From the NCBI RefSeq assembly GCF_028290105.1, contig NZ_JAQGKL010000088.1, forward strand, positions 1 to 49,019: a stretch of DNA of 49,019 nucleotides. The letters run 5' to 3'. The stretch comes from Methylobacterium sp. Lineage in GTDB: Bacteria > Pseudomonadota > Alphaproteobacteria > Rhizobiales > Beijerinckiaceae. The notes beneath the pieces were generated by a model, which was not told the origin of the DNA, did no database searches, and saw only the letters and a program-made list of their open reading frames with translations. Shown in pieces: positions 1 to 49,019 of the stretch (within the stretch, counting starts at the first letter, position 1; the number at the start of each line of letters is the position of its first letter). Both the position numbers and the translations under genes were made by a program.

Positions 1-1158
1 CGGCGTGTCGGCCACCATCCGCATCGCCTTCGGCCGGCCGGGCTTTTCCGCTTTCACCGGCTCGGGCTTCGGGTCGAAGGCGTGGGCCAGCACCTTCTTC
101 ATCAGCCCGGGCAATGGCTCCTCGTCCAGATCCCGCCGGGGCGTGAAGCGCATGCCGGCGGGCGCCTGCGTGCTGAGCGCGACGCGGGCGCAGAACACGG
201 TCAGTTCCAGCGGGAAATGCGTGAAGCCGTGGCGCACCAGCCCCGGCAGCCGCTTCCAGCGCGCATCGAGCGGCGCGTCGAGGAGCGCCTGGGCGGGATC
301 GTAATCCGGCGCCCAGGGACTCATCGGCGGCTCGGCCATGGCGCCGAGGAGGCCCTCCGCCGGGCGCGTGCGCAGCAGGATCGCCTCGTCGCCGCTGCGG
401 ATCGCCACGAAGGCGGCACCCCGGCGCAAGGTCCCCTTCACCTTCTTGACCTTGCGCGGAAAGGTCTCCTGGAGGCCCAGCGCCCGGGCCCGGCACGGCG
501 CCATCCAGGGGCAGAGGGCGCAGGCCGGGCGCTTCGGGGTGCAGATGGTGGCGCCCAGATCCATCACGGCCTGGGCGAAGTCGCCGGGGCGCCGATCCGG
601 CACCAGCGCCTGCGTCACCGTGCGGATCTCGGGGCGGGCCGCCGGCAGCGCCGTCTCGATGGCGAAGAGCCGGGTCATCACCCGCTCGACATTGCCGTCC
701 ACCGCCGCCTCCGCGCGGTCGAAGGCGATGGCCGCCACGGCGCCCGCCGTGTAGGCGCCGATCCCCGGCAGCTTGCGCAGGGCCGCCGCCGTGTCGGGGA
801 ACGCCCCGGCCGCCGCCACCGCCTTGGCGCAGGCGTGCAGGTTGCGGGCACGGGAATAGTAGCCGAGCCCGGCCCAGGCCGACATCACCGCCTCCTCGGG
901 GGCGTCCGCCAGGGCGTCGATGGTGGGGAAGCGCTCCAGGAACTTCTGGAAGTACGGTTTGACCGCCGCGATCGTGGTCTGCTGCAGCATCACCTCCGAG
1001 AGCCAGACGCGGTACGGGTCCGGCGTCTGCCCGGGCAGCGCCCGCCACGGCAGGACGCGGCGATGCCGGTCGTACCAGATGAGCAGGTCCGCGGCGTCGG
1101 GAACGTGAGGTGTGGCGTGGGACACGGGCACCGGCGCGTGGTGGGGATTTCCGTCCAT
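1..1158 (-). CDS. mutY: A/G-specific adenine DNA glycosylase MutY (partial, 3' end outside window)
   Basis: Base-excision-repair glycosylase that removes adenine mispaired with 8-oxoguanine. Reading from the ATG at 1158, 386 codons are visible and no stop is reached at the left edge. Seen in order: EVMLQQT with the catalytic Glu (E55), the helix-hairpin-helix LPGIGAYTAGA (about 130-140), the catalytic Asp in VDGNVERV (D154), MDLGAT, and the iron-sulfur cluster cysteines C206-x6-C213-x2-C216-x5-C222. A C-terminal NUDIX-like 8-oxoG recognition region follows (about 235-350). It is divergent from the DUF721 gene, with about 126 bp between the starts. The start is inferred; nothing looks damaged in the visible part. 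Confidence 0.95.
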   Translation of the reverse strand, partial: MDGNPHHAPVPVSHATPHVPDAADLLIWYDRHRRVLPWRALPGQTPDPYRVWLSEVMLQQTTIAAVKPYFQKFLERFPTIDALADAPEEAVMSAWAGLGYYSRARNLHACAKAVAAAGAFPDTAAALRKLPGIGAYTAGAVAAIAFDRAEAAVDGNVERVMTRLFAIETALPAARPEIRTVTQALVPDRRPGDFAQAVMDLGATICTPKRPACALCPWMAPCRARALGLQETFPRKVKKVKGTLRRGAAFVAIRSGDEAILLRTRPAEGLLGAMAEPPMSPWAPDYDPAQALLDAPLDARWKRLPGLVRHGFTHFPLELTVFCARVALSTQAPAGMRFTPRRDLDEEPLPGLMKKVLAHAFDPKPEPVKAEKPGRPKAMRMVADTP

Positions 1159-1284
1159 AGCCCCCCGGCCCGACGCTTCAAAGCGCGCCATGCGCGCGCC
1201 CGCTTCGGCAGCCCGGAACGGCGTGCTAACCATTGCGGGCGATACCGGAGCCTCGGACGTCGCACCGAAAGGGAATCCTTGCGC

Positions 1285-1770
1285 ATGGCGCGTGTCAAAC
1301 CCCTCGCGGAACTGCTGGAGGGCTGCATCGGCCCGGCCTTCGCGGCGCAGGGGTTCGCCTCCACCGACATCCTGGCCGCCTGGCCCGAGATCGTCGGCGA
1401 GCGCCTGTCCCGCTACTGCCAGCCCTCGAAGCTCGAATGGCCGCGCCGGCGCCGGCGCGAAGAGGAGGGCCGGCCCGACCCCGGCACCCTCGTGGTCCGG
1501 GTCGAGGGCGTGTTCGCCCTCGAACTGCAGCACCTCGCGCCGGTGGTGATCCAGCGCATCAACGCCCATTACGGCTGGGCCTGCGTCGGCAAGATCGTGA
1601 TGCGCCAGGGCCGGGTCGACCGGATCGGGCGCCGGCCCCCGCCCCCGGTGATCGACCCCGTCCGCCGCGGCGAAGTGGCGCTCGCCGTCCAGGTGATCGA
1701 GCACGACGCCCTGCGCGACGCCCTCGATCGCCTCGGCACGGCGATCGTCGCGACGACGCACAAGCGCTAG
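1285..1770 (+). CDS. DUF721 / DciA-like protein
   Basis: A 161-residue DUF721-family protein. This family includes DciA, the helicase-loading partner of DnaB in bacteria without DnaC; whether this alphaproteobacterial member has that role is inferred. The N-terminal part (PLAELLEGCIGPAFAAQGF, then AAWPEIVGERLSRYCQP at about 30-47) is the typical DUF721 core, followed by a beta-rich segment with VVRVEGVFALELQH and a basic, proline-rich C-terminal half. The ATG at 1285 is chosen because the family starts directly before this core; the open frame upstream lies opposite mutY. The mutY / DUF721 / DsbA arrangement recurs in alphaproteobacteria. Confidence 0.85.
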   Translation: MARVKPLAELLEGCIGPAFAAQGFASTDILAAWPEIVGERLSRYCQPSKLEWPRRRRREEEGRPDPGTLVVRVEGVFALELQHLAPVVIQRINAHYGWACVGKIVMRQGRVDRIGRRPPPPVIDPVRRGEVALAVQVIEHDALRDALDRLGTAIVATTHKR

Positions 1771-1860
1771 TCGGCGCCTCGCGCGCCTTGTCAGGAGGCC
1801 TGCAGGATTCTACCGCATCCCGAACCGTATTCTGGTCCGCGAGCGGAGCCCGTCCCGATC

Positions 1861-2514
1861 ATGATCACCCGACGCGATGCCCTGAAAGCCACCGGCCTTG
1901 CCGCCGGGGCGGCGATCCTCCTGCCCCGGTTCAGCCTGCCGGCGATGGCCGAGGACGCCAACCTCTCGACCCTGATGGAGCCCGGCCCGCTCGGCGACGT
2001 CTGGCTGGGTCCAAAGGACGCCAAGGTCACGATCATCGAGTACGCCTCGATGACCTGCTCGCACTGCGCGGCCTTCCACAAGTTCACCTGGCCGGCGCTG
2101 AAAGAGCGCTACATCGACACCGGCAAGGTGCGCTTCACCCTGCGCGAGTTCCCCCTCGATCCGCTGGCCACCGCCGCCTTCATGCTGGCGCGCTGCGACG
2201 GCGACGCGAAGTACTACCCCATCACCGACCTGCTCTTCGACCAGCAGCAGGCCTGGGCCTACGTGCAGAAGCCGCAATCGCCGGTGGACGCCATGGAGCA
2301 GATGCTGCGCCAGGCCGGCTTCTCGAAGGAGAAGTTCGAGGCCTGCCTCAAGGACCAGAAGCTCTACGGCGCCGTGAACACGGTCAAGCAGAAGGGCATG
2401 GACACCTTCAAGGTCGATTCGACGCCGACCTTCTTCATCAACGGCGAGCGCTTCAAGGGCGAGATGACCATCGAGGGCATGGAGAAGGTGATCAAGCCGA
2501 TCCTGGGCGCCTGA
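1861..2514 (+). CDS. DsbA-family thiol:disulfide oxidoreductase with Tat-type signal
   Basis: A 217-residue periplasmic thioredoxin-fold protein. The N-terminus has a twin-arginine motif (TRRDALK) followed by an Ala/Gly-rich hydrophobic stretch ending in AMA near residue 30, which suggests Tat export. The active site is CSHC (C66-S-H-C69) after IIEYASMT, and the cis-proline loop is STPTFFINGERF near residue 180. This is the DsbA/BdbD-like thioredoxin_4 group (COG1651), expected to form or shuffle disulfides in exported proteins. It lies 90 bp after the DUF721 gene on the same strand. The exact partner and redox direction cannot be read from sequence. Confidence 0.9.
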   Translation: MITRRDALKATGLAAGAAILLPRFSLPAMAEDANLSTLMEPGPLGDVWLGPKDAKVTIIEYASMTCSHCAAFHKFTWPALKERYIDTGKVRFTLREFPLDPLATAAFMLARCDGDAKYYPITDLLFDQQQAWAYVQKPQSPVDAMEQMLRQAGFSKEKFEACLKDQKLYGAVNTVKQKGMDTFKVDSTPTFFINGERFKGEMTIEGMEKVIKPILGA

Positions 2515-2716
2515 CCGGCCCCGGACCGTATCGTCCCCCGGTTGCAAGAAGACCTCGGGCGCGGATCGGGAAAACGCCGATTTCCTGAGATCTGACAGGG
2601 TCTTAACCCGTGTTTGCGGCGCCTTGACACTCAAGGTGGGCGAAACTAAGGTGCGCCCCGCTTGAAGGAGGCGTTCCGACCGGTTCCCTCCGCTCTCGCC
2701 AATGTGAGTTCTCGCT

Positions 2717-3091
2717 GTGAGCGGCAACGAAACGGGCGACGAAGGCGGGGACGGGCGGAAGAAAGCACTGGACGCGGACCTCTCCCAGAGGCTCAAACGT
2801 CTTGAGACGCAGATCGAGCGGAAGCGGCCCAGCGCCACTCCCGATCCTTCCACGCGTCCCGGCCCCGCGGCCGGGCCTTCTCCTCTCGGCCAGGCGATGC
2901 GGCTCTCGACCGAGTTCATCGCAGGCGTCCTCGCCGGGGGCATTCTCGGTTGGATGTTCGATCATTACCTCGGGACGAAACCCTGGGGTCTGATCGTCCT
3001 GCTGATGCTGGGCTTCGCGACCGGCGTCTACAACGTCATGCGCGCCTCGGGGGCACTTCCCAGGGCGCCGACGAAGGAGCGGGACCGCTAG
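2717..3091 (+). CDS. atpI: F0F1 ATP synthase assembly protein I
   Basis: A 124-residue AtpI-like protein, first gene of the membrane-sector operon. After a charged N-terminal region (about 1-60, Lys/Arg/Glu then Pro-rich) come two transmembrane helices, around STEFIAGVLAGGILGW (about 65-80) and LIVLLMLGFATGVYNVMR (about 93-110). AtpI helps assemble the c-ring and may assist Mg2+ uptake. The start is a GTG; an ATG 15 bp upstream is followed at once by a stop. Its place directly before atpB supports the call. Confidence 0.88.
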   Translation: MSGNETGDEGGDGRKKALDADLSQRLKRLETQIERKRPSATPDPSTRPGPAAGPSPLGQAMRLSTEFIAGVLAGGILGWMFDHYLGTKPWGLIVLLMLGFATGVYNVMRASGALPRAPTKERDR

Positions 3092-3130
3092 CGGTGCCGC
3101 CAGGGCAGCGCCGCTTGCGGTTCGCCCGAA

Positions 3131-3186
3131 GTTCAAGGATGCCGCTCGCGCGGCTGGACCGAGTTCAAGAATGCCGCTCGCGCGGC
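3131..3186 (+). repeat. Two 24-bp direct repeats between atpI and atpB
   Basis: Two copies of a 24-bp unit lie at 3131-3154 and 3163-3186, 32 bp apart and differing at one base (GTTCAAGG versus GTTCAAGA at the start). Each ends in GCCGCTCGCGCGGC, which can fold into a 5-bp stem with a TCGC loop. The block sits in the otherwise tight gap before atpB and could act on the atpI/atpB transcript as paired hairpins. No function is established. Confidence 0.8.
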
Positions 3187-3241
3187 ACCGGTGGTGGCGG
3201 GCCGTCAGGCCGGCCGAAGATTCAGAAGGGCGGGAACGGCA

Positions 3242-3997
3242 ATGGCCGTAAAGATGGATCCGATCCACCAGTTCGAGCTCAAGCCGCTGGTCTCCTTCGG
3301 ACATATCGGCAACCAGGAGATCGCGTTCACGCAGTCGTCCCTGTACATGTTCGCCGCCGTCGGGATCATCGCGCTGATCACCGTGGTGGCCACCGCCCGC
3401 CGCTCGGTGGTGCCCGGCCGCATGCAGTCGATGGCCGAGATCTTCTACGAGTTCATCGGCTCGACCCTGCGCCAGTCCGCCGGCCACGGCTCCGAGCGGT
3501 TCATGCCGCTGATCTTCTCGCTCTTCATGTTCGTGCTCGTGCTGAACATGCTCGGCATGATCCCCTATGCCTTCGCGGTGACCAGCCACATCATCGTCAC
3601 CTTCGCGCTGGCCTTCCTCGTGATCGGCACCGTGATCGTGTACGGCTTCATGGCCCACGGCACGAAGTTCCTGAAGGTGTTCGTGCCCTCGGGCGTGCCC
3701 GGGTGGCTCCTGCCGATGATCGTCGCCATCGAGATCGTGTCGTTCATCTCGCGCCCGATCAGCCTCGCGGTGCGTCTGTTCGCCAACGTCCTTGCGGGCC
3801 ACATCGCCCTCAAGATCTTCGCGGGCTTCGTGCCGGCGCTGCTCGCCGCGGGCGCCTGGGGTGCGATCTCGCCCCTGCCGCTGGCGCTCAGCGTCGCCGT
3901 CACGGCCCTCGAATTCCTCGTGGCCGGTCTCCAGGCCTACGTCTTCGCCACGCTCGCCTCGATCTACCTGAGCGACGCGCTGCATCCCGGCCACTAG
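3242..3997 (+). CDS. atpB: F0F1 ATP synthase subunit a
   Basis: Subunit a of the proton channel, 251 residues from the ATG at 3242 ([13 protein letters not shown]). Several hydrophobic helices are seen, and the key segment [17 protein letters not shown] carries the essential arginine that faces the c-ring carboxylate; the last helix has [16 protein letters not shown]. The length is normal for the family. The frame is open further upstream through the repeat block, but homologues begin near MDPIHQF, so 3242 (or an internal ATG at 3254) is preferred. Second gene of atpI-atpB-atpE-atpF'-atpF. Confidence 0.96.
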
Positions 3998-4109
3998 GCC
4001 GGGTCCATCTTGGCCGAGCGGCCGAGACGAACCCCTTCCGTCCCCGGTCCGCGCTCGCGGCCCGGATTTCTCTCCACGCAACGACCGAACCGACTTCAGG
4101 AGCAATTTG

Positions 4110-4337
4110 ATGGATCCCTTAGCTGCCAAGTACATCGGTGCCGGCCTCGCCTGTCTCGGCATGGCGGGCGCCGCCATCGGCCTCGGCAACCTCTTCGGCC
4201 AGTTCTATGCCGGCGCGCTCCGCAACCCGTCGGCCGCCGATGGCCAGCGCGGCAACCTGCTCCTCGGCTTCGCCCTGACCGAAGCTCTGGGCATCTTCTC
4301 GCTGCTCGTCGCCCTGCTGCTCCTGTTCGCCGTCTAA
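4110..4337 (+). CDS. atpE: F0F1 ATP synthase subunit c
   Basis: The c-ring proteolipid, 75 residues, with two helices and a polar loop ([12 protein letters not shown]). The proton-binding glutamate is in [11 protein letters not shown] in the second helix; the glycine-rich first helix ([17 protein letters not shown]) is typical. The ATG at 4110 is preferred over the TTG one codon earlier because CAGGAG lies about 7 bp upstream of it. Glutamate rather than the aspartate of E. coli is usual for alphaproteobacteria. Confidence 0.96.
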
Positions 4338-4460
4338 GACCTCGGTCTTTCGAGACGTCGAACCGCTACCGGACCGGGCGCCGCCTCCCCTCGCGGGATG
4401 GCCTGAGGCGTCCGGTTCCGACTTCCCAATTCACGCGCCCGATCTTACGCGAAGGACGTC

Positions 4461-5024
4461 ATGGCTCAGCCGGCCCATTCGACCGCAACGCATGAAGGCT
4501 TCGCCGCGACGCCGGCCGCCGAGCATGGCGGCGGCTTCCCGCCCTTCGAGAGCCACACCTTCGCGTCCCAGCTGATCTGGCTCGCGCTCGCCTTCGGGCT
4601 GCTCTACTACCTGATGGACAAGATCGCTCTGCCGCGCATCCAGGCCATCCTGCACGACCGCGCCGTGCGCCTGTCGAGCGATCTCGACGAGGCCCAGCGC
4701 CTGAAGGCCGAGGCGGATACCGCCGGAGCGGCCTACGAGAAATCCCTGAGCGATGCGCAGGCGAAGGCCCAGGCCATCGCGCTGGAGACCCGCACGGCCC
4801 TGACCCAGGAAGCCGAAACCAAGCGCAAGGCGCTGGAAGCCGAGCTGAACGCGCGGATCGCTGCGTCCGAGGCCACCCTGCGCACCCGCACCGCGGAAGC
4901 CATGGGCAACGTCCGCGGTATCGCGGGCGAGACCGCCGCCGCCATCGTCGAGCGCCTGACTGGCCGCAGCCCCGACGAGGCCGCTCTCGCCAAGGCCCTC
5001 GACAGCGTCGCGCTGCCGCACTGA
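4461..5024 (+). CDS. atpF': F0F1 ATP synthase subunit b' (second b-type stator subunit)
   Basis: A 187-residue stator subunit. A polar N-terminal region (about 1-37) precedes one membrane helix (FASQLIWLALAFGLLYYLMDKI, split here as about 37-57), followed by a long Ala/Glu/Lys-rich coiled coil to the C-terminus. Presence of both b' and b genes is typical of alphaproteobacteria and cyanobacteria, where they form a heterodimeric peripheral stalk. The start at 4461 follows GCGAAGGACGTC. Some databases call this atpG or atpF2. Confidence 0.93.
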   Translation: MAQPAHSTATHEGFAATPAAEHGGGFPPFESHTFASQLIWLALAFGLLYYLMDKIALPRIQAILHDRAVRLSSDLDEAQRLKAEADTAGAAYEKSLSDAQAKAQAIALETRTALTQEAETKRKALEAELNARIAASEATLRTRTAEAMGNVRGIAGETAAAIVERLTGRSPDEAALAKALDSVALPH

Positions 5025-5113
5025 GGCGGGACGCGAGACCGACACTGACCGGCATGCCCGAGGTTTGAAAACCTCGGGATCCGCGCCGAACGCATCGATT
5101 TGGGACGACGAGC

Positions 5114-5602
5114 ATGTTGTTGGAAGCCGAATTCTGGGTCGCAGTCGCCTTCGTGCTGTTCATGGCCGTGGTCTGGAAGGTCGGCGGCTTCAACCAGATC
5201 ACCAAGGGCCTGGATGGCCGCGCCAAGCGCGTGCGGAACGAACTCGACGAGGCCCGCCGCCTGCGCGAGGAAGCCGCCGGCGTGCTCGCCGACTACAAGA
5301 AGCGCCGCTCCGAGGCCGAGCGTGAGGCCGAGGCCATCGTGGCCTCAGCCCGCCAGGAGGCGCAGCGCATCGCCGACGAGGGCCATGCCCGCCTGAACGA
5401 CTTCATCGCCCGCCGCACCAAGTCCGCCGAGACCAAGATCGCCCAGGCCGAAGTCCAGGCCACCGCGCAGGTCCGCGCCGCCGCCGCCGATGCCGCCGTC
5501 AAGGTCTCCGAGGTGATCCTGCGCGAGCGCATGCAGGGCGAGGCCGCCGAAGGTCTCGTCCGCCAGAGCCTCGGCGAGGTCCGGACCCGCCTGCGCGCCT
5601 GA
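5114..5602 (+). CDS. atpF: F0F1 ATP synthase subunit b
   Basis: A 162-residue peripheral-stalk subunit with an N-terminal membrane helix ([18 protein letters not shown], about 5-22) and a long coiled coil ([28 protein letters not shown]). It pairs with b' to link F0 to the F1 delta subunit. Last gene of the operon, followed by a strong terminator. The F1 genes (atpHAGDC) are not in this window, as expected for this lineage. Confidence 0.94.
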
Positions 5603-5627
5603 GACCTTTCGTCTTCGAGTGCTTGAG

Positions 5628-5649
5628 AAAGCCGCCGCGAGGCGGCTTT
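5628..5649 (+). terminator. Rho-independent terminator of the atp operon
   Basis: Inverted repeat AAAGCCGCC - GCGA - GGCGGCTTT, a 9-bp perfect stem with a 4-nt loop, running into TTCGTTTT, 26 bp after the atpF stop. Confidence 0.9.
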
Positions 5650-5733
5650 TTCGTTTTCAGGGCCGATCGATCGCCAACGGCATGCTATAGCGCCGGCCCG
5701 ATCGCGCCGGCGCCACGCCGCAGCGGAGTTTCG

Positions 5734-6671
<938 letters not shown>

Positions 6672-6675
<4 letters not shown>

Positions 6676-7433
6676 ACTGGTACGCGGTCCGCGCCATCTA
6701 CGGCTTCGAGATGGCGCGCTTCTGGCGCACGGCCCTGCAGAGCATCGTCGCCCCGGTCATCGCCACCTCCCTCTACTTCGTGGTCTTCGGGGCGGCCATC
6801 GGTTCCCGGGTCGCCTCCGTGGACGGGGTCGCCTACGGCGCCTTCATCGTGCCCGGCCTGATGATGCTGTCGCTTCTGACGCAGAGCATCGCCAACGCCT
6901 CGTTCGGCATCTACTTCCCGCGCTTTGCCGGCACGATCTACGAGATCCTCTCGGCCCCCGTCTCGCCGCTGGAGATCGTGCTCGGCTATGTCGGGGCTGC
7001 GGCCTCGAAGTCGATCCTGATCGGCCTGATCATCCTCGCCACCGCCGCGCTGTTCGTGCCGCTGCGCATCGAGCACCCCTTCGTGATGGTGCTGTTCCTG
7101 CTGCTGACGGCCGTCACCTTCAGCCTGTTCGGCTTCCTGATCGGGCTTTGGGCGGACGGGTTCGAGAAGCTGCAACTGGTGCCGCTGCTCGTCGTCACCC
7201 CGCTGACCTTCCTCGGGGGCAGCTTCTACGCCATCGAGATGCTGCCGCCGTTCTGGCGGGCGGTCAGTCTCGCCAACCCGGTCGTCTACCTGATCAGCGG
7301 GTTCCGCTGGGCCTTCTTCGGCACCTCGGATGTCGGCGTCGGGATCAGCTTCGCCATGGCGCTGGTCTTCCTCGCCCTGTGCCTCGCCGGGGTGACCTGG
7401 ATCTTTCGCACCGGCTATCGCCTCAAGAGCTGA
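6672..7433 (+). CDS. ABC-2 type transporter permease
   Basis: A 253-residue membrane subunit with about six hydrophobic segments, for example [19 protein letters not shown] near residue 29, [15 protein letters not shown] near 59, and [20 protein letters not shown] near 175. The last of these is the conserved ABC-2 motif (PLxFLGGxFY). It is a NodJ/DrrB-like permease translationally coupled to the ATPase gene upstream. The pair probably works as an exporter of unknown substrate. Confidence 0.92.
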
Positions 7434-7451
7434 AGCGTCGGCGGCGACCGA

Positions 7452-8243
7452 TCAGGGACGCTTGGCCAAAAACTCCAGCACGCCGGTGCGGTGCCCGCGA
7501 TCGCCCACGGCGGTGCTGTGGTCACGGTTCTGCAGCTCCAGCGCGGTGGCATTCGGCATCAGGGCGGCCAGGGCCGGCCCGGAGCCCGAGACCGTGTCGA
7601 GGGTGCCGGTGGTGACGAGGGTCGGCACCTCGATCTGCGCCACTTCGGCCCGCGACAGGGCCTGGCGCGAGCCGCGCATGCAGGCGGCCAGCGCCCGCAG
7701 GTCGCTCTTCGTCTGCTCGGCGAAGGTCCGGAAGGCGGCCGCCGTCGGGTTCGGGGCCGGGGCGCCGGGCTCCGCCTCCAGGGCCTCGGCGATGCCGTCC
7801 GGCAGGCCCCTGCCCTCCACGAGGTGCAGGCCGAGCCCGCCGAGCAGCACCGAGCGCACCCGCTCCGGCGCGTCGAGCGCCAGGAAGGCGGAGATGCGCG
7901 CGCCCATCGAGTAGCCCATCACGTCGGCCCGGCCAATCCCGAGATGGTCGAGGAGGCGGCGCGCGTCCTGCGCCATGATGTCGGAGCCGTAGGCCTCCGG
8001 GTCGTAGAGCTTCCGGCTTTCGCCGTGGCCCCGGTTGTCGAACGCGATCGCCCGGTAGCCGGCCTGGGTCAGGGTGCGGACCCAGAGGGTGTTGACCCAG
8101 TTCACCGCGTGGTTCGAGGCGAAGCCGTGGATCAGCAGGACCGGATCGCCGGAGCCGCCCACCGCCGGCACGTCGATATACGCGATGGCGACGCCGTCGG
8201 AATCGAAGGTCTGCATGGGCTCGGGCCTTATCGGTCGGGGCAT
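7452..8243 (-). CDS. Alpha/beta fold hydrolase
   Basis: A 263-residue alpha/beta hydrolase. Oxyanion region LLIHGFASNH (about 36-45), FDNRGHGES strand/turn (68-76), nucleophile elbow GYSMGAR with Ser112, an acid candidate in TGTLDTVSG, and the catalytic His in NRDHSTAV near the C-terminus. The fold and motifs match esterase or lactonase-type members (COG0596), but no substrate can be assigned. The start at 8243 is chosen over an ATG 102 bp upstream inside the porin terminator; an internal ATG at 8216 is also possible. It converges on the ABC permease, 18 bp between stops. Confidence 0.85.
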   Translation of the reverse strand: MPRPIRPEPMQTFDSDGVAIAYIDVPAVGGSGDPVLLIHGFASNHAVNWVNTLWVRTLTQAGYRAIAFDNRGHGESRKLYDPEAYGSDIMAQDARRLLDHLGIGRADVMGYSMGARISAFLALDAPERVRSVLLGGLGLHLVEGRGLPDGIAEALEAEPGAPAPNPTAAAFRTFAEQTKSDLRALAACMRGSRQALSRAEVAQIEVPTLVTTGTLDTVSGSGPALAALMPNATALELQNRDHSTAVGDRGHRTGVLEFLAKRP

Positions 8244-8307
8244 TGTGCCCGTCTCCTTGGACCGTGGGAGACGCGGACGGAAGTCCCGCCGTGACGCTTG
8301 GGCACAA

Positions 8308-8345
8308 ATGAAAGCGGCGGCGGGTCGCCCCGCCGCCGCTTTCAT
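8308..8345 (-). terminator. Hairpin terminator after the porin gene
   Basis: A perfect 17-bp inverted repeat (8308-8324 and 8329-8345) with a TCGC loop, located 22 bp past the porin stop. The stem ends in A/T-rich sequence (TTTCAT then TTG on the minus strand), so it can end porin transcription before the hydrolase gene. Confidence 0.8.
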
Positions 8346-8367
8346 CGAGCCGGATCGGTCGATCGGA

Positions 8368-9639
8368 TCAGAAGGTGATGCCGGTCTCGATCATGTAGCG
8401 CTCCTGCGAGGTCTTCAGGCCGTTGCGGCCGAAGCCGGTGCCGACGATGCCGCCGAAGGTGCTGATGTCGTAGAGTTGCACGGTCGAGAACTCGCCGCGG
8501 AGGAAGTAGCGGTCGAAGGTGAAGGTCGGCGTCACCGTGAAGGAGAAGGCCGAGCTGCCGGCGCCATAGAGGACGGACGATTGTCCGAAGGGATTGCCGC
8601 GATTTCCGCTCTGGGTGATGTACTCGACGCGGCCGGCGAGGGCGAAGTTGTCGGTGAAGGCGTAGCTGGCGAGGAGCGCGCCGCCGAAGGTCTCGGCGCC
8701 CGCGAGGCCGAGCACGGCGTTCCGCTCGACGTTGGTGTACTGGATGTACGGGGTCAGGATCCACGGGCCGTCGGCGTAGGTGTAGTTCGCGCTGATGATG
8801 CTGCTGTTCTGCAGCGTTGCGGGCGTGGCGAACTGGAAGCGGAGGCCGCGCGAGGTGGTGCTGTCGAAGTTGGTGTAGCTGGAGAAGTGCGTGCCGCCGT
8901 TGATGCCGATCGTGTTGGCCGGATCGATCTTGTAGGTGATCGCGCCCGTGACCCAGTTGATCTCGCCGGAATAGAAACCGTCCGTGGCGGCGAACGACGC
9001 GGCCCACGGGCCGTCGGAGTAGTTCACCTGAACGCCCTGGTTGATCACATTCTCTTGGTTGAAGAGGAGGCCGCGCGAGATGTTCAGGTTCTGGAAGGTG
9101 AAGGGCAGCTCGGAGCCGATCAGCGTCGGCATGCGGCCGCCCTGGATCGACCAATTGTCGTTGATCACGTACTTGCCGAACACGATCGGAACCGGCGAGT
9201 AGAGCAGGTCGGTCTGGTCGAAGGCGCTGTAGACCGGGGCGCCGAGGCCCGGGATCGTGTAGGCGCCGAAGGCGGCGTAGAACTGGAACGGACCGTCGGC
9301 CTTCTGGATGAAGCCCATCAGGTTCGAGATGTCGGCGCGGGCGGCGCGGTCACCGGACACGCCGGGCGGCGCGAAGGCGGCCGGGAACTGGTTGGATTGG
9401 GTGTAGAAGTATCCGCTCACCGCGCCGCCGACATAGATGTCGCCGAGGCCACCGATGGTCAGGCAGGCCGGGTTCGGGTTCTGCTTGATGAACCCGCCAT
9501 AGGCCGGGAAGGTGATCTCCGCCTTGCAGGACGCCGGGACCGGGGCCGGTGCGACCGGTGCCTTCAGATCGGCGGCATAGGCACACACCGAAGAGAGCAG
9601 CACGGCCGTGAGGGCGAGGAGCGGGCGCTTGAGGGTCAT
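8368..9639 (-). CDS. Alphaproteobacterial outer-membrane porin
   Basis: A 423-residue outer-membrane beta-barrel. The signal peptide MTLKRPLLALTAVLLSSVCAYA is followed by ADLKAPVAPAPVP, a mature N-terminus typical of Rhizobiales porins. The body has alternating aromatic/polar strands (GDIYVGGAVSGYFYTQSNQF, FQFYAAFGAYTIPG, FTVTPTFTFDRYFLRGEFS), and the chain ends in ETGITF with the C-terminal Phe needed for BAM-dependent assembly. The ATG at 9639 is chosen for the signal peptide. Divergent from the FkbM gene across a 310-bp gap. It passes small solutes; the specificity is unknown. Confidence 0.88.
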   Translation of the reverse strand: MTLKRPLLALTAVLLSSVCAYAADLKAPVAPAPVPASCKAEITFPAYGGFIKQNPNPACLTIGGLGDIYVGGAVSGYFYTQSNQFPAAFAPPGVSGDRAARADISNLMGFIQKADGPFQFYAAFGAYTIPGLGAPVYSAFDQTDLLYSPVPIVFGKYVINDNWSIQGGRMPTLIGSELPFTFQNLNISRGLLFNQENVINQGVQVNYSDGPWAASFAATDGFYSGEINWVTGAITYKIDPANTIGINGGTHFSSYTNFDSTTSRGLRFQFATPATLQNSSIISANYTYADGPWILTPYIQYTNVERNAVLGLAGAETFGGALLASYAFTDNFALAGRVEYITQSGNRGNPFGQSSVLYGAGSSAFSFTVTPTFTFDRYFLRGEFSTVQLYDISTFGGIVGTGFGRNGLKTSQERYMIETGITF

Positions 9640-9949
9640 TTCGGAACTCTGCGAAGGATTCGGCGTTACGCCTAAGCTCTCAAAGGTTCCGCGTTGCGGC
9701 AAAGCTATCCTTTGTGCATCCGCCTACATTTCGGGCAGACGGACCCCGTGCGAGGTGCTTTGGGTCTCGGTGTTGCCACAAAGGGACAGGTCGCGCGGTC
9801 GCTCGACCGGAACAAGCGGCAAACATCCGAGCTGAAGCGACCCGAGGGTTGTGCTGTCACACGCCCCGCCTGGCGTCCGATCCTGTGAAATCGGCTGCAG
9901 CGGCGCTCGTGCTTGCCCACGCGCCCGCGTGCTGGCATCAGCAGGCGCG
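9640..9949. other. Intergenic region between porin and FkbM genes
   Basis: A 310-bp divergent spacer that should hold both promoters. No convincing gene, operator palindrome or RNA was recognised. A GGAAC at about 9788 has no CGTT at the right spacing, so no EcfG promoter is called. Confidence 0.6.
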
Positions 9950-10780
9950 ATGAAAGACACCCAACCTTACGGCACCTACGCGCCCACCGGCCTCGTCGCC
10001 CGCATCGCCGAGCGCACGGGCCGCCTGTCCTACGGAAGCTGGGGCGGACGGCGGCTCTCGCTCTTCCTGCGGCGCATCGCCATCGGCCTGCTGCGCGGCG
10101 CGCCCCTCGACGTGGAGCGCTACGGCGCCCGCATGCGGCTCTACCCCTACAACAACAATTGCGAGAAGAAGGTGCTCTTCACGCCGCAATTCTTCGATCC
10201 GGAGGAGCGCGATCTTCTCCGGGCGAAGCTCGCGCCCGGCTGCACCTTCCTCGACATCGGCGCGAACATTGGCGCCTACGCGCTGTTCGTGGCGGCCTTC
10301 GCCGGTCCGCGCGCGCGCATCCTCGCCATCGAGCCGCAGCCCGACGTGTTCGACCGCCTGACCTACAACATCGCCCAGAACCCGTTCGGGACGGTCAAGG
10401 CCCTGGCCTGCGCGGTGGCGGACAAGGCGGGCGAGCTCACGCTGTTCGTCGACCCGCGCAACCGCGGCGAATCGAGCCTGAAGATCGTCGGCACCAACGA
10501 GGGCGCGCAGATCCGCGTGCCCGCGGTGACGCTCCTCGATCTCGCCCGCAGCGAGGGCATCGCCCATATCGACGCGATGAAGCTCGACGTGGAGGGGGCC
10601 GAGGACCTGATCCTGGAGCCGTTCCTGCGCGCGGCCCCGGCCTCGCTGCGCCCGAAGCTCCTGATCGTCGAGAACGGTACGGACCAGTGGCAGATCGACC
10701 TGCCCGCCCTGCTCGAGCAGAACGGCTACCGACAGACCGCCCGCACTCGCCTCAACCTCATCTTCGAGCGGACCTCATGA
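9950..10780 (+). CDS. FkbM-family methyltransferase
   Basis: A 276-residue SAM-dependent methyltransferase. Motif I is TFLDIGANIGAYALFVA (about 99-115), then ILAIEPQPDVFDRL, and the FkbM-typical MKLDVEGAEDLILEPFL and LIVENGT. FkbM enzymes O-methylate sugars or polyketides, so a role in surface polysaccharide or glycolipid decoration is possible but inferred. The ATG at 9950 fits the start of conserved sequence; the 5' open frame is part of the intergenic region. Its stop overlaps that of the converging MAPEG gene in a shared TCATGA. Confidence 0.88.
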   Translation: MKDTQPYGTYAPTGLVARIAERTGRLSYGSWGGRRLSLFLRRIAIGLLRGAPLDVERYGARMRLYPYNNNCEKKVLFTPQFFDPEERDLLRAKLAPGCTFLDIGANIGAYALFVAAFAGPRARILAIEPQPDVFDRLTYNIAQNPFGTVKALACAVADKAGELTLFVDPRNRGESSLKIVGTNEGAQIRVPAVTLLDLARSEGIAHIDAMKLDVEGAEDLILEPFLRAAPASLRPKLLIVENGTDQWQIDLPALLEQNGYRQTARTRLNLIFERTS

Positions 10781-11308
10781 CAGGCCGGCGACCGCCGCGA
10801 TGATCAGGACGGCGAGGGACGGGTAGAACGTCAGTCCGAACCCGATGGCTCTCGCGGCGGCGCCGCGTTCGTAGCCGAGCCAGAACAGCAGCCGCCCGGC
10901 ACAGAACAGCGCCGCCAGCACCGGCACCAGAACCGCGTAGGCGTCGAGGGTGACCGCCACGAGGAGGTGCGCGAAGACCGCGAGCGCCGCCTGTTCTCCG
11001 GTATTCGCGAGAAGGGCCCGGGCGATGCGGACGCGCGGTCCGGATGTCGAGGCGGTCCCGGCGCCGATATCGGCGGGCGAGGCGAAGCGCAGTCGGGCGA
11101 CGTTGGCGATCGCCGCCGCGAACCAGGCCACGACCAGGACGTCGACGCGCAGGGCGAAGGCGACTCGCTCCCCCGCACTCGCCGCCGGGTTCGCGGGGCC
11201 GGCGAGCCCGAAGGCGAGGCTCAACGCGGCGGCTCCGACCAGCGCCGCGATCCCGGCTCCGCGCGCCACGCCGCGCTGCTCGGCGCGGAAATCCTCGTGG
11301 TCGTCCAT
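10775..11308 (-). CDS. MAPEG-family membrane protein
   Basis: A 177-residue protein with four hydrophobic segments, near residues 20-40 (GIAALVGAAALSLAFGLAG), 50-70, 105-135 and 155-175. The segment LLANTGEQAALAVFAHLLVA matches the MAPEG signature (N-x2-E-x3) found in membrane glutathione S-transferases and relatives. Bacterial members are mostly uncharacterised. It shares a 6-bp palindromic stop with the FkbM gene and lies 27 bp after sfsA in the same direction, so it may be cotranscribed with it. Confidence 0.8.
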   Translation of the reverse strand: MDDHEDFRAEQRGVARGAGIAALVGAAALSLAFGLAGPANPAASAGERVAFALRVDVLVVAWFAAAIANVARLRFASPADIGAGTASTSGPRVRIARALLANTGEQAALAVFAHLLVAVTLDAYAVLVPVLAALFCAGRLLFWLGYERGAAARAIGFGLTFYPSLAVLIIAAVAGLS

Positions 11309-11335
11309 CGCAGGCCCTCCGGCGGGGCCGGAAGC

Positions 11336-12043
11336 CTACGCCACGGGGATCGCGTCGGCCACCGTGATGCCGCTGGGATCGATCCGGCAGCGATGGGCGT
11401 GCACGGCGACGCCCGCCGCGCGGGCGCCCTGGAAGGCCCGGTCGAAGGCGGGGTCGAGGTCGCGGGCGGCGACGAACCGGTTCGCCCACATCTGCACGAC
11501 GATGATGACCATGGCCCGCCCGCCCGCCGCCACGACCGCCGCGAGGTCTTCCATGTGGCGCGCGCTCCGGGCGGCGACGCAATCCGGAAACTCGGCGAGG
11601 CCGGCTTGGCGCATGAGGTGGCAGTTCTTGACCTCCACGTGGCAGGGCGCCATGCCCTCTCCGCTGGCGAGGAAGTCCACCCGGCTCGCCCGGCCGTAGC
11701 GGACCTCGGGGCGCAGGTTCGTGTAGCCGGCGAGCGCCGGCAGGGCACCCTCGGCGAAGGCTTCCGCCACCAGGGAATTCGGGCGCAGGGTGTTGATGCC
11801 GACCCATTGCGGGCCACCGGGCAAATCCGCCTCGACCAGTTCCCAGGAATAGCCGAGCTTGCGCGCCGGGTTGGTGGATCGTGAGAGCAGGGCGCGGGCG
11901 CCGGGCGCCAGCAGGCCCAGCATCGCGCCCGGATTGGCGCAATGCGCGGTGACGAGCGACCCGTCCGCCAGCTCCATGTCGGCGAGGAAGCGCTTGTAGC
12001 GGCGTACGAGGCGCGCCTCGATCAGGGGCGCGGGAAAGCGCAT
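11336..12043 (-). CDS. sfsA: DNA/RNA nuclease SfsA family
   Basis: A 235-residue SfsA protein. The N-terminal OB-like part begins RFPAPLIEARLVRRYKRF and contains VTAHCANPGAMLGL; the C-terminal PD-(D/E)xK-like core shows RVDFLASGEG followed by CHVEVKNC, giving the D...E-x-K metal site. First described as sugar fermentation stimulation protein in E. coli; the family was later assigned to nucleases. The start at 12043 matches where the family begins, though the frame stays open 93 bp upstream. Confidence 0.92.
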   Translation of the reverse strand: MRFPAPLIEARLVRRYKRFLADMELADGSLVTAHCANPGAMLGLLAPGARALLSRSTNPARKLGYSWELVEADLPGGPQWVGINTLRPNSLVAEAFAEGALPALAGYTNLRPEVRYGRASRVDFLASGEGMAPCHVEVKNCHLMRQAGLAEFPDCVAARSARHMEDLAAVVAAGGRAMVIIVVQMWANRFVAARDLDPAFDRAFQGARAAGVAVHAHRCRIDPSGITVADAIPVA

Positions 12044-12210
12044 TGTCGGCTCCGAAAGGCGGGGAAAGTCCGGTTCCTGGCCTCCGGCGGGAGGGAATCG
12101 GACACGCATGAGGCAGGCGGGCTGGTCAGTGCCCACCGGATGCGACAGAATTCGGCAACGCGCCCGGGGTCTCTCCGGGCATGCCGCCGTTTGTCCGTGA
12201 GGCCGCCGCC

Positions 12211-13020
12211 ATGTTCAACCTCTTCGACATCCTTCAGGCGCAGGCGGGCCCCAACGTCCAGGGCCTCGGCCCACAATTCGGGCTGACGCAGGACCAGGGC
12301 CTGCGTGCGATGCAGGCCCTCCTGCCGGCCCTGACCATGGGCCTGCAACGCAATGCGGCCCACGATCCCACCGGCTTTGCCCACCTGTTCAGCCTCGTCG
12401 GCCCGAACCCCGCCGCTTCGCCGCCGCCGTCGCCCCAGATGGACATGCTGGTCAAGCAGCTCTTCGGTTCGACGCATCTGAGCCAAGCGGTGCTGCAACA
12501 GGCCGCCACGGTCAGCGGCGTCGCGACACCCGCCCTGAAGCAGATGCTGCCGATGATGGCCGGCATGGTCGTGGCGGGAATCGTCCACGTCATGATCAAC
12601 CAGAATCCACCTCCGGCGCCGGCGCCTCAGAGCGCGCCCTCGCCCTTCGGGTTTCCGCCCAACGCCTGGTCGGAGATGATGGAGACGTTCCTGCGGTCAG
12701 GCGGAAACACGCGGCCTACCGCTCCAAACGCACCGCCGGTCCGGAAGGCCCCTGCCCCGCCCCGTCTGACCGTGGCTCCGAGGCCGGGGCCGGCCAATCA
12801 GGACACGGCCGGGAGCGATGCGCCATTCGACGTGATGCAGCAGATGTTCCAGACCGGACTGGAAGTGCATCAGGAGAATGCCCGCGCGATGCAGCGGCTG
12901 TTCGATACGTTCTGGCAGGGATCCTGGGAGCCAGGCAGCGCCGAAGCGAGCGGATCGACGACGCCGGGCGCGACCGGCACCCTCGACCCGAAAGCCGGTT
13001 CAAGCCGGGGGAGACGCTAA
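12211..13020 (+). CDS. DUF937 domain-containing protein
   Basis: A 269-residue protein. Residues 1-140 (FNLFDILQAQAGPNVQGLG, GLRAMQALLPALTMGLQRN, MLPMMAGMVVAGIVHVM) form a DUF937-like helical domain; the remainder is Pro/Ala-rich and probably disordered, with a helical patch DVMQQMFQTGLEVHQENARA near 207-226. DUF937 proteins have no established function; YidB of E. coli is one. The ATG at 12211 is preferred to one at 12181 because a GCCCGG/CCGGGC hairpin (12162-12180) ends directly against the upstream ATG. Confidence 0.75.
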   Translation: MFNLFDILQAQAGPNVQGLGPQFGLTQDQGLRAMQALLPALTMGLQRNAAHDPTGFAHLFSLVGPNPAASPPPSPQMDMLVKQLFGSTHLSQAVLQQAATVSGVATPALKQMLPMMAGMVVAGIVHVMINQNPPPAPAPQSAPSPFGFPPNAWSEMMETFLRSGGNTRPTAPNAPPVRKAPAPPRLTVAPRPGPANQDTAGSDAPFDVMQQMFQTGLEVHQENARAMQRLFDTFWQGSWEPGSAEASGSTTPGATGTLDPKAGSSRGRR

Positions 13021-13047
13021 CGCTCGCGGGCGCGCCTGAGACAGGAT

Positions 13048-13281
13048 TCAGGAAGATTTCGTGATACTATTGCCAATGTACTGATACATCGCAGTCATCC
13101 GGTCAGCGTATGTATGCAGGGCGCCAACGACCGCCAGAAACGTCAGGCCCGCGATGAGCCCATACTCCACGACGGTTGCGCCGCGGGTATCGCTCAAGAA
13201 ACGCAACGCGAGCGCGCAGGGACCAATCTTGGTGCCGGCTTTCCGACGACGTCTGGAGACCATCGATTCCAGTCTGGTCAT
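13048..13281 (-). CDS. Flp/Fap-type class IVb pilin (orphan)
   Basis: A 77-residue Flp pilin precursor. After a basic leader (SRRRRKAGTKIG...RFLSDTRG) comes ATVVEYGLIAGLTFLAVVG, with the Gly before the cleavage site, Glu at +5 and the adjacent Tyr that define Flp pilins. Flp subunits are processed by a prepilin peptidase and assembled by the Tad secretion apparatus for adhesion. No tad/cpa genes are nearby, so assembly must depend on genes elsewhere. Three starts are possible (TTG 13320, ATG 13281, ATG 13263); none has a strong ribosome site and 13281 is a compromise. Confidence 0.8.
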   Translation of the reverse strand: MTRLESMVSRRRRKAGTKIGPCALALRFLSDTRGATVVEYGLIAGLTFLAVVGALHTYADRMTAMYQYIGNSITKSS

Positions 13282-13322
13282 GGTTGCCGGTCGTCTTTCG
13301 TCGCGTTCAATCGACGGCAAGA

Positions 13323-13445
13323 CTAAAGAGGCTTCCTTGCGGATGACTTAAACGACTCGTGGAATGTCGGGTGGTCCACATGCGCGATTCCCAGGTCGCG
13401 GATCTCGCGAGCCTTCTCGAAGATCGACCGGGTCGTCTCGGACAT
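13323..13445 (-). CDS. Doubtful 40-codon ORF
   Basis: An ATG-initiated frame of 40 codons beginning MSETTRSIFEKAREIRDLG, with a helical Lys/Glu/Arg pattern unlike a random shadow frame. It lies in the otherwise empty gap between the DUF3072 gene and the pilin gene and ends just before the pilin. No clear ribosome-binding site is present and the family is not recognised. Confidence 0.25.
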   Translation of the reverse strand: MSETTRSIFEKAREIRDLGIAHVDHPTFHESFKSSARKPL

Positions 13446-13473
13446 GCTGCCGAGAGACCCGGCCGACGTCTCC

Positions 13474-13719
13474 TCAGGCCTTGCCGGATTCCTTGCGCAA
13501 GGCATCGATCCGCTGCGAGGCCTCAGCCTTGTCGAGGTCCGGATCGAACGCTTCGGGTGACTTCGTCTCTTCCGACAGGGTCTTGAGGTAGGAAGCCTGT
13601 GCCCCCGTCATGGGCTCACCGCCAGTGGTCCACTGGCTCGGATCCTTGATCTGGTTGGAGGTGTCCTTGGGGTCGGTCTTCGGATTGGCCTCGGCCTCGG
13701 CCTGCTGGGTCTTCGCCAT
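13474..13719 (-). CDS. DUF3072 domain-containing small protein
   Basis: An 81-residue hydrophilic protein. The core DPSQWTTGGEPMTGAQASYL followed by KTLSEE is the DUF3072 signature; the N-terminus is rich in Lys/Asp/Asn and the C-terminus is a short helix (KAEASQRIDALRKES). Function is unknown. A GGAAC-N16-CGTT element 35-59 bp upstream suggests expression by an EcfG general-stress sigma factor. The ATG at 13719 is preferred because the upstream open frame would run through that promoter. Confidence 0.85.
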   Translation of the reverse strand: MAKTQQAEAEANPKTDPKDTSNQIKDPSQWTTGGEPMTGAQASYLKTLSEETKSPEAFDPDLDKAEASQRIDALRKESGKA

Positions 13720-13753
13720 GTCGCGTCCCTCGTGTTCCTGAAATGTTCTGGAA

Positions 13754-13778
13754 AACGTCGGGGTCGCGGATGTGTTCC
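13754..13778 (-). promoter_or_regulatory. Candidate EcfG (general stress) promoter for the DUF3072 gene
   Basis: Read on the minus strand: GGAAC (13778-13774), 16-bp spacer, CGTT (13757-13754), matching the alphaproteobacterial EcfG consensus GGAAC-N16/17-CGTT. It lies 35 bp upstream of the start codon at 13719, leaving room for a short leader. Confidence 0.6.
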
Positions 13779-13944
13779 GAACGGTGGGAGAAGGAGGCGG
13801 GCGATCCCCGTGGCAGGGTGTCTCAGGGCGATTCGGCGGGCGGCGACGCATCGCCTTCGCCCAAACGGCGCGCGACGGCTTGACGGGCCCATGTACGGCT
13901 GGAACATGTCAACAGCACTGACATAAATTCAGGCCGCCCCCGAC

Positions 13945-14469
13945 GTGACAGCCCGTGCGACGCATGATGTCGATCCCGACGAGCCGATGCCGGCCGGCGA
14001 ATCCGGCGACGATCTCATCGAGCTTCTGTTCTTCGCCTATCGGGATTTCGTCGGTGACCCCGACAGAATCCTGGCCCAGTACGGCTTCGGTCGGGCGCAT
14101 CACCGTGTCCTGCACTTCGTCGACCGTTACCCGGGCCTCACGATCGCCGAACTCCTGGATATCCTGCGCATCACCAAGCAGAGTCTGAACCGGGTGCTCA
14201 AGGATTTGATCGGGCAGGATTACATCACCCAGAAGACCGGCACGAGCGACCGGCGCCAGCGCCTGCTGTTCTGCACGTCCGCCGGGACGGCCCTGGCGGG
14301 CGACCTCATCCGGGTTCAGAGCCGCCGGGTGGCGCGGGCGCTCGCCAACCTGGAGGCCGGGCGGGCGATGCCGCCCTCCGCCGAGAGCTTCCTGTTCGGG
14401 ATGATCGAACCCGAGGAGCGCGCGGCCGTGCGCCGCCTGATGGCGCGCCGCGTCCGAAGCGCCGCCTGA
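13945..14469 (+). CDS. petP: MarR-family transcriptional regulator (PetP-like)
   Basis: A 174-residue MarR-type winged-helix regulator: RILAQYGFGRAHHRVLHFV, then the recognition region LTIAELLDILRITKQSLNRVLKDLIGQ (split at about 70-97) and the wing TGTSDRRQRLLFCT. It resembles PetP, which in Rhodobacter capsulatus is paired with the response regulator PetR; the same order is found here, so the name is given on context. The GTG at 13945 is the likely start. Its stop and the next ATG share one base (TGATG), implying translational coupling. Confidence 0.8.
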   Translation: MTARATHDVDPDEPMPAGESGDDLIELLFFAYRDFVGDPDRILAQYGFGRAHHRVLHFVDRYPGLTIAELLDILRITKQSLNRVLKDLIGQDYITQKTGTSDRRQRLLFCTSAGTALAGDLIRVQSRRVARALANLEAGRAMPPSAESFLFGMIEPEERAAVRRLMARRVRSAA

Positions 14470-15194
14470 TGGCGGCGGCGATCACCCGGGCGGGGACCGA
14501 GCTTCCCGATCACGCGCCCCACGTCCTCGTGGTGGACGACGACCGCCGCGTGCGCGAATTGCTGGCCCGCTTCCTGTTCGAGCAGGGCTTTCGCGTCACC
14601 TCCGCGGGCAACGTGCCGGAGGCCCGCACAAAGGCGCAGTGCTTCGTGTTCGACGCCCTGGTCCTCGACGTGATGATGCCGGGCGAGAGCGGCTTCGATT
14701 ACGCCCGGGAGGTGCGCAAGTCCTCGCGGGTGCCGATCCTGATGCTCACCGCCCGTTCGAACCCCAACGACCGGGTGATGGGCCTGGAGATCGGTGCCGA
14801 CGATTACCTGCCCAAGCCCTTCGAGCCGCGCGAACTCATCCTGCGCCTGTCGAACATCATCAAGCGGCGCAGCGAGGGCGGGGACGGCCGGGCCGTGGGC
14901 CACGACACCGTCACCTTCGGGCCCTTCTCCTACCGGATCGACCGGGGCGAGCTACGCCGCGAGGACGAGATCATCCGCATCACCGAGCGCGAGCGCGAGA
15001 TCCTGACGATCCTGGCCCAGGCCGCGGGCGCCAATGTCGAGCGCGAGGCGCTCGCCGGCGGCGGCGGCCTCGCGGCCGAGCGCAGCATCGACGTGCAGAT
15101 CAATCGCCTGCGCCGCAAGACCGAGGTCGACCCGGCCAATCCCCTGTTCCTGCAGACGGTGCGGGGCGTCGGTTACCGCCTCGCGGTCGACTGA
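14469..15194 (+). CDS. petR: OmpR-family response regulator (PetR-like)
   Basis: A 241-residue two-component response regulator. Receiver domain at about 17-130: acidic pocket VVDDD (21-25), phospho-acceptor Asp67 in LVLDVMMPG, Thr in LMLTAR, and Lys116 in YLPKPFEP. A winged-helix output domain at about 145-240 ends in FLQTVRGVGYRLAVD. It is coupled to the MarR gene upstream and followed after 5 bp by a histidine kinase, its expected partner. Targets cannot be read; the R. capsulatus counterpart was linked to cytochrome bc1 expression. Confidence 0.9.
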   Translation: MAAAITRAGTELPDHAPHVLVVDDDRRVRELLARFLFEQGFRVTSAGNVPEARTKAQCFVFDALVLDVMMPGESGFDYAREVRKSSRVPILMLTARSNPNDRVMGLEIGADDYLPKPFEPRELILRLSNIIKRRSEGGDGRAVGHDTVTFGPFSYRIDRGELRREDEIIRITEREREILTILAQAAGANVEREALAGGGGLAAERSIDVQINRLRRKTEVDPANPLFLQTVRGVGYRLAVD

Positions 15195-15199
15195 AGGTT

Positions 15200-16591
15200 A
15201 TGGCCGCCACCGGCCTCCTTCGGCGGACGGCGATGCGCCTCGCGGCCCTCCCCCGTCCGGCGCGCATCTGGCGCGTGGTCAGCCGCGCGGTCGGCGACGT
15301 GCTGCCCAAGGGCCTCTATGCCCGCTCGCTGATCATCATCATCGCCCCGGTGGTGCTGCTGCAGTCGGTGATCGCCTACACCTTCATGGAGCGCCACTGG
15401 CAACTCGTGACGCGCCGCCTCTCGGCCGCCGTCACGGCGGACGTCGCCGCGCTGATCGACATCTACGAGAGCTATCCCCAGGACAAGGATTCGGAGACCC
15501 TCACGCGGATCGCCAACGACCGGCTCAACCTCGACGTCGACATCCTGAAGGGCGCCAAGCTCCCCCCCGCCGGGCCGAGGCCGTTCTTCTCGATCCTCGA
15601 CGAAGCGCTCTCCGACGAGATCCGGCGCCAGATCCACCGGCCCTACTGGATCGACACGGTGGGCCGTTCCAGCCTGATCGAAATCCGCGTCTCGATCCCC
15701 GACGGGGTGATGCGCGTCACCGCCCGGCGCAGCATGGCCTACGCCTCGAACTCGCACATCTTCCTGCTCTGGATGAGCGGATCCTCCCTGGTGCTGCTCG
15801 GCGTCGCGATCCTGTTCCTGCGCAACCAGATCAAGCCGATCCTGCGCCTCGCCGCCGTGGCCGAGAGCTTCGGCAAGGGCCGCGAGATCGAGTTCCGCCC
15901 GCGCGGGGCCCGCGAGGTCCGGCAGGCCGGCCACGCCTTCATCGAGATGAAGCGGCGCATCGAGCGGGCGATGGAGCAGCGCACGACGATGCTCAACGGC
16001 GTCAGCCACGACCTGCGCACCATCATCACGCGCTTCAAGCTCTCGCTGGCCCTCGTCGAGCAGACGCCGGAGGTGGAGGACCTCCAGCGCGACGTCGACG
16101 AGATGAGCCGGATGCTGGAAGCGTATCTCGCCTTCGCGCGCGGCGATTCGGGCGAGGTGGCGGTGCCCACCGACATGCGCGCCCTGCTGGAGGACCTGCG
16201 CACCGACGTCGAGCGCCTCGGCGCCCACGTGGAGGCCGTGGAGATGGAGGACCATCCGCACGTGACCCTGCGGCCCGACGCCATCCGGCGCTGCCTGTTC
16301 AACCTCGCGGCCAACGCCGCGCGCTACGGCGAGACCGTCGCCATCGTGGGGCGCCGCGAGGCCCGCGCCTTCCTGGTCTCCATCGACGACGACGGGCCGG
16401 GCATCGCCCCCGACCAGCGCGAGGAAGTGTTCAAGCCTTTCGTGCGCCTCGACGACGCGCGCCAGGATGCCGGCGGCTCCGGCCTCGGCCTCTCCATCGC
16501 CCGCGACATCGCTCGGGCGCATGGCGGCGACGTCAGCCTGCACGACAGCCCCCTCGGGGGCCTGCGCGCCACGGTGCGGATTCCGGCCTGA
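15200..16591 (+). CDS. Membrane sensor histidine kinase
   Basis: A 463-residue EnvZ-like kinase. TM1 is at about 43-62 (LIIIIAPVVLLQSVIAYTF), a periplasmic domain follows to about 185, TM2 is at about 190-208, then a HAMP linker, the H-box GVSHDLRT with phosphorylated His270, the N-box NLAANAARYG, G1 DDDGPGI, F-box FKPFVRLD and G2 GGSGLGLS. All catalytic motifs are intact. It completes the MarR / response regulator / kinase operon; the signal sensed is unknown. Confidence 0.92.
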   Translation: MAATGLLRRTAMRLAALPRPARIWRVVSRAVGDVLPKGLYARSLIIIIAPVVLLQSVIAYTFMERHWQLVTRRLSAAVTADVAALIDIYESYPQDKDSETLTRIANDRLNLDVDILKGAKLPPAGPRPFFSILDEALSDEIRRQIHRPYWIDTVGRSSLIEIRVSIPDGVMRVTARRSMAYASNSHIFLLWMSGSSLVLLGVAILFLRNQIKPILRLAAVAESFGKGREIEFRPRGAREVRQAGHAFIEMKRRIERAMEQRTTMLNGVSHDLRTIITRFKLSLALVEQTPEVEDLQRDVDEMSRMLEAYLAFARGDSGEVAVPTDMRALLEDLRTDVERLGAHVEAVEMEDHPHVTLRPDAIRRCLFNLAANAARYGETVAIVGRREARAFLVSIDDDGPGIAPDQREEVFKPFVRLDDARQDAGGSGLGLSIARDIARAHGGDVSLHDSPLGGLRATVRIPA

Positions 16592-16734
16592 GCCGGATCC
16601 CTGACCGGACGGACCTTTGATCGCATCGAAGCTTGGGCGGACGATCTTGGCGCGGCCTGCGCCGCGATGCTATGAGGGCCGCAGTGAACGCCATACGGTC
16701 CGGACTGCCGGGTCCGATGAAGAGGTCGAACCCG

Positions 16735-16929
16735 ATGAAGAACCCGCTGACCCCGCTCCTGATCCTGCTGCTCCTGCCGATCACCGCCATCGGCTTGGTG
16801 CTCTACACCGATGCGGGGATCGAGCCGGCCCTGTTCTACGCCACCGTGAAGACCTTCGTGGTGCTCTTCATCGTCGCTGGCGGCCTCTGCTTCGCCGCGA
16901 GCCGCCTCGCCGACCGCGCCGAGGGCTGA
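16735..16929 (+). CDS. Small two-helix membrane protein
   Basis: A 64-residue protein of unknown function with two membrane helices (PLLILLLLPITAIGLVLYT at about 6-24 and FVVLFIVAGGLCFAASRL at about 39-56) joined by a short loop DAGIEPALFYATVK. The ATG at 16735 is chosen because AGAGG lies about 10 bp upstream; an ATG at 16717 would add six residues. A bidirectional terminator follows 23 bp after the stop. Confidence 0.7.
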   Translation: MKNPLTPLLILLLLPITAIGLVLYTDAGIEPALFYATVKTFVVLFIVAGGLCFAASRLADRAEG

Positions 16930-16952
16930 ACGCTCCTTCACCGGCCCGCCAT

Positions 16953-16988
16953 CGAAAAAGCCCGGACCTCACGGTCCGGGCTTTTTCG
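16953..16988. terminator. Bidirectional terminator between convergent genes
   Basis: Perfect 16-bp inverted repeat (16953-16968 / 16973-16988) around a TCAC loop, with A-tract and T-tract on opposite arms so that it works in both directions. It lies between the small membrane protein gene and the 3' end of the RND permease gene. Confidence 0.95.
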
Positions 16989-17000
16989 TTTTCGGCCGTT

Positions 17001-20000
17001 CTATTCGGCGGCCACGCGGGGCGAGAACGGCTTCGGATCGTTGGCGGAGCGCGGCTGGGGCAGCGCGAACTCGCCTTCCGTCGGCTCGTCCACGGCGCCG
17101 ATGAAGCGGCCGAAGACCCGCACGAACAGCCGCGAGAGATCGTCCACCAGGACGAAGATCGCCGGCACGAAGATCAGCGACAGGCCGGTGGAGACGATGA
17201 GGCCGCCGATCACCGCGATGGCCATGGGCGCGCGAAACTCGCCGCCGATGCCGAGCGCCATGGCGGATGGCACCATGCCGGCCGCCATGGCGATGGTGGT
17301 CATCACGATGGGCCGGGCGCGCTTGCGGCCCGCATCGATGATCGCCGTGGCGCGGTCGACCCCGCGCGCCATCTCCTCGACGGCGAAGTCGACCAGCATG
17401 ATGGCGTTCTTCGTGACAACGCCCATCAGCATCAGGATGCCGATGACGACGGGCATCGAGATCGGCTTGTTGAAGATCAGCAGCCCCAGGATCGCGCCGC
17501 CGATGGAAAGCGGCAGCGAGAACAGGATGGTGAGCGGCTGCAGGAAGTTGCCGAACAGCAGCACCAGGACGCCGAACACCATCATCAGGCCGGCGCCCAT
17601 GGCGAGGGCGAAGCCCTCGAAGACCTCGCCCATCACCTCGGCGTCGCCGGTCTGGCGGATGGTGACGCCGGGGGGCAGATCCTTGGCGGTGGGGAGCGCC
17701 AGCACCGCCGCGATGAGGGAGCCGAGCGCATCCGAGCCCTCCATGTCGGCTTCCAGCGCCACGCGGATGGCGCGGTCGTAGCGGTCGATGGCGGTCGGTC
17801 CGCGCCCGAGGCTGAGATCGGCCACGGTGGAGAGCGGCACCGCGGCCCCGCCCTTGACCGGGACCTTCAGGGTTTCCAGCTGCGAGAGGTCGCCGCGCAG
17901 GCGCTCCGGCAACTGGACGCGGATCGGCACCTGCCGGTCGATGGTGTTGAATTTGGCCAGGTTCGCGCCGATGTCGCCGATGGTGCCCACCCGCACGGTT
18001 TCGGCGATGAGGTCGGTGGAGACCCCGAGATCGGCCGCAACCCCGGCCTTCGGGCGGATGCGGATCTCGGTTCGGTCGAGGGGCGCCGTCGAGAGCACGT
18101 TGACGAGGTGCGGCACGCCCGCCGCCTCGCGCTGGAGCTTGGCCGCCGTGTCCGCCACCACCGTCTTGTCGGGGCCCGAGACGATCAGGGTGACATCGCG
18201 CTGTCCGCCCTCGCGCAGCGCCCAGAACCGGATGTCGGGCACCTCGTGCAGGATGGACCGGATCGCGATGTCGACCTGCTTCTGGGAGCGGTGGCGCGTG
18301 TTCTTCGGCGTCAGGTTTATGGTGAAGGTGGCCAGCCGCACCTCCTTCTTTCCGGGCAGCTGGCGGCCGCCGTCGACGAAGACGCTGCGGACCTCCGGCA
18401 GGGTGCGGATGCGCTCCACGAGGCCGTCGCTGACCTCGGTGGTGTCGGCGAGCCGGGCGCCAGGCGGCAGCTCGACCACGAAGATGGTCCGCGCCGCGTC
18501 CTCCGCCGGCAGGAAGCCCGCCGGCAGCAATCCGGTGGACATGATCGACCCGGCAAAGCAGGCCAGCCCCAGCACCAGCGTGATGAACTTGTGGCGCACC
18601 GACCAGGCCACCACGCGGGTATAGCCCCGCATGATCGCCCCGTCCCGCGTGAGGTCGGGGCCGTGGTCGCGCAGGAAATAGGCGGCCAGCAGCGGCGTGA
18701 TCAGCCGCGCCACCAGCAGCGACATGAACACGGCCGCCGCGATGGTGAGCCCGAACTGCTTGAAGTACTGCCCGGCGATGCCGCTCATGAAGGAGACGGG
18801 GGCGAAGATCGCCATGATCGTCGCCGTGATGGCGATGACCGCGAGGCCGATCTCGTCGGCGGCCTCCAGGGCGGCGCGGTAGGGCGACTTGCCCATGCGC
18901 ATGTGCCGGACGATGTTCTCGATCTCCACGATGGCGTCGTCGACGAGGATGCCGGTGACCAGCGTGATGGCGAGGAGGCTGACGGCGTTCAGCGAGAAGC
19001 CGAGGCTGCTCATGACCCAGAAGGTCGGCAGCACCGAGAGCGGCAGGGCGATGGAGGCGATGAGCGTCGCGCGCCAGTCCCGCAGGAACAGGAACACCAC
19101 GATGACGGCGAGCGCCGCCCCCTCGACGAGGCTCAGCATCGCCGAGTGGTAGTTGCCCACCGTGTTGGTGACCGAGGTGTCGATCAGGTCGAAGCGCACC
19201 CCCGGATACCGGGTGCTCAGTTCGGCGATGCGCTTGGCGACGCCGACCGCCACCTCGGCGTCGCTGGCGCCGGTCGAGCGCGAGATCGCGAAGGCCACCA
19301 CGGGTTCGCCGTTGAAGCGCGCGAAGGTGCGCGGCTCCTCCGAGCCGTCGACCAGCGTCGCGAGCTCGTCGAGGCGGACCTTGCGGCCGCCCGGCACGAT
19401 GATCGAGGTCTCCGCCAGCGTCTCGAGGCTCGCGGCGCCCGCGAGCGTCCGGATGGATTGCTCCTGGCCGCCGAGTTCGCCGCGCCCGCCCGCCATGTCG
19501 GCGGCGGTGAGGCGGAGCTGCCGGTTGACGTCGGCGGCCGTGATGCCGAGGGCCAGCAGACGGTCGGGCTTCAGGGTCACGCGGACCTCGCGGGCGACGC
19601 CGCCGAGGCGCTCGACGCCGCCGACGCCCTTCACGCTCTGCACCTGCCGGGCGATGACGTCGTCGATGAGCCAGGACAGGTCCTCGGGCGTCATCGCGGG
19701 CGCCGACGCGCCGTAGATCATGATCGGCAGGCCGGCGATCTCGACCCGGTTGATGATCGGCTCCTCGATGGTGCGCGGCAGGTTCACCCGCACCTTCGAG
19801 ATCGCGTCCTTGACGTCGTTGACCGCTCGGTCGCTGTTCACCTCCAGGCGGAACTCGATGGTCGTGCTGGAGACGCCCTCCGAGATCGTCGAGATGACGT
19901 GCTTGACGCCCTTCACGCCGGCGACCGCGTCCTCGACCACCTTGGTGACCTGGGTCTGCAGCTCGGAGGGCGCGGCACCCGATTGCAGCACCTGTACGGA

Positions 20001-20141
20001 GACGATCGGGATGTCGATGTTGGGAAAGCGCGTGATCGGCAGCGCCCGGAAGCTGACGAGCCCGAGCACCGCCAGGACCAGGAAGAGCACGAGGGAGGGG
20101 ATCGGCTTGCGGATCGCCCAGGCCGAGATGTTCAGGCGCAT
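17001..20141 (-). CDS. RND-type multidrug efflux permease (AcrB/HAE family)
   Basis: A 1046-residue inner-membrane RND pump. TM1 is near residues 10-30 (RKPIPSLVLFLVLAVLG), followed by the porter domain (FPNIDIPIVSV), TM4 with the proton-relay pair in GILVDDAIVEIENI, and the second half repeat ending AIAVIGGLIVSTGLSLIFVPAIF. Length and layout match AcrB. It sits 12 bp downstream of its adaptor gene in the same operon. No outer-membrane channel gene (TolC/OprM) is present here. The substrate range is unknown. Confidence 0.93.
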   Translation of the reverse strand: MRLNISAWAIRKPIPSLVLFLVLAVLGLVSFRALPITRFPNIDIPIVSVQVLQSGAAPSELQTQVTKVVEDAVAGVKGVKHVISTISEGVSSTTIEFRLEVNSDRAVNDVKDAISKVRVNLPRTIEEPIINRVEIAGLPIMIYGASAPAMTPEDLSWLIDDVIARQVQSVKGVGGVERLGGVAREVRVTLKPDRLLALGITAADVNRQLRLTAADMAGGRGELGGQEQSIRTLAGAASLETLAETSIIVPGGRKVRLDELATLVDGSEEPRTFARFNGEPVVAFAISRSTGASDAEVAVGVAKRIAELSTRYPGVRFDLIDTSVTNTVGNYHSAMLSLVEGAALAVIVVFLFLRDWRATLIASIALPLSVLPTFWVMSSLGFSLNAVSLLAITLVTGILVDDAIVEIENIVRHMRMGKSPYRAALEAADEIGLAVIAITATIMAIFAPVSFMSGIAGQYFKQFGLTIAAAVFMSLLVARLITPLLAAYFLRDHGPDLTRDGAIMRGYTRVVAWSVRHKFITLVLGLACFAGSIMSTGLLPAGFLPAEDAARTIFVVELPPGARLADTTEVSDGLVERIRTLPEVRSVFVDGGRQLPGKKEVRLATFTINLTPKNTRHRSQKQVDIAIRSILHEVPDIRFWALREGGQRDVTLIVSGPDKTVVADTAAKLQREAAGVPHLVNVLSTAPLDRTEIRIRPKAGVAADLGVSTDLIAETVRVGTIGDIGANLAKFNTIDRQVPIRVQLPERLRGDLSQLETLKVPVKGGAAVPLSTVADLSLGRGPTAIDRYDRAIRVALEADMEGSDALGSLIAAVLALPTAKDLPPGVTIRQTGDAEVMGEVFEGFALAMGAGLMMVFGVLVLLFGNFLQPLTILFSLPLSIGGAILGLLIFNKPISMPVVIGILMLMGVVTKNAIMLVDFAVEEMARGVDRATAIIDAGRKRARPIVMTTIAMAAGMVPSAMALGIGGEFRAPMAIAVIGGLIVSTGLSLIFVPAIFVLVDDLSRLFVRVFGRFIGAVDEPTEGEFALPQPRSANDPKPFSPRVAAE

Positions 20142-20153
20142 GGAAGGATCCGA

Positions 20154-21374
20154 TCAGCGAGCGGCGGCATCGGCGGCCTTTCGGGGCTGGGCGACCGCCC
20201 GGACCCTGTCCCCGTCGCGCAGGAAGCTGCTGGCGCGGGCGACCACCGCTTCCCCGGCGGCGAGCCCGGAGCGGATCTCCATGGACCCCTCGGCCGAGAG
20301 GCCCGGCACGACGTTGCGTGCCTCCACGCGGTCGTCGGCGACGACGAAGACGCTCGCGCCGCCATCCGCCCCGTAGAGCACGGCGGAGAGGGGTACCGCG
20401 ACGCTCATGCGCCGCGCGACCTCGACCTTGCCGCGCGCGAAGGCGCCGATCCTCAGGCTCGGATCGGGATCGAGGCTGATCCGCACCCGTCCGAGGCGGG
20501 TGGTCCGGTCGATCTCGGGGTCGATGCGGCGCACGCGGCCCTTCAAAGTGCGGCCCTCGTCCCAGTCGAGGCGGACGGGGTCGCCGACATGCAGGCGCGG
20601 CATCCAGGTCTCGGGTATCTCTCCCTCGAGTTCGATCTCACCGCGCGCGATCATGCGGAACATCGGCTCGCCGGAGGCGCTGGCCGTGGCGCCGACCCGG
20701 GCGGTGCGGCGGCTGACGATGCCGGCCTCCGGGGCCCGGATCTCGGCCCGCGCGCGCCTGAGGGCGATTTCGGAGCCCTGCGCCCGCGCGGTGGCGAGAT
20801 CGGCCTCGGCCAGCTGCAGGCCGCCGCGCGCCGCGGCGAGGCGGCCCTCGTTTCCCTGCGCGGTGGAGACGCGCTGCTCCAGCGTCACCGCCGTGGCGTT
20901 GCCGGTGCGGATCAGGCTGCGGGTGCGCTCCAGGGCGAGGTTCGCCTCGACCTGCGTCGCCTCGGCCTGCACGATCTGGCTGCGCGCCTGGATGATCGCC
21001 GCCTGGGCCTTGGCGATGGCGGCGGCATTGGCCGCCTCCTGCGTGACGATCATTTCCAGGGACAGGCGCGCCAGGGGCTGGCCGCGGCTGACCTGGGCGC
21101 CCTCCTCCACCAGGAGTTCGGCGATGCGGGTGCCCTCGATTTCGGGCGCGACCAGGATCTCGTCCCGGGCCACCAGGGTTCCGGTGACGACCGCCTGCTC
21201 CACGACCTCACGCCGTGCCGCCTCGGCCACCGTGACGGCGGGTGCCACCGTCGCCGGATCGGGGATCGCTGAGGTTTCCGCTGCCCAGGCCGCCGGCACG
21301 GCGGCAACGCCGGCCCAGGCAAGGCTTGCGCCGAGGGCGGTGAGACCGGCACGGAGCGAAGAAAGGGGACGCAT
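20154..21374 (-). CDS. RND efflux periplasmic adaptor (membrane fusion protein)
   Basis: A 406-residue adaptor. A signal peptide spans residues 1 to about 32 (RPLSSLRAGLTALGASLAW... AAWA). The lipoyl-like half-motif IEGTRIAELLVEEGAQVSRGQPLARL, a coiled-coil hairpin rich in Ala/Gln/Glu (AAAIAKAQAAIIQARSQ), and the second half SRRTARVGATAS are present, then beta-barrel and membrane-proximal domains (RVRISLDPDPSLRIGAFARG). It links the RND permease to an outer-membrane channel. The ATG at 21374 starts the signal peptide. Confidence 0.92.
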   Translation of the reverse strand: MRPLSSLRAGLTALGASLAWAGVAAVPAAWAAETSAIPDPATVAPAVTVAEAARREVVEQAVVTGTLVARDEILVAPEIEGTRIAELLVEEGAQVSRGQPLARLSLEMIVTQEAANAAAIAKAQAAIIQARSQIVQAEATQVEANLALERTRSLIRTGNATAVTLEQRVSTAQGNEGRLAAARGGLQLAEADLATARAQGSEIALRRARAEIRAPEAGIVSRRTARVGATASASGEPMFRMIARGEIELEGEIPETWMPRLHVGDPVRLDWDEGRTLKGRVRRIDPEIDRTTRLGRVRISLDPDPSLRIGAFARGKVEVARRMSVAVPLSAVLYGADGGASVFVVADDRVEARNVVPGLSAEGSMEIRSGLAAGEAVVARASSFLRDGDRVRAVAQPRKAADAAAR

Positions 21375-21507
21375 GGAATTTCGCTTCTCGGCAGTGGAGA
21401 TCCGTTCGCTGCGGGACGAGACCGGCGTTTTCATGGCGCGGCGCGCCTGTGCCGCGGAAAACGTCCGCCGATCCGCCGCGCGCGGGCGCGCGATGGACGC
21501 GCGAGGC

Positions 21508-21532
21508 GGAACCATCACGGTGGCGACCCGTT
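21508..21532 (+). promoter_or_regulatory. Candidate EcfG promoter for the 57-codon gene
   Basis: GGAAC (21508-21512), 16-bp spacer, CGTT (21529-21532). The -10 element ends 40 bp before the ATG at 21573, a normal distance for a short 5' leader. Confidence 0.6.
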
Positions 21533-21572
21533 GAAGAAGTCATAACCAATTTTCGAGCCGAGGTAACGAAGC

Positions 21573-21746
21573 ATGGGCATCTTCGAGATCCGTCAGATGA
21601 CAAACGGTGCCGTCCTATGGACCGGCGGCGCCCTCGACGAGACGTCGGCCCTCGACGCCATGGCGCGCGAAGCCGGCTATGTCGACTTCGCCTCCCTGCC
21701 CGACGACATCCGCGCCGCCGGCCCCGAGGCACACTCGATCGGCTGA
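21573..21746 (+). CDS. Small protein of unknown function (57 residues)
   Basis: A short gene starting at an ATG preceded by GAGG (21560-21563) at good spacing and closed by its own terminator. The protein starts GIFEIRQMTNGAVLWTGGAL and continues with an acidic, helical segment (DETSALDAMAREAGYVDF). It has no signal peptide or membrane helix. The family is not recognised. A candidate EcfG promoter upstream, ribosome site and terminator together make a real gene likely. Confidence 0.75.
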   Translation: MGIFEIRQMTNGAVLWTGGALDETSALDAMAREAGYVDFASLPDDIRAAGPEAHSIG

Positions 21747-21787
21747 GTCTTTCTCTTCGTCTTCACCGGCGATGATCAAAGAACGTG

Positions 21788-21822
21788 AAAGCCCTCGTCC
21801 CCGGATCGGAGACGAGGGCTTT
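21788..21822. terminator. Terminator between the 57-codon gene and fcl
   Basis: Inverted repeat AAAGCCCTCGTC (21788-21799) and GACGAGGGCTTT (21811-21822), a 12-bp stem with an 11-nt loop, followed by TC; the A/T-rich arms suit both converging genes. Confidence 0.88.
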
Positions 21823-21838
21823 TCTCGTCGTGCGCCCG

Positions 21839-22786
21839 TCAGGCGTCGGGATGGTTCTCCACAAACCAGCCATAAGCCTCCGCGATGCCCGTGCGCAGTC
21901 CGATCTTGGCGTCCCATCCGAGGTCGTGCAGGCGGGTGGTGTCGAGGAGCTTGCGCGGCGTCCCGTCGGGCTTCGCAGTGTCGAAGGTCAGGTCGCCCGA
22001 CCATGCCAGGACATCCGCGATGGTCTCGGCCAGGGCGCGGATGCTGAGTTCCTGCCCGGAGCCGACATTGATCGGGCCGTCGCTGGAATAGGTCTTCATG
22101 AGGAAGACGCAGGCGTCGGCGAGATCGTCCACGTGCAGGAATTCGCGCAAGGGCGTGCCGGTGCCCCACAGGGTGACGGCGCCGGCTCCGTCGCGCTTGG
22201 CCTCGTGGATCTTGCGTAGCAGCGCCGGAAGGACATGGCTCCCCTGAAGGTCGTAATTGTCCCCCGGGCCATAGAGGTTGGTGGGCATGGCGGAGATGAA
22301 GTCCGCTCCGTGCTGCCGGCGATAGGCCTGGCACAGCTTCACGCCGGCGATCTTGGCGATGGCGTACCACTCGTTGGTGGGCTCCAACGGACCGGTGAGC
22401 AGGCAATCCTCCTGCAGCGGTTGCGGGGCGAGCCGCGGATAAATGCAGGACGAGCCGAGGAACAACAGTTTCTCGACGCCGACCGTCTGGGCGGCCTGGA
22501 TCAGGTTCGCCTCGATCATGAGGTTGTCGTAGAGGAAATCGGCCGGATAACGGTCGTTGGCCGCAATGCCGCCGACCTTCGCGGCGGCCAGGAAGACCGC
22601 CTGTGGCTTCTCCGCCGCCATCCAGCGCTCGACATCGGCCTGGCGCCGAAGGTCGACGTCGGCCCGAGTGGGGGTGAGGACCGTGCACGCCTCGGAAGCG
22701 AGCCGGCGCACCAGGGCCGAGCCCACCATGCCGCGATGGCCCGCCACGTAGACGCGCTTGCCAGACAAATCGTAAACGCCGGTCAT
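21839..22786 (-). CDS. fcl: GDP-L-fucose synthase
   Basis: A 315-residue short-chain dehydrogenase-type enzyme that turns GDP-4-keto-6-deoxymannose into GDP-L-fucose (epimerase/reductase). NADP-binding motif GHRGMVGSA (about 16-24), VFLAAAKVGGI, the catalytic Ser in FLGSSCIYP and the Tyr/Lys pair in NEWYAIAKIAG, then MPTNLYGPGDNYDLQGSHV. The start is supported by AAGAGG shortly upstream. The usual partner gmd (GDP-mannose dehydratase) is not in the window. Likely used for fucosylated exopolysaccharide or LPS. Confidence 0.93.
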   Translation of the reverse strand: MTGVYDLSGKRVYVAGHRGMVGSALVRRLASEACTVLTPTRADVDLRRQADVERWMAAEKPQAVFLAAAKVGGIAANDRYPADFLYDNLMIEANLIQAAQTVGVEKLLFLGSSCIYPRLAPQPLQEDCLLTGPLEPTNEWYAIAKIAGVKLCQAYRRQHGADFISAMPTNLYGPGDNYDLQGSHVLPALLRKIHEAKRDGAGAVTLWGTGTPLREFLHVDDLADACVFLMKTYSSDGPINVGSGQELSIRALAETIADVLAWSGDLTFDTAKPDGTPRKLLDTTRLHDLGWDAKIGLRTGIAEAYGWFVENHPDA

Positions 22787-23135
22787 CCCCGAGCCTCTTC
22801 CCCAATCCCCGCGCCACGCGGTGGCACCTCCCTCCGGAGCGACACCGCCGGAATTCGCATTCCGGTGTCTCGCTTGGATGGGGATGCGCGGACACCCGGG
22901 AGGGAACCGGAATCCGCGCGACCTGTACAGGTCGGATCGGGGCCGCAACCCGCAACGCGTCCGCGATCAGTCGCTCATATTGCGGCGCATGATGAATCCT
23001 CGGGGTCGAACGGCGGCTGTCGCAGTGCCGCGCGCTCCGCCGATGGCACAGGTTCGTGCAGGCCATCGATCCGGAACGGCACAGGTTCGGACAGAGACGC
23101 TGGCCGGGACCCCGGCGCTCCCGGGCCCATCGTCT
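22787..23135. other. Intergenic region upstream of fcl
   Basis: 349 bp between fcl and the Crp/Fnr gene. No gene is supported. It contains a 12-bp direct repeat GGCACAGGTTCG at 23045-23056 and 23078-23089 (33 bp apart). The fcl promoter should lie here. Confidence 0.6.
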
Positions 23136-23909
23136 CTACGCGCCGAGGGACAGGTACCCGGCCTCGAACTCGCCGAGCGCCTGCAGGCCCGGAAGGTCGC
23201 GGATCATCAGGCTGCGCGAGCGGAGCTCGATCAGGCCCTGCCGCTTCAATTCCTGAAGGGTCCGGTTGACGTGGACCGTCGAGAGCCCGGTGGTGTCGGC
23301 AAGGTCCAGTTGCGACACCGGAAGCTCGTAGCTGTCGCCCCGCGCCAGGCCGATGGCGCGAAAGCGCATCAGCAATTCGCAGAACAGGTGGGCGATGCGC
23401 TGAATGGCGGACCGGGAGCCGACATTCACCAGCCACTCGCGCAACGTGGCGTCGTCGACGAGCGTCGCCATGCGCATGGCCCGGGTGATGGCTTTGGGAT
23501 TCTCCGTCAGGCGGCGGATCGTTCCGAGGTCGAGGAGCGCGACGCGGCAGGCGGACAGCGTCGAGATGCCGTGGTCCATCTGGGGGCGGAGCGCGACGTC
23601 GAGATCGCAGAAATCACCGGGAATCAGGTAGGCGGTGATCTGGCGGGCACCGCAGGGCCGCAGCTTGAAGCGGCAGGCCATCCCTTCGAGGATCATGAAC
23701 AGACCCTCCGGCACGTCGCCTTCGCGGACGAGATCGGTCCGGGCCGCGACCGGATAGGCGGCGTCCGAAATCTGCCGCAGCCAATCCCGGTCCTCGGCAC
23801 CCAGTGTCCCGAACCGTTCGAGCTTACGGATCAGGGCGTTGGGAACGCTGTGCGCCTCGCGCGCCGCGAAGGAGGGGAAGGTGCGTCCCGGGCGCTGGTC
23901 CGTAATCAT
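23136..23909 (-). CDS. Crp/Fnr-family transcriptional regulator
   Basis: A 257-residue regulator with an N-terminal cyclic-nucleotide-binding-like beta roll (about 40-150: TDLVREGDVPEGLFMILEG, AYLIPGDFCDLDVAL) and a C-terminal helix-turn-helix (about 195-240: VSQLDLADTTGLSTVHVNRTL, then KRQGLIELRSR). The FNR cysteine cluster is absent, so it is not an oxygen sensor of the Fnr type. Its start overlaps the stop of a 24-codon ORF (ATGA). The ligand is unknown. Confidence 0.87.
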   Translation of the reverse strand: MITDQRPGRTFPSFAAREAHSVPNALIRKLERFGTLGAEDRDWLRQISDAAYPVAARTDLVREGDVPEGLFMILEGMACRFKLRPCGARQITAYLIPGDFCDLDVALRPQMDHGISTLSACRVALLDLGTIRRLTENPKAITRAMRMATLVDDATLREWLVNVGSRSAIQRIAHLFCELLMRFRAIGLARGDSYELPVSQLDLADTTGLSTVHVNRTLQELKRQGLIELRSRSLMIRDLPGLQALGEFEAGYLSLGA

Positions 23910-23980
23910 CGGAGCCCGCTCGGGACAGGTTGAGCCGGGGTGCGCTCGACGACGACGTCACCCTGCGGATTGACGATCAT
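23906..23980 (-). CDS. Possible 24-codon leader ORF coupled to the Crp/Fnr gene
   Basis: Frame beginning MIVNPQGDVVVERTPAQP with a GAGGGG stretch just before its ATG, ending in a TGA that overlaps the regulator's ATG by the ATGA arrangement of coupled genes. It could also start at an in-frame ATG at 23995. It may be a leader peptide or a short unannotated protein; this rests only on position. Confidence 0.3.
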   Translation of the reverse strand: MIVNPQGDVVVERTPAQPVPSGLR

Positions 23981-24355
23981 GACCCCTCGCCCCATCCCGT
24001 ATCGACCGGAACCTCTTACCGCACCGGGTAGTATCCCACCGGATAAGCCGACAGGAGTAACCCGGTTTCTCGCATTTTGACTGACGAAAACTTGATCTCG
24101 TTCTAAACAAGCCGAGGCTCTTCTCATGAACCCACGTCGCGTTTAGAGCTTATAGATCCGAAGCGGGGAGCTTGAATACCGTTCGCAGGGTTTGGTGTGG
24201 TGCCCGACACTGTACGAATGTCGGCTACCCGACAGACGTTTTTGTGGGGTTGCGTTTGTCCTCTATCGTACGGATAGTCGGCGTTTCGCTTGTATATATT
24301 CCTGTGAACGAGCTGCGAAGAGACTATTTGTGCTCGCGCTCGAAGGGACAAGGCC
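23981..24355. other. Intergenic region between two divergent Crp/Fnr genes
   Basis: 375 bp, lower in GC than its surroundings. It holds a small hairpin TGTCGG-CTAC-CCGACA (24219-24234) followed by GTTTTTG, and an imperfect operator-like CTATC-GTACG-GATAG (24263-24277) about 80 bp upstream of the plus-strand gene. No FNR box (TTGAT-N4-ATCAA) was found. Confidence 0.5.
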
Positions 24356-25066
24356 GTGTCGCTGCTCGAGCAATCTGCCGTTCGCAACCGCTTGCTCAAG
24401 CGTCTTTCGCCAGGCGACTTCGGATTGCTTCAGCCTCACTTGCGGCCGCTCGCCACTGAACTGCGCCAGGGCTTGATTCAGCCGCACGTGCCGATCACGG
24501 AGCTGTTCTTTCCCGAAACCGGCTACGCCTCGATCACCACGGCCGGATCGGGAAAGGTCGAAATCGGGATCATCGGCTCCGAGGGCGTCGTGGGCGCGAC
24601 CCCCATCCTGCTGGGGAGCGACCGGACGCCCTACGATCATTTCGTCCAGAGCGCGGGCGAGATGATTGCCATCACCGCGTCCGAACTGACGGCGGCGACG
24701 GAATCCAGCCCGACGTTACGCCGATTGCTGCTGCGCTTCGTCCAGACCCTGCTGATCCAGACGGCCCAGACCGCGTTTGCCAATGCGAGCTATAACATCG
24801 AGGTTCGCCTCGCGCGTTGGCTGCTGATGTGCCAGGACCGGATCCATGGTGACGAGCTCACCGTGACCCACGACTTCCTGTCGTTCATGCTGGGCGTGCA
24901 GCGCACGACCGTGACCCTGGCGCTCCAGATGCTGGAGGGTAACCGTCTCATCAAGGCCCGGCGCGGCCGGATCGCGGTGCTCGACCGGGCCGGATTGCTG
25001 GCCGTGGCGGGGGACAGCTACGGTATTCCGGAAGGCGAATACGCCCGGCTCATCGAAGGCGCCTGA
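24356..25066 (+). CDS. Crp/Fnr-family transcriptional regulator
   Basis: A 236-residue regulator starting at a GTG preceded by GAAGGGACAAGG. The N-terminal cNMP-like domain (ELFFPETGYASITT, KVEIGIIGSEGVVGATPILLG) is followed by a dimer helix (LLRFVQTLLIQTAQTAFANA) and an HTH (THDFLSFMLGVQRTTVTLAL, QMLEGNRLIKARRG). IGSEGVVGA and the HTH are typical of the soluble one-component Crp group common in Methylobacterium and Bradyrhizobium. It lacks FNR cysteines. The ligand is unknown. Confidence 0.88.
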   Translation: MSLLEQSAVRNRLLKRLSPGDFGLLQPHLRPLATELRQGLIQPHVPITELFFPETGYASITTAGSGKVEIGIIGSEGVVGATPILLGSDRTPYDHFVQSAGEMIAITASELTAATESSPTLRRLLLRFVQTLLIQTAQTAFANASYNIEVRLARWLLMCQDRIHGDELTVTHDFLSFMLGVQRTTVTLALQMLEGNRLIKARRGRIAVLDRAGLLAVAGDSYGIPEGEYARLIEGA

Positions 25067-25515
25067 CGAAGCCTACCAGGAACCGCCGCGCTGCCGCAGG
25101 TCTGTGGATTGCGGGGATAACCTGCCTCGCGCCGGAACAGTCCTGTGCTTGACGACCTCACGATTTCGTGATCGCGACTGATCCGGTCGAACGTTCGTGT
25201 TGCCGGTGGCTGCGCGTCTGAACTCATCGCCGTCCGATCAGTTGACGAGACACGCATCATGCGTTCCTCCCGAGACTCGGCCCGCCCGGCACAGCGCCGC
25301 GGCGGGCTCTTTGTTGTGCGCGTCCAGGTTCTGCCGGCGTAAAAGACTTCGGTCCGTGTGCGTTATAGCCAAGTTTGGTACGAAACCGCGCAAATTCGGA
25401 CCGGATTTCCTACCATTAACCTGTGTTGATGCAGGCGCGTTCTTAGTTTTGCACAACTCTAGGGCATTCCAGGGAGCGTGCCTTTGCCGCTTCCGCTCGC
25501 CTGAGAAGATACTGA
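25067..25515. other. Intergenic region before the sigma factor gene
   Basis: 449 bp with no supported protein gene. It holds a strong hairpin with a T-rich tail at 25279-25308 that is not close to the end of any annotated gene. No perfect GGAAC-N16/17-CGTT autoregulatory promoter was found for the sigma gene. Confidence 0.6.
25279..25308 (+). terminator. Orphan hairpin terminator
   Basis: Outer stem GGCCCGCC (25279-25286) with GGCGGGCT (25301-25308), and an inner stem CGGC-ACAGC-GCCG, followed by CTTTGTTG. It lies 212 bp after the preceding gene's stop, so it may end a small RNA rather than that mRNA. Confidence 0.5.
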
Positions 25516-26262
25516 ATGACTTCGCAATCAGCATCTCACGCTCCGTCTCATGCCATGATCGACGGGGCGCCGCCGCTCCCGCCCGCGATCAGACGAACTC
25601 TCGGACGGCATCTGCGCGAGACCTACGCGTTTCTCGAGGAGGAGCGGCCCGACCGCTTCGCCGTCCTCCTCGCCCGCCTGGAAGCCGTGCTGGCGGCCCG
25701 CGGCGAGTCCCTCACGGCGGAGGTGCGCCAGGGTCTTCAGGACCATGCGCCGGGCTTGCGCAAATATGCGCTCTCGCTGACCCGCGACGCAGCCCGCGCC
25801 GACGACCTCGTGCAGGATACGATGCTGCGGGCCTGGATGTACCGCGAGAGCTTCACGCCCGGCACCAATGTCTGCGGCTGGCTCACCATCATCATGCGCA
25901 ACACGTTCTATTCGGGCCAGCGCAAGCGCGTCCACGAGGTCGAGGACACCGATGGCAGCTACGCGGCGCAACTCGTCACCCTGCCGGCCCAGGGCGGCGT
26001 CCTCGACCTGGAAGACGTGAACGCCGCCATCGGCCGGCTGTCGAGCACCCTGCGCCAGGCGCTGACCCTCGTCGCTATCGACAACATGACCTACGACGAG
26101 GCCGCCACCGTGATGGGCTGCAAGATCGGGACGGTGAAGAGTCGGGTCTGGCGGGCCCGCGAGAGCTTGGCCGCCCTCGTCGGCTATTCCGCCGACGAGA
26201 TCGGGCCGGACCGCCTCGCCAACTCGGTCCTGGGCGACGCCCGCCTGCGCTCCCGGGCCTGA
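25516..26262 (+). CDS. EcfG-like ECF sigma factor with NepR-like N-terminal segment
   Basis: A 248-residue protein. Residues about 24-58 (IRRTLGRHLRETYAFL then EEERPDRFAVLLARLEAV) have the pattern of NepR anti-sigma factors: two amphipathic helices around a PDRF turn. Residues about 71-137 are sigma region 2 (LRKYALSLTRDAARADDLVQ, GWLTIIMRNTFYSGQRKR), and about 168-222 region 4 (MTYDEAATVMGCKIGTVKSR), both close to EcfG. EcfG normally is held by a separate NepR and released by phosphorylated PhyR; here the anti-sigma-like part appears covalently attached. No separate nepR or phyR gene is in the window. It converges on mgtE with 8 bp between stops. The sigma call is firm; the NepR resemblance is by eye. 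Confidence 0.85.
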   Translation: MTSQSASHAPSHAMIDGAPPLPPAIRRTLGRHLRETYAFLEEERPDRFAVLLARLEAVLAARGESLTAEVRQGLQDHAPGLRKYALSLTRDAARADDLVQDTMLRAWMYRESFTPGTNVCGWLTIIMRNTFYSGQRKRVHEVEDTDGSYAAQLVTLPAQGGVLDLEDVNAAIGRLSSTLRQALTLVAIDNMTYDEAATVMGCKIGTVKSRVWRARESLAALVGYSADEIGPDRLANSVLGDARLRSRA

Positions 26263-26270
26263 GGCGGCCG

Positions 26271-27641
26271 CTACAGCAGCGTCCCGCGCAGGATCAGCAT
26301 CGCCACCGAGAAGTAGATGACGAGGCCCGTGACGTCGACGAGGGTCGCGACGAAAGGCGCCGAGGCGGTGGCCGGATCGAAGCCGAGGCGCTGCAGCAGG
26401 AACGGCAGCATCGACCCGGTGAGCGACCCGAAGGTGACGATGCCGACGAGGGCCGCTCCGACGGTGGCGGCCACCAGCATCCAGTGCTCGCCGTAATCGT
26501 ACAGCCCCGTCTTCTGCCAGACCACGATGCGCACGATCCCGATCGCGCCGAGGATCGTGCCGAGCACCAGCCCGGTGGGCAGTTCGCGGATCGCCACCCG
26601 CCACCAGTCGCGCAGGCGCACCTCGTGGAGCGCCAGCGCCCGGATCAGCAGCGAGGTCGCCTGGCTGCCCGAATTGCCCCCCGAACTCATGATCAGCGGG
26701 ATGAACAGGGTCAGCACGATGGCCTTCTCGAGTTCGCCCTCGAAGCCCTGCATCGCGGTCGCCGTCATCATCTCGCCGAGGAACAGGGCGCAGAGCCAGC
26801 CGGCCCGCTTCCGGATCATCGTGCCGAAGCTGATATCCATGTAGGGCTCGGGCAGGGCCTCCATGCCGCCGAAGCGCTGCACGTCCTGCGTCTGCTTCTC
26901 GATCATGGCGTCGATCATGTCGTCCACGGTGACGATGCCGATGAGATGGCCGACCGCGTCGATGACGGGGAGCGCCAGGAGGTCGTATTTCGAGATCAGC
27001 CGGGCCGCCTCCTCGCGGCTCGCGGTCGGCGAGACGGCGAGCGGGCGCCGGCCCGGGGCCACCGAAAGCACGTTGTCCCCCGGATTGCCCGAGATCAGCC
27101 GACGCAGCGGCACCGCCTTGGTGAGCGCCCGGGTGCGCGGGTCGAGCACGAAGATCGCGTAGATCGTCTCGCGGGTCTTCTCGACCTGGCGGACGTGGTC
27201 GAGGGTCTGCTGAATCGTCCAGTTGCCCGGTACGGCGACGAATTCGGTGGTCATCAGCGAGCCGACACTCTCCTCCCCGTAGGCGCTGAGCCGGTCCACG
27301 GCCCCGCGTGTTTCCGCGTCGAGGCGCGCGCGCAGGTCCGAGCGACCGGGCTCCTCGATCTCGCGAAAGACGTCGGTGATGCGGTCCGCCGACATGCCCG
27401 ACAGGAAGCTGGCGACGCGGTCGCGCGGCAGCATCTCGATGATGTCGGCGGCGCAGTCGAGTTCCGGCTGGTCGAGCACCTCGATCGCCCGCTCCTGCGG
27501 CAGCCCGAGCAGGATGGCGGCGGCGACCTCGGGGGCTTCCTCGTTCAGGGCCTCGACGATGTCGGGGGCCCGCTCGTCGGACAGGCGCGCGGCGAGGACG
27601 GCCGGATCGATGCCGGTCGGGAAGGGGGCGATCTCGTTCAT
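26271..27641 (-). CDS. mgtE: Magnesium transporter MgtE
   Basis: A 456-residue Mg2+ channel. The N-domain of superhelical repeats (about 1-130: LLGLPQERAIEVLDQ, EMLPRDRVASFLSGM) is followed by two CBS domains (about 135-260: SVGSLMTTEFVAVP, LLALPVIDAVGHLIGIVTVDDMI) and five membrane helices with SSGGNSGSQATSLL and PFVATLVDVTGLVIYF, the pore signature. Mg2+ binding between N and CBS domains gates the channel in known members. The ATG at 27641 has AGGTGAG upstream; the earlier open frame is not typical of the family. Confidence 0.95.
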   Translation of the reverse strand: MNEIAPFPTGIDPAVLAARLSDERAPDIVEALNEEAPEVAAAILLGLPQERAIEVLDQPELDCAADIIEMLPRDRVASFLSGMSADRITDVFREIEEPGRSDLRARLDAETRGAVDRLSAYGEESVGSLMTTEFVAVPGNWTIQQTLDHVRQVEKTRETIYAIFVLDPRTRALTKAVPLRRLISGNPGDNVLSVAPGRRPLAVSPTASREEAARLISKYDLLALPVIDAVGHLIGIVTVDDMIDAMIEKQTQDVQRFGGMEALPEPYMDISFGTMIRKRAGWLCALFLGEMMTATAMQGFEGELEKAIVLTLFIPLIMSSGGNSGSQATSLLIRALALHEVRLRDWWRVAIRELPTGLVLGTILGAIGIVRIVVWQKTGLYDYGEHWMLVAATVGAALVGIVTFGSLTGSMLPFLLQRLGFDPATASAPFVATLVDVTGLVIYFSVAMLILRGTLL

Positions 27642-28156
27642 GGGCTCACCTCGGCCTGGTGGCGCGATCCGGCCGTGTGCGAGCCGGTCCGGACCGGCCC
27701 CGGCCGGAGCCCAGGGGGCCTCAGCGTCGAAGGACGGGAGCGGAGACGGCCGCGAACGGCGCGGGCGATCGTTCGGGACTGTCGCTGGGCATGGGGTTCG
27801 TCGGTTGGGAGCCGGGACCGCGTGAGGGCAGGAACATGAGGGCATGAATCGGCCCGCACGCCGGCCCGGCGGCGCGTGAGTGCGCCTCGCGGCCCGCCCG
27901 CGTCAAGCCTGAAGCGCGGCTTCGGCGATGTGAAGCGCGGCCGGGCCGTCGACCCGGAAGCGGAGCGTGCCGGCGGAGCCCTTCCGAGTTCGAGCTCTCG
28001 GCACCATATGTCTGAAAAGACGCGGGTTTTCGGGCATGCCGCCTACGCCGGTCCCGCAGTCACCATGATCCTATGAGAAATATAAGTGTAGTGCCCACTT
28101 GTGTTGTGCCCAACACAACGGCATATCAGAGGCGTCGAGCACGAAGGAGTTCCCCC
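27642..28156. other. Intergenic region between mgtE and pqqA
   Basis: 515 bp holding the divergent promoters of mgtE and the first pqqA. No protein gene is supported. It has an 11-bp direct repeat TGAAGCGCGGC at 27910-27920 and 27931-27941 (21 bp apart) and the palindrome described separately at 28099-28118. The last 100 bp before pqqA are distinctly AT-richer than the rest. Confidence 0.65.
28099..28118. promoter_or_regulatory. Palindrome upstream of the first pqqA
   Basis: TTGTGTTG-TGCC-CAACACAA, a perfect 8-bp inverted repeat with a 4-bp centre, 38 bp before the pqqA start. Its size suits a dimeric regulator; no known operator is matched. Confidence 0.55.
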
Positions 28157-28246
28157 ATGAAGTGGTCCGCCCCCATCGTTCAGGAAGTCTGCGTTGGCAT
28201 GGAAGTCACCAGCTACGAGTCCGCTGAGATCGACACCTTCAACTGA
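28157..28246 (+). CDS. pqqA: PQQ precursor peptide PqqA, copy 1
   Basis: A 29-residue peptide beginning KWSAPIVQEVCVG after Met and containing MEVTSYESAEIDTFN. Glu16 and Tyr20 in E-V-T-S-Y are the residues cross-linked by PqqE and excised to build pyrroloquinoline quinone, the cofactor of methanol and other alcohol dehydrogenases. AAGGAG lies just upstream. It differs from copy 2 at residues 9 (Gln/Ser) and 11 (Val/Ile). No pqqBCDE follows. Confidence 0.97.
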   Translation: MKWSAPIVQEVCVGMEVTSYESAEIDTFN

Positions 28247-28328
28247 AGGTATCGCCTGCGATTCGGGTCTTTGATGGCCCCGTGGGTATCCAGAGCGCAT
28301 CCAAACCAATCAATTCAGGAGAGACGTC

Positions 28329-28418
28329 ATGAAGTGGTCCGCCCCCATCGTTTCCGAGATCTGCGTCGGCATGGAAGTCACCAGCTACGAGTCCGCCGAG
28401 ATCGATACCTTCAACTGA
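28329..28418 (+). CDS. pqqA: PQQ precursor peptide PqqA, copy 2
   Basis: A 29-residue peptide beginning KWSAPIVSEICVG after Met, with Glu16 and Tyr20 preserved, matching the usual Methylobacterium form. It has its own ribosome site (CAGGAGAG) and lies 82 bp after copy 1. The flanking sequences of the two copies differ, so the duplication is not very recent. A hairpin terminator follows 39 bp after the stop, and the next gene is dinB on the opposite strand. Confidence 0.97.
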   Translation: MKWSAPIVSEICVGMEVTSYESAEIDTFN

Positions 28419-28457
28419 GGGTGATCGCAGGCCCCCTTCGCGGGGCTTGCCGATCCG

Positions 28458-28489
28458 AAGGGGCGTGGCCTGTGAGGGCGACGCCCCTT
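28458..28489 (+). terminator. Terminator after the pqqA pair
   Basis: AAGGGGCGT (28458-28466) pairs with ACGCCCCTT (28481-28489), a 9-bp stem with a 14-nt loop, then TCGTTT. Confidence 0.8.
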
Positions 28490-28502
28490 TCGTTTGGGCG
28501 TC

Positions 28503-29591
28503 TCAAAGCGCGAGGCCGAGTTGCCGGGGCTCGGGCACCGGTCCGTGCTCGAGGCCGGACAGCGAGACGCCGAGCAGACGCACGCTGCGCCGGAGCGGAA
28601 AGGTCTCGCGCAGGAGCGCCAGGACAATGCGTTCCAGGTCCATGCGGTCGCCCACGAAGCCCGTGAGCGAGCGGGCCCGGGTGATCTGCTCGAAATCCGC
28701 GAACTTCACCTTCAGGGTCACCGTCCTGGCACGGACCTCCTTGTGGGTCGCCGCCGTCCAGACCTTGTCGAGGATCGGGCCGAGGCGTCCGGCGAGCACG
28801 TCAAGATCCGACGAATCCTCCGAGAAGGTGTTCTCCGCGCCGATGGATTTGCGGACCCGGTTCACCCGCACCGGCCGCTCGTCGATGCCCCGCGCCACGC
28901 CGTAATAGTAGGGAGCCGAGGCGCCGAAGCGCGCCACGAGGGCGTCGAGGCTCAGGGCCCGCAGGTCGCGTCCGGTCAGGATCCCCATCGCCTTCATTCG
29001 CGCCTCGGTGACCGGCCCGACGCCGTGGAAGCGCCCGATCGGCAGGTCCGCCACGAAGGCCGGGCCCATCGCCGGCGTGATCACGAACAGGGCGTCGGGT
29101 TTGCGGAAGTCCGAGGCCACCTTGGCCAGGAACTTGTTGTAGGAGACCCCCGCCGAGGCGACGAGGTCGGTCTGCTCGCGGATCGCCGCCCGAATCGCCC
29201 GCGCGACCTCGGTCGCGGTGGCCAGGCCCTGGCGGTTGTGCGTCACGTCGAGATAGGCCTCGTCGAGGGCGACGGGCTCGATCAGGTCCGTGTGCTCGGC
29301 GAACACCGCTCGGATCTGCTCCGAGATCGCCCGGTAGATGTCGAAGCGGGGCTTCACGAAAACGAGGTCGGGGCAGAGCCGGCGCGCCGTCACCGAGGGC
29401 ATGGCCGAGCGCACGCCGAACACCCGCGCCTCGTAGCTTGCCGCCGCGACCACGCCGCGCTCGCGCGAGCCGCCCACCGCCACCGGACGCCCCTTGAGCG
29501 CAGGGTCGTCGCGCTGCTCCACGGAGGCGTAGAACGCATCCATGTCGATGTGGATGATCTTTCGGAGCTGGCCGGCCTCGTCCGGGTCCAT
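28503..29591 (-). CDS. dinB: DNA polymerase IV (Y family)
   Basis: A 362-residue translesion polymerase. The palm motif HIDMDAFYASVEQ (about 14-26) carries the first metal-binding Asp16 and a steric-gate aromatic at Tyr21; the catalytic pair Asp110-Glu111 is in ALDEAYLDVT; the thumb HhH is FHGVGPVTEARM. The C-terminus QLGLAL is a beta-clamp-binding motif. GAGGAGA lies upstream of the ATG at 29591. The earlier open frame is rejected because it would run through a LexA box. It is SOS-regulated if that box is functional. Confidence 0.95.
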   Translation of the reverse strand: MDPDEAGQLRKIIHIDMDAFYASVEQRDDPALKGRPVAVGGSRERGVVAAASYEARVFGVRSAMPSVTARRLCPDLVFVKPRFDIYRAISEQIRAVFAEHTDLIEPVALDEAYLDVTHNRQGLATATEVARAIRAAIREQTDLVASAGVSYNKFLAKVASDFRKPDALFVITPAMGPAFVADLPIGRFHGVGPVTEARMKAMGILTGRDLRALSLDALVARFGASAPYYYGVARGIDERPVRVNRVRKSIGAENTFSEDSSDLDVLAGRLGPILDKVWTAATHKEVRARTVTLKVKFADFEQITRARSLTGFVGDRMDLERIVLALLRETFPLRRSVRLLGVSLSGLEHGPVPEPRQLGLAL

Positions 29592-30051
29592 CGCGGATGG
29601 GTCTCCTCGCGCGATCTGTTCGTGGTCTGTTCGCACCATCCCGGTTCGGGCCCGGGAGGCAAGCCCATCGCCGCATTGATCCACCGCCGAACCGACGCGG
29701 TCTCGCGGAGGGGAACGTGTGCTTGGTCGCATCCGGTTTCGCCTCGAACCCGGTCGTACCTCTGTTGCACCGACTCGGGCAGCACGGTGGCACGAAGCCG
29801 AACCTTCGACCCGCCGCCATCTACATGCGCAAGCCTCTCCGCGAGGCGTGATCGGGCGGAGTGCCGCAGGTCCGCTGCCCATCATCACGAACACCCGACA
29901 CCGGCACGAAGGCAAGATTTGCTCGACGGTCGTCTGGCCGACAGCGCCGGGGCTCGCCGCCGCCGTCCGTCTGCCGCATAAGGGCTGCCAGGACAGAACA
30001 GCCGGGACGGCCGCAGGCTCGGCCTTCCGTTTCGCCCGAGGACCGATTCCC
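29592..30051. other. Intergenic region between dinB and the DHH gene
   Basis: 460 bp of divergent spacer. It contains the LexA box at 29618-29632. No protein gene or RNA is supported; open frames here have neither family resemblance nor ribosome sites. Confidence 0.6.
29618..29632. promoter_or_regulatory. LexA (SOS) box of dinB
   Basis: GTTC-GTGGTCT-GTTC fits the alphaproteobacterial LexA operator GTTC-N7-GTTC exactly. It lies 27-41 bp upstream of the dinB start codon, where a repressor would block transcription. Confidence 0.85.
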
Positions 30052-31206
30052 GTGAACGTCACCCAGATCACCCACCACGACCTCGACGGCTACGGCGCCT
30101 CCACGGTGGTCGGCCAGTTCGCCGACGTGTCGCGGATCGTGCACGTGCCGCGCTATTCCGATGTCGGCCCGGTGGTCGAGGCCGAGCTGAAGCGCCTCGG
30201 CAAGGTGAGCGTGCCCGAGATGATCGTCATGACCGATCTCGGTCTGGAGGCGGTCGCCGTCAGCTTCATCCGGAGCTTTGCCGCCCTGAATCGCCGCCGC
30301 GACGAGGCGACCCGCCACCGCCTGATCGTGCTCGACCACCACGCCTCCTCGGTGGACCAGCTCCGCGAGCAGAAGCTGGAGCCGCACCCCCTCCCCGAAG
30401 CGCCGGGCGTGCAGCGCTTCGACCTTGATGACCCGAACATCGTCGTGCTCATCGACGAGAGCCACTGCGCCACCCGCATGGCCTACGAGCACCGGTCCCT
30501 CTACGCCACGCGTGCGGCCGGGGAGGACCCGATCCTCGGCGCCCTGGTGACGGCGGTGGACGCGGTCGACCTCTGGCGCAAGGACCGTCCGGAATTCCGC
30601 GCGGGCGCGAGCCTCGACGAGATCTTCTGGGACAACGTCTCGAACCTCGTCCCCATCGGCCACCCCTGGCACGACCGCTTCGTGAGCGACCTGCTGCTCG
30701 GCGTGGCGCGCCTGCTCGGCGACGGGGCGACCCCGGCCATGATCGAGGGGCAGGTGGGCGCCCTGCGCACGGCCATCGTCGACCGCTACCTCGCCGACGA
30801 TGCCGGCGACGACCGCACCCTCACCACTCGCATGCGGATCGCCCGCGTGCTCGCCCGCTCGGATCTCTTCCACCCGCTTTCCGACGGCACGCTGATGTCC
30901 TTCGGCCTCGATTCGGGCACCTTCCAGCGCGTCTCCGACCTGATCATGGAGGGCGGGCGGGCCACCCGCGTCCTCAATGTGCAGCGGGCGGGCTCGATGT
31001 CGTTCCGCTCCAACAACGAGACCGCCCTCGATGGCGCCCGGCGGTTCCGGGGCGGCGGCCACAAGGACGCGGCCGGGGGCAAGCTCACCAGCGGCACCGC
31101 CTTCTCGCTCGCGGATGCCATGGCGCAGGTGGAGCCGGTGCTGAACCCGCCCGCTCCCGACCCGGCGGCGAGCCCCTTCGCCGCCCTGAAGAACTGGAAG
31201 GGCTGA
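30052..31206 (+). CDS. DHH/DHHA1-family phosphoesterase
   Basis: A 384-residue protein. N-terminal DHH motif I is THHDLDGYGAS (about 7-17), then MIVMTDLGLE and VLDHHASS with the DHH triad, and DESHCATRMAYEH; the C-terminal DHHA1 motif is RFRGGGHKDAAGGKL. This is the RecJ/NrnA/oligoribonuclease-like superfamily, acting on phosphodiester bonds of nucleotides or short oligonucleotides with Mn2+. The substrate is not certain. The GTG at 30052 (GAGGA upstream) is chosen because the conserved region begins immediately after it. Confidence 0.85.
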   Translation: MNVTQITHHDLDGYGASTVVGQFADVSRIVHVPRYSDVGPVVEAELKRLGKVSVPEMIVMTDLGLEAVAVSFIRSFAALNRRRDEATRHRLIVLDHHASSVDQLREQKLEPHPLPEAPGVQRFDLDDPNIVVLIDESHCATRMAYEHRSLYATRAAGEDPILGALVTAVDAVDLWRKDRPEFRAGASLDEIFWDNVSNLVPIGHPWHDRFVSDLLLGVARLLGDGATPAMIEGQVGALRTAIVDRYLADDAGDDRTLTTRMRIARVLARSDLFHPLSDGTLMSFGLDSGTFQRVSDLIMEGGRATRVLNVQRAGSMSFRSNNETALDGARRFRGGGHKDAAGGKLTSGTAFSLADAMAQVEPVLNPPAPDPAASPFAALKNWKG

Positions 31207-31218
31207 GGCGTCCGTGGC

Positions 31219-32148
31219 GTGGACCGGCTGGTCATGAATCTGGTCGAGCGGGGCCCGAGCCCGTTCCTGCCCGGCTTCACCCTGGCCGACATCGCGCTAC
31301 CGGGCGTCACCTTGCGCGCGGCCCTGTCGCCGGGCGGCGACCGGTTGCCGGTGCTGCTCCTGCACGGGCATCCCCAGACCCACGCCACCTGGCATGCGGT
31401 GGGCCCACGCCTCGTGGAGGCCGGGCACCCGGTGGTGGCGGCGGACCTGCGCGGCTACGGCGATTCCGACCGCCCGCCGTCAGCCGACGACCATGCGCCC
31501 TACGCCAAGCGCGCCATGGCGGCCGACATGGTGGCGCTGATGCAATCGCTCGGCCACGCGCGCTTCGCCGTGGTCGGGCACGATCGCGGCGGACGGGTGG
31601 CGCACCGCATGGCCCTCGACCACCCGGAGGCCGTCGATCGCCTCGCCGTCCTCGACATCGCGCCGACCCTGACGATGTACGCGCGCACCGACCGTGCGTT
31701 CGCCACCCGGTACTTCTGGTGGTTCTTCCTGATCCAGCCGGCGCCCTTGCCGGAGCGCATGATCGGCGCCGATCCGGAGGCCTACCTGCGCCACCACCTC
31801 GCCGGCCAGAGCCGGACGCCAGGGGTGCCGAGCGAGGCCATGATCCGGGAATACCTGCGCTGCTACCGGATGCCGGGCGGCATCCACGCGATCTGCGAGG
31901 ATTACCGGGCCGCCGCCGGGATCGACCTCGACCACGACCGGGCCGACGACGCGGCGGGCCGGCGGGTCACCGCCCCGCTCCTCGCCCTCTGGGGCGGCCT
32001 CGGCACCGTGGGCGCCCTCTACGACGTGGCCGAGACCTGGCGCGAGAAGGCCGATCGGGTCACCGGCCACGCCCTCCCCTGCGGCCACCTCCTGCAGGAG
32101 GAGGCGCCCGACGCCGTGCTGGCGCATCTGCTGCCGTTCCTTGCCTGA
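31219..32148 (+). CDS. Haloacetate/fluoroacetate dehalogenase-like alpha/beta hydrolase
   Basis: A 309-residue hydrolase. LLLHGHPQTHATWH (about 47-59), nucleophile region GHDRGGRVAHRMALDHP with Asp122 and the carboxylate-binding Arg123/Arg126, acid Asp146 in VLDIAPT, cap YFWWFFLIQPAPLPER (165-180), CEDYRAAAG (Tyr229) and His290 in LPCGH. These match fluoroacetate dehalogenase layout, but the halide-pocket position that is His in that enzyme appears to be Trp167. It may act on another halo-acid or epoxide. It lies 12 bp after the DHH gene. GTG 31219 or ATG 31234 may be the start. Confidence 0.82.
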   Translation: MDRLVMNLVERGPSPFLPGFTLADIALPGVTLRAALSPGGDRLPVLLLHGHPQTHATWHAVGPRLVEAGHPVVAADLRGYGDSDRPPSADDHAPYAKRAMAADMVALMQSLGHARFAVVGHDRGGRVAHRMALDHPEAVDRLAVLDIAPTLTMYARTDRAFATRYFWWFFLIQPAPLPERMIGADPEAYLRHHLAGQSRTPGVPSEAMIREYLRCYRMPGGIHAICEDYRAAAGIDLDHDRADDAAGRRVTAPLLALWGGLGTVGALYDVAETWREKADRVTGHALPCGHLLQEEAPDAVLAHLLPFLA

Positions 32149-32153
32149 AAACG

Positions 32154-32191
32154 CGAAGAGCCGGACGGCATCGCTGCCGACCGACTCTTCG
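32154..32191. terminator. Terminator after the haloacetate-dehalogenase-like gene
   Basis: Interrupted hairpin: CGAAGAG (32154-32160) with CTCTTCG (32185-32191), and an inner CGGCA/TGCCG stem, followed by TTTCG. On the minus strand it ends in CGTTTTC, so it may serve both directions. Confidence 0.8.
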
Positions 32192-32210
32192 TTTCGATGA
32201 GGTCCAGGAT

Positions 32211-32242
32211 CAGAGCCGGGTAGCGGATTGGATCGGTCCGGA
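32211..32242. repeat. Degenerate copy of the 3' end of ldtR
   Basis: This 32-bp segment matches 32280-32310, the last ten codons of ldtR, at about 28 of 32 positions, including the region of its stop codon. It lies 69 bp beyond the real 3' end. It looks like a decayed partial duplication. Confidence 0.7.
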
Positions 32243-32278
32243 CTTGTGCCACTCACAAGGAAGTCGAGCGCTCCGCCC

Positions 32279-32794
32279 TCAGAGCCGGTAGCGGATCTGG
32301 TCGGTCCAGAAGCGCTCGAGGCGGCTCAGCGCCACGTTGAGGCGTCCGAAATCGTCGTCCGAGATGCCGCCGATCGGCTGGATGGTGCGGGCGTGCTTGT
32401 CGTAGAGCGTCTGGATGATGTCGTGGATCTGGCGGCCCTTGTCGGTGAGGCTGATGCGCACCGAGCGGCGATCGGTCTTCGAACGGGCGTGGTGGAGGTA
32501 GCCGGCCTCGACGAGCTTCTTGACGTTGTAGGAGACGTTCGAGCCGAGATAGTAGCCCTTGGTGCGCAGCTCGCTCGCGGTCAGCTCCTTGTCGCCGATG
32601 TTGTAGAGGAGCAGCGCCTGGACGCTGTTCACGTCCTCGCGCTCGCGGCGCTCGAACTCGTCCTTGATGACGTCGAGGAGGCGCCGGTGCAGGCGCTCCA
32701 CGAGGTGCAGGGCTTCGAGATACGAGCCGTGCGCCGGGGCGGTCTCGGGGGCAGTGTTGGTTTCGATAACCTTGGCAGCCTGGGACTTCATCAT
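32279..32794 (-). CDS. ldtR: MarR-family winged-helix regulator, LdtR type
   Basis: A 171-residue MarR-type regulator. YLEALHLVERLHRRLLDVIK (about 25-44), DVNSVQALLLYNIGDKELTA, then GYYLGSNVSYNVKKLVEAGY as recognition helix and SKTDRRSVRISLTDKG as wing; the end is RLERFWTDQIRYRL. This matches the LdtR subgroup of Rhizobiales; LdtR in Liberibacter controls an L,D-transpeptidase and stress tolerance. It is one of two MarR proteins in the window. ATG 32794 and 32791 are adjacent alternatives. Confidence 0.88.
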   Translation of the reverse strand: MMKSQAAKVIETNTAPETAPAHGSYLEALHLVERLHRRLLDVIKDEFERREREDVNSVQALLLYNIGDKELTASELRTKGYYLGSNVSYNVKKLVEAGYLHHARSKTDRRSVRISLTDKGRQIHDIIQTLYDKHARTIQPIGGISDDDFGRLNVALSRLERFWTDQIRYRL

Positions 32795-32955
32795 GCGCCT
32801 CGTCAGGTCTCTGTGCTGTGGGGCCGGTGTTCTTCGCCACCGCTCTTGAAGCCAACCTAGGAGCCGCGAATGAAAGACGGTTTAAGCGATAGGATGAATT
32901 TGCGATTTACCTCTATGGGTAAATGCAAGATGAAGCGATCGGCGTAACGCCCCGT

Positions 32956-35806
<2,851 letters not shown>

Positions 35807-35814
<8 letters not shown>

Positions 35815-36187
35815 TAGCGCCACCGCGCTCGGGCTGGTCGCGCTTTTGGGACTTGCCGCCTGCGAGAGTTCGGTGGACCGCCAGCGGGCCGCGATCTGCC
35901 GGCGCGTCGTGCCGGCCTTGGCACCGCCGGATACCAGCCTCAAGCTGCTGCGTGTGGCGACCGGCGCGACCTACGACGAGGTTCGGGTCGATTACGCGGT
36001 ATCGGGCCGGCCCGGACAGGCGGCGCGCCAGCGCTGGGTCGCCTGCGGATTCGGTCCCGGGGCCGAGCTCCTGAGTCTTGCCACGGAGGGCGGCCCGGTC
36101 AACGGCGCCAGCCTCTACCTGCTGCGCCACTACTACCTCGATACGCCGGAGGCCGCCGCCGCCGATCCCGGCGCCGGGACCCGCTGA
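35807..36187 (+). CDS. Small lipoprotein of unknown function
   Basis: A 126-residue protein with an N-terminal lipoprotein signal (RFSATALGLVALLGLAAC) and the lipobox Cys near residue 19. The mature part has two further cysteines (ICRRVV and VACGFG) and a helix YLLRHYYL. No family is recognised. The start is the third of three GTGAGGTT units after hemB; the earlier two GTG codons are out of frame and stop after five codons, so translation probably depends on coupling to hemB. Confidence 0.75.
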
Positions 36188-36307
36188 GGCACACCGCGCG
36201 GAGATAGGTTCCTCGTTGCCGGATCTTGAGTCCGGTGCGGTGCAAACCCATGTCTCGACGCGGAATGCAGCCGCTCCATCCCGCGAGCGCCGCTCAGGAG
36301 CGCCACC

Positions 36308-36796
36308 ATGCGCGAGACCCAAAGCCCCTACGCCGAGCGCGTCCAGACCGGCTACGCCCCCCAGTTTCCCGTGCCCTACGTGCGCGGCAGCCTCGGCGCC
36401 CGCTTCGTCGCCTATCTCCTCGACATCCTGTTCATCTTCGGATTCACGGCGCTCCTGACCCTGGTGATCACCGTGATCGGCGCGCTGACCTTCGGCCTCG
36501 GCTGGACGCTGTTCGCGATCCTCCCCGCCAGCGGCATCCTCTACAGCGCGCTGACCGTGGGGGGCGCCGGCCAGGGTACCTGGGGTATGCGGATGATGGG
36601 CCTGCGCGTCGTGGCGCCCGAGAGCGGCGCCCGGGTCGACTACCTCACGGCGGCGATCCATGCGCTCCTGTTCTACGTGGCGGTGGCCTCGGCCTTCGTG
36701 CTCTGGGCCCTCGATGTTGGCATCGGCCTCGTGCGTGCCGATCGCCGCCTCGGCCATGACCTCATCCTCGGCCTCGCCGTGGTGCGCGCCACCTGA
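36308..36796 (+). CDS. RDD-family membrane protein
   Basis: A 162-residue protein with about four hydrophobic helices. [19 protein letters not shown] contains the Arg and Asp of the RDD motif; [13 protein letters not shown] and [16 protein letters not shown] are the other conserved RDD segments. Some RDD proteins have been implicated in ion/proton exchange; the role here is unknown. CAGGAG lies 8 bp before the ATG. Confidence 0.87.
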
Positions 36797-36957
36797 GATC
36801 CCGCGACGCCAAAGGCGGTTCGGGCGAAGGGACCGGGAAGGTTTCGCACGAAATCGTCGCGGGTGCCCTGCGGGGTGTTGAGCCGGCCCGCGTTGCGGAT
36901 ACACTCAAGTCTTGGGGCGCGCCTTTCGCAATCCCCGCGCGGCGAGCGACGGACAGC

Positions 36958-37704
36958 GTGACGAGCCATTCCCGTGACACCCCGCAATTCTACCTGACGG
37001 CGCCCTCCGCCTGCCCCTACCTGCCGGGGCAGGAGGAACGGAAGGTCTTCACCCACCTCGTGGGCCGCCGGGCCCGGGACCTCAACGAGATCCTGACGCA
37101 GGGTGGCTTTCGCCGGTCGCAGACCATCGCCTATCGGCCGGCCTGCGAATCCTGCCGCGCCTGCATCTCGGTGCGGGTGGTGGTGGCCGACTTCCTTCCC
37201 TCGGGCAGCCAGCGCCGCATCCTGCAGCGCAACGCGGACCTCGTCGGCAATCCGGAGCCTAACCGCCCTGCCTCCGAGCAATACGCCCTGTTTCGGCGCT
37301 ACCTCGACGCCCGCCATGGCGATGGCGGCATGGTCGACATGACTGTGCTCGACTACGCCATGATGATCGAGGACAGTCACGTGGACACCCACCTCGTGGC
37401 CTATCGCCGACGGGGCCCCGACACGGCGATCAACGGGCGCGGCACCGGGCCGACCGTCGCGCTCTGCCTCACCGACGTGCTCTCCGACGGCTTGTCGATG
37501 GTCTACTCGTTCTACGATCCGGCCGAGGCGCACCGCTCGCTCGGCACCTACATGATCCTCGACCATATCCGCCGCGCGGCCGATCTCGGCCTGCCCTACC
37601 TCTACCTCGGCTACTGGGTCGAGGGCTCGCGCAAGATGGACTACAAGGCCCGCTTCACTCCGCAGGAGCGCCTGATGGGACCGGGCTGGCAGCGGGTGGA
37701 GTAG
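36958..37704 (+). CDS. bpt: Aspartate/glutamate leucyltransferase (arginyltransferase family)
   Basis: A 248-residue Bpt enzyme, which moves Leu from Leu-tRNA to N-terminal Asp or Glu of proteins, marking them for ClpAP via the N-degron pathway. The N-terminal cysteines are in [20 protein letters not shown] and [16 protein letters not shown] (ACxxC). The C-terminal acetyltransferase-like core has SYFYDP-type [20 protein letters not shown] and [23 protein letters not shown] is the likely start. Confidence 0.93.
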
Positions 37705-37723
37705 GCTCCACCCGCTCGCGATA

Positions 37724-39865
37724 TCAGAACTTCGCGATGATCTGCGCCCGGATGGTGCGGGGCGCGCCGGGCGTGATGTTCTGGTTGTTGTCGGCCGTGT
37801 AGATGTAGCGCCGGTCGAACAGGTTCTCGATGTTCACCTGGGCCCGCACGGATTCGGAGATGTTGTAGAACAACCCGAGGTCGAAGCGGGTGTAGCCCGG
37901 CAGCCGCACGGTGTCGTCGGAGGTGGCGAAGGTGTGGGTCTGGTGGATCACGCCGATGCCGATGCCGAGCTGCGGGGTGATGTCGAACTTGTTCCAGAGC
38001 GAGACGCTGTTGAACGGCACCAGCCCGACGGTGTTGCCCCTCACGATGGTCGCCGAGGTGTTGCTCTCGATGCGGGCATCGGTGAAGGCGTAGCCGCCGG
38101 CGACCTGCCACCAGTCGGTGACGTAGCCGTTGGCCCCGATCTCGGCGCCCTGCGTGTTGGTCTTGCCCGACAGGATGAAGAAGCCGGCATTGTTCGGGTC
38201 GGCCAGCCGCTGGTTGGTGCGGTCGAGGTTGTAGAGGGCGCCTGTGACCTGGAAGGTCGGGGTGACGTCGTACTTCACGCCGACCTCGAGGTTCTGGAAA
38301 CCCTCCGGCTTGGCGATGGCGAGACCCGGCGAGAAGGTGCCGATCTGGTCGCCCGAGGACGGCAGGTAGGACACGCTGTAGCTGCCGTAGAAGGCGAGGT
38401 TCGCCAGGGGCTTGATGACCAGGCCGGCGCGCGGCGAGACGAGGTTGTCGACCCGCGCGTTGACGAGGCCCGTGGCACGGCCCTGCGAAGAGAAGTCGAA
38501 GTAGTCGTAGCGCAGGCCGCCGACGATCTGGACGTACTCGTTGAGATCGATCTGGTCCTGGGCGTAGGCCGCGGCCAGGCCGAGATCGTAGCGGAAGTTG
38601 GCGTCGGTGGTTCCGTTGTTTCGGAACGTCACGGGCGCGCGGGTGAGCGGCGCCATCGGGTTGACCACCACGCTGGTGACGAGACTGTTGCCGGTGTTGA
38701 AGAAGGCGGTCTGCCGGAAGGCGAGGCCCTCCTGGTAGCCGAGCTCGAAGCCGGCGAGCAGGGTGTGCTTCACGTCGCCGGTGAGGAATTTATACGTGAA
38801 GTCGTTCTGGCTGAAGTAGTTGGTCCGATCGGTCTCGTTGCGGTAGCCGGAGATCGCCACCTGCGTGCCGGCCGCGTTGACGGGCGCGTTCGGCAGGGTG
38901 TTGGCGTAGAAGCGGTTGTAGTCGGCAAAGCGCAGCTGGTTGCGCATCTGCACGCCCGACTCGAAGGTGTGGTCGAGGGTGGCGGTGGCGATGTTGGCGT
39001 CCACCCGCGTGGTGTTCACGTCCGGATTGCCGAAGAACGTCCGGATGTTGTTCCTGTAGTTGTAGGGCCGGCCGTTCTGCGAGGGTATCCCGCGATCGGG
39101 GAAGCGGTCGTCGTGGAAGAACTCGTAGGAGAGCTTCAGCGTGGTGGCCGGTCCGAGCAGGAACGTCATCGTCGGATTGATGCCGTAACGCTGCAGCTCC
39201 CCGAACTGGCGGTAGGTCTGGCTGTCCTCGAACACCCCGTTGAGGCGGAAGAACACGCTGTCGCTGATTCGGTCGCCCAAATCGACGGCCACGCGCTTCT
39301 GGTTGAACTGACCGAATCCCGTCACGATCTGGCGCACGCGCAGGCCGTCCGCCTCCTTGAGGACGCGGTTGATCACGCCGCCGCCGCCGCCGCGCCCGAA
39401 GATGAGCGAATCGGGACCTTTGAGCACCTCGATACGCTCGATGTTGTAGAGGTCGCGAAAGTACTGGACGTCGTCGCGCACGCCGTTGACGAAGAAGTCC
39501 GCGTTGGTCTTCTGGCCCCGGATGACGACCTCGTCGCGGTTGCTCTCGCCCTGAGCCGGGATCACGCCGGGCACATAGCGAAGCTGGTCCGTGAGGTTCT
39601 GGAAGTTCTGGTCCCGAACCTGCTCCTGGCTGATGACCGTGATCGATTGCGGCGTGTCGAGGAGCGGCGTGTCGGTCTTCGTGGCGCTGCGGGTCGCCCG
39701 GGTCAGGTAGCCGACCGTGTTCCCGCGCACGCCCTCGACGCTGAGCTGATCGAGCGTGACCGCCGTGCCCTCCGGCAGCACCGCCGGCTGGGCCTGCGCA
39801 CCCGCCGTCAGGGCGGTGCCGCACATCAGAAGCGCGGAGATCTTGAAGGTCGTTTGCGTGCCCAT
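37724..39865 (-). CDS. TonB-dependent siderophore receptor
   Basis: A 713-residue outer-membrane receptor. Signal peptide at about 1-25 (TTFKISALLMCGTALTAGAQA), plug domain (DTPQSITVISQEQVRDQNFQ, VVIRGQKTNADFFVNGVRD, IERIEVLKGPDSLIFGRGG) and a 22-strand barrel ending IRAQIIAKF with the terminal Phe. The plug resembles FhuA/FcuA-type ferric siderophore receptors. The ATG at 39865 has AAGG close upstream; a GTG 12 bp earlier is possible. Expression is probably iron-controlled; a 22-bp inverted repeat lies 143 bp upstream. Confidence 0.92.
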   Translation of the reverse strand: MGTQTTFKISALLMCGTALTAGAQAQPAVLPEGTAVTLDQLSVEGVRGNTVGYLTRATRSATKTDTPLLDTPQSITVISQEQVRDQNFQNLTDQLRYVPGVIPAQGESNRDEVVIRGQKTNADFFVNGVRDDVQYFRDLYNIERIEVLKGPDSLIFGRGGGGGVINRVLKEADGLRVRQIVTGFGQFNQKRVAVDLGDRISDSVFFRLNGVFEDSQTYRQFGELQRYGINPTMTFLLGPATTLKLSYEFFHDDRFPDRGIPSQNGRPYNYRNNIRTFFGNPDVNTTRVDANIATATLDHTFESGVQMRNQLRFADYNRFYANTLPNAPVNAAGTQVAISGYRNETDRTNYFSQNDFTYKFLTGDVKHTLLAGFELGYQEGLAFRQTAFFNTGNSLVTSVVVNPMAPLTRAPVTFRNNGTTDANFRYDLGLAAAYAQDQIDLNEYVQIVGGLRYDYFDFSSQGRATGLVNARVDNLVSPRAGLVIKPLANLAFYGSYSVSYLPSSGDQIGTFSPGLAIAKPEGFQNLEVGVKYDVTPTFQVTGALYNLDRTNQRLADPNNAGFFILSGKTNTQGAEIGANGYVTDWWQVAGGYAFTDARIESNTSATIVRGNTVGLVPFNSVSLWNKFDITPQLGIGIGVIHQTHTFATSDDTVRLPGYTRFDLGLFYNISESVRAQVNIENLFDRRYIYTADNNQNITPGAPRTIRAQIIAKF

Positions 39866-40232
39866 CGCCTTGCCCACCCGACGTCGCGTCGTATCGTGTT
39901 GTCCTTGCGCCTGTTCCGTTCAGATCGGACGCGGTTTTGCCCGTCTAAGCGGAAGCGCGTTTCGAGCAAGCGGGCGGACAATTCAATCCTGAGCTATGTT
40001 TTGTATTGGTTCTAAGAACGGCTAGAACCTTGGTGGCAACATCCTCAGATCTTTCGGCAATGTTGTTGCCGGTTTTATGTCTGGAACTCTTCCAGGCTAT
40101 GCTGTTCCGGTTCCGGGTGTCACCGGAATGCAACGGTCCGGACGGGCGCCTGCGCCGCCTTGCGTTGAGCGCTTCGCCCGCGCGTGCTAGGCGCCCGCTA
40201 CCCTGTCCCGACGCGTTGATCCGAGGCGCCGC
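39866..40232. other. Divergent promoter region between the TonB receptor gene and purB
   Basis: 367 bp with no gene. Three inverted repeats: GGTTCTA-N8-TAGAACC (40008-40029), CTGGAA-CTC-TTCCAG (40081-40095) and TTCCGG-GTGTCA-CCGGAA (40111-40128). These are candidate regulator sites for either gene. Much of 39930-40110 is AT-richer than its surroundings, as expected for promoters. Confidence 0.6.
40008..40029. promoter_or_regulatory. 22-bp inverted repeat upstream of the TonB receptor gene
   Basis: GGTTCTA-AGAACGGC-TAGAACC: perfect 7-bp arms, 8-bp spacer. It does not fit the LexA GAAC-N7-GAAC spacing. Which gene it serves is unclear. Confidence 0.5.
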
Positions 40233-41540
40233 ATGATCCCCCGTTACAGCCGCCCCGAGATGACCGCGATCTGGTCCCCCGAAACGCGCTTCCGGATCTG
40301 GTTCGAGATCGAGGCGCACGCCACCACGGCGCTCGCCGAACTCGGCGTCGTCCCGAAGGAAGCCGCAGAGACGATCTGGGCGAAGGGCCGCGACGCGGTC
40401 TTCGACGTGGCGCGCATCGACGCCATCGAGGCCGTGACCAAGCACGACGTCATCGCGTTCCTGACCCATCTGGCCGAGATCGTCGGGCCCGACGCGCGCT
40501 TCGTCCACCAGGGCATGACCTCCTCCGACGTCCTCGACACCTGCCTCAACGTGCAGCTCGTGCGCGCCGCCGACCTGCTGATCAAGGACGTCGACGCCCT
40601 GCTCGCCGCGATCAAGCGCCGGGCCTTCGAGCACAAGCTGACCCCGACCATCGGCCGCTCGCACGGCATCCACGCCGAGCCCGTCACCTTCGGCCTGAAG
40701 CTGGCGCAGGCCTATGCGGAGTTCGAGCGCAACCGCGCCCGCCTCGTCGCCGCGCGAGAGGAGATCGCCACCTGCGCCATCTCCGGCGCGGTCGGCACCT
40801 TCGCCAACATCGACCCGCGCGTGGAGGAATACGTCGCGAAAGCCATGGGCCTGACGCCCGAGCCCGTCTCGACGCAGGTGATCCCGCGCGACCGCCACGC
40901 CATGTTCTTCGCGATCCTGGGCGTCGTCGCCAGTTCCGTGGAGCGCCTCTCCATCGAGGTGCGCCACCTCCAGCGCACGGAGGTGCTGGAGGCCGAGGAG
41001 TTCTTCTCCGAGGGGCAGAAGGGCTCCTCGGCCATGCCGCACAAGCGCAACCCCGTGCTCACCGAGAACCTCACGGGTCTCGCCCGCATGGTGCGCTCCT
41101 ACGCGCTGCCCGCCATGGAGAACGTGGCGCTGTGGCACGAGCGGGACATCTCGCATTCCTCCGTGGAGCGCATGATCGGCCCCGACGCCACCGTCACCCT
41201 CGACTTCGCGCTGGGCCGCCTCACCGGCGTCATCGACAAGCTGCTGATCTACCCCGAGACCATGCGGCGCAACCTCGACAAGCTCGGCGGCCTCGTCCAC
41301 TCGCAGCGCGTGCTGCTGGCCCTGACCCAGGCCGGCGTCTCGCGCGAGGATGCCTACCGCCTCGTCCAGCGCAACGCGATGCCGGTCTGGCGTGGCGAGG
41401 GGGACTTCCTGGCGCTCCTCAAGGCCGACGCCGACGTGATCGCCGCGCTCACTCCACAGCAGATCGAGGAATGCTTCGACCTCGGCTACCACTTCAAGCA
41501 CGTGGACACGATCTTTTCGCGCGTGTTCGGGGCCTCCTGA
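40233..41540 (+). CDS. purB: Adenylosuccinate lyase
   Basis: A 435-residue fumarase/aspartase-superfamily enzyme acting twice in purine synthesis: on SAICAR and on adenylosuccinate. The conserved parts are TKHDVIAFLTHLAE, HQGMTSSDVLDT, TIGRSHGIHAEPVTFG with the catalytic His, and the signature GSSAMPHKRNP in the mobile loop. The length is normal. purA follows 1.5 kb downstream on the same strand with two genes between. Confidence 0.96.
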   Translation: MIPRYSRPEMTAIWSPETRFRIWFEIEAHATTALAELGVVPKEAAETIWAKGRDAVFDVARIDAIEAVTKHDVIAFLTHLAEIVGPDARFVHQGMTSSDVLDTCLNVQLVRAADLLIKDVDALLAAIKRRAFEHKLTPTIGRSHGIHAEPVTFGLKLAQAYAEFERNRARLVAAREEIATCAISGAVGTFANIDPRVEEYVAKAMGLTPEPVSTQVIPRDRHAMFFAILGVVASSVERLSIEVRHLQRTEVLEAEEFFSEGQKGSSAMPHKRNPVLTENLTGLARMVRSYALPAMENVALWHERDISHSSVERMIGPDATVTLDFALGRLTGVIDKLLIYPETMRRNLDKLGGLVHSQRVLLALTQAGVSREDAYRLVQRNAMPVWRGEGDFLALLKADADVIAALTPQQIEECFDLGYHFKHVDTIFSRVFGAS

Positions 41541-41604
41541 GCCCCGCCGCGCACGGTTCCTGCGTCCCGCCGTCGAGATGCCCGTCGAGAAAGAGGTAAG
41601 CCCC

Positions 41605-42465
41605 GTGTCCCAAGCCCGCATCGTCTATCTCAACGGCGACTTCCTGCCCTTCGCCGAGGCGCGCGTGCCGATCATGGACCGGGGCTTCCTCTTCGCCGAC
41701 GGGATCTACGAGGTCTCGGCGGTGCTCGACGGGCGCCTCGTGGACAACGAGGCGCATCTCGCCCGCCTCGACCGGTCGCTGGGCGAGATCGACATCCGCA
41801 ACCCCCACTCCCTTTCCGAGTGGGTGGCGCTGCAGACCGACCTCGTCGCGCGCAACGGCCTATCCGAGGGGCTGGTCTACATGCAGGTGACGCGCGGCGT
41901 GTACGAGCGTGACTTCGCCTATCCGCCGGCCGACACGGCGCCCACCGTGATGATGTTCACGCAGGCCAAGGCCGTCGCCAAGAACCCGCTGGCCGAGAGC
42001 GGCGCCAAGGTCATCACCGTGCCGGACCTGCGCTGGAAGCGCCGGGACATCAAGTCGGTGGCCCTGCTCGCCCAGGTGCTGGCGAAGCAACAGGCCGCCG
42101 CCGCGGGGGTCGCCGAGGCCTGGATGGTCGAGGACGACGCGGTGACGGAGGGCTCGTCTTCCACCGCGTTCATCATCACCAAGGGGGGCACGCTGGTCAC
42201 CCGCCCGCTTTCCACCGCCCTCCTGCCCGGCATCACCCGGCAGGCGGTCTTGCGTCTGGCCGCCGAGACGGGCCTGACCCTGGAGGAGCGCCTGTTCGGC
42301 GTCGCCGAGGCGAAGGATGCCGCGGAAGCCTTCTACACCAGCGCCTCCGCCTTCGTGATGCCGGTGGTGGCCATCGACGGGCACGTCGTCGGCGAGGGGC
42401 GTCCCGGCGCGCACACCCGGCGCCTGCGCGAACTCTACCTCGGCATGGCCCGCGAGAGCGTCTGA
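41605..42465 (+). CDS. D-amino-acid transaminase-like class IV aminotransferase
   Basis: A 286-residue PLP enzyme of fold type IV. IVYLNGDFLPFAEARVPIMD (about 5-24), RGFLFADGIYEV, YMQVTRGVYERDF, the PLP lysine in RRDIKSVALLAQ, and the Glu in WMVEDDAVTEGSSSTAF; the group includes D-alanine transaminase and branched-chain aminotransferases, and VTRG-x-ERDFAYP favours the D-amino-acid branch. The GTG at 41605 is chosen because GAGGTAAG lies 7 bp upstream; an ATG 27 bp earlier lacks one. It may supply D-Glu or D-Ala for peptidoglycan. Confidence 0.85.
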   Translation: MSQARIVYLNGDFLPFAEARVPIMDRGFLFADGIYEVSAVLDGRLVDNEAHLARLDRSLGEIDIRNPHSLSEWVALQTDLVARNGLSEGLVYMQVTRGVYERDFAYPPADTAPTVMMFTQAKAVAKNPLAESGAKVITVPDLRWKRRDIKSVALLAQVLAKQQAAAAGVAEAWMVEDDAVTEGSSSTAFIITKGGTLVTRPLSTALLPGITRQAVLRLAAETGLTLEERLFGVAEAKDAAEAFYTSASAFVMPVVAIDGHVVGEGRPGAHTRRLRELYLGMARESV

Positions 42466-42574
42466 GCGCCGCCCGCGCGGGCACGCGCCGCGGAAGGACC
42501 ATCGTCCCAACAGAGGAACGGTTCGGCGCCGGGCCTGTTCTCCCTCGAACCCTACAACCGGGACAGGAGACTTC

Positions 42575-42907
42575 ATGCGCGCCATCCTCACCCTCGCCGT
42601 CGGCCTCACCCTCGTGGCGGGGTCGGCCCTCGCGCAGTCGCCCGACGCGCCCTTGAAGGGCCGGGACAGCGATCCGGCCCTGCCGCCGCCGAACCAAACC
42701 ATCCCCGACAAGATCCGCCCGTCCGACGGTTCCGCCGACAAGGGCACCTTGAGCGACAAGCTCGAGAAGAGCGACGGCGTGATCAAGCCGCCGGGCAATA
42801 CGGCCCCCGGGATGGTGGTGACGCCGCCCGAGACGAATACGGGGTCGATGCCGGTGATCAAGCCCGGCGACCTGCCCGGTCGCGAGCCCGGGACAGAGGC
42901 GCGCTGA
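42575..42907 (+). CDS. Secreted proline-rich small protein
   Basis: A 110-residue exported protein: signal peptide RAILTLAVGLTLVAGSALA with cleavage near residue 20, then a mature part rich in Pro, Asp, Lys and Gly (KGRDSDPALPPPNQTIPDKI) with no predicted fold. ACAGGAG lies 8 bp before the ATG. Similar disordered periplasmic proteins are common in Methylobacterium but have no known role. A weak EcfG-like promoter (GGAAC-N16-TGTT) lies at 42515-42539. Confidence 0.75.
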   Translation: MRAILTLAVGLTLVAGSALAQSPDAPLKGRDSDPALPPPNQTIPDKIRPSDGSADKGTLSDKLEKSDGVIKPPGNTAPGMVVTPPETNTGSMPVIKPGDLPGREPGTEAR

Positions 42908-43050
42908 GCCTCGTCCCGGCCCGTTCGGGGGCCGGCCGAGCCCCTTGCTTGATTTCCGCGCACGGATCGCGGAAAGACCCGTGACAGCAGAGCGGTCCGC
43001 CCGACAGGTCGGGCTGCTTTCGCGCGGGTTACGGCACAGGTTTCAGGTGA

Positions 43051-44343
43051 ATGGCAAACGTCGTCGTCGTAGGCGCCCAGTGGGGTGACGAAGGCAAGGG
43101 CAAGATCGTCGATTGGCTCTCCGAGCAGGCCGACGTGGTGGTCCGCTTCCAGGGCGGCCACAACGCCGGCCACACGCTGGTCATCGACGGCGTCACCTAC
43201 AAGCTGGCGCTGCTGCCCTCGGGCGTGGTACGCGGCGGCAAGCTCTCGGTGATCGGCAACGGCGTGGTGGTCGATCCCTGGCATCTCGTGGACGAGATCG
43301 CCCGCCTCCAGGCGCAGGGCGTCGAGATCTCCCCCCGCACCCTGCGGATCGCCGACAACGCCACCCTGATCCTGCCGCTCCACCGCGAGCTCGACCATTT
43401 CCGCGAGACCTCGAATGCGGGTCTCAAGATCGGCACCACCAAGCGCGGCATCGGCCCGGCCTACGAGGACAAGGTCGGCCGGCGCGCCATCCGGGTGGTC
43501 GACCTCGCCGACGAGACCACGCTGGAAGCTAAGATCGAGCGGGTGCTGACCCACCACAATGCGCTCCGCCGGGGCCTCGGCATCGCCGAGGTGGATGCCG
43601 GCGCGCTGCTTTCCGAACTGAAGGCGATCGCCCCCACCATCCTGCCCTTCGCCGAGCCCGTTTGGAAGCTCCTCGATGACGAGCGCCGCGCGGGCAAGCG
43701 CATCCTGTTCGAGGGCGCCCAAGGGGCGCTCCTCGACGTCGATCACGGCACCTACCCGTTCGTGACCTCCTCCAACATCGTCGCCGCCCAGGCCGCCACG
43801 GGCTCCGGCATGGGCCCGTCCGCCATCGGCTACGTGCTCGGCATCGCCAAGGCCTACACCACCCGCGTCGGCGAAGGCCCCTTCCCCACCGAACTCTTCG
43901 ACGAGATCGGCGAGCTGATCGGCGCCAAGGGCCGCGAGTTCGGCGTCAACACCGGGCGCAAGCGCCGCTGCGGCTGGTTCGACGCGGTGCTGGTGCGCCA
44001 GACCGTGCGGACCTCCGGCATCGACGGCATCGCGTTGACCAAGCTCGACATCCTCGACGGCTTCGAGACCATCAAGGTCTGCACCGGCTACCGCCTCGAC
44101 GGCCAGGTGCTCGATCACCTGCCCGCCAACCAGGCGGCCCAGGCCAAGGTCGAGCCGATCTACGAGATCATCGAGGGATGGGCCGGCACCACGGCGGGCG
44201 CCCGCTCCTGGGCCGACCTGCCGGCGCAGGCGATCAAGTACGTGCGCCGCATCGAGGAATTGATCGGTGCGCCCGTCGCCCTGCTCTCGACGTCCCCCGA
44301 GCGGAACGACACCATCCTCATGCACAACCCCTTTGAGGACTGA
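43051..44343 (+). CDS. purA: Adenylosuccinate synthetase
   Basis: A 430-residue GTP-dependent enzyme joining IMP and aspartate in AMP synthesis. [15 protein letters not shown] (about 9-23) holds the catalytic Asp13-equivalent and P-loop-like segment; GGHNAGHTL with the catalytic His, [34 protein letters not shown], and [16 protein letters not shown] follow. All key motifs are present and the length is standard. Confidence 0.97.
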
Positions 44344-44503
44344 GGCGGTTTCACGCTTGCCGGGGATGAGGCCGCGTGAGGATGATGCGGCCGCGTCCAC
44401 GACGCCCGTGCGGCGGCCGCCGTGTCGCGCGGTGCGCCGCTCTCGGGGATTGCGGGACGGAGCGGCCAGCCAGCCGCCGGGACAAGGGCGGACCTGAGGC
44501 ACG

Positions 44504-46120
44504 ATGGCCGACTATTACCCACTGCTGGCACGGGCGCTCGACGCGATGCCGGACCGCTCGCCCGCCCTGCGCGAGGCGGTCTACGCGCGCGCGCGCGGCG
44601 CGCTGATCGGACAGCTGCGCTCCCTCGATCCCCCGCTGTCGGAAGACGACATCGACCTGGAGCGAAACGCCCTCGAGGCCGCGATCCAGCGTCTCGAGCA
44701 GGACCACGGCGCGCCCGCGGCACCTGCGCCGACACCGCCGGAGCCCGAGCCGTTCGTGCCGAGCCCGGCGAACGACGTCGCGGATCTGCCCGAGCCGAGC
44801 CGCCCCGAACCTGCGGCTGCCGAACTGGTCGCGACCGAGCCGCCGGTGGCCGACGCGCACCTTCCCGAGCCGAATGCTCCTGAGGAGCCGCAACCTTCCG
44901 AGTCGCAAGCTTTCCAGCCGGACGCCTCCGAGCAGAAACGGCCAGGCGCGAGCCTGCCCAAGGCGACGCTCCCGCCCACCCCGGTCGCCGGTCCCGATGT
45001 CGGGGCGGTGCCCGTGCCTCCCGCGGCCGCGCCCTTGCCCTTCCAGGCCGCGCCCTTGCCTCCCGAGGCGCCGCCGCCGCTGCCCCCCGAAGTCCAGGCC
45101 CCGCCGGAGCCTATCGCGCCTGCGGTCCGCATCCAGGCTCGCAAAGGCAAGTCCCCGCCCTTCGTGGCCCCGGCGACGCCTGAGGCGGCCGATCCATCCA
45201 TCGACGCGCCCGGGGCCTCCGCAGAGCCGTCGGTCCTCGACGGGAACGGCCAGCGCCAGCGCCCGCGCATCGAGGTGGTCACGCCGCGCGCGGGACGTTC
45301 GCGCCTGCTTCGCAACCTCTTGGTCGGCAGCATCCTCCTCGTCGTCATCGGCCTGATCGCCGTTGCGGCCTTCCTCCTGCGCGACAAGCCCGCCGACCTC
45401 CAGCCGGTCGCATCCGAGATCCAGGAGAATGCCCAGGACGGGGCGGAGTCGAAATTCGCCGACCGGGTCGGGGGCGAGGCCGCACCCACGGAACGCCAGG
45501 CGCAGGCCCGGCGTCCCACGGCTCCGGCGACGCCTTCGCCGGTCTCGCCGCAGAACGAGACCGATCTCGCCATCGCGCAGCGGGCGATGCTCTACGAGGA
45601 GAAGACCAGCGCGACCTCGAACACTCCGCCGAACGCCACCCAGGGCCGGGTGGTCTGGCGCCTCGACACGGTGCCGGGTGAGCAGGGGCAACCCCTGGAG
45701 ACGGTGGTCCGCGCCAAGGCCGATTTCCCCGATGCCGGCTTCTCCCTGGCGATGACCCTGCGCCGGAACCTCGACGCCTCCCTGCCGGCCTCGCATACCA
45801 TCGAGCTGGTCTTCACGGAGACCGGGCCGAACGCCGCCCAGCACGCCGTGCAGGATATCGGCCTGCTTCAGGGCAAGGACGAGGAAGGCGCGCGCGGCTC
45901 GCCGGTCGCGGGCCTGCCGGTTCGCGTGCGCGAGAACCTGTTCCTCATCGGATTGTCTTCGCTGCCGAACGACATCGAGCGCAACACCGACATCCTGCTG
46001 CGCAAGAACTGGTTCGACGTGACCTTGAAGTTCAATTCGGGCCTGCGCGGGATCGTCGCCTTCGAAAAGGGCGGGGCCGGGACTCAGGTGCTTCAGAAGG
46101 CCTTCGACCAGTGGCGTTGA
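44504..46120 (+). CDS. Single-pass membrane protein of unknown function
   Basis: A 538-residue protein in three parts. Residues 1-70 form a helical domain (DYYPLLARALDAMPDRSPA, RSLDPPLSEDDIDLERNALE) seen at the start of similar Rhizobiales proteins. Residues about 70-265 are Pro/Ala/Glu-rich and probably disordered. One membrane helix is near 268-290 (LLVGSILLVVIGLIAVAAFLL). The C-terminal 240 residues carry a compact domain (VVWRLDTVPGEQGQ, FKGD-like FSLAMTLRRNLDASLPASH, FDVTLKFNSGLRGIVAFEKG). Function and family name are unknown. A strong terminator follows. Confidence 0.8.
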   Translation: MADYYPLLARALDAMPDRSPALREAVYARARGALIGQLRSLDPPLSEDDIDLERNALEAAIQRLEQDHGAPAAPAPTPPEPEPFVPSPANDVADLPEPSRPEPAAAELVATEPPVADAHLPEPNAPEEPQPSESQAFQPDASEQKRPGASLPKATLPPTPVAGPDVGAVPVPPAAAPLPFQAAPLPPEAPPPLPPEVQAPPEPIAPAVRIQARKGKSPPFVAPATPEAADPSIDAPGASAEPSVLDGNGQRQRPRIEVVTPRAGRSRLLRNLLVGSILLVVIGLIAVAAFLLRDKPADLQPVASEIQENAQDGAESKFADRVGGEAAPTERQAQARRPTAPATPSPVSPQNETDLAIAQRAMLYEEKTSATSNTPPNATQGRVVWRLDTVPGEQGQPLETVVRAKADFPDAGFSLAMTLRRNLDASLPASHTIELVFTETGPNAAQHAVQDIGLLQGKDEEGARGSPVAGLPVRVRENLFLIGLSSLPNDIERNTDILLRKNWFDVTLKFNSGLRGIVAFEKGGAGTQVLQKAFDQWR

Positions 46121-46170
46121 GGCCGTTCGCGTTGAAGTAGGGGGCGCACCAGCAGCGCCGATCGCAAACG

Positions 46171-46203
46171 AAAAGGCCCTCGGGACAATCCCGAGGGCCT
46201 TTT
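46171..46203. terminator. Bidirectional terminator between convergent genes
   Basis: Perfect 15-bp stem (46171-46185 / 46189-46203) with a CAA loop and A/T tracts on both sides, lying between the unknown membrane protein gene and rpoH. Confidence 0.95.
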
Positions 46204-46232
46204 TTGTGACGCTCCCGAGGGAGGCATGGCGA

Positions 46233-47123
46233 TCAGGCGTGAGCCTCGACGCGCGGGGCCTCGCGGGTCGCGAGGTTGCGCTTGACCGCCTCCTGGATCT
46301 TCTCGAAGGCCCGGACCTCGATCTGGCGAACGCGCTCGCGGGAGACACCGAATTCGCCGGAAAGATCCTCCAGCGTGATCGGATCGTCCGACAGGCGGCG
46401 CGCCTCGAAGATCCGGCGCTCGCGCGGGTTCAGGACCGAGAGGGCGTCGCGCAGGGCCGAGAGGCGGTTCTGCCCCTCCTGCTCGCGGGCGAGCACCGTC
46501 TCCTGGCTCGGGCTGTTGTCCACGAGCCAGTCCTGCCATTCGCCCTCGCCCTCTTCGCGCAAGGGCGCGTTGAGCGAGGTGTCGCCGGACAGGCGCCGGT
46601 TCATGTCGATCACCTCCTGCTGGGGCACGCCCAGCTTGATGGCGATCTGCGCGACCTGATCCGGCTTGAGGTCGCCCTCGTCGAGCGCCGAGATGCGGCC
46701 CTTGGCCTTGCGCAGGTTGAAGAACAGCTTCTTCTGGTTGGCGGTGGTGCCCATCTTCACGAGAGACCACGAGCGCAGGATGTATTCCTGGATCGCCGCC
46801 TTGATCCACCACATCGCGTAGGTGGCGAGCCGGAAGCCCTTGTCGGGCTCGAAGCGCTTGACCGCCTGCATCAGCCCGACATTGCCCTCGGAAACGACTT
46901 CGCCGATGGGCAAGCCGTAGCCGCGATAGCCCATGGCGATCTTGGCCACGAGGCGTAGGTGGGACGTGACGAGGCGGTGGGCCGCACCGCGGTCGCCCTT
47001 CTCGCGCCAGTCTTTCGCGAGCGTGAACTCTTCGTTCGGCTCGAGCATCGGAAACTTGCGGATCTCATCGAGGTAGCGCGAAAGGCCACCTTCGGTGGCG
47101 AGCACTGGCAATGCGCCGGCCAT
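46233..47123 (-). CDS. rpoH: RNA polymerase heat-shock sigma factor RpoH (sigma-32)
   Basis: A 296-residue sigma factor. Region 2 (RLVTSHLRLVAKIAMGYRGYG, EGNVGLMQAVKRFEPDKGFR, LATYAMWWIKAAIQEYI), the RpoH box QKKLFFNLR (about 131-139) and region 4 (RERRIFEARRLSDDPITLED, GVSRERVRQIEVRAFEKI). It directs heat-shock gene transcription. An AGGAGG site lies 9 bp before the ATG at 47123. Alphaproteobacteria often have more than one RpoH. Confidence 0.96.
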   Translation of the reverse strand: MAGALPVLATEGGLSRYLDEIRKFPMLEPNEEFTLAKDWREKGDRGAAHRLVTSHLRLVAKIAMGYRGYGLPIGEVVSEGNVGLMQAVKRFEPDKGFRLATYAMWWIKAAIQEYILRSWSLVKMGTTANQKKLFFNLRKAKGRISALDEGDLKPDQVAQIAIKLGVPQQEVIDMNRRLSGDTSLNAPLREEGEGEWQDWLVDNSPSQETVLAREQEGQNRLSALRDALSVLNPRERRIFEARRLSDDPITLEDLSGEFGVSRERVRQIEVRAFEKIQEAVKRNLATREAPRVEAHA

Positions 47124-47359
47124 ATGATTACCTCCTGGTGAAGACCCCCGATGGGCGGTCCGAAGCGAACCGCCGCTCTCCTGAGCCGGCCGTCCGATCC
47201 CCCTGTCTTACAGGAAAATCGATGGGCTCGGAAAGGCGACGCGCAGCACGAAGTTCTCGTCAACGCGCGGGGTCCGGCTTGTGATCAGTCATGTCACGAA
47301 AAGCCGCAGCCCGCCGTGTCCTGGCGCACGCTCGCGCCGGCTTGACTGTGGCGGCCCTG

Positions 47360-48370
47360 TTACGGTCCGGCCTTCAGGTGCGCGATCAACGCGGTCATCT
47401 CCGGCGGTAGCGGACTCTCGAAATGCAGCGTCTCCCCGGTGCGCGGATGCGCGAAGCCGAGCACGCTTGCGTGGAGCGCCTGGCGGCCGAGATCAAGGAG
47501 CGCCGCGCGTGACGCCTCCGACAGCCGGCTTGCCTTGGTCTTGAACGCGCCGCCATAGACCGCGTCGCCCAAAAGCGGGTGGCCGCGATGGCTGAGATGC
47601 ACCCGGATCTGGTGCGTGCGCCCCGTCTCCAGCACACAGCGGACGAGGGAGACCGTCCCCTCCGCTCCCAGCGCCGCCTCGACCCGGTAATGCGTGATCG
47701 CGTGGCGTCCGGCCTCGCCGCGCACCACAGCGATCTTTTCCCGGTTGCGCTGGCTGCGCGCGAGGTTGGCCTCGATCGTGCCGAAGCGCGGTTCCGGCAC
47801 GCCCCAGACCAGGGCGAGATAGGCCCGCTCCAGCGGCCCCGTGCGGCCATGATCGGCGAATTGCGCGGTCAGGCCCGCATGGGCCAGATCGTTCTTGGCC
47901 ACCACGAGCAGCCCGCTGGTGTCCTTGTCGAGCCGGTGGACGATGCCGGGCCGGCGCACCCCACCGATGCCGGACAGGCTGGCGCCGCAATGGGCGATCA
48001 GGCCGTTCACCAGGGTACCGGAATCGTGGCCCGGCGCCGGATGCACCACGAGGCCCGCCGGCTTGTCGATGACGATGAGGTCGTCGTCCTCGTAGACGAT
48101 GACGAGGTCGAGGGTTTGCGCCACCGGCTCCGGCGCCACCGCCTCCGGTACGGTCACGGCGAGTTCGGCCCCCGGCCCGACCTTCACGGACGGGTCGAGG
48201 CTGACGGTGCCGTTCCAGCGCACGTGTCCCGCACGGACGAGATCCTGGAGGCGCGAGCGCGAAACATCGGGAAAGGCGCGAGCCAGGGCCCGGTCCAGGC
48301 GCTCGGGCGTCGCGTCCTCGCCGAGGGTCGCGCTATGGTCTTCCGTTACCTGCAAGGCAAGGTCCTTCAA
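47360..48370 (-). CDS. RluA-family 23S rRNA pseudouridine synthase
   Basis: A 336-residue protein. N-terminal S4 RNA-binding domain (about 20-80: RLDRALARAFPDVSRSRLQDL, then VRAGHVRWNG) and catalytic domain with GIVHRLDKDTSGLLVVAKN, carrying the catalytic Asp in HRLDKDTSG; RRVHLSHRGHPLLGDAVYG-like segment IRVHLSHRGHPLLGDAVYGG follows. It most resembles RluD, which modifies helix 69 of 23S rRNA. The 5' end is uncertain: TTG at 48370 is shown, and a TTG at 48355 has AAGGA at better spacing. Confidence 0.88.
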   Translation of the reverse strand: MKDLALQVTEDHSATLGEDATPERLDRALARAFPDVSRSRLQDLVRAGHVRWNGTVSLDPSVKVGPGAELAVTVPEAVAPEPVAQTLDLVIVYEDDDLIVIDKPAGLVVHPAPGHDSGTLVNGLIAHCGASLSGIGGVRRPGIVHRLDKDTSGLLVVAKNDLAHAGLTAQFADHGRTGPLERAYLALVWGVPEPRFGTIEANLARSQRNREKIAVVRGEAGRHAITHYRVEAALGAEGTVSLVRCVLETGRTHQIRVHLSHRGHPLLGDAVYGGAFKTKASRLSEASRAALLDLGRQALHASVLGFAHPRTGETLHFESPLPPEMTALIAHLKAGP

Positions 48371-48521
48371 TTTCCGAATGTCGGTCGGGTCAAAAACGTC
48401 GCTCGGGCGACGATGGCGCCATTTCGGGTCTTGTGGCGCCGCGCGACCCTCGCTATACGATCGCCCATCGGCCGGGAAGCACGGATCGCCTCAGCGATCA
48501 CCGAACGCGTCCCGCCGTTCC

Positions 48522-48596
48522 GCGCCCATCGTCTAGCGGTTAGGACAGGTCCCTCTCACGGATCAGACCGGGGTTCGATTCCCCGTGGGCGCGCCA
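48522..48596 (+). tRNA. tRNA-Glu (anticodon CTC)
   Basis: Cloverleaf seen by eye: acceptor GCGCCCA/TGGGCGC, D-arm GTCTAGCGGTTAGGAC, anticodon stem GGTCC/GGATC around loop CTCTCAC with anticodon CTC at 48555-48557, T-arm CGGGG-TTCGATT-CCCCG, discriminator G and encoded CCA (48594-48596). Confidence 0.97.
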
Positions 48597-48955
48597 ACAG
48601 TTTTTTCCTGACCTTTGCATCTCCGTATGATCCGCTGCTGACAGGCACGCACGTCGTGCATGCGCGGTTGTTCGCGCGCAAAGCCGGCGCGTCGGCGGGA
48701 TGCCGATTCGCTGCGTATTCGCACATGGACCGTGCGAAGCCCACAACCAGCGATGTTGCGCCGCACGCGACAGCCTTCGTTGAACGGGCTCACATATTTT
48801 CGATCTTTTCTTGGAATACCAACAATTGCGTTGCGACGCGCAATGGAAATAGTTTGCGTAGTCGTAGCCGGGACTTGCGTAGTCTGAATGGCGCGTTAAA
48901 GATCTCATCTCCGCCAGAAGATTTCGCGTCTAACCTATTCGACAGGGTGACAGCC
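48597..48955. other. Intergenic region after tRNA-Glu
   Basis: 359 bp, AT-richer than most of the window, with no supported gene. It contains the 10-bp direct repeat TTGCGTAGTC at 48854-48863 and 48875-48884, 21 bp apart, 70-100 bp before the last gene. Confidence 0.6.
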
Positions 48956-49019
48956 ATGTCCAACGTGATTCGCGTGAAACCGACCCATGACGGCACCTAC
49001 ACGGTCTATCGAGGCGACG
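48956..49019 (+). CDS. Unknown protein, 5' part only
   Basis: ATG-initiated frame with AGGGTGA upstream, open for 21 codons to the right edge and beginning SNVIRVKPTHDGTYTVYRG after Met. The pattern of a short beta hairpin suggests a small soluble protein. Too little is present for a family call. Confidence 0.6.
   Translation, partial: MSNVIRVKPTHDGTYTVYRGD

Follow-up and report, generated by a model that had tools for sequence, protein, structure and literature searches.

An EcfG-type sigma factor of Methylobacterium with a covalently joined NepR-derived segment

NepR is a small protein that normally switches EcfG-type general-stress sigma factors off. In the window, by which we mean the whole stretch of 49,019 nucleotides of Methylobacterium sp. 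DNA analyzed here, one gene appeared to hold both partners in a single chain, which raises the question of whether its N-terminal part derives from NepR and, if so, what that part does when joined to the sigma factor. A preliminary description of the locus had proposed an EcfG-type sigma factor fused to a NepR-like segment at residues 24–58, self-inhibited and opened by PhyR directly, or competing for PhyR and NepR of the main pathway. The features of the locus are as follows.

24356..25066, + strand: Crp/Fnr-type regulator (HTH_Crp_2), upstream neighbor, assigned by family match
25503..25508, + strand: Shine-Dalgarno-like GAGAAG, 7 bases 5' of the ATG, from reading the sequence
25516..26262, + strand: ecfG-type (ECF15) sigma gene, 248 aa, with a NepR-like extension at the N terminus (ORF, translation, Pfam)
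25576..25698, + strand: NepR-derived segment, residues 21–61 or thereabouts (Pfam, hhalign, shuffles, conservation)
25582..25641, + strand: first helix of the predicted NepR-like hairpin, residues 23–42 (AlphaFold2)
25594–25686, + strand: Pfam NepR match, residues 27–57
25654..25698, + strand: second helix of the predicted NepR-like hairpin, residues 47–61 (AlphaFold2; alignment entropy)
25720..25938, + strand: sigma region 2, residues 69–141 (Pfam Sigma70_r2 at 75–138; predicted helices)
26008..26181, + strand: sigma region 4, residues 165–222 (Pfam Sigma70_r4_2 at 167–218; predicted helices)
26271..27845, − strand: MgtE-type divalent cation transporter, convergent downstream neighbor, assigned by family match

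The open reading frame (25516–26262, + strand) starts with ATG and runs for 248 codons with no internal stop. Its product has the region 2 plus region 4 architecture of ECF sigma factors, as seen in the predicted helices and in Pfam matches to both regions that score well over the cut-offs; the Pfam model PhyR_sigma2 also matches residues 75–123. For comparison across relatives, an alignment (A3) of 66 fused proteins below 90% identity was assembled from 138 distinct proteins initially counted as extended, the sources being part of the matches listed in 59 Methylobacterium genomes (99 further stretches) plus own and named loci. Two of the 138, L069 and L074, were later dropped, as a NepR motif was found neither upstream nor in the extra N-terminal frame. 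Kinship with EcfG/ECF15 could be read from the A3 profile, the best PDB match of which was 5uxx_A, the RpoE of B. quintana (235 bits, E 6.6e-69). The titles of 80 loci matched by tblastn were mainly alphaproteobacterial, with one titled Frankia, and those nearest to the window protein among the named loci were from Methylobacterium.

The Pfam NepR model (PF18557) matched the full-length protein with 21.1 bits (E 2.4e-4) and the N-terminal 76 residues alone with 23.0 bits (E 6.3e-5); a NepR profile match is therefore present at the expected place (residues 27–57) but stays below the gathering score of 25.7 in both cases. When the model was run over the organism's own genome at E ≤ 10, the window segment (E 3.9e-4) ranked 5 of 11 places. 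Taken alone the Pfam match is weak, because the same model at E ≤ 10 also matches 11 of 14 other genomes used as a control, with a score over the cut-off in 1. Searching the N-terminal 76 residues against PDB sequences with phmmer gave nothing relevant (best E 0.089), and at E ≤ 0.1 the Pfam model matched 32 of the 66 proteins in A3 (best E 4.5e-11).

Because the single-protein score fell short of the cut-off, a profile–profile comparison was built. NepR segments from separate genes were gathered by a motif pattern, fused extensions solely by their likeness to the window protein; from 59 distinct NepR segments, 22 for hhalign and 34 for the motif comparison were picked by hand for length and variety. 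Alignment of 29 fused segments with the 22 NepR segments gave a probability of 98.6 and an E value of 1.2e-15 over 34 columns. On a rerun the score was 60.7, a value reached by none of 200 column-shuffled NepR profiles (maximum 16.3); six segments taken from elsewhere in the fused proteins scored at most 13.2 against the NepR profile. On the strength of this E value and of both controls, the relationship is attributed to homology and not to chance, and at the profile level the NepR homology of the fused segment is statistically secure.

The NepR-like segment and the sigma regions lie in one stop-free frame, in the window and in 5 orthologues alike; the segment is not a separate small trans-acting protein. 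By its sequence, the gene product is an EcfG/ECF15-type sigma factor with a covalent NepR-derived segment. This part of the preliminary description holds on three counts, namely profile-level homology, the single open frame and the Pfam sigma regions, and the span of residues 24–58 was right to within a few residues of the predicted helices.

AlphaFold2 run on A3 returned a model with a mean pLDDT of 79.7 and a pTM of 0.46, with helices at residues 23–42, 47–61, and 68–89; over residues 21–60, taken in blocks, pLDDT was 89, 80, 72, and 93. The same hairpin (25–41 and 49–64) was obtained for an extended paralogue from the same genome, the C54 protein, using a 78-row alignment (pLDDT 80.2, pTM 0.47). 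Residues 21–61 are thus confidently predicted to form a two-helix hairpin, and residues 24–58 are not predicted to be disordered. Packing of the segment on the sigma domains, the other structural check set by the preliminary description, could on the other hand not be read from the models. Foldseek gave as best match 5uxx, the B. quintana sigma–NepR complex, and recognized the sigma regions one by one; with both sigma domains taken together, the rmsd to 5uxx was 13–17 Å. The comparison with PDB bears on the sigma domains and not on the extension, because in the solved complexes NepR is a separate chain. Given these distances and pTM values of 0.46 and 0.47, the models do not contain the NepR-bound arrangement. 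Covariation analysis (136 sequences, 33 effective) found no excess of extension–sigma pairs among the top pairs, the observed and expected counts being 12 versus 15.0 (a1–s2), 6 versus 11.7 (a1–s4), 7 versus 9.8 (a2–s2), and 6 versus 7.7 (a2–s4). With so few effective sequences, and with top pairs that lie mostly in variable tail columns, this signal is unusable either way.

Conservation of the extension follows the NepR framework. Across the 66 proteins of A3, which go down to 38% identity, L33 is invariant and each of L29, G30, Y37, L51, L55, and L59 is found in 90% or more; the corresponding positions are conserved in the genuine NepR segments compared as well. Mean entropy in the extension was 1.56 bits for helix 2, 2.07 for helix 1, 2.81 for the turn, and 2.79 for the N-terminal tail, with 2.76 for the linker and 1.15 and 1.09 for the two sigma regions. 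Nei–Gojobori dN/dS values from 6 orthologues were 0.47 for residues 1–20, 0.25 for 21–61, and 0.11 for 62–68; in the sigma parts they were 0.035 for 69–141, 0.068 for 142–164, and 0.041 for 165–222. The NepR-like part is therefore under moderate purifying selection, with a much weaker constraint than in the sigma regions, and a value of 0.25 is by itself no proof of a special role, because the C-terminal tail (223–248) has the same value.

This similarity to the tail, against 0.035–0.041 in the sigma regions, would suit a segment that is a structural relic, one that only stabilizes the start of sigma region 2 or affects folding or lifetime and has no regulatory role. The prediction points the same way, in that pLDDT is high in helix 2 whereas the model leaves the overall domain arrangement uncertain. 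Retention of the framework residues in so diverse a set of proteins argues against such a relic, which we regard as possible but rather unlikely.

The stretch between the two helices has fared differently from the helices themselves. All 59 distinct NepR segments that come from separate genes have the signature [VIL]P[DEQ] there, although the collecting pattern already demanded P[DEQ], so that only the hydrophobic residue before the proline is independent evidence; the two PDB NepRs aligned also carry VPD at this place. Among the fused proteins the signature is kept in the linker of 4 of 66 and absent from 62, a loss that also fits a structural relic. A looser form, P[DE]R[FLIM], is kept in 11 of 66, the window protein included, and the LGxxLxx(x)[YF] part in 63 of 66. 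The NepR scaffold has thus been kept while the inter-helix signature has mostly been lost. In the window protein the stretch reads ER-PDRF: PDRF is present, the hydrophobic residue before the proline is absent, and relative to the aligned NepR one residue is missing between the helices. With the helices conserved and the signature largely gone, an intramolecular role without PhyR recognition is predicted.

Proteins of this kind have been described in M. extorquens. The 2016 study PMC4814048 reports that EcfG proteins of the Methylobacteriaceae carry an N-terminal NepR-like extension and proposes an ancient nepR–ecfG fusion. In its two-hybrid assays NepR bound EcfG1 and EcfG5 only once the extension had been removed, and in vitro NepR bound truncated EcfG1 only. 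These results would fit an extension that covers the NepR site, and an effect of its removal on NepR binding is not what a mere relic would lead one to expect. Natural EcfG1 is reported there as two isoforms, the full-length protein and a form minus the first 14 residues; both can complement a sextuple mutant, and NepR is pulled down with each of them in vivo. Because the isoforms differ by those 14 residues only, both should keep the NepR-like part. EcfG1 is then functional in vivo with its extension on, which counts in favor of a relic; the same activity, along with the pull-down of NepR, means that a lid cannot be a full block in that protein.

The published truncation effects and the conservation of the extension, taken together, are most simply explained by a lid in cis over the NepR-binding surface, with tuned basal activity largely outside the NepR–PhyR switch; we give this reading about an even chance of being right. 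Adjacent nepR and ecfG genes would have fused, and the former anti-sigma factor would have become an N-terminal domain. The hairpin would fold back onto regions 2 and 4 and occupy the position at which free NepR binds, so that free NepR and, in part at least, core RNA polymerase would have to compete with this intramolecular lid. On putative EcfG-type promoters the protein would then show a tuned basal activity that is for the most part independent of the NepR–PhyR switch. By analogy with EcfG1 and EcfG5, self-inhibition by the extension is plausible.

Of the interpretation offered in the preliminary description, the joining of sigma factor and NepR-like segment stands, but direct opening by PhyR is unsupported, given the contrast in the [VIL]P[DEQ] signature between fused proteins and separate NepR segments (4 of 66 versus 59 of 59). 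Such opening would make the protein a single-chain partner switch, in which a cis-acting anti-sigma segment keeps the sigma factor off until phosphorylated PhyR pulls it away; if this were true, the loss of a stop codon would have turned a two-protein regulatory module into a single protein. The NepR homology of the segment is consistent with such a switch, the genome has a phyR gene divergent from the canonical nepR, and PDRF is retained in the window protein, the subclade of which may differ from most fused paralogues. PMC4814048 moreover infers PhyR control of the remaining EcfGs, notably EcfG2, by a mechanism that it does not identify. Against this, the window protein is one residue short between the helices and has no hydrophobic residue before the proline, where all 59 NepR segments have one, and the literature searched, with few subscription journals, gave no PhyR-binding test of the extension. 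We therefore consider a switch of this type improbable.

Alternatively, the extension could bind PhyR in trans as a decoy, titrating it and dampening the stress response. NepR homology would allow this, and there is a precedent in PMC4814048, where stand-alone NepR homologues of M. extorquens bind PhyR and no sigma factor, and titration is suggested. A decoy does not account for a segment that is still part of a sigma factor in 59 of 59 Methylobacterium genomes, and the inter-helix signature is mostly lost; in our view a decoy is very improbable.

Regulation of the gene itself was approached through promoter motifs. With the EcfG-type promoter spelling GGAAC-N16-18-CGTT, the window gave 3 matches, of which the closest lies some 4 kb upstream of the gene, and 10 of 100 shuffles gave as many. 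The looser GGAAC-N15-18-GTT was not found in the 3-kb stretches that surround the gene (L005, L012, L029); two copies of it lie on opposite strands in the nepR1–phyR intergenic region of the same genome (L001 1778–1802 and 1811–1835). PMC4814048 gives the motif as GAAC-N16,17-C/GGTT. As no EcfG-type promoter was found upstream, the window gene is probably not autoregulated, as reported in that study for the M. extorquens copies.

The gene is one of several of its kind in its genome (G000; 4.16 Mb in 316 contigs, the window being contig C193). At least 5 extended EcfGs are present, on C193, C54, C288, C74, and C260, the last of which ends at the contig end, along with an EcfG fragment with its start missing (C166) and a distant EcfG-like protein with no extension (C101). 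The canonical nepR, divergent from phyR, is on C310, and an unfused nepR–ecfG pair with a 4-base overlap is on C293 (loci L002/L015/L260). Such an unfused pair also occurs, beside fused paralogues, in six other Methylobacterium genomes read (L251–L256), and the NepR segment was found in 6 of these 6 loci. Small solitary NepR-like frames were seen at L006, L008, and L010 (contigs C127, C263, and C115), and a solitary frame that resembles an EcfG extension with no sigma domain lies about 1 kb downstream of the C54 ecfG (L258 3561–3887, + strand); for the small frames of L010 and L258 no Pfam NepR match at E ≤ 0.1 was found.

In each of the 59 Methylobacterium genomes, own genome included, the top match of the window protein begins no later than query residue 20. 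Orthologues at 88–89% identity were, among the matches listed, present in 5 of the 58 other genomes sampled (G001, G040, G048, G055, and G057); more distant relatives reached 62% over the matched part in G047 and 58% in G058, and A3 rows outside the protein's own orthologue group are at most 57% identical to it. The mgtE neighbor (95–97% identical) is beside all 5 orthologues and the Crp/Fnr-type neighbor (83–86%) beside 4, with a partial 55% match only at the fifth. The C54 gene is by comparison a widely shared copy in the genus, with a sigma part 99% identical to that of a relative. On this pattern of relatives, the window gene is a lineage-specific EcfG paralogue of Methylobacterium, distinct from the genus-wide copy. 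According to PMC4814048, only EcfG1 among the EcfG proteins is conserved in all Methylobacterium considered; because C54 is so widely distributed, its protein is likely the counterpart of M. extorquens EcfG1.

Fusions of this kind have thus already been published (PMC4814048), and the window gene is a new paralogue among them. Like the window protein, EcfG1–EcfG6 of M. extorquens AM1 in that report bear a NepR-like extension of about 55 residues on an ECF15 sigma factor; there as here, several paralogues are present per genome, the genes lie away from the phyR locus, and an EcfG-type promoter upstream was not found. The same paper counts more EcfG proteins in Methylobacterium than in the other Alphaproteobacteria sequenced by then. 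The window gene differs from the genus-wide copy in being lineage-specific. The RpoE–NepR complex of Bartonella quintana (5uxx) has the same sigma family and the same two-helix NepR core, but in two chains instead of one, whereas the window inter-helix signature is shortened and altered. The sigma-like domain of PhyR (3t0y, 2lfw, 4qic) shares with the window protein a sigma-like fold of the kind bound by NepR, as the PhyR_sigma2 match reflects; unlike PhyR, the window protein has no receiver domain and holds its NepR part in cis. In ECF36 and ECF243 (PMC8999054) a former anti-sigma part is likewise joined to a sigma factor, but those extensions are membrane-bound, whereas the one described here is a short soluble NepR segment. 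New here are the distribution of the fusions across family, order, and class, the in-frame single-stop intermediates, and the lost linker signature.

To follow this distribution, a junction profile (A4; residues about 19–106, 34 rows) was run on order, class, and family samples. In the order sample 16 of 249 genomes matched; 5 are Methylobacterium, all stop-free, and the other 11, from 5 other genera, hold one or more stops inside. In the class sample 3 of 385 genomes matched, with a stop-free junction solely in Methylobacterium, and the third match covered positions 52–89, the sigma part only. In the family sample 46 of 298 genomes, from 5 of 43 genera, matched: 25 in Methylobacterium, 17 in g32, 2 in g36, and 1 each in g27 and g17. 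One g36 genome is fused and the other has a TAG, g27 has a TAG, and g17 is fused; one of several Methylobacterium rows (G945:C3) also holds a TAG in the junction. Stop-free fusions were thus seen in 4 of the 43 sampled family genera, and rarer or more divergent ones may escape, because the samples are subsets, the thresholds were 1e-15 to 1e-18, and candidates were scored in part. PMC4814048 reports the NepR-like extension as confined to Methylobacteriaceae. The g17 junction (G947:C9:9305–9565) was seen in one genome, the other g17 genome listed (G074) having no match; transfer or misassignment is possible there. Matches by tblastn in Mesorhizobium, Aminobacter, and others (about residues 20–240) had been taken up as candidate fusions and were rejected, as the frames show separate nepR and ecfG genes.

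Unfused loci indicate how the fusion could have arisen. The NepR motif lies within 600 bases upstream of ecfG in 50 of 65 unfused loci, a set with many near-copies (Bradyrhizobium, Mesorhizobium) in which the 15 loci with no motif include contig-truncated cases. In 46 of the 50 the two genes overlap by 1–4 bases or have a gap of no more than 10 bases, and 15 of the 50 have both genes in one frame. At L246 (1396–2319, + strand) a single TAG is all that separates nepR from ecfG in their common frame, and L245, from the same genus, is fused. For the two genes to fuse, it would be enough that a stop was lost or, where nepR and ecfG overlap, that a small frameshift occurred, and pairs with a single in-frame stop show a path from a two-gene anti-sigma/sigma pair to one protein.

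Sigma-domain trees did not reject a single origin of all fused forms (p-AU 0.571) or of the genus alone (p-AU 0.656), and Methylobacterium plus g32 formed one side of a branch (SH-aLRT 89). On this tree, with 2 changes, the g36 fusion may be separate. A one-origin reading is tentative, because the program warns of long branches meeting. For the trees, 24 of 62 unfused rows were excluded as near-copies, as were L049 and L072, and the one-clade tests were run with the long-branch or truncated rows own_C166, own_C101, own_C74, L234, L236, and L066 taken out. A first tree that included such rows had 3 changes, one of them owed to the truncated own_C166.

A second kind of NepR fusion was noted in the same genome. 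On contig C154 (8105–8764; L004 1093–1752, − strand), one frame holds IGQALAAFYDDLIAEGVPEHLATLV, a NepR-like segment that the Pfam NepR model matches below its cut-off (E 3.6e-4, 20.5 bits), followed by a receiver domain (Pfam Response_reg E 5.3e-10). Matches spanning both parts (query ≤ 47 to ≥ 214) were obtained in 35 of 41 Methylobacterium genomes, one with a TAA inside; the NepR-like segment is present in 6 of 6 such loci read (L274–L279), and the Pfam NepR match of the L275 protein falls short of E 0.001. The main text of PMC4814048 nowhere uses the word "receiver". Judged by its domains, the protein could be a phosphorylation-controlled NepR, and this fusion, found in most Methylobacterium genomes sampled, may add another node to the stress network.
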